Positions 1 to 22,675 of a stretch of 22,675 nt of DNA are shown here, one piece after another. The position numbers and the translations under genes are program-made. The stretch's first letter is position 1, and every line of letters starts with the position of its first letter. The DNA is from a virus, in the IMG/VR virus record IMGVR_UViG_3300031507_000241, positions 1 through 22,675 of that record; one strand, written 5' to 3'. The notes under the pieces are model-generated. The model did no database searches and was not told where the DNA came from. It saw only the letters and a program-made list of their open reading frames with translations.

Positions 1-1146
1 GCATGGTTTGAAACAGGCGTCAATCACGGCGTCTCGTTCCTGCTCGTCGATGCAACTCGTGTCGCTCAAGAAGTCGTCACGAAGGAAGACTACGTCAATG
101 CTGGCGCTCGTCCGTACTGGATCACGATCAAGGCAACGCAGGTTCACGACGTACAGACGCGTGAAGTAAAGGGCATCCAGAAGCTCAGCCTGTTCCGCTT
201 TGCCGAGACCGTGACTGAGATGAGTGCTGATGGCATCTCGTCCGTCATCCACCAGCAAATCCGCATCTACCGCTTGAACGATGCAGGCACGGGCGTTGAC
301 TTCGCTGTCTACCGCTGCACCGGCGCTGACACGATGAAGCAGTGGGTGAACATCGACAAGGGTTCGCTCCGTGGCGTGACCGACATTCCGATCGTTCCGT
401 TCTACACAGACCGCGTGACGTTCTATCTCGGCAAGCCTCCACTGCAAGACTTGATCGACCTGAACATCCACCACTGGCAGGTGTCGAGCGACTACACGAA
501 CATCCAGCACATCACGAACGTTCCCTTCCTGTTTGGTAAGGGCCTTCGCGCTCAGATGGACGACGACGGCAACGCAAAGCAGTTCGTCATTTCACCGTAC
601 CAGAGCGTGATGACTGACAACGCAGAAGCAACGCTCGAATGGGTTGAACACACTGGCTCGTCTCTCGATGCAGCTCGTGCGTACCTTGAGCGCGTGGAAA
701 CACAGATGGAGCGCGTTGGTCTGGCTATGACTACGCCAACTTCATCCGGCAACGTCACTGCTACCGAGAACGCACTGAACGCTTCCGAGAGCAACAGCAT
801 CTTGAAGAGCTGGGCGATGTCGCTTCAAGACTCGATCAACATGGCTCTGACGTACACGTGCCAGTACCTCGGCGTTGAAGACGTGACTCGCGCGGTGATC
901 AACACCGACTACGCGGTTGACTACACAGCGAACGACACGTTCCCTGATGTCCTCGCAATGTTCACGTCAAACATCATCGACGCAGAGACGGTCGTTGCAG
1001 AAGCCAAGCGCCGCAACGTGATCGACCCAGCTGCTGAGATCGTCATTCCTGAACCGCCACCACCGCCTGTCATCGTGCAAGCGGCTCCGGGTGATCTTCC
1101 AGGAGCGCCGAAAACTGAAGCCATAAATACCCCAGCAGAAGCCTAA
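1..1146 (+). CDS. Portal protein, DUF4055-type, 5' end cut by window
   Basis: The reading frame is open from base 1 to the stop at 1144-1146, so the 381 residues seen are the C-terminal part of a longer protein; DUF4055 portals are usually about 450-500 residues, so roughly 80-100 residues are missing. Near the visible start is an ARPYW segment, typical of this family, followed by a mixed alpha/beta region and a long helical stretch (about residues 215-330). The last 30 residues are proline- and alanine-rich (PEPPPPPV). Portals form the dodecameric ring at one capsid vertex through which DNA is packaged and to which the tail attaches. The scaffold and coat genes immediately downstream agree with this. 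The first ATG in the window (211) is internal and not the true start. Family assignment is from remembered sequence pattern. Confidence 0.85.
   Translation, partial: AWFETGVNHGVSFLLVDATRVAQEVVTKEDYVNAGARPYWITIKATQVHDVQTREVKGIQKLSLFRFAETVTEMSADGISSVIHQQIRIYRLNDAGTGVDFAVYRCTGADTMKQWVNIDKGSLRGVTDIPIVPFYTDRVTFYLGKPPLQDLIDLNIHHWQVSSDYTNIQHITNVPFLFGKGLRAQMDDDGNAKQFVISPYQSVMTDNAEATLEWVEHTGSSLDAARAYLERVETQMERVGLAMTTPTSSGNVTATENALNASESNSILKSWAMSLQDSINMALTYTCQYLGVEDVTRAVINTDYAVDYTANDTFPDVLAMFTSNIIDAETVVAEAKRRNVIDPAAEIVIPEPPPPPVIVQAAPGDLPGAPKTEAINTPAEA
1123..1129 (+). promoter_or_regulatory. T4-type late promoter motif before scaffold gene
   Basis: The string CATAAATAC lies inside the last codons of the portal gene, 53 bases before the scaffold ATG. 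It matches 7 of 8 bases of the T4 late promoter core TATAAATA and is the same core found before coat, tube and G genes. Its position in coding sequence makes it less certain than the intergenic copies. Confidence 0.5.
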
Positions 1147-1182
1147 CGCTCTGCTGAAAACAACAAGAACGAAGGAGACCTA

Positions 1183-1941
1183 ATGGACTTGTCAAAGGAA
1201 CTGGAAGCGCTACCAGAAGAAGTGCGCACAACGTTGGAGAAGCCGGAAGTACTCGCAGCAGTGACGGCGCTGATCGACGGTCGCTTGAAGCCCGTACTCG
1301 ACAAGCGTACGGAACTGCTCGCTTCACTTGCTGAAACGAAGGAAGTGATCAAGAGCTTCGGCGGTGTAGATGCGATCAAGGCACTGCACGAACAGAAGAA
1401 CGCTGCTGAAAAGGCTGCTCAAGAAGCTGCCGGTAAGAGTGGCGACATCGAGGCGGTCAAGAAGTCGTATGCCGACCAACTTGCTGCTGCTCACGGTGAA
1501 CTGGAAGGACTGAAGAATGCTGCGAAGGCCGAGAAGGTGTCGTCAGCAGTTGGCAAGGCAATCCGTGAAGAGAAGGGCATACCTGAACTTCTCGAACCAC
1601 ACGTCAAGTCGCGTGTTCGTGCTGAGCTGAACGCAGACGGTACGGTCAAGCTCGTTGTTCTCGGTGCCAACGGTGCTCCGATGCTCAACGTGGACGGCAA
1701 GGACGCAACGATGAAGGACCTGCTTGCCGAGTTCAAGGGCAATGCAACGTTCGGTCGTGCTTTCGATGCTCCTGCCGCAAGTGGCTCAGGTGCAAAGGGT
1801 GGTGCTAGTACAGGTGGTGATGTCGCTAATCCGTGGAATCCGGCAAGCCGCAACTTCACCAAGCAGAACGAAATCGCGCGTGCAACTCCGAAGCTCGCGA
1901 TGACTATGGCTGCTCAATACGGCATCAAGCTCGACCTGTGA
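1183..1941 (+). CDS. Capsid scaffold protein
   Basis: A 252-residue charged protein between portal and coat genes, the usual scaffold position. Residues about 30-125 are rich in A, E, K and L and look like a long helix or coiled coil. Residues about 130-190 form a small domain (LLEPHVKSRVRAEL, then VVLGANGAPMLNVDGK). A glycine/serine/alanine linker follows at about 195-215. The C-terminal segment (NPWNPASRNFTKQ...PKLAMTMAA) matches a signature I recall from scaffolds paired with DUF4055 portals. Scaffolds guide coat subunits into a procapsid and then leave or are cleaved; C-terminal helices often bind coat. The start is supported by GAAGGAGA about 6 bases before the ATG, after an AACAACAA-containing leader. 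No protease domain is visible. Confidence 0.78.
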   Translation: MDLSKELEALPEEVRTTLEKPEVLAAVTALIDGRLKPVLDKRTELLASLAETKEVIKSFGGVDAIKALHEQKNAAEKAAQEAAGKSGDIEAVKKSYADQLAAAHGELEGLKNAAKAEKVSSAVGKAIREEKGIPELLEPHVKSRVRAELNADGTVKLVVLGANGAPMLNVDGKDATMKDLLAEFKGNATFGRAFDAPAASGSGAKGGASTGGDVANPWNPASRNFTKQNEIARATPKLAMTMAAQYGIKLDL

Positions 1942-1963
1942 GTCCACGGTCAATCGATCGACC

Positions 1964-1970
1964 ATAAATA
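1964..1970 (+). promoter_or_regulatory. T4-type late promoter motif before coat gene
   Basis: CATAAATAG stands in the 163-base gap between scaffold and coat genes. By analogy with T4, transcription would start about 5-7 bases downstream, giving a leader of roughly 130 bases that contains a strong hairpin. An imperfect palindrome (1948-1963, GGTCAATCGATCGACC) abuts the motif on its upstream side. Confidence 0.65.
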
Positions 1971-1985
1971 GAGTTAGATGAAGTA

Positions 1986-2030
1986 GGTAGACGGTGATCA
2001 AAGGTCACCGCTACCACGGTCCTACGGACC
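1986..2030 (+). promoter_or_regulatory. Two hairpins in the coat-gene mRNA leader
   Basis: Hairpin 1 pairs GGTAG (1986-1990) and CGGTGATC (1992-1999) with GGTCACCG (2003-2010) and CTACC (2011-2015). That is 13 base pairs, including one T-G pair, with one bulged A at 1991 and an AAA loop. Hairpin 2 pairs GGTCC (2018-2022) with GGACC (2026-2030) around a TAC loop. Neither is followed by a T run, so a simple intrinsic terminator is unlikely. The rest of the leader (about 2055-2085) is A/C-rich and probably unstructured. A role in mRNA stability, processing or translation control is inference. Confidence 0.6.
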
Positions 2031-2104
2031 TCCTCGGGTGAGCCAACGGCGATCCAGAGAAAAGCAAAAACAACAACAACAAACCCTTTTCTGGAGCCCA
2101 CATC

Positions 2105-3157
2105 ATGGCTGTTACCCGTCTGTCCGACGTTATCGTCCCCCAAGTCTTCGCAAGCTACATGCTCGAGCAATCGATCGTGAAGAACCTGCTGATCCAATCC
2201 GGCGTTGTGTCGGAAAACGCTGTTCTGTCCGCATACCTCGCCGGTGGTGGTCAGACATTCAACCTGCCAAGCTGGAAGCCAATCGACCAGAACGGTACCG
2301 CAGCAAACGTTCCTTCGGACGACACTGCTGTTCAAGCTACTCCTGAAGCTGTCGTTGCACGCAAGCAAATCGCTGTGCGTCTGGACCGCAACAAGGTATT
2401 CGGTACTGCTGACATCACTGCTGCTCTGGCTGGTTCCGACCCGCTCGACGCAGTTGGTTCGTACGCTGGTCTGGCAATCAACCAATGGCGTCAAGACTCG
2501 CTGCGCAACGTTCTGTTGGGCTGCGTGAACGTCACGAACGCTGCTGGTCTGGTCAACTCGGTTGCTGTTGAAGCGACTGGTTCGTACACGGCTGCTACGC
2601 GTATCAACGCATCGACAGTTATCGACACGTTCACTGGTTGGGGTGACTCGATCATGGCAATGAAGGGCTCCGCCATCTTCATGCACAGCGACACGTACCG
2701 CTACCTCGTCAAGAATGACTTCACGTCGTTCTCACGTGGTTCGTTCCAGACGATCAGCCTGGGTCAAAACGCTACAACTGGCGCAGCTCCAGGTATGGAC
2801 CAATACCTCGGTATGTGGGTCTTCGTTGACGACACGCTGCCAAAGGTTGCTGGTACTACTTCCGGCTTCAAGTACACGTCGTACATCGTCAAGCCAGGCG
2901 CTGTCACGTTCGGTATGACACCTGCTGAGTTCCCAGTCGAAGTTCAACGCTTCGTCAAGGACGCAAACGGCGGCGGTGGTGAGTACTTGGCCCTGCGTGA
3001 CACGTTCTCGTATCACATCGGCGGCTTCAAGTTCAACAGCGCTTCGGTTGCTGGTGTTGTTCCTACCGACGCGGAACTGGCAACAGTCTCCAACTGGTCG
3101 CAAGTGTTCAACAACAAGGCGGTCGGCGTAGCTGCTCTGATCCACAACGCAGCGTAA
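2105..3157 (+). CDS. Major capsid (coat) protein
   Basis: A 350-residue protein whose opening (MAVTRLSDVIVPQVFASYML) is characteristic of the phage coat family that includes gp13-like and P22-type coats with the HK97 fold. The middle contains the usual GSAIFMHSDTYRYLVKND stretch and a VFVDDTLP segment, and the C-terminal half has YLALRDTFSYHIGGFKF. The position after the scaffold, the GGAG ribosome site (2093-2096, 8 bases before ATG), the private late-promoter motif and the terminator just downstream fit the most abundant head protein. Codons such as CGT/CGC for Arg and GGT/GGC for Gly dominate, as expected for high expression. Hundreds of copies would build the icosahedral shell. No N-terminal cleavage site is evident. 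Confidence 0.9.
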   Translation: MAVTRLSDVIVPQVFASYMLEQSIVKNLLIQSGVVSENAVLSAYLAGGGQTFNLPSWKPIDQNGTAANVPSDDTAVQATPEAVVARKQIAVRLDRNKVFGTADITAALAGSDPLDAVGSYAGLAINQWRQDSLRNVLLGCVNVTNAAGLVNSVAVEATGSYTAATRINASTVIDTFTGWGDSIMAMKGSAIFMHSDTYRYLVKNDFTSFSRGSFQTISLGQNATTGAAPGMDQYLGMWVFVDDTLPKVAGTTSGFKYTSYIVKPGAVTFGMTPAEFPVEVQRFVKDANGGGGEYLALRDTFSYHIGGFKFNSASVAGVVPTDAELATVSNWSQVFNNKAVGVAALIHNAA

Positions 3158-3173
3158 TCGTTGCTATAGGACG

Positions 3174-3196
3174 AGAGGTGTTAAGTCACCTCTTTT
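3174..3196 (+). terminator. Intrinsic terminator after coat gene
   Basis: AGAGGTG (3174-3180) pairs with CACCTCT (3187-3193) around the loop TTAAGT, followed by TTT, CC and TT. The 7-base-pair stem plus T-rich tail 17 bases after the coat stop looks like a rho-independent terminator. It would separate abundant coat mRNA from the connector genes, which have no obvious late-promoter motif of their own and may depend on read-through. Confidence 0.78.
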
Positions 3197-3227
3197 CCTT
3201 CTGATCCATTTCTGAAGGAGAGAAAAC

Positions 3228-3392
3228 ATGGAGCAATTCGATCAAGTCCGTGAGGCGCACGCGCGTCTCCAATCACAAACGCAACACGAAGAGCTGGTCG
3301 CAAAGATCAATGCAATGTCCGAACAGCTCGAAGTGATCTTCGCATTCGTACAAAAGCAGGGATCGAAGAAGGCCGCAAAGTCTGAGGAATAA
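3228..3392 (+). CDS. Small unknown protein, 54 residues
   Basis: A short frame from ATG 3228 to TAA 3390-3392, with a very good ribosome site (AAGGAG at 3215-3220, 7 bases before ATG), ending 2 bases before the connector start. The protein begins MEQFDQVREAHARLQ and ends KKAAKSEE. It is almost entirely helix-forming and charged, with hydrophobic spacing (L14, L23, I27, L34, I37, V41) suggesting a short coiled coil. I do not recognise a family. Small coiled-coil proteins between coat and connector genes are common in phages; some are decoration or accessory head proteins, but that is only a possibility here. Its strong ribosome site and tight packing make it very likely real. Confidence 0.75.
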   Translation: MEQFDQVREAHARLQSQTQHEELVAKINAMSEQLEVIFAFVQKQGSKKAAKSEE

Positions 3393-3394
3393 CT

Positions 3395-3916
3395 ATGAGT
3401 CTCCTTGTTGAAGACGGCACCGGCCTCCCGAGCGCTGACGCCTACGCAAGTGTTGCAGCCGTCACGGCGTACCACGCTGCGTTCGGTAATGACAGCTGGG
3501 CAGACTTCGATTCGACTCAGCAAGAGATTCTGATCCGTCGTGCCACGCGCGACCTCGACGCTCTCTACGGCGCTGGATACGCATCCACTCGCCTTACCCC
3601 AACTCAATCACTGATGTTCCCACGTGCTTCGTTCTGTACGGACGACGGCGTGAAGATCACTGGTATCCCTGCCGCTCTTGTCAGTGCAGTCTCTGAACTC
3701 GCATTGATTGAAGGCACGATCGATCCAACAGGTACTTCTGACACATCCGGCAACGACAAGGTCTCGATCATCCGTATCGGCGACATCTGGACGCACACCG
3801 AGAAGTTCAGTCAGACCTCAGCTAACGGTGCAGCACTCCGCAAAGTCTCGTTCCTCCTTCGTTCGCTTCTGATCGGTGGTGCTGCATCTCTATTTGTCCC
3901 CATCTCAAGGGGCTAA
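3395..3916 (+). CDS. Head-tail connector (DnaT-like adaptor)
   Basis: The 173-residue protein opens with VEDGTGLPSADAYASVAAV and continues with an AYHAAFGNDSW segment and RRATRDLDALYG, the pattern of phage proteins annotated as DnaT-like ssDNA-binding. In phages these sit at the head-completion position and are thought to be portal-binding adaptor proteins like HK97 gp6, mostly helical. Residues about 45-60 and 90-105 look helical; the C-terminal hydrophobic run (SFLLRSLLIGGAASLF) is likely a helix rather than a membrane segment. The protein probably forms a ring below the portal. The DNA-binding label should be read as a family name, not shown function. Confidence 0.75.
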   Translation: MSLLVEDGTGLPSADAYASVAAVTAYHAAFGNDSWADFDSTQQEILIRRATRDLDALYGAGYASTRLTPTQSLMFPRASFCTDDGVKITGIPAALVSAVSELALIEGTIDPTGTSDTSGNDKVSIIRIGDIWTHTEKFSQTSANGAALRKVSFLLRSLLIGGAASLFVPISRG

Positions 3917-3918
3917 CC

Positions 3919-4275
3919 GTGTTTAACGCGCTCCTGACGAAGGCAAAGATCACCGCAGTGATCAACGAGCTTGGCACTACGGTCGCCATCTCTCACGCCT
4001 CATTCAACCAAGACACCGAATCAGACACCGTTACCGTGGTCTACAAGGGTAGGGCTGTCTTCTCGTCTAAGCGCACGTCTCCCGATTCGACAGACACGAC
4101 CTCGTACACCAGCAAGATCAACGTAGCAGACGGCATCGCCTACATCTGCGCGACGGGCAAGAAGCCTGTTCCCGGCGACACGCTGACCGGCAAGGGTCGA
4201 ACGTTTCTGGTCAAGGCAGTGACTGACTACCAGCCCGCTGATGTCGTCATTGCGTACAAGCTGGAGCTGGAATGA
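3919..4275 (+). CDS. Head-closure-like / head-tail joining protein
   Basis: A 118-residue beta-rich protein starting at GTG 3919, two bases after the adaptor stop and overlapping the next gene by ATGA. Segments such as TVTVVYKGRAVF, GIAYICATGKKPVPGD and GRTFLVKAVTDYQPADVVIAYKLELE show alternating beta-strands ending in a strand that is typical of head-closure proteins (lambda FII / SPP1 gp16 type), where 'pGD' precedes a short loop. The assignment is by gene order between the adaptor and HK97 gp10-like genes plus size and fold character. It would plug the connector after packaging and provide the tail docking surface. The direct family match is weaker than for its neighbours. Confidence 0.6.
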   Translation: MFNALLTKAKITAVINELGTTVAISHASFNQDTESDTVTVVYKGRAVFSSKRTSPDSTDTTSYTSKINVADGIAYICATGKKPVPGDTLTGKGRTFLVKAVTDYQPADVVIAYKLELE

Positions 4276-4604
4276 CAGACGCAGGCCAGATCAATGACCT
4301 GTTCGTCAGTTTGGAAACGAATCTACGCCGCTTTCCTCGTGAAGTAATGAGTGAAACGGTGCAGAGGATCGAAGGACGAACACCAGTGCTCACAGGCAAC
4401 CTGAAAGCTGGTTGGATTGGCGAGAAGACGAAGGACGGATTCCTGATCTCGAACATCGCGACCAATGAGCAAGGGCAGCACTACGCCTCTTACATCGAGC
4501 ACGGCACCGAGAAGATGCGTGCTCAACCAATGATCGCTCCGACGCTGTTGGAGATGGATCAGATCACGAAGGTCGCCGCAGAGCGATCAGGACTCAAGAC
4601 ATGA
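4272..4604 (+). CDS. HK97 gp10-like tail-completion protein
   Basis: The 110-residue protein has the hallmark of the HK97 gp10 family: RTPVLTGNLKAGW (about residues 36-48), then a strand region, then YIEHGTEKMRAQPMIAPTL (about 75-93). Members are needed for head-tail or tail-end joining and lie directly before the tail terminator. It starts inside the previous gene's end and ends in an ATGA overlap with the next gene, so this set of connector genes is probably translationally coupled. Confidence 0.85.
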   Translation: MTDAGQINDLFVSLETNLRRFPREVMSETVQRIEGRTPVLTGNLKAGWIGEKTKDGFLISNIATNEQGQHYASYIEHGTEKMRAQPMIAPTLLEMDQITKVAAERSGLKT

Positions 4605-5014
4605 GCACTTCAACCATCGCCAAGCTGCTTGATACGGCAGCTAGGAGCGTCGCGGCGTTGCCAGATGACTTCTACAAGGAGAACACGAGCAAGGACCTCC
4701 AAGGCCCAGTAGTTCCGTGGGCTCGCTCGACTCTGTACCCCAACGTCAGCACACCGCTTTCAGTCGGCCAGAACGCTCAACGTCAGATGCAGGGCTTGTA
4801 CCGCATTGACATCCTGTACCCGCAAGACAAAGGCCCTTCAGCAGCTCGTACCGCCGCTGACGCCGTAGTTGCAGCGTTTCCGATCGGTCGTCGACTGGTT
4901 GATGGCGCAGTCACTGTGATCTGTGAGATGGCAAGCGTCCTCTCATCGCCGCAAGCCCCAGGCAAGTACTACATCGTCCCCGTGCAAATCAACTGGGTTG
5001 TCTACATCGGATAG
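4601..5014 (+). CDS. Tail terminator-like protein (DUF4128 type)
   Basis: A 137-residue protein beginning four bases inside the gp10-like gene (ATGA). The segments GLYRIDILYPQDKGPSAART and AAFPIGRRLVDGAVTV, and a C-terminal beta-strand with PGKYYIVPVQINWVVYIG, match the DUF4128 family, similar in plan to lambda U. Such proteins form a hexameric ring that stops tail tube growth and joins the tail to the head. The position just before the tube gene supports this. A late-promoter motif and a new leader follow its stop, so it closes the connector operon. Confidence 0.75.
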   Translation: MSTSTIAKLLDTAARSVAALPDDFYKENTSKDLQGPVVPWARSTLYPNVSTPLSVGQNAQRQMQGLYRIDILYPQDKGPSAARTAADAVVAAFPIGRRLVDGAVTVICEMASVLSSPQAPGKYYIVPVQINWVVYIG

Positions 5015-5032
5015 CGCTAAGGACCGAATCAC

Positions 5033-5039
5033 ATAAATA
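5033..5039 (+). promoter_or_regulatory. T4-type late promoter motif before tail tube gene
   Basis: CATAAATAG stands in a 65-base intergenic gap, 40 bases before the tube ATG. The DNA between is a simple leader rich in AAC/CAA (AACAACAAAAACAACAAGG) ending in AAGGAG. This is the cleanest example of the motif-plus-leader arrangement in the window. Confidence 0.7.
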
Positions 5040-5079
5040 GACCACACGGCTAACAACAAAAACAACAAGGAGCCACTCC

Positions 5080-5994
5080 ATGACTATTGCAACAGGCGCA
5101 CGTTCGCGCGTCGGCTACATCGCTGAAACGGTGTACGGCACAACGCCCGCAACCCCACAACTCGTTCAACTGCCTTTCCAGTCGTGGAACGTCAACCTGA
5201 CTCGCGATGAGTACGAAGACAACAGCATCGTCTCGGACCGTATGCAGCGCTACTCGATCACTGGCGACCGTCACGTTGCTGGCGACATCGATGTCAACTA
5301 CTCGCCGCTGAACTTCGACGTTCTGCTCGAAAGCGTGCTGTGGTCTTCATTTGCGACCAACGTGCTCAAGATCGGTCAGACGATGAAGAGCTTCACGATG
5401 GAAGAGCAAGCGCTCGACATCGTTCAGCACCGTGTGTTCACCGGCATCACCGTTGACAAGCTCCAACTGACTATTCCAGCTTCTGGCATCGTCACTGCGA
5501 AGTTCTCTGTCATCGGTAAGGATCAGTCGGCACTTGCTGTCACAACGATCGACACCGACTCGACGTACACGGCATCAGCAGCAGCGCTTCCGTTCACAGA
5601 CAACGGCGTATCCGGCTACTTCAAGATCGGTGGTTCAGCAGTTGCGTACGTGTCCAGCTTCGCAATGACGCTCGACAACAACCTGAGCACGAACTTCACG
5701 CTCGGCTCTGCAACGCTCCACGGTCTCACACCGAACTTCTTCACCGTCACTGGTTCGATGAACGTCCTGTTTGAAGACGCTGTTGCGTACAACCTGTTCC
5801 TGAATCAGACGCCATCAACGATCGACATCAAGCTCGACAACGGCACGAACACTCACCAGTTCTACCTGCCAAACGTCAAGATCACAGCAGCTACGAAGAC
5901 GATCAGCGGCAACGGTCCACAAACGATGGCTTGCACGTTCAAGGGCCTGTACGACGGCACGAGCGTTTCGAACATCGTGATCACAAGGTCGTAA
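5080..5994 (+). CDS. Major tail tube protein
   Basis: A 304-residue beta-rich protein. The opening (ATGARSRVGYIAETVYGTTP) and LPFQSWNVNLTRDEYEDNSI are typical of siphophage tail tube proteins of the Phage_tail_tube type, followed by GDRHVAGDIDVNYSPLNFD and a C-terminal strand with MACTFKGLYDGTS. These proteins stack as hexameric rings around the tape measure. The gene has its own late-promoter motif, a CAA-rich leader with AAGGAGCC, and a strong terminator directly after it, so it looks like a single-gene unit matched to the large amount of tube protein needed. The duplicated feel of the second half (about residues 155-230) may be an added beta domain, but no clear surface Ig domain is recognisable. 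Confidence 0.88.
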   Translation: MTIATGARSRVGYIAETVYGTTPATPQLVQLPFQSWNVNLTRDEYEDNSIVSDRMQRYSITGDRHVAGDIDVNYSPLNFDVLLESVLWSSFATNVLKIGQTMKSFTMEEQALDIVQHRVFTGITVDKLQLTIPASGIVTAKFSVIGKDQSALAVTTIDTDSTYTASAAALPFTDNGVSGYFKIGGSAVAYVSSFAMTLDNNLSTNFTLGSATLHGLTPNFFTVTGSMNVLFEDAVAYNLFLNQTPSTIDIKLDNGTNTHQFYLPNVKITAATKTISGNGPQTMACTFKGLYDGTSVSNIVITRS

Positions 5995-6015
5995 GCACCA
6001 ACCCTCTAAGGGCAA

Positions 6016-6051
6016 GAAGGACCGCCCTCAAAACGCGGTCCTTCGCTTTTT
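6016..6051 (+). terminator. Strong intrinsic terminator after tail tube gene
   Basis: GAAGGACCGC (6016-6025) pairs perfectly with GCGGTCCTTC (6035-6044), a 10-base-pair stem with a 9-base loop, followed by GC and TTTTT (6047-6051). It is the strongest terminator in the window and ends 7 bases before the next late-promoter motif. Confidence 0.92.
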
Positions 6052-6058
6052 CTGCCGC

Positions 6059-6065
6059 ATAAATA
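6059..6065 (+). promoter_or_regulatory. T4-type late promoter motif before G gene
   Basis: CATAAATAC lies just after the tube terminator and 25 bases before the G ATG, where restart of transcription would be needed for the chaperone, tape measure and tail tip genes. A GAAGGAGA ribosome site follows. Confidence 0.7.
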
Positions 6066-6090
6066 CCTGTGACAGAAGAAGGAGAAACAC

Positions 6091-6468
6091 ATGTCAACCC
6101 AAACACTAGACGATTTCGAAGCCACATCCGTGCAGATGGAACTGAAGAGCCCTAAGACCGGCGAAGGTCTCGGCGTCTTTCTCGAACTGCTCGGACCGGA
6201 TTCGGTCGAGTTCCGCAACTGCCGTAACCAGTTCATCAAGAAGCGTGCTGCTCAAACAGCCGAAGTTACGACAGACGAACTTGAAATGATCAGCTCTCAC
6301 TTGGACGAGCTTCTGACGGCATGTGTCGTTGGTTGGTCGAGCGATGCGTTCTTCAAGTGCGCGTTCTCCAAGACAGCCGTTCTCGACATCATGCGCAACG
6401 TCAAGTACGCATGGATTCGCGATCAGGTGAACGAATTTACCGACAAGCGCGCCAACTTTTTTCGTTGA
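6091..6468 (+). CDS. G: Tail assembly chaperone, G-like
   Basis: A 125-residue acidic, helical protein directly between tube and tape measure, the fixed place of the lambda G chaperone. It begins MSTQTLDDFEATSVQMELKS and contains a beta segment (EGLGVFLELLGPDSVEF) and a helical C-terminal half. It ends in KRANFFR encoded across a T6 run, so a fraction of ribosomes probably shift frame and make a longer GT fusion. G and GT coat the tape measure and recruit tube protein in tail assembly and are not in the finished virion. A clean ribosome site (GAAGGAGA) precedes ATG 6091. Sequence identity to lambda G is not obvious; the call rests on position, size and the frame-shifted partner. Confidence 0.82.
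   Translation: MSTQTLDDFEATSVQMELKSPKTGEGLGVFLELLGPDSVEFRNCRNQFIKKRAAQTAEVTTDELEMISSHLDELLTACVVGWSSDAFFKCAFSKTAVLDIMRNVKYAWIRDQVNEFTDKRANFFR
6457..6463 (+). other. Probable programmed frameshift site (TTTTTTC) between G and T
   Basis: G is read AAC TTT TTT CGT TGA (6454-6468). The T frame is +1 relative to G and opens at 6431, just upstream. Phe-tRNA on TTT 6460-6462 can slip forward to TTC 6461-6463, a better match for its GAA anticodon, giving N-F-F-V-D-A-T. A -2 slip would reach the same frame with one extra Phe. A -1 slip, the lambda mode, leads to the third frame and not to T. Confidence 0.72.
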
Positions 6469-6844
6469 TGCGACTGTCGGGCTCGCACTGTGTGTCAAAG
6501 ACACAGTGGAGCTTGACTACCCTGACAAGGAAGGTTCGACGCTACGCCAACGGCTGCTCAACGCAGAGCGGCAAGCGAAGCGAAACGGCTTTCCAGTCAT
6601 CCAGGGCAAACAACATCAAGTGATCGTCCCGCCTCGCGCTGGGCAGATCGTGTGGGAAGCATTCTGGTCTCTCGACGAAGCGCGTCAGAGCCACGGATAC
6701 GGACCACAAAGACTTTCCAACGAAGAAATCTATGCGTGGACGCAGCTATACCAGCAGCGTTTGCAACTGTGGGAGATCAATGCGCTTAGGGCAATGGACC
6801 GAGCGTACTTGAATGCAGTCGCCAAGAAGAGCGACGAGGAATAA
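6464..6844 (+). CDS. T: Tail assembly chaperone T part of GT fusion
   Basis: This frame continues G after the slip at 6457-6463; with a +1 shift the full GT product is about 250 residues (124 from G, 126 from here). It opens VDATVGLALCVKDTVELD and ends VAKKSDEE. The middle (PPRAGQIVWEAFWSLDEARQ) and C-terminal helices are typical of T-type extensions, which bind the tube protein while G binds tape measure. Independent initiation is unlikely: the only candidate upstream of the conserved part is GTG 6506, which has no ribosome site and lies within a hairpin stem. The stop is 3 bases before the tape-measure ATG. Confidence 0.75.
   Translation, partial: VDATVGLALCVKDTVELDYPDKEGSTLRQRLLNAERQAKRNGFPVIQGKQHQVIVPPRAGQIVWEAFWSLDEARQSHGYGPQRLSNEEIYAWTQLYQQRLQLWEINALRAMDRAYLNAVAKKSDEE
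6486..6508 (+). other. Hairpin downstream of G-T frameshift site
   Basis: CACTGTGT (6486-6493) pairs perfectly with ACACAGTG (6501-6508) around GTCAAAG. An alternative register, with a TG bulge, gives 9 pairs and an AAA loop. It begins 22 bases after the slippery run, farther than usual for a stimulatory element, and it buries the GTG at 6506. Function is inferred only. Confidence 0.5.
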
Positions 6845-6847
6845 GCA

Positions 6848-9238
6848 ATGACAACGATCGTCGATCTGCAACTCAAGGCAGACAGTTCTCAAATCGACAA
6901 AGCAGCAGACAGCCTCAAGAAGGCCGGTGAAGCTGCGAAGGTCGTTGGTGGTATGCAAGGCGCTGTCGCTTCGGAAATCAAGAAGACATCCGACGCCTTC
7001 TTCCAGCTCGAAAAGAACGCATCGAAGGTCGGCTCATCGCTGCACGACGTTGCGGCCTCGTTCAATCCTCTCAAGCTCGCTGCTGGTGGTCTTGCAGGAA
7101 TCATCGGTGGTCTGACGCTCGGTGCGTTGCAGAGCATGGTGATGGGCGTCATCAGTGCCCGCGCTGAAATCTACAAGCTGAGCGAAACGACTGGACTTTC
7201 TGTCAGCGTCTTGTCTGGCCTGAAGAGTGTTGCGCTCGAAACCGGCACGTCGATGGATGTCATCGCAACGTTGACACAGAAGTTCAACGCTGCTGTCTCT
7301 ACGTCAGGCCGCGAGACATCGATCCAGAACACCGCATTCAAGAACCTTGGCATCAACCTCAAGGACACGAACGGCAACTTCAAGGACAGCATCACGCTTC
7401 AGATCGAGTCCGCGAAGGCCCTCAATGAGCACAAGGACGGCATCGAGAAGGATGCGTACTACATGGCGATCTGGGGCAAGCAAGCCATCGCCAACAAGGA
7501 CTACCTGAAGAACTTGGGTGAGCAGACTGAGGTTCACGGCAAGCTGACAGAAGAGCAGGCGAAGAAGGCCCACGACACTGAAGTTGCACTGGCGAAGCTC
7601 GGCAAGGCGACAAACGAACTCAAGGGCGAAGTCACCGATGCCACGCTGACAGCTCTGCTTCCATTCATCAGTGCGCTCAATGACGCATCGAAGGCTGCTG
7701 GTGGTCTGAACAATGCGCTGAACCCGAAGAACATCGACTTGCTGTGGATGTCTACGGCGAAGTACGGCCAAGCGATTGCGGACACCAAGAAGGAACTCGA
7801 AGACCTCGGCAAGGTAGGCCATTGGTACAACCTTGGCATGAAGGACGACCAAGCCTTCGTTGATGCACAGCGTCAGGTTCTCGAACAGCGTCTCAAGACA
7901 CTGACAGCGTTTCAAGGAAAGATCGACGCAGCCGCAGAGAAGGCTCGTGATTCATTCCGCAAGGCTGAGCACGGCGGTGATGGCTCCAAGCCTGTCCTGG
8001 CGAACATCAAGGACAAGGAAGTTCCTGGTGGTCACGAAGCACCTACCCCATCGGACTCTGGCTACGAACAGGCGAACAAGCGCGAAGAGGATACGGTCAT
8101 CAAGCTTCGTGCAGCGTATCAAGCGCTGTTCGGTATTCAGGGCAACGTCCACGCTCTCGAACTGCAAGCGTCGATCGATGCTGGTGACTTCAACGCCAAG
8201 TACAACAAGAAGAAGGAACTGATCAAGGAAGCCGCATCTGTTGAGCAGATTGCAGCGCTGAAGGCTAAGGCTGCAAACGCTGACTACCTTGAAGGTCTGA
8301 ACAAGGTCACGAAGGCTGAGAACGACCGTTGGGAAGCAGCAGAGAAGAGCGCCAAGGCAGAGCAGGAAAAGGTCACGCAGCTTCGCCAGACGAACGCACA
8401 GCAGGACATCGCGCGTGAAGTGCTCAAGGTCTACGGCAAGACGCAAGACGACGTAAACGTTGCGATTGCGAACTACAACGTTGCTCAGGCTGAAACGGCA
8501 CTCGTCATTGCGAGGGCATCTGGCGCAACGGAACAGGAAGTCTTCCAGCTTCAAGCAAAGCTCGATGCGCTGAAGGAAATCGCTGGTCTGACGGCCGATC
8601 AGAAAGACGGCAACGACGCTGAGACGAAGCGCCAGCAGACATTCAGCGCTGGCTGGTCGAAGGCGTTCAACGACTACAAGAAGAACGCTGCTGATGCATC
8701 GCAAGACGCAGGCAAGGTGTTCGGCTCGGTCACGTCGAAGATGGGTGACGCACTCTCAACGTTCGTCACAACCGGCAAGCTGGACTTCAAGGGTCTCGCC
8801 GCTTCGATCATCGCTGACCTCGCAAAGATCGCAGCAGAGAAGGCAATCGCCGGCCTCGTTGGCGCTCTGTTCGCTGACGGTGGTGCGTTCTCCAACGGCA
8901 CTCAGATGTTTGCAGATGGCGGTGTCGTCAACTCACCTACAGCGTTCGGCATGTCAGGTGGCCGTATGGGCGTGATGGGCGAGGCTGGACCTGAAGCAAT
9001 CGTTCCGCTCAAGCGTGGTCCCGACGGCAAGCTCGGTATCGGCTCAAACGGCAGCAGCGCTGCTGCACAGCCAAGCAACGTCAACATCGTTCAGAACATC
9101 TCGATCGGTTCGGTTGATAGCGCCGAGCGTCAGGCAGCGATCCTGAAAGCAATGCGCGATCAGACGGTCGCAATCACAAAGCAAGTAGTAGCCGATCAGA
9201 TGCGCCAAGGCGGAATGCTGAATCGCAAGGCCGCATAA
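6848..9238 (+). CDS. H: Tail tape measure protein, lambda H-like
   Basis: A 796-residue, largely alpha-helical protein, A/K/E/Q-rich, the longest in the tail-shaft part. Residues about 75-105 (GGLAGIIGGLTLGALQSMVM) form a hydrophobic membrane-type segment. The C-terminal 160 residues have the lambda-H-like signature: LDFKGLAASIIADLAKIAAE, then LFADGGAFSNG and FADGGVVNSPTAF, then MGVMGEAGPEAIVPL. The protein sets tail length and is expelled during DNA entry; at about 0.15 nm per residue it predicts a tail near 120 nm. The order after G/T and before M is the normal one. No lysozyme or peptidase motif is visible inside it. Minus-strand open frames here (for example 7952-8704) are codon-bias shadows. 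Confidence 0.92.
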   Translation: MTTIVDLQLKADSSQIDKAADSLKKAGEAAKVVGGMQGAVASEIKKTSDAFFQLEKNASKVGSSLHDVAASFNPLKLAAGGLAGIIGGLTLGALQSMVMGVISARAEIYKLSETTGLSVSVLSGLKSVALETGTSMDVIATLTQKFNAAVSTSGRETSIQNTAFKNLGINLKDTNGNFKDSITLQIESAKALNEHKDGIEKDAYYMAIWGKQAIANKDYLKNLGEQTEVHGKLTEEQAKKAHDTEVALAKLGKATNELKGEVTDATLTALLPFISALNDASKAAGGLNNALNPKNIDLLWMSTAKYGQAIADTKKELEDLGKVGHWYNLGMKDDQAFVDAQRQVLEQRLKTLTAFQGKIDAAAEKARDSFRKAEHGGDGSKPVLANIKDKEVPGGHEAPTPSDSGYEQANKREEDTVIKLRAAYQALFGIQGNVHALELQASIDAGDFNAKYNKKKELIKEAASVEQIAALKAKAANADYLEGLNKVTKAENDRWEAAEKSAKAEQEKVTQLRQTNAQQDIAREVLKVYGKTQDDVNVAIANYNVAQAETALVIARASGATEQEVFQLQAKLDALKEIAGLTADQKDGNDAETKRQQTFSAGWSKAFNDYKKNAADASQDAGKVFGSVTSKMGDALSTFVTTGKLDFKGLAASIIADLAKIAAEKAIAGLVGALFADGGAFSNGTQMFADGGVVNSPTAFGMSGGRMGVMGEAGPEAIVPLKRGPDGKLGIGSNGSSAAAQPSNVNIVQNISIGSVDSAERQAAILKAMRDQTVAITKQVVADQMRQGGMLNRKAA

Positions 9239-9247
9239 GGACAACCC

Positions 9248-9595
9248 ATGCCAGCAGCTCTCCCTCTCCAAGCATTCATCGCTCAAGCATCGCAGAACAC
9301 GACGCAATACAAGGTCCTCGAAGTCAAGTACGGCAACGGCTACTCACAGCGTGCAGGTGACGGCTTCAACAACAACCAAGCATCTTGGAGCATCGACTAC
9401 GGAACGATCAGCTTGGCTGACCTCACGACGATCCTGACTGCGTTCGACGCTGCGAAAGGGGTTGACTACTTCACGTGGACAGCCCCAGGTGATTCCGCTT
9501 CGAAGAAGTGGGTAGTCAAGCAACACACCCGCAAGTCAGTTTCTGGCTTGTTCTACACCCTGCAAGCCACTCTCGAACAGTGCTTCGACCTCTAA
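9248..9595 (+). CDS. M: Minor tail protein, lambda M-like
   Basis: The 115-residue protein has the M-family core: KVLEVKYGNGYSQRAGDGFN (about residues 22-41), a WSIDYGTIS strand, and a C-terminal strand ending ATLEQCFDL. M-type proteins (Phage_min_tail) cap the end of the tape measure and start the tail tip complex. It begins 9 bases after the tape-measure stop and ends 3 bases before the L start. Length is close to lambda M (109). Confidence 0.88.
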   Translation: MPAALPLQAFIAQASQNTTQYKVLEVKYGNGYSQRAGDGFNNNQASWSIDYGTISLADLTTILTAFDAAKGVDYFTWTAPGDSASKKWVVKQHTRKSVSGLFYTLQATLEQCFDL

Positions 9596-9598
9596 GCC

Positions 9599-10114
9599 AT
9601 GGCAATCCAATCCGACCTCAAGCAATCAGCGCTGCCGAACTACATCGAGCTGTTCGTGCTCGACCTCACACCTCTCGGCAGCACTGTGTTCTACCTCTCT
9701 CCAAGCACTGCAAACGGCGCATCGGCGATCAGCTTCGGTGGTCAGGTCTATACCCCAATGCCAATCACTGGCAGCGGCTGGGAGACAACGATCGACGGCG
9801 CAGCACCGCAACCTCTTCTCAAGGTCTCGAACGTCACGAAGTTCATCCAGAGCTATTTGACCTCATTTGCTGACCTCGTTGGAGCACGGATTACCCGGTA
9901 TCAGACGTTTGATAAATACCTCGATACAGGTTCATCGCCGGACTCGACCCAAGTGTTCAACACCTGTGTGTACGTGATCCAGCAGAAGACGAAGCAGAGC
10001 AAGTCCGAAGTTGAATTTCGCCTCTCTTCAATCATCGATGTCCCAACCATGAAGCTCCCCCGTCAACAGGTTCTCCGCGCAGAGTTCCCAGGTGCGGGTC
10101 TATTCCAAAAGTGA
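9599..10114 (+). CDS. L: Minor tail protein, lambda L-like, short form
   Basis: A 171-residue protein with L-type features: QSALPNYIELFVLDLTPLGS, SFGGQVYTPMPITGSGWE, a LVGARITRYQTFDKYLD segment, and a C-terminal LPRQQVLRAEFPGAG. Lambda L is 232 residues and its C-terminal part binds an iron-sulfur cluster through four cysteines. Here the protein ends soon after the place where that part would begin and only one Cys is present (FNTCVYVI), so the cluster domain is absent. It sits between M and K, where L nucleates the tail tip. No clear Shine-Dalgarno sequence precedes ATG 9599; translation may be coupled to M. Confidence 0.83.
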   Translation: MAIQSDLKQSALPNYIELFVLDLTPLGSTVFYLSPSTANGASAISFGGQVYTPMPITGSGWETTIDGAAPQPLLKVSNVTKFIQSYLTSFADLVGARITRYQTFDKYLDTGSSPDSTQVFNTCVYVIQQKTKQSKSEVEFRLSSIIDVPTMKLPRQQVLRAEFPGAGLFQK

Positions 10115-10117
10115 TCT

Positions 10118-10825
10118 ATGGATTTCCGTTCTTACTTTATCAGCAAGTGGCCCGAAGAGGCTGTCGGCTACCTCAAGGGTGGTCAGTTCTATCCGCTCGA
10201 GAACATTGCGGAAGACAAGCTGCACACGTTTGAAGTTGACCCTCTGTTCATGCTTGAAGAGCCGGAAGTCTTGCTGCACTCACACCCGACAGGTCATGAA
10301 GTTCAAGACCCGACTGTCGATCCACGTTCACCGTCGTACCTCGACCTCAAGCACCAGATCGCAACAGACATCGAGTGGGGCATCTGCGTCACCGATGGTC
10401 AGACGTGCGACGAGCCGCTGTGCTGGGGCAACTACGACAACGTTCCAGAGCTTCTCGGTCGTGAGTTCATCTTCAACCTCCACGACTGCCTGCCTCTCGC
10501 ACGTGACTGGTTCTACAAGAACCGTGGCATCAAGCTGCCGTTCCACGCTCACGACCCAATGTGGCATGAGCAAGGCGAGAACTACATCGAGGGTCTGTAC
10601 AAGGAATGGGGTTTCGAGCTCGTAGACCTGACGCAGCTGGAAGAGGGTGACGTTCTGTTCTACCAAGTCCGCTCGCCAGTCGTCAATCACGTCGGCATCT
10701 ATCTCGGCAACAACGAAGTGATCAGCCACTGGTTCGGTCGCGTCTCTTGCGTTGAGAGCTTCGGCAAGTGGGCATCACACATCAAATTCGCGGCTCGCTA
10801 TGTCGCACCAAAGGTCGCAGCATGA
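10118..10825 (+). CDS. K: Tail tip peptidase, lambda K-like (JAB + NlpC/P60)
   Basis: A 235-residue two-domain protein. Residues 1-100 form a JAB/MPN-type metallopeptidase with HSHP (54-57), S73 and D76 in the S-x-x-D arrangement, and E14 as the likely acid. Residues about 110-230 form an NlpC/P60 domain with Cys124 (NLHDCLPLARDWF), His191 (VVNHVGIYLGNN) and His204 (VISHW) as the catalytic set, and LEEGDVLFY before the His. K-type proteins trim or open peptidoglycan or process tail tip parts during assembly and entry. Both active sites look intact. It begins 3 bases after L and overlaps I by ATGA. Confidence 0.92.
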   Translation: MDFRSYFISKWPEEAVGYLKGGQFYPLENIAEDKLHTFEVDPLFMLEEPEVLLHSHPTGHEVQDPTVDPRSPSYLDLKHQIATDIEWGICVTDGQTCDEPLCWGNYDNVPELLGREFIFNLHDCLPLARDWFYKNRGIKLPFHAHDPMWHEQGENYIEGLYKEWGFELVDLTQLEEGDVLFYQVRSPVVNHVGIYLGNNEVISHWFGRVSCVESFGKWASHIKFAARYVAPKVAA

Positions 10826-11388
10826 GCGAAGTTCAAACAATCCACTTTCACGGCGAGGCTGCAAAGCTGTTCGGCAAGGTTCACAAGCTCGCAGGTGAAG
10901 ACCTTCCGAAGCTGTTCGCAGGCCTGACATCACAGCTCGGCCCTACGTTCAAAGAGTTCGTCCGCACGAATAGCTGGCACATCTGCGAAGGCAAGGTCAA
11001 GCAAGGCAACGATCTCGGCCAGGACGACATCAGCAAGAAGCTCAACGGTAAGACGCTGCACTTCCTTCCTGTCGTTCAAGGCTCCAACTCAGCTCTTCGA
11101 ATCATCGCAGGAATCATCTTGCTCGTTGCTGCGTACTTCGGCTACGGCAACTCATACACGGTCTCTCTCGGTATCTCGCTGATTCTTGGTGGTGTCACTG
11201 AGATGTTGACGAAGCCCAAGCTCGCATCACCCGGAGCTGTCAATGCGAATGACCAACGCGGCTCATCGATCTACAACGGCGCACTGAACGTAACAACGCA
11301 AGGTGGCCCGATTCCTCTGCTCTACGGCCGCGTTCAGCGTGCCTCGTCAGTTGTGATCAGCACTGACTTCTCTTCGGATCACCAATAA
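10822..11388 (+). CDS. I: Tail tip assembly protein, lambda I-like
   Basis: Start set at ATG 10822, which overlaps the K stop as ATGA; an upstream in-frame ATG at 10768 would lie inside K and is rejected. The 188-residue product has an N-terminal ubiquitin-like region (IHFHGEAAKLFGKVHKLAG), a hydrophobic middle of about 35 residues (ALRIIAGIILLVAAYFGYGN and SLGISLILGGVTEML, about 92-128), and the family signature NGALNVTTQGGPIPLLYGRV followed by SSVVIS. I-type proteins help J trimerise and fold, and remain in the tail tip of some phages. Its end is 2 bases before the J start. Confidence 0.9.
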   Translation: MSEVQTIHFHGEAAKLFGKVHKLAGEDLPKLFAGLTSQLGPTFKEFVRTNSWHICEGKVKQGNDLGQDDISKKLNGKTLHFLPVVQGSNSALRIIAGIILLVAAYFGYGNSYTVSLGISLILGGVTEMLTKPKLASPGAVNANDQRGSSIYNGALNVTTQGGPIPLLYGRVQRASSVVISTDFSSDHQ

Positions 11389-11390
11389 AC

Positions 11391-14300
11391 ATGAAGAACG
11401 ACATCGAACAAATTCTCGGCGCAGGTGGTGGAGGCGGTGACGCTCACACTCCAGTCGACTCGCCTAACTCACTGCTGTCGCTGACGACAGCTCGGGTCAT
11501 GTTCCTCACCTCTGACGGTGAGATTCAAGGTCTTGCTGACCAGACGAACAAGCTGAAGTCGGTCTACCTGAACAACGTGCCAGCGATGAACGCAGACGGC
11601 ACGCTCAACTTCGCTTCCGTGATCGTCGATGAGCGCTACGGCCTCCCATCGCAGTCCGTGATCCCAGGCTTCCCGTCTGTCTCTTCAGCTTTCAACATCG
11701 GCACGAAGATCACGGTCTCCGCACCAGTCATCTACACGTCATCCACTTCGGCAGTCGATGCAATCCGCGTGTCGATTCGTTTCCCTGCACTGTTCACTCA
11801 GCAGACGAACGGCGACACAACAGGCGCAACGGTCAACTTCCAGATTTACACAGCTCTCGGTGCAGGCTCGTACTCGCTGATCAAGGACGTCACCAAGACA
11901 GACAAGTGCACGTCGCCTGCTGACGTTGACTACCTGATCAACCGTCCTTCTGGCTCTGGTACATGGTCTGTCAAGGTCGTTCGTGTCACTGCTGACAATG
12001 TATCTACCACGCTGGCTAACGACATCTACTTCCAAGTATCGAATGAGCTGCAGTACGCAGTCCTTCCGTACAACAACCGCGCTGTCATCGGTCTGACCGT
12101 CACAGCAGCAGCAACGGGAACAACGTACCCACTCGTCTCGTTTGACTTGTACGGCCTGAAGGTCAAGGTTCCGTCGAACTACAACCCTGTCACTCGCGTC
12201 TACAGCGGCACGTGGTCAGGTACTTTTGCATCTTCGAAGCAGTGGACGAACAACCCAGCGTGGGTGCTCTATGACTTGCTGACGAACACAACGCACGGCA
12301 TGGGTCTCGCTGCGTCAGACATCGACCAGTACTCGTTCTATGACGCTGCTGTCTACAACGACGGTCTCGTTCCTGCTCTCGTCAACGGTTCCGTGAGCGG
12401 CACTGAGCCTCGCTACGTCTTCAACTACCAACTGATGGCACAAGACTCAGCATGGCAGACGATTCAGAACATCGCCGCTTCGTTCGGTGCTGTCGTCTAC
12501 ACATCTGGCAACCGTGCCAAGCTCGTTCAGGATCGTCCAACAGGCTTCTCGCGCCTTATCACGAACTCGAACGTAGAAGACGGTGTGTTCGAGTACACGT
12601 CATCGCAGCTGAACACTCGTCAGTCAGCGTGCAAGGTCTACTGGAACGATCCTTCTCAGAACTACCTGTCGATCCCTGCGTACTATGAAGATGCAGCAGG
12701 CACGACTCGCTATGGACTTGCAGTCCAGACCGTCACGGGTCTCGGTATCACTTCTGAAGGTCAGGCACTGCGTCTGGCGAAGTGGCACGTCGATACCTCA
12801 CTGAACAACACCGATGCTGTTGTCTTCAAGGTCGGCTTTGCTAACGCTGGTATGGAACCAGGCGAAGTCATCAAGATCGCTGACACAGACTACGGCCAGA
12901 CACTCGACCTCGAAGCGAAGGTTGTTTCCACGACCACCTCCACTGTCACCTTCGACCGCACGATCAACGTGACGAGCGGCATGGTGATGGACATCGTTGG
13001 CTCCGACGGCACAACGATCTACACGCGCACGATCACCTCAACCGGCGCGTTAGTTACGGTGTCGTTCTCTGGTGCTGCAATCGCTGTCTCGACGAACGCC
13101 GATGTTGTGTTCACGGGTGCTGTCTCTCCACGTCTGTTCAAGATCACTGACGTTAAGGAAGACGGCCCAGGCCACTACACAGTGTCCGCTGTCTCATACG
13201 ACCCGAACAAGTTTGGCCGTGTCGATAGCACACCTACCGGCATCGTTCCTACGTTCCAGGCACCAGCGCTGATTCCTTCTGCGGTATTGAACCTTGCGTT
13301 CCGTGAAGGCTCGACAAACAACAACGGCGTCATTCAGCGCTCGTTGATGGTCTCTTGGTCGCGTCCTGTCACAGGCACCGTCAAGGACTACCTGCTTCGC
13401 TACCGTCGTGCAAACACGTCGTGGGTTGAGGTGTACGTCAATGCTTCGTCGTATCAGCTCGACAACGTGCTCGAAGGTCAGTACGACGTTCAAGTATTCC
13501 CGCGCACGACGATCAACTCGATGGGTCCTTTGGCGACCGGCTCATACACGATCACGTCTGCTGGTGGTGGCACAACGCTTCTCAATGCACCTACGGCGCT
13601 GGCTCTGATCGGTGGTGGTACATCGTTCTCCGGCCAGGACATCAACTTCACATGGACGAATCCATCGACAAACGCCTCGATCGCTGCAACGTTGAAGGAC
13701 TTCGAAGTTCGATTCATTGAGACGACAGGCTCGACGACTGTTCGCACGGTGTACCTGCCGTACGTCAACGCTGGCGCTTCGCAGACAGGAAGCTACACGT
13801 ATGCAATGAACAACGCTGACGGCGGCCCACGTCGCACGGTTCAGGTTCAGGTTCGCTGCCGTGACTCAAACAACAACCTGAGCAACCCAGTTACCGCGAC
13901 GTTCAGCAATCCGGCACCAGCCGTTGTCACACCAACGATCAGTTCCGGCATCGGCACTACGTTCATCAAGATGACTCGTCCAGCTGATCCAGACTTCCAA
14001 GCGTTCCTGCTTTGGGGTTCCACAACTTCGGGCTTCACTCCTGCTCTTGGTAACCTGATCTACGAAGGTGACGGCTCATCGTTCACGCACGCTGGTCTGA
14101 CTGACTCAACAACTTGGTACTACAAGGCTGCAGCGTATGACTTGTTCGGCAAGGACTACGCCGGCACAGGCCTGAACGTCTCGACCCAAGTAAGCGCAAC
14201 GACATCTGCTGGCGCGAACGTCAACGAGTACGAACTGAACGGCGTCACTTGGACACCGAACTCACCATTGACGAATCAAGTCGCATGGTCAGCTTGCACG

Positions 14301-16595
14301 GCTATTCAGACGCTCGGTGTAGGTATGGGTGCGTCATGGGCAGTTTCAGCAGGCTCAGCAACGTGGTCGTCAGGCATCCTGTACATCTACTACGTTGCGG
14401 GAGCCTCAACACTGTCTTCGACGACTGCGTTGGCTACTGCTCTTGCTTCAACGTCGAACATCATCGTTGCTACATACCGTGGCGGCACGAACCTCGAAGT
14501 CGGCAACGGTCGTGCGTACCTAGATGGTTCGTTTGTCATCGCCGGTACCGTAGCTGCTTCTGCAATCGTTACTGGCTCGCTGACTTCTGCCTCAGGTGTA
14601 TTCGGTTCGCTGGGCATCACCAACGCGTCGATTGCCAATCTCGACGGCGGCAAGATCACTGCGAACACGGTCACAGCAGCGCAGATCAACTCGAACGGTC
14701 TGACGATCAAGGACACACTCGGCAACGTCATCCTCAGCGCTGGCACGAACATCCCCACGGATGCTGCTACTGCTGGTGGTTGGAACCCTCAGTTCAGTGA
14801 CTGGACAGGCACATACCCAACTGGCTGGACTCTTTGGACCGGCACAACGGTCATCAAGGAAACGTCGCTTGTCCGTACTGGCCCGTTCGCTGCAAAGTGG
14901 ACTACTGGTGGTGTTGACAGCGGCATGTACCGTCAAGAGTCGTATTCAGTACCGAAAGCTGCTGGCACGTTTGTTCAGGGTGCGGTTGACATGTACGTTG
15001 TCTCATCGTCCAGCGCTGGTACCCCAGGTCTGCTTGTCCGTCTGTTTACCAATGCAGCTCTGACGACCTTCGTAGACAACGTTGTTCCGATTCCTTCGAC
15101 AACATCCGGTGTCTGGCAGCGCGTTCCGTTCACAGCCCGTGCGGGCAACGTTCCCGTCTACGGCCTGATCATCTATGTGATGGCTGCTTGGGCTGGGTTC
15201 AGTGGCGGCACGTGGAATGGCACTGTCGTGTTCGACAACCTGACATTCGACTATCGCGACGGCTCGACAGACAACACGCAAGTGACAGTCAACGCCAACG
15301 GCACGCTGTCAGGCGCTGGTGGCGGTACGGTCACGATCGGCGGTCTCGGCTACACAGGTGATCTCAACGCCAGCTCCGACATCCAGCTCTACCAAAGCGT
15401 TGGAGCCGGACACACCGTCACCGGCAACACCATTGCTAACCTGTCCAACTCAAGCTGGACAAGCAGCGTCGCATCAAGGAACGCACAGACCGGCGCCGCC
15501 TACTGTGCCTTCAGTCCTGCCACAGGGGCGTACTACATCGCTGGTCTAAGCACAACACAGACGGTCACCGCACCTAACATGGCGTACTCGGTGATCACGC
15601 GCGCTGACGGCAACATCAGCTCTCGCGAAAACGGGGCCACCGAAACCGCACTTGGCACCTATGTCGTTGGTGATGTGATTGGCATCGAGTACGACGGCTC
15701 GAACGTTCGGTATCTGAAGAATGGGGCGGTGCTGCGCACGATTACAGCAGCAGCCAATCAAGTCTTGTACTTCGAGGCATCGGTCATCGGTAACTCGATC
15801 TCTGGTTGCCGCTTCGGCCCACTAACCAGCAACAACTGGGTGAGCGTGGGTGGCACTGGAAAGCCAACGGACAACGCCACTCGCGATGTATCGCTGGTGC
15901 CGCGTGTTTCCTGCTATGTGACTGGCAACACGATTGGCAAGGCCGGTGGCTCTGCTGCCTGGGACAGCGATGTCTACAGCACAAACCCAATCGGCTCAGG
16001 CTGCGTGGCCTACGCAACCGTTGCATCAACAGGGTGGAACATCATGTTCGGCCTGAACACCGACCCAACGACGGATGCGAACTACACGTCCATCGACTAC
16101 GCGATGTACTTCGACGCTGGTGGCAACGTTTCCAAGTACGAATCCGGTGTCGGTACCGCAATGGGTACCTACACAGCTGGCTCTACAGGAGCCGTGATGT
16201 ACGACGGCTCATACGTGCGCTACTTCTTGAACGGTACACAGATCGGCTTTACGTACATTGGTGGTATTAGCAACGCGTACTACTTCGACTCGTCGTTCTA
16301 CACGGTTGGCGGTCAACTGACCAACGTTCGCTTCCTGCCCGTTGGTAACGCATCAGCTGTGCAGGTCGGTCAGCCGATCACCTCAGGTCTCGCCTCGACC
16401 TTCATTGCATCTGCTGCAATCGGTCTCGCTCAGATCAACACTGCCTCGTTCGGCTCGCTGTCCGCTCTAAGCGCAACGATTGGCACGCTGCGTACAGCGA
16501 CTTCTGGTGCTCGAACAGAAATCTACGACAACGTAATCAAGATCTATGACGCCTCGAACGTGCTGCGGGTCAAGATCGGCAACCTGGCGCTCTAA
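11391..16595 (+). CDS. J: Tail tip / host specificity protein, lambda J-like
   Basis: A 1734-residue protein. Residues 1-620 are the J core: a Gly-rich start (GAGGGGGDAHTPVDSPNSLL), a VMFLTSDGEIQGL strand, WTNNPAWVLYDLLTNTTHGM and GMEPGEVIKIADTDYG. Residues about 625-940 hold three fibronectin-III-like domains. About 945-1120 is a DUF1983-like stem (FGSLGITNASIANLDGGKIT). About 1129-1290 is a jelly-roll, carbohydrate-binding-like domain (GGWNPQFSDWTGTYPTGWT ... VFDNLTFDY). About 1341-1483 and 1510-1653 are two related lectin/SPRY-like domains. Residues 1657-1734 return to the J C-terminal stem (ATIGTLRTATSGARTEIYDN). J forms the trimeric tip that meets the receptor. The lectin pair and jelly roll interrupt the stem and are the likely receptor-binding parts. 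Confidence 0.93.
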   Translation: MKNDIEQILGAGGGGGDAHTPVDSPNSLLSLTTARVMFLTSDGEIQGLADQTNKLKSVYLNNVPAMNADGTLNFASVIVDERYGLPSQSVIPGFPSVSSAFNIGTKITVSAPVIYTSSTSAVDAIRVSIRFPALFTQQTNGDTTGATVNFQIYTALGAGSYSLIKDVTKTDKCTSPADVDYLINRPSGSGTWSVKVVRVTADNVSTTLANDIYFQVSNELQYAVLPYNNRAVIGLTVTAAATGTTYPLVSFDLYGLKVKVPSNYNPVTRVYSGTWSGTFASSKQWTNNPAWVLYDLLTNTTHGMGLAASDIDQYSFYDAAVYNDGLVPALVNGSVSGTEPRYVFNYQLMAQDSAWQTIQNIAASFGAVVYTSGNRAKLVQDRPTGFSRLITNSNVEDGVFEYTSSQLNTRQSACKVYWNDPSQNYLSIPAYYEDAAGTTRYGLAVQTVTGLGITSEGQALRLAKWHVDTSLNNTDAVVFKVGFANAGMEPGEVIKIADTDYGQTLDLEAKVVSTTTSTVTFDRTINVTSGMVMDIVGSDGTTIYTRTITSTGALVTVSFSGAAIAVSTNADVVFTGAVSPRLFKITDVKEDGPGHYTVSAVSYDPNKFGRVDSTPTGIVPTFQAPALIPSAVLNLAFREGSTNNNGVIQRSLMVSWSRPVTGTVKDYLLRYRRANTSWVEVYVNASSYQLDNVLEGQYDVQVFPRTTINSMGPLATGSYTITSAGGGTTLLNAPTALALIGGGTSFSGQDINFTWTNPSTNASIAATLKDFEVRFIETTGSTTVRTVYLPYVNAGASQTGSYTYAMNNADGGPRRTVQVQVRCRDSNNNLSNPVTATFSNPAPAVVTPTISSGIGTTFIKMTRPADPDFQAFLLWGSTTSGFTPALGNLIYEGDGSSFTHAGLTDSTTWYYKAAAYDLFGKDYAGTGLNVSTQVSATTSAGANVNEYELNGVTWTPNSPLTNQVAWSACTAIQTLGVGMGASWAVSAGSATWSSGILYIYYVAGASTLSSTTALATALASTSNIIVATYRGGTNLEVGNGRAYLDGSFVIAGTVAASAIVTGSLTSASGVFGSLGITNASIANLDGGKITANTVTAAQINSNGLTIKDTLGNVILSAGTNIPTDAATAGGWNPQFSDWTGTYPTGWTLWTGTTVIKETSLVRTGPFAAKWTTGGVDSGMYRQESYSVPKAAGTFVQGAVDMYVVSSSSAGTPGLLVRLFTNAALTTFVDNVVPIPSTTSGVWQRVPFTARAGNVPVYGLIIYVMAAWAGFSGGTWNGTVVFDNLTFDYRDGSTDNTQVTVNANGTLSGAGGGTVTIGGLGYTGDLNASSDIQLYQSVGAGHTVTGNTIANLSNSSWTSSVASRNAQTGAAYCAFSPATGAYYIAGLSTTQTVTAPNMAYSVITRADGNISSRENGATETALGTYVVGDVIGIEYDGSNVRYLKNGAVLRTITAAANQVLYFEASVIGNSISGCRFGPLTSNNWVSVGGTGKPTDNATRDVSLVPRVSCYVTGNTIGKAGGSAAWDSDVYSTNPIGSGCVAYATVASTGWNIMFGLNTDPTTDANYTSIDYAMYFDAGGNVSKYESGVGTAMGTYTAGSTGAVMYDGSYVRYFLNGTQIGFTYIGGISNAYYFDSSFYTVGGQLTNVRFLPVGNASAVQVGQPITSGLASTFIASAAIGLAQINTASFGSLSALSATIGTLRTATSGARTEIYDNVIKIYDASNVLRVKIGNLAL
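15411..16350 (+). repeat. Duplicated lectin-like domain inside J
   Basis: Two copies of about 145 residues, offset by about 170. Copy A has VTGNTIANLSNSSWTSSV and YDGSNVRYLKNG (Y at 1434); copy B has VTGNTIGKAGGSAAWDSDV and YDGSYVRYFLNG (Y at 1604). Both have a GTY turn before the YDG motif (ALGTYVVGD and AMGTYTAGS). The layout resembles SPRY/concanavalin-type sandwiches in phage tip proteins. Copy B has more of the usual family features (MFGLNTDPTTD, YTSIDYAMY, YESG). Confidence 0.78.
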
Positions 16596-16597
16596 CG

Positions 16598-16891
16598 ATG
16601 GCAACTGGCATTCAAGTTTTCTCGAGCGCTGGCGTGACGATGATCGACACGCAGGATCGACTTGCGAATTACATCGCAACGTTCACGCTGAGCGCGTCAC
16701 CGTCGACCAACAGCGGAACGATCAGCGTATCGGGTATGGCTAACGACGGCACTTGGTTCGTCTACTCGAACCTTGGAACTGCTGGAGCGAGCGCTGACGT
16801 GTACATCACCATCAACTCTGGCAGCTTCACTTGGACTCGGTACGACAACGTCGGCACCTTGACTACCAAGATTACCGTAATGAGGACCTAA
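16598..16891 (+). CDS. Small J-associated tail protein, 97 residues
   Basis: Begins two bases after the J stop. The N-terminus (GIQVFSSAGVTMIDTQDRLA) matches, in spacing, the start of the next gene (GIQVTNASGILQIDETYRR), so the two share a short beta domain. The remainder is a small beta-rich fold (TWFVYSNLGTAGASADVYIT). Proteins with this start lie right behind J in other phages and are likely tip or fibre accessories. Exact role unknown. Confidence 0.7.
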   Translation: MATGIQVFSSAGVTMIDTQDRLANYIATFTLSASPSTNSGTISVSGMANDGTWFVYSNLGTAGASADVYITINSGSFTWTRYDNVGTLTTKITVMRT

Positions 16892-16893
16892 CC

Positions 16894-17595
16894 ATGTCAA
16901 GCGGTATTCAAGTCACCAACGCCAGCGGCATTCTGCAGATTGATGAGACGTATCGACGCCTGCTCAAGGTTGCCAGCGGCACCTGCACAACGCTCAGCGG
17001 CTCAGGCACTAACGTCATCTCATTCACCGCGCAGACGACCTGTGCACCTTTGATCTTTTTCCGACCAGCATCTGATGGCGTGTACGTGGGTCCGAACACC
17101 TTCAACAACAACAGCTTCTCGGTTCAGAACAACGGGAACTTCGACTGGGTGGTCTATGGGCTTGATAGCCCTGTTGCCCTGGACGGCACAACGATGGGTA
17201 TGCAGGTCTTCGATACCAGCGGCAGCACGATCTACGACAGTCGGTACGAAGGTGTTCGCATTCAGAGCACATACACAGTCACGCAGCCGTATCCTGACTC
17301 GTACCTGATCGGTGCTCCCGGTGCGGGCAACTGTGCCTACCCGTACACCTACACCTTTACGGGATGGGGTGCAAAGCCGTGGATTTGCCTCAATGGTTTG
17401 TTCTGGCTCGATGACGGCAACTCGTCAACGATCTGTGCAACTACCAGCGGCACTAACGCAATCATCATCAACTGCGGCTGCATCTTGTCCGGCACCGCTT
17501 GGTCGATGTACACAAACAACGGCAGCAGTGGCTCCTACACACGCTCATACCCAGGCGGTGTTCTGCGTGTCCCAGTTGCTCGCCGCGACTTCTAA
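16894..17595 (+). CDS. J-associated tail protein, cysteine-containing
   Basis: Start chosen at ATG 16894, two bases after the previous stop and preceded by TGAGGA; a longer frame from 16831 overlaps the previous gene and adds a segment unlike the paralogous start. The 233-residue product opens MSSGIQVTNASGILQIDE, paralogous to the protein before it, and continues with a beta-rich body with many aromatics (PYTYTFTGWGAKPWICLNGL) and seven Cys, unusual in this window. It ends GGVLRVPVARRDF. Similar proteins follow J in many siphophages without a proven role; a tail-tip decoration or fibre-attachment part is inferred. A weak late-promoter-like motif follows its stop. Confidence 0.78.
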   Translation: MSSGIQVTNASGILQIDETYRRLLKVASGTCTTLSGSGTNVISFTAQTTCAPLIFFRPASDGVYVGPNTFNNNSFSVQNNGNFDWVVYGLDSPVALDGTTMGMQVFDTSGSTIYDSRYEGVRIQSTYTVTQPYPDSYLIGAPGAGNCAYPYTYTFTGWGAKPWICLNGLFWLDDGNSSTICATTSGTNAIIINCGCILSGTAWSMYTNNGSSGSYTRSYPGGVLRVPVARRDF

Positions 17596-17601
17596 GTACC
17601 A

Positions 17602-17608
17602 GTAAATA
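17602..17608 (+). promoter_or_regulatory. Weak late-promoter-like motif (GTAAATA)
   Basis: AGTAAATAAG lies in the 32-base gap between two tail genes, 19 bases before ATG 17628. It differs from the window's other copies by G for A at the first position of the heptamer. The following leader AACAACAAGGA resembles that of the tube gene, which favours a real but weaker site. Confidence 0.4.
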
Positions 17609-17627
17609 AGAACAACAAGGACCACAC

Positions 17628-18062
17628 ATGGCCATTCTCAAATCAATCGAAACCCCACAAGGCGTCATCGGCACGTACCACAAGATCGTCAATGCGCAGA
17701 TCAGCATTCCGAACAGCTCCATTGAGATCACTTGGAACATCTACGCGAGCCCCGAAGCACGCGAAGCAGGTAAGAACATCCTGTGGCAAGAGCGAGAGAC
17801 GATCCCCTTCAGTGACTTGACAGTTGATCCTCGCGTTGGACTGTACGAACTGCTGGCAAATCGCTTCGGCTCAGCGCTGTCTGGTGGTATGGGTGATGAG
17901 GGTCAAAAGCCTGCAAGTACCGAGATGGCTTTGACCAGCGCAGCACAAGTTGCGCCGGTCGCTGAAGTCGTTGAACCAGAAGTGATCGTCCCCGAAGTGT
18001 TGGTGACAGACTCAGCTGGCGTGCTGATGCGGGTTGGTGGCTCTCCGTTTTCCGATAAATAA
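17628..18062 (+). CDS. Small virion-associated protein, unknown function
   Basis: A 144-residue protein. The first 80 residues form a compact beta/alpha unit (IETPQGVIGTYHKIVNAQIS, then SSIEITWNIYASPEAREAG) that resembles small proteins near the tail tip of many phages: a strand pair, a 'YxSxEAxxxGK' helix, and a helix ending YELL. Residues about 90-125 are a flexible A/V/P/E-rich linker. The last 20 residues (SAGVLMRVGGSPFSDK) have no known match. Good leader (AACAACAAGGA). The stop codon overlaps the next late-promoter motif (GATAAATAA). Function not recognised. Confidence 0.75.
   Translation: MAILKSIETPQGVIGTYHKIVNAQISIPNSSIEITWNIYASPEAREAGKNILWQERETIPFSDLTVDPRVGLYELLANRFGSALSGGMGDEGQKPASTEMALTSAAQVAPVAEVVEPEVIVPEVLVTDSAGVLMRVGGSPFSDK
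18055..18061 (+). promoter_or_regulatory. T4-type late promoter motif overlapping a stop codon
   Basis: GATAAATAA encodes Asp-Lys-stop at the end of the preceding gene and matches the late core ATAAATA. It is 19 bases before the next ATG, with the leader GGGAAACAAGGAATCAAC between. Coding constraint partly explains it, so it is less certain than the fully intergenic copies. Confidence 0.5.
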
Positions 18063-18080
18063 GGGAAACAAGGAATCAAC

Positions 18081-18452
18081 ATGAGCAATCAACTTGACAT
18101 CGCAATCGACCAGGGCAGTTCGCTGCTTTACACGTTCACCCTGACGGATACGTCTGGTGCGGCTTACCCATTGACCAGCTTCGACGCTCGGCTTCAGGTT
18201 CGTCGCACATACGGCGATACGAACATCCTGATCAACTGCACGCTGGCAAATTCCAAGCTAGTCCTGACCAATGCTGCTTCAGGCATCTTGAGTCTCGTTT
18301 TGGAACCAGCAGACACGTCGTCTATCCGCTTCAACAGCAAGGAAGACGACACTTTGGACTGCGTGTATGACCTCGAAGTCATTCGCCCCGATGGCAAGAC
18401 GTACAAGCCAGCGAAGGGCAGCTTCACGATTGCTCGCGAAGTAACGCGCTAA
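18081..18452 (+). CDS. Small beta-sandwich virion protein (baseplate/fibre-adaptor-like)
   Basis: A 123-residue all-beta protein with a pattern common in phages: LDIAIDQGSSLLYTFTLTD, YPLTSFDARLQVRRT, a GILSLVLEPADTSSI segment and VYDLEVIRPDGKTYKPAKGS, ending in FTIAREVTR. This layout resembles the N-terminal domain of upper baseplate (BppU-like) proteins and many short phage proteins found before fibre genes. It could link fibres to the tail tip. Preceded by AACAAGGAATC; a late-promoter motif lies just upstream and another follows 22 bases after its stop. Confidence 0.75.
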   Translation: MSNQLDIAIDQGSSLLYTFTLTDTSGAAYPLTSFDARLQVRRTYGDTNILINCTLANSKLVLTNAASGILSLVLEPADTSSIRFNSKEDDTLDCVYDLEVIRPDGKTYKPAKGSFTIAREVTR

Positions 18453-18473
18453 ACACAGGCTGCACGGTTCTCC

Positions 18474-18480
18474 ATAAATA
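18474..18480 (+). promoter_or_regulatory. T4-type late promoter motif
   Basis: CATAAATAG, identical to the copies before the coat and tube genes, is in the intergenic gap 55 bases before the preferred ATG at 18535. The coat and tube genes show the same motif-gene-hairpin arrangement. Confidence 0.65.
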
Positions 18481-18534
18481 GAAGCAGCGCCCGTGAAGGG
18501 CAAACAACTGCTTCTACATCTCTGGAGACATCCC

Positions 18535-18936
18535 ATGCCTGCATCAACATACCTCGCAAACAAGCTGCTTGAACACCAAGTCGGCAAGACTGCATTCACC
18601 ATGCCAACCGTATACGTGGGCCTGAGCTCCACGACTCCTACGCTGGCCGGCGCGAACATCACCGAACCTTCAACAGGTGGCTACGCTCGTGTCACTACTT
18701 CTGGTGCTTCATGGGGCTCTGCTGCAGCTGGTTCGATCACGAACGCTGCTGTACTGACGTTCCCTGCTGCAACCGCCGACTACCTCGCCGGCGCGAACTT
18801 GACCTACGGCATCGTCTATGACGCCGTGACTGCCGGCAACGTGCTTGGCTACGGTGTTCTCACTGTTCCGAAGAACGTGCTGAACGGCGATACCGCATCT
18901 ATCGCAATCGGTCAGCTCACGATCACGATCAGCTAA
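18535..18936 (+). CDS. Small phage tail-fibre-like / decoration-like protein
   Basis: The start is set at ATG 18535, six bases after TGGAGA; the longer frame from GTG 18493 lacks a ribosome site and adds residues unlike the family. The 133-residue product begins MPASTYLANKLLEHQVGKTA and continues FTMPTVYVGLSSTTPT, GGYARVTTSGASWG, TNAAVLTFPAAT and NLTYGIVYDAVTAGN. I recall this as a common phage family usually labelled tail fibre protein or hypothetical, with a jelly-roll-like all-beta fold. It has its own late-promoter motif upstream and a hairpin downstream, like coat and tube genes, so high copy number is plausible. Function is unproven. Confidence 0.8.
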   Translation: MPASTYLANKLLEHQVGKTAFTMPTVYVGLSSTTPTLAGANITEPSTGGYARVTTSGASWGSAAAGSITNAAVLTFPAATADYLAGANLTYGIVYDAVTAGNVLGYGVLTVPKNVLNGDTASIAIGQLTITIS

Positions 18937-18946
18937 TCGCATAACG

Positions 18947-18973
18947 GGTGGAGACACCTGTTCTCCACCTTGT
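18947..18973 (+). terminator. Hairpin, probable weak terminator
   Basis: GGTGGAGA (18947-18954) pairs perfectly with TCTCCACC (18962-18969) around a 7-base loop, 11 bases after the stop. The tail is only TTGTT, so termination may be partial. A second small hairpin (GGGC 18977-18980 with GCCC 18985-18988) follows, before the next ribosome site. Confidence 0.6.
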
Positions 18974-19006
18974 TCAGGGCTAAGGCCCGCAAAACAAGGA
19001 GCCGTT

Positions 19007-19831
19007 ATGGCCATTGCTACTCTCGACCAATACATCGCTTCAGCGAAGCAACAAGTTGCGCTGACAAAGAACGTCGCTCGCACAACAACAGCGAATACGT
19101 GGTTCTCTGTGTTCGACCTCGCTGGTAACCCAGGTGCAGGTGCGCTCGCAGGCACAAGCACGACTGCCGGTATCCTCCAAACGTCAGGTACGCAGGGCTA
19201 CCCAGCCCTCAATGCGTTCGGTGGCTCAGCTACTGGCTACTTGACCAACGTTGACTTCGGCAACACCGTAGCCGCTCGAATGATGGTCTATGACACCCTG
19301 TGGAAGGGTGGTGCCTACACATTCAACAGCGGCACAACTACTCTGTCAGCCCAACCTTCGTACTCAGGTCGTGTTCCAAGCGGTACTGACTTCACCAACA
19401 CACAGATTTGGATTGAAGTCTCAACTGCGTTCGTCACCGGTACGTCTTGGACGATCGGTGTCACGTACACCAGCCACAACGGTACCGCAGCACGCACATC
19501 CATCGTCTCAGCAGCACAAGCTGCTGCCGGTCTGACCCAGGGCAAGATGTTCCAACTGGCACTTCAAACAGGTGACTCCGGCGTTCAAAAGATCGAGTCG
19601 GTCATCTGCTCGAACGGCGGTACTGCGATGACTGCCGGTGCGGTCAATGTGCTCGTCATTCGTCCGCTGTGGTCGGGCCGCTGCCGTGTGATCAATGATG
19701 GTGATGTTCACGCACTCGACAAGACCGGCATGCCCATCGTGTTCGCCACGTCTGCGCTCACACTCGCTGTCAACCCAGATGGCGGCTTGACTGGCATCCC
19801 TGAACTGTTGCTCGAAATCGCTAACAACTAA
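19007..19831 (+). CDS. Conserved phage structural-type protein, unknown role
   Basis: A 274-residue protein: MAIATLDQYIASAKQQVALT, TWFSVFDLAGNPGAGALAGT, GYPALNAFGG, QPSYSGRVPSGTDF, TQIWIEVSTAF, GDSGVQKIESV, NVLVIRPLWSGRCRV and a C-terminal GIPELLLEIANN. I recall this pattern from many phages of Proteobacteria, where it lies among tail or neck genes and is generally annotated only as a phage or capsid-associated structural protein. The sequence looks mostly beta with small helices, no signal peptide and no catalytic motif. Its leader (AACAAGGAGCC, 18993-19003) is the same 11-mer as in the tube gene leader. It ends 9 bases before the repeat-protein gene, so the two may work together in the virion. 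Confidence 0.75.
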   Translation: MAIATLDQYIASAKQQVALTKNVARTTTANTWFSVFDLAGNPGAGALAGTSTTAGILQTSGTQGYPALNAFGGSATGYLTNVDFGNTVAARMMVYDTLWKGGAYTFNSGTTTLSAQPSYSGRVPSGTDFTNTQIWIEVSTAFVTGTSWTIGVTYTSHNGTAARTSIVSAAQAAAGLTQGKMFQLALQTGDSGVQKIESVICSNGGTAMTAGAVNVLVIRPLWSGRCRVINDGDVHALDKTGMPIVFATSALTLAVNPDGGLTGIPELLLEIANN

Positions 19832-19840
19832 AGGGCTGAC

Positions 19841-22675
19841 ATGACGGCTCTTCGTCGTTGGCCTGTAGGTGTTGGCAGCACTACTGGCGTTCTCACAGGA
19901 GTGGTGCGTAATCGCACCACTGGCAATGGCTATTACTCCGTTGCTAGTGACCTGATCTTCGGTACGGTCACCAATCAGAAGGTGTTCCTGCTGCCGATCA
20001 CTGAATCAACAGGCATGTCGGGCCTGTTCGCTCGCTCCAATCGTGCATTGTCGATCAGCATTGCCGAGACAGTCGCCCACACGATCGCGATGTGGAAGAA
20101 CGGTGAAACGATCACGACCGACACCGGATGGAAGATCGGCTCAACCGTTGCGTCAGTTGACTACTTCGGTGGTGGTGCTCCTGCCGCCACGAACATCGGC
20201 AACATTCAATCAGAAGACGGCTCGACAGCAACAGCAACAGCAACGGTTGCTCAGGGTCAGACTCAGTACCTGAACATGAATGCCTTTGGCTTTGGCATTC
20301 CTGCAACAGCCACGATCAACGGTCTGCAAGTTCGCGCAGTTGCTAAGGACAGCAGCGGCGCTCCCGGCAACTTTATCGGTACGTTGTCGAAGCTGAACGA
20401 CTCAAATCAAACGAATGTGAACCTGACATTCCCCTCGCTGACGACGACGCTTGCCGCTGGCGTGATCGGTAATACCACCGGCGGCATCTCTGGCACGTGG
20501 GGCACAACAGCAGGCGCGTGGACAGTTGCTGATTTCAATAATTCATTGTTCTGTGCTCGTGTGAGCTTGGGCACTGGTACTCTTACTGTCAACTTGGGCC
20601 TGGACGTGCTGCAAGCGAAGGTCTACTACACGTTTGTCTGGACAGCACCGGCGATCAAGAACCTGTCGATCGCCATGGCTATTGCCGAAGCTCAGGTCAT
20701 CGCTGTCGCTCGCGCACGTCGAATCGTCCTGTCATCAGCTGAAGTCGAAGCAACAGCGTTCGCCGCAGTCAATCGTGCGCGAAACATCCTGTTCCCAGTA
20801 GCCGAAGCTGAGACATTCACTGATGCACTGGCTCGCAATCGTGGCGTCATTGAATCGATCGCCGAGACACAAGCTCAGTCCGGTTCGTTCCGTCGTTCAC
20901 GCGGCTTCAGTGCATCGCTAGTTGAGTCTGTTGCGTATGCGATTGCACTCAGCAAGATCAGCACCAAGCAGTTCAGCACGTCGATTGCAGAAGTTGAGGT
21001 GATGGTCGTCAACTACGCGCGTGCGCGCAACGTGGTTCTCACAAGTGCTGAGATCGAGGCGTTTGTGATTCAGTCGATTGCCCGTAGTCGCACTATCTCT
21101 TCGTCTATTGCAGAAGCCGAGACGTTCACTGATGCACTGGCACGCAATCGTCAGGTCACTCTTTCCGTTGCAGAGGTAGAGACGATCGCGGAAGCAGTCA
21201 GTCGTGCTCGTGGTTCTAACTTCTCAATCACTGAAGTTGAAGCCTTGTCTGCATCAATCGTTCGCGTTCTCAAGGCATCGTTCTCGGTTAGTGAATCAGA
21301 GGCAATGTCAGCAGCAGTTCGTCTTGCTCGTTCATTGGCTGCATCAGTAGCTGAGACAGAAGCGATCGTCGATGCGTTCAACCGTAGTCGTGGCATTGGC
21401 GGGTCAGTTGCGGAGTTGGAAGCACAGTCAGCCACGCTTCGTCGCGCTCGTACTGTGGCAGCAGCTCTCGTTGAATCGATTGCCTACACGATTGCCTTCG
21501 ACAAGGTAGGCCAGAAGACGTTCTCGTTCGTCGTTGCGGAGGTTGAAGCTCTCGTCGTCAACTTCGCTCGTTCCCGCAAGGTCGTCTACACACAAGCCGA
21601 AGTAGAGGCATTGGCGGTACAGACGATCAATCGTGCTCGTCAGATCGCATCAACGTTGAATGAGTCAGAAGCGATCGTCGAGGCAGTAGGTCGCAATCGT
21701 GGCATCAGCGAAACAATCAGCGAGACACAGGGTATGACGGCCTCTCTCGGTCGCCTTAAGCAAGTAGCTCTGTCCCTGGCTGAAGTGTTTGGCTACTCGT
21801 TCACCGTCGTCAAGCTCAAGGCTCTTGCTGCATCGGTCACAGAACTTGAGACACACAGCTTCGGTGCTCTTCGCCGTACTCGCAATGTCGTCGAGGCAAT
21901 GAATGAGGTAATCACGTTCGCTGAAGCGTTGAGCCGTATTCGCGGTGAGCAGATGACGGTTGCTGAAGTCGAAGTCCTGAGCGAATCGATCAGCCGTGTT
22001 CGTGCAGTTCAGGCAGCGTTGGCAGAGGTTGAAGCTGTCACACCGTCGATCGCTCGTGCTCGAAGCGTTCAAGCGACGGTTGCAGAGCTTGAGTCTCTTG
22101 CCATCATGCTCGCCAAGTTCAAGATGATGGGCTACGTCATCGCTCAAACCGAATCGGTGTCCAACCTGTTCGTCCGTCGCGTCCGCAATGTGAGCCTGAC
22201 GAACACTACCGTTGAGGCGGTCCAAGAGTCGTTCAACCGTTCACGTGCTTTCGTCGTTCCTGTTGGCGAGACGGAGCAGTTCACGTTGAACTTTGGTCGC
22301 CTCCGTCAGCAGATGGTGTCAATCAGCGAGACGCAAGGTGTCGCTGTTGCACTGGCTCGCCTGAAGCAGATCATTCAATCGATCTCGAACACGACTGGTC
22401 TTTCGTTCACGCTGACGAAGTACGCAGCCGATCCTTTGACGATCAATGTCACCGTCGAATGGGATGAGTGGGTATCGAAGCAAGTGGGCGGCTCGGCCGT
22501 TCAGCAGCTGGTCCACATGACGGAGACGCTGGCTTTCCATCCTCGCGTTTTCGGTGCTGGTACGGTGGTCGAGTCCAGTGCATCTACTGTTGTTGTCGAT
22601 GAAGCAGACGGCGCAATCGTTTCAATGCCGGCTGACCCAGCGATCACGATCATCATTCCGACCAACGCTTTGTGA
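19841..22675 (+). CDS. Large repeat protein, probable tail-associated fibre or scaffold of fibres
   Basis: A complete 944-residue protein. Residues 1-48 are a small beta N-terminal part. Residues 49-88 are two repeat units. About 90-270 is a beta-sandwich (TINGLQVRAVAKDSSGAPGN, AWTVADFNNSLFCARVSL, LDVLQAKVYYT) resembling carbohydrate-binding-type domains in phage proteins. Residues 274-862 are about 29 tandem units of about 20 residues with the consensus 'hxxSxAExExhxxxhxRxRx'. Residues 863-944 are a unique C-terminal part (NVTVEWDEWVSKQ ... PADPAITIIIPTNAL). The A/E/R content suggests helices or a solenoid, but a fibrous beta form is possible. It follows tail accessory genes, so a long virion appendage or tail-side surface protein is my inference; I know no structure or function for it. 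A short ribosome-site-like AGGGCTGAC precedes ATG. Confidence 0.8.
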   Translation: MTALRRWPVGVGSTTGVLTGVVRNRTTGNGYYSVASDLIFGTVTNQKVFLLPITESTGMSGLFARSNRALSISIAETVAHTIAMWKNGETITTDTGWKIGSTVASVDYFGGGAPAATNIGNIQSEDGSTATATATVAQGQTQYLNMNAFGFGIPATATINGLQVRAVAKDSSGAPGNFIGTLSKLNDSNQTNVNLTFPSLTTTLAAGVIGNTTGGISGTWGTTAGAWTVADFNNSLFCARVSLGTGTLTVNLGLDVLQAKVYYTFVWTAPAIKNLSIAMAIAEAQVIAVARARRIVLSSAEVEATAFAAVNRARNILFPVAEAETFTDALARNRGVIESIAETQAQSGSFRRSRGFSASLVESVAYAIALSKISTKQFSTSIAEVEVMVVNYARARNVVLTSAEIEAFVIQSIARSRTISSSIAEAETFTDALARNRQVTLSVAEVETIAEAVSRARGSNFSITEVEALSASIVRVLKASFSVSESEAMSAAVRLARSLAASVAETEAIVDAFNRSRGIGGSVAELEAQSATLRRARTVAAALVESIAYTIAFDKVGQKTFSFVVAEVEALVVNFARSRKVVYTQAEVEALAVQTINRARQIASTLNESEAIVEAVGRNRGISETISETQGMTASLGRLKQVALSLAEVFGYSFTVVKLKALAASVTELETHSFGALRRTRNVVEAMNEVITFAEALSRIRGEQMTVAEVEVLSESISRVRAVQAALAEVEAVTPSIARARSVQATVAELESLAIMLAKFKMMGYVIAQTESVSNLFVRRVRNVSLTNTTVEAVQESFNRSRAFVVPVGETEQFTLNFGRLRQQMVSISETQGVAVALARLKQIIQSISNTTGLSFTLTKYAADPLTINVTVEWDEWVSKQVGGSAVQQLVHMTETLAFHPRVFGAGTVVESSASTVVVDEADGAIVSMPADPAITIIIPTNAL
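19985..20104 (+). repeat. Two repeat units upstream of the inserted beta domain
   Basis: Residues 49-68 (FLLPITESTGMSGLFARSNR) and 69-88 (ALSISIAETVAHTIAMWKNG) match the two unit types that end blocks in the main array (for example SETQGMTASLGRLKQ and LVESVAYAIALSKIS). A roughly 180-residue beta domain separates them from the main array. Confidence 0.75.
20660..22426 (+). repeat. About 29 tandem 20-residue protein repeats
   Basis: Residues 274-862 divide into about 29 units of 19-22 residues (mean about 20.3). Typical units are VTLSVAEVETIAEAVSRARG, VQAALAEVEAVTPSIARARS and LAASVAETEAIVDAFNRSRG. The invariant points are A-E-x-E near the middle and R-x-R near the end. There is a higher-order repeat: 20846-21091 and 21395-21640 are both 246 bases, offset by 549 bases (nine units), with about 43 of 82 residues identical by hand alignment and no gaps. 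Confidence 0.9.

Follow-up and report, generated by a model that had tools for sequence, protein, structure and literature searches.

The virus record analyzed here (IMGVR_UViG_3300031507_000241, 22,675 bases, referred to as the window) ends with a gene for a 944-residue protein, P0001, most of which is a charged repeat of 20 residues. What kind of protein is this, and what could such a repeat build? The gene occupies positions 19,841–22,675 (all coordinates refer to the plus strand) and is the last ORF of the record, its stop codon supplying the final base. About 270 residues precede the array. They include a lone repeat-like unit, SISIAETVAHTIAMWKNGET, read in the translation (residues 71–90; 20,051–20,110), and an N-terminal domain (approximately residues 91–237; 20,111–20,551) that shares 27% identity (E = 4e-5) with the N terminus of protein P0013 in the related locus L103. 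A motif resembling one in this domain, SVPSDATI, was read in the sequence of another related locus, L306. The array itself covers residues 278–844 (20,672–22,372) and is closed by a C-terminal region of 100 residues (845–944; 22,373–22,672) with a W-x-[EQ]-[WF] motif that is present in eight of the eight aligned relatives.

The initial annotation described about 31 copies of the repeat, held in phase with little drift and with acidic and arginine pairs at fixed positions. The repeat is genuine. Position-specific chaining gave a score of 735, compared with a mean of 1.4 and a maximum of 16 for 50 shuffled sequences, the matrix having been trained on the P0001 array itself, and in the BLOSUM autocorrelation the highest peak is at lag 20 (z = 16.5), followed by lags 40, 10, and 81. 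The copy number had been set too high: we count 28 units, or 29 to 30 with other training. As described, the spacing is 20 residues, with few exceptions at 21 and 22. Within the unit, position 4 carries V, I, or L, position 5 carries A, and positions 10 and 14 are hydrophobic, while the charged pairs indeed recur at E6 (26/28 units), E8 (20/28), R16 (20/28, with K in four more), and R18 (15/28, again with K in four more).

We consider the half-period at lag 10 (z = 8.4 in the BLOSUM autocorrelation) to be real. The A-E-x-E motif lies in one half-unit, and R-x-R follows exactly 10 residues downstream in the other. The charge autocorrelation of P0001 is −14.4 SD at lag 10, +14.7 SD at lag 20, and +8.1 SD at lag 2, with a value of zero at lag 4, and it is similar in three relatives; hence, the unit consists of two oppositely charged halves of 10 residues each. 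Salt-bridge ladders between neighboring units had been envisaged for this protein, and the complementary positions that such a ladder requires are thus present, exactly 10 residues apart, so that a ladder could form along the array.

Tandem Repeats Finder found no DNA-level repeat in the P0001 array, which indicates old, diverged copies whose periodicity has been kept at the protein level. A block of nine units nevertheless occurs twice in succession (residues 317–499, 20,789–21,337, and residues 500–682, 21,338–21,886), the two copies being identical at 72 of 183 residues. Most units before residue 640 find their best match within P0001, and the C-terminal units at 643, 663, 785, and 805 are far closer to their counterparts in the related virus contig L124 than to any other P0001 unit. 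We read this pattern as a C-terminal half that is probably old and conserved and an N-terminal half that appears to have grown by block duplication. What seems to be a recent tandem expansion is found in a second repeat gene of Sapientia aquatica (L305:11112-11865), in which a 60-bp unit, GIVMPVTETELLTESLSRVR, is repeated 3.1 times without mismatch beside an N gap in the assembly (at about L305:11440-11535); the expansion probably broke the assembly there. Three identical copies imply that the shaft can lengthen by single units, and they provide a case of whole-unit change in fiber length.

Relatives were not found by conventional searching: tblastn with P0001 against 50,697 phage records gave no match, tblastn with the proteins of the relatives L150 and L164 gave none among phage records either, and locus searches with P0001, P0003, or the C-terminal alignment A2 returned no new relatives. 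We rely on DNA patterns that encode the E-x-E/R-x-R spacing, followed by filtering with a two-unit HMM. Four virus contigs (L124, L103, L116, and L130) yielded close relatives in this way, as did the genomes of two bacteria, Leptothrix discophora CCM 2812 and Sapientia aquatica SA-152. At all six loci (the bacterial ones being L305 and L306), the 20-residue AExE/RxR units give way to a C-terminal region that contains W-x-[EQ]-[WF]. Both bacteria are Burkholderiales, which hints at the host range.

The gene neighborhood bears on function. Upstream in the window lie portal, head, connector, tube, tape measure, and tail-assembly genes and a gene for a λ-type tail tip attachment protein J of 1734 residues (11,391–16,595). 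These are followed by P0006, a member of the phrog_1084 family (18,081–18,452), P0007 (18,493–18,936), and P0002, a protein of 274 residues with no assigned function (19,007–19,831), so that the P0001 gene sits with tail-tip and fiber-attachment genes. Homologs of P0002 occur directly before the Leptothrix repeat gene (55% identity) and in an uncultured podovirus (53%). Among virus records, relatives of P0002 were seen in three uncultured viruses only, in one case directly 3′ of a major capsid protein gene.

P0007 connects the locus to a solved phage structure. It is a homolog (PF23140; E = 1.8e-9 against PDB 8JOU) of gp80 of Ralstonia phage GP4, which is described as the fibril between an adhesin and the tail nozzle collar (PMC13243795). 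The likeness concerns P0007, two genes upstream, and not P0001 itself. In phage phiM5, the P0007 homolog has been detected in virions and is encoded two genes before a putative host-binding tail fiber, and other phages similarly have a GP4-fibril homolog ahead of a putative fiber. The order phrog_1084, GP4-fibril family, repeat gene is kept in L124, L116, and L103; upstream of it, L124 has J, and L116 and L103 have tail-fiber-like proteins. Sapientia and Leptothrix have homologs of J, P0006, and P0007 (the latter 74–80% identical) in the order of the window, and Leptothrix has P0002 as well. Since L130 begins with the repeat gene, order could be read in five of the six related loci, and in all five, as in the window, J-type or tail-fiber genes are followed by the GP4-fibril homolog and then the repeat gene.

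The proposal of a long appendage encoded after the tail genes thus gains support from gene order in the window and five related loci and from the link to the GP4 fibril, and P0001 is likely the shaft of a tail appendage, which would place it in the virion. Alternatively, P0001 could be some other virion protein, or a secreted one, encoded after the tail genes by chance; a head fiber, a surface adhesin, and the product of a host gene lying on the edge of a trimmed prophage are examples. The record stops exactly at the stop codon, PHROG labels the GP4-fibril family “head protein,” and a Laminin_G_3 lectin domain occurs among the N-terminal domains of distant relatives, all of which would suit such a protein; the module order, however, is the same in virus contigs that are independent of one another and in both bacterial genomes, and we consider this reading very unlikely.

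In sequence libraries, no family covering the repeat was found in Pfam, PHROG, or the PDB; six repeat proteins scanned against PHROGs or Pfam gave no convincing match, and literature searches for a 20-residue tail-fiber repeat retrieved none. We classify the array as a phage fiber repeat whose sequence family is uncatalogued in the libraries searched, and with a profile of this family, many phage proteins now called hypothetical would be annotated as probable fiber shafts. The NCBIfam model NF033849 (ser_rich_anae_1) matches residues 343–759 with E = 9e-11, at 39.8 bits against a cutoff of 650, and was rejected as compositional. Weak Pfam and PDB matches to PF25296 (Decapeptide), DUF7624, and OspB (1p4p) were under any threshold. 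PF24739 (DUF7690; threshold 25 bits) does not match P0001, and among the relatives only the distant L264 exceeds 25 bits, through summed 15-residue pieces.

Two known repeat systems invite comparison. Marine T7-like phages (Pelagibacter HTVC, Roseobacter CRP, and Synechococcus S-TIP37) have annotated tail fibers with long arrays of 10-residue xNVNTVAxxI-type repeats, but these contain few charges and do not alternate E and R; the relative P0014 shows weak tblastn similarity to such podophage fibers (18–27% identity), which is possibly compositional. The triple-stranded β-helix of T4 gp5, which has counterparts in other phage fibers, likewise combines a short repeat, alternating opposite charges, and a place in a phage tail; its E and K residues alternate and form salt bridges along the rod, and its chains fold only as part of the trimer (PMC4576200). 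The gp5 repeat is an octapeptide, VxGxxxxx, whereas P0001, in which this octapeptide was not found, has a period of 20, a subperiod of 10, and no conserved glycine, and its strands and trimer are part of our proposal.

Evidence on the fold is conflicting. AlphaFold2, run as a monomer with 26 in-phase rows, returned one helix of 138 residues with a pLDDT of 88.9, the value exceeding 84 in three of the five models, and no globular, nonrepetitive fold, the outcome that would have spoken against a repeat-built appendage. The single-sequence model (pLDDT 36.6) was useless and was discarded. A single long helix or a helical bundle would extend to about 85 nm as a thin and flexible rod, and the array is rich in Ala, Glu, Arg, and Leu and has only 4% Gly plus Pro, a content that suits a helix and is low for a β-chain obliged to turn corners. 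The wider family also shows weak charge compensation at lag 4 (z = −4.0), although lags 1 to 3 are similar. The sequence pattern nonetheless contradicts the helix. Amphipathic periodicity near 100° is absent (hydropathy power [KD] of 6.4 in P0001 compared with 11.3 in shuffles; across 42 proteins, the highest power at any of five angles has a median of 1.75), neither P0001 nor its close relatives show charge pairs at i and i+4, and the heptad or hendecad hydrophobic periodicity of α-helical coiled coils was not seen. Coiled coils do not usually have a period of 20 residues.

What the array does show is an alternation of side-chain size at every second residue, a strict 180° pattern that would serve no purpose in a helix. 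The power at period 2 is 27.5 in P0001, with a median of 24.6 in 42 proteins and an expectation of about 1, and when only units outside the scan patterns are used, 41 of 41 proteins have a larger side-chain volume at even than at odd positions. The V+I+T content has a median of 31%, compared with 16% in the other ORFs of the loci, many of which are spurious. The size alternation argues for β-structure with E/R salt-bridge ladders. We favor β over the helix, which we regard as unlikely, because AlphaFold2 was run on a monomer and chains of the gp5 type do not fold apart from their trimer.

In the mechanism that we consider best, although unproved, the N-terminal domain would lead into about 56 half-units, each 10 residues long, and the conserved C-terminal region, and each half-unit would form one short extended strand. 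The large-residue face of the strand would read hydrophobic-charged-charged-hydrophobic-variable, with the charge sign flipping between successive half-units, negative and then positive. With successive strands stacked in register, hydrophobic rows and E/R salt-bridge rows would run along the rod, much as the E/K rows do in T4 gp5. Stacked strands rise by about 4.8 Å, and the rod length expected from 56 of them is roughly 27 nm. Our leading interpretation, held at slightly better than even confidence, is that this stacked-strand E/R rod is the shaft of a side fiber or long tail-tip fiber of a λ-like siphophage; its trimerization, and which end attaches, we infer. The regular charge code offers a simple sequence-based hypothesis for how strand register is set in a fiber.

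The same charge and size pattern could be explained by a monomeric β-solenoid or an antiparallel single-layer sheet of 20-residue hairpins in place of an interleaved trimer. Judging from the unit positions, an antiparallel meander would also pair E6 with R18 and E8 with R16, and the E/R rows fit without a turn-like break. The charges of the wider family (E6, E12, R16, R18, and R2) suit in-register stacking of 10-residue strands slightly better, and the AlphaFold2 monomer run gave no solenoid; we judge such an architecture to be improbable. Column-centered covariation within proteins, meant to separate 10-, 20-, and 30-residue stacking, gave no signal.

These charges come from a wider family: wider patterns retrieved about 50 ORFs with a 20-residue period among a few hundred pattern-matched loci, with a unit of the type E-[ST]-I-x-I-x-E-x-I-x-R-x-R-x-L-x-R. 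One 140-residue segment per protein from a range of these proteins aligns in register without gaps (alignment A5), and the 26 aligned members have no Pfam family in common. Between subfamilies, the row E12/R2 is exchanged for E8/R18 (r = −0.22 and −0.35 without the window’s clade). This swap was rejected as covariation evidence, as it rests mostly on one clade, and it may be one ancestral change. Tentatively, and at clearly less than even confidence, we suggest that the P0001 array belongs to a large superfamily of uncatalogued viral fiber repeats and forms one of its branches. In this superfamily, a continuous strand-like 10+10 ribbon would carry opposite charges exactly 10 residues apart, a second salt-bridge row could move from 12/2 to 8/18 between lineages, and length would be tuned by gain or loss of 60-bp units.

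In the wider-family loci examined, where many neighbors are without a PHROG match, the repeat ORFs lie amid portal, major head, and tail-fiber genes or before a Cas4-type exonuclease gene; the Cas4-like gene (phrog_1706) is downstream of the repeat gene in L242, L254, and L164. Stretches rich in short FQxNVFQ-type repeats, N-terminal or upstream, come ahead of the 20-residue array in L142, L148, L150, and L186. Locus L132 belongs to Limnohabitans phage DC33 (PQ492659.1), which is recorded as Inoviridae, a placement that looks doubtful given a genome of 39 kb that encodes a lysis peptidase and a fiber-like protein.
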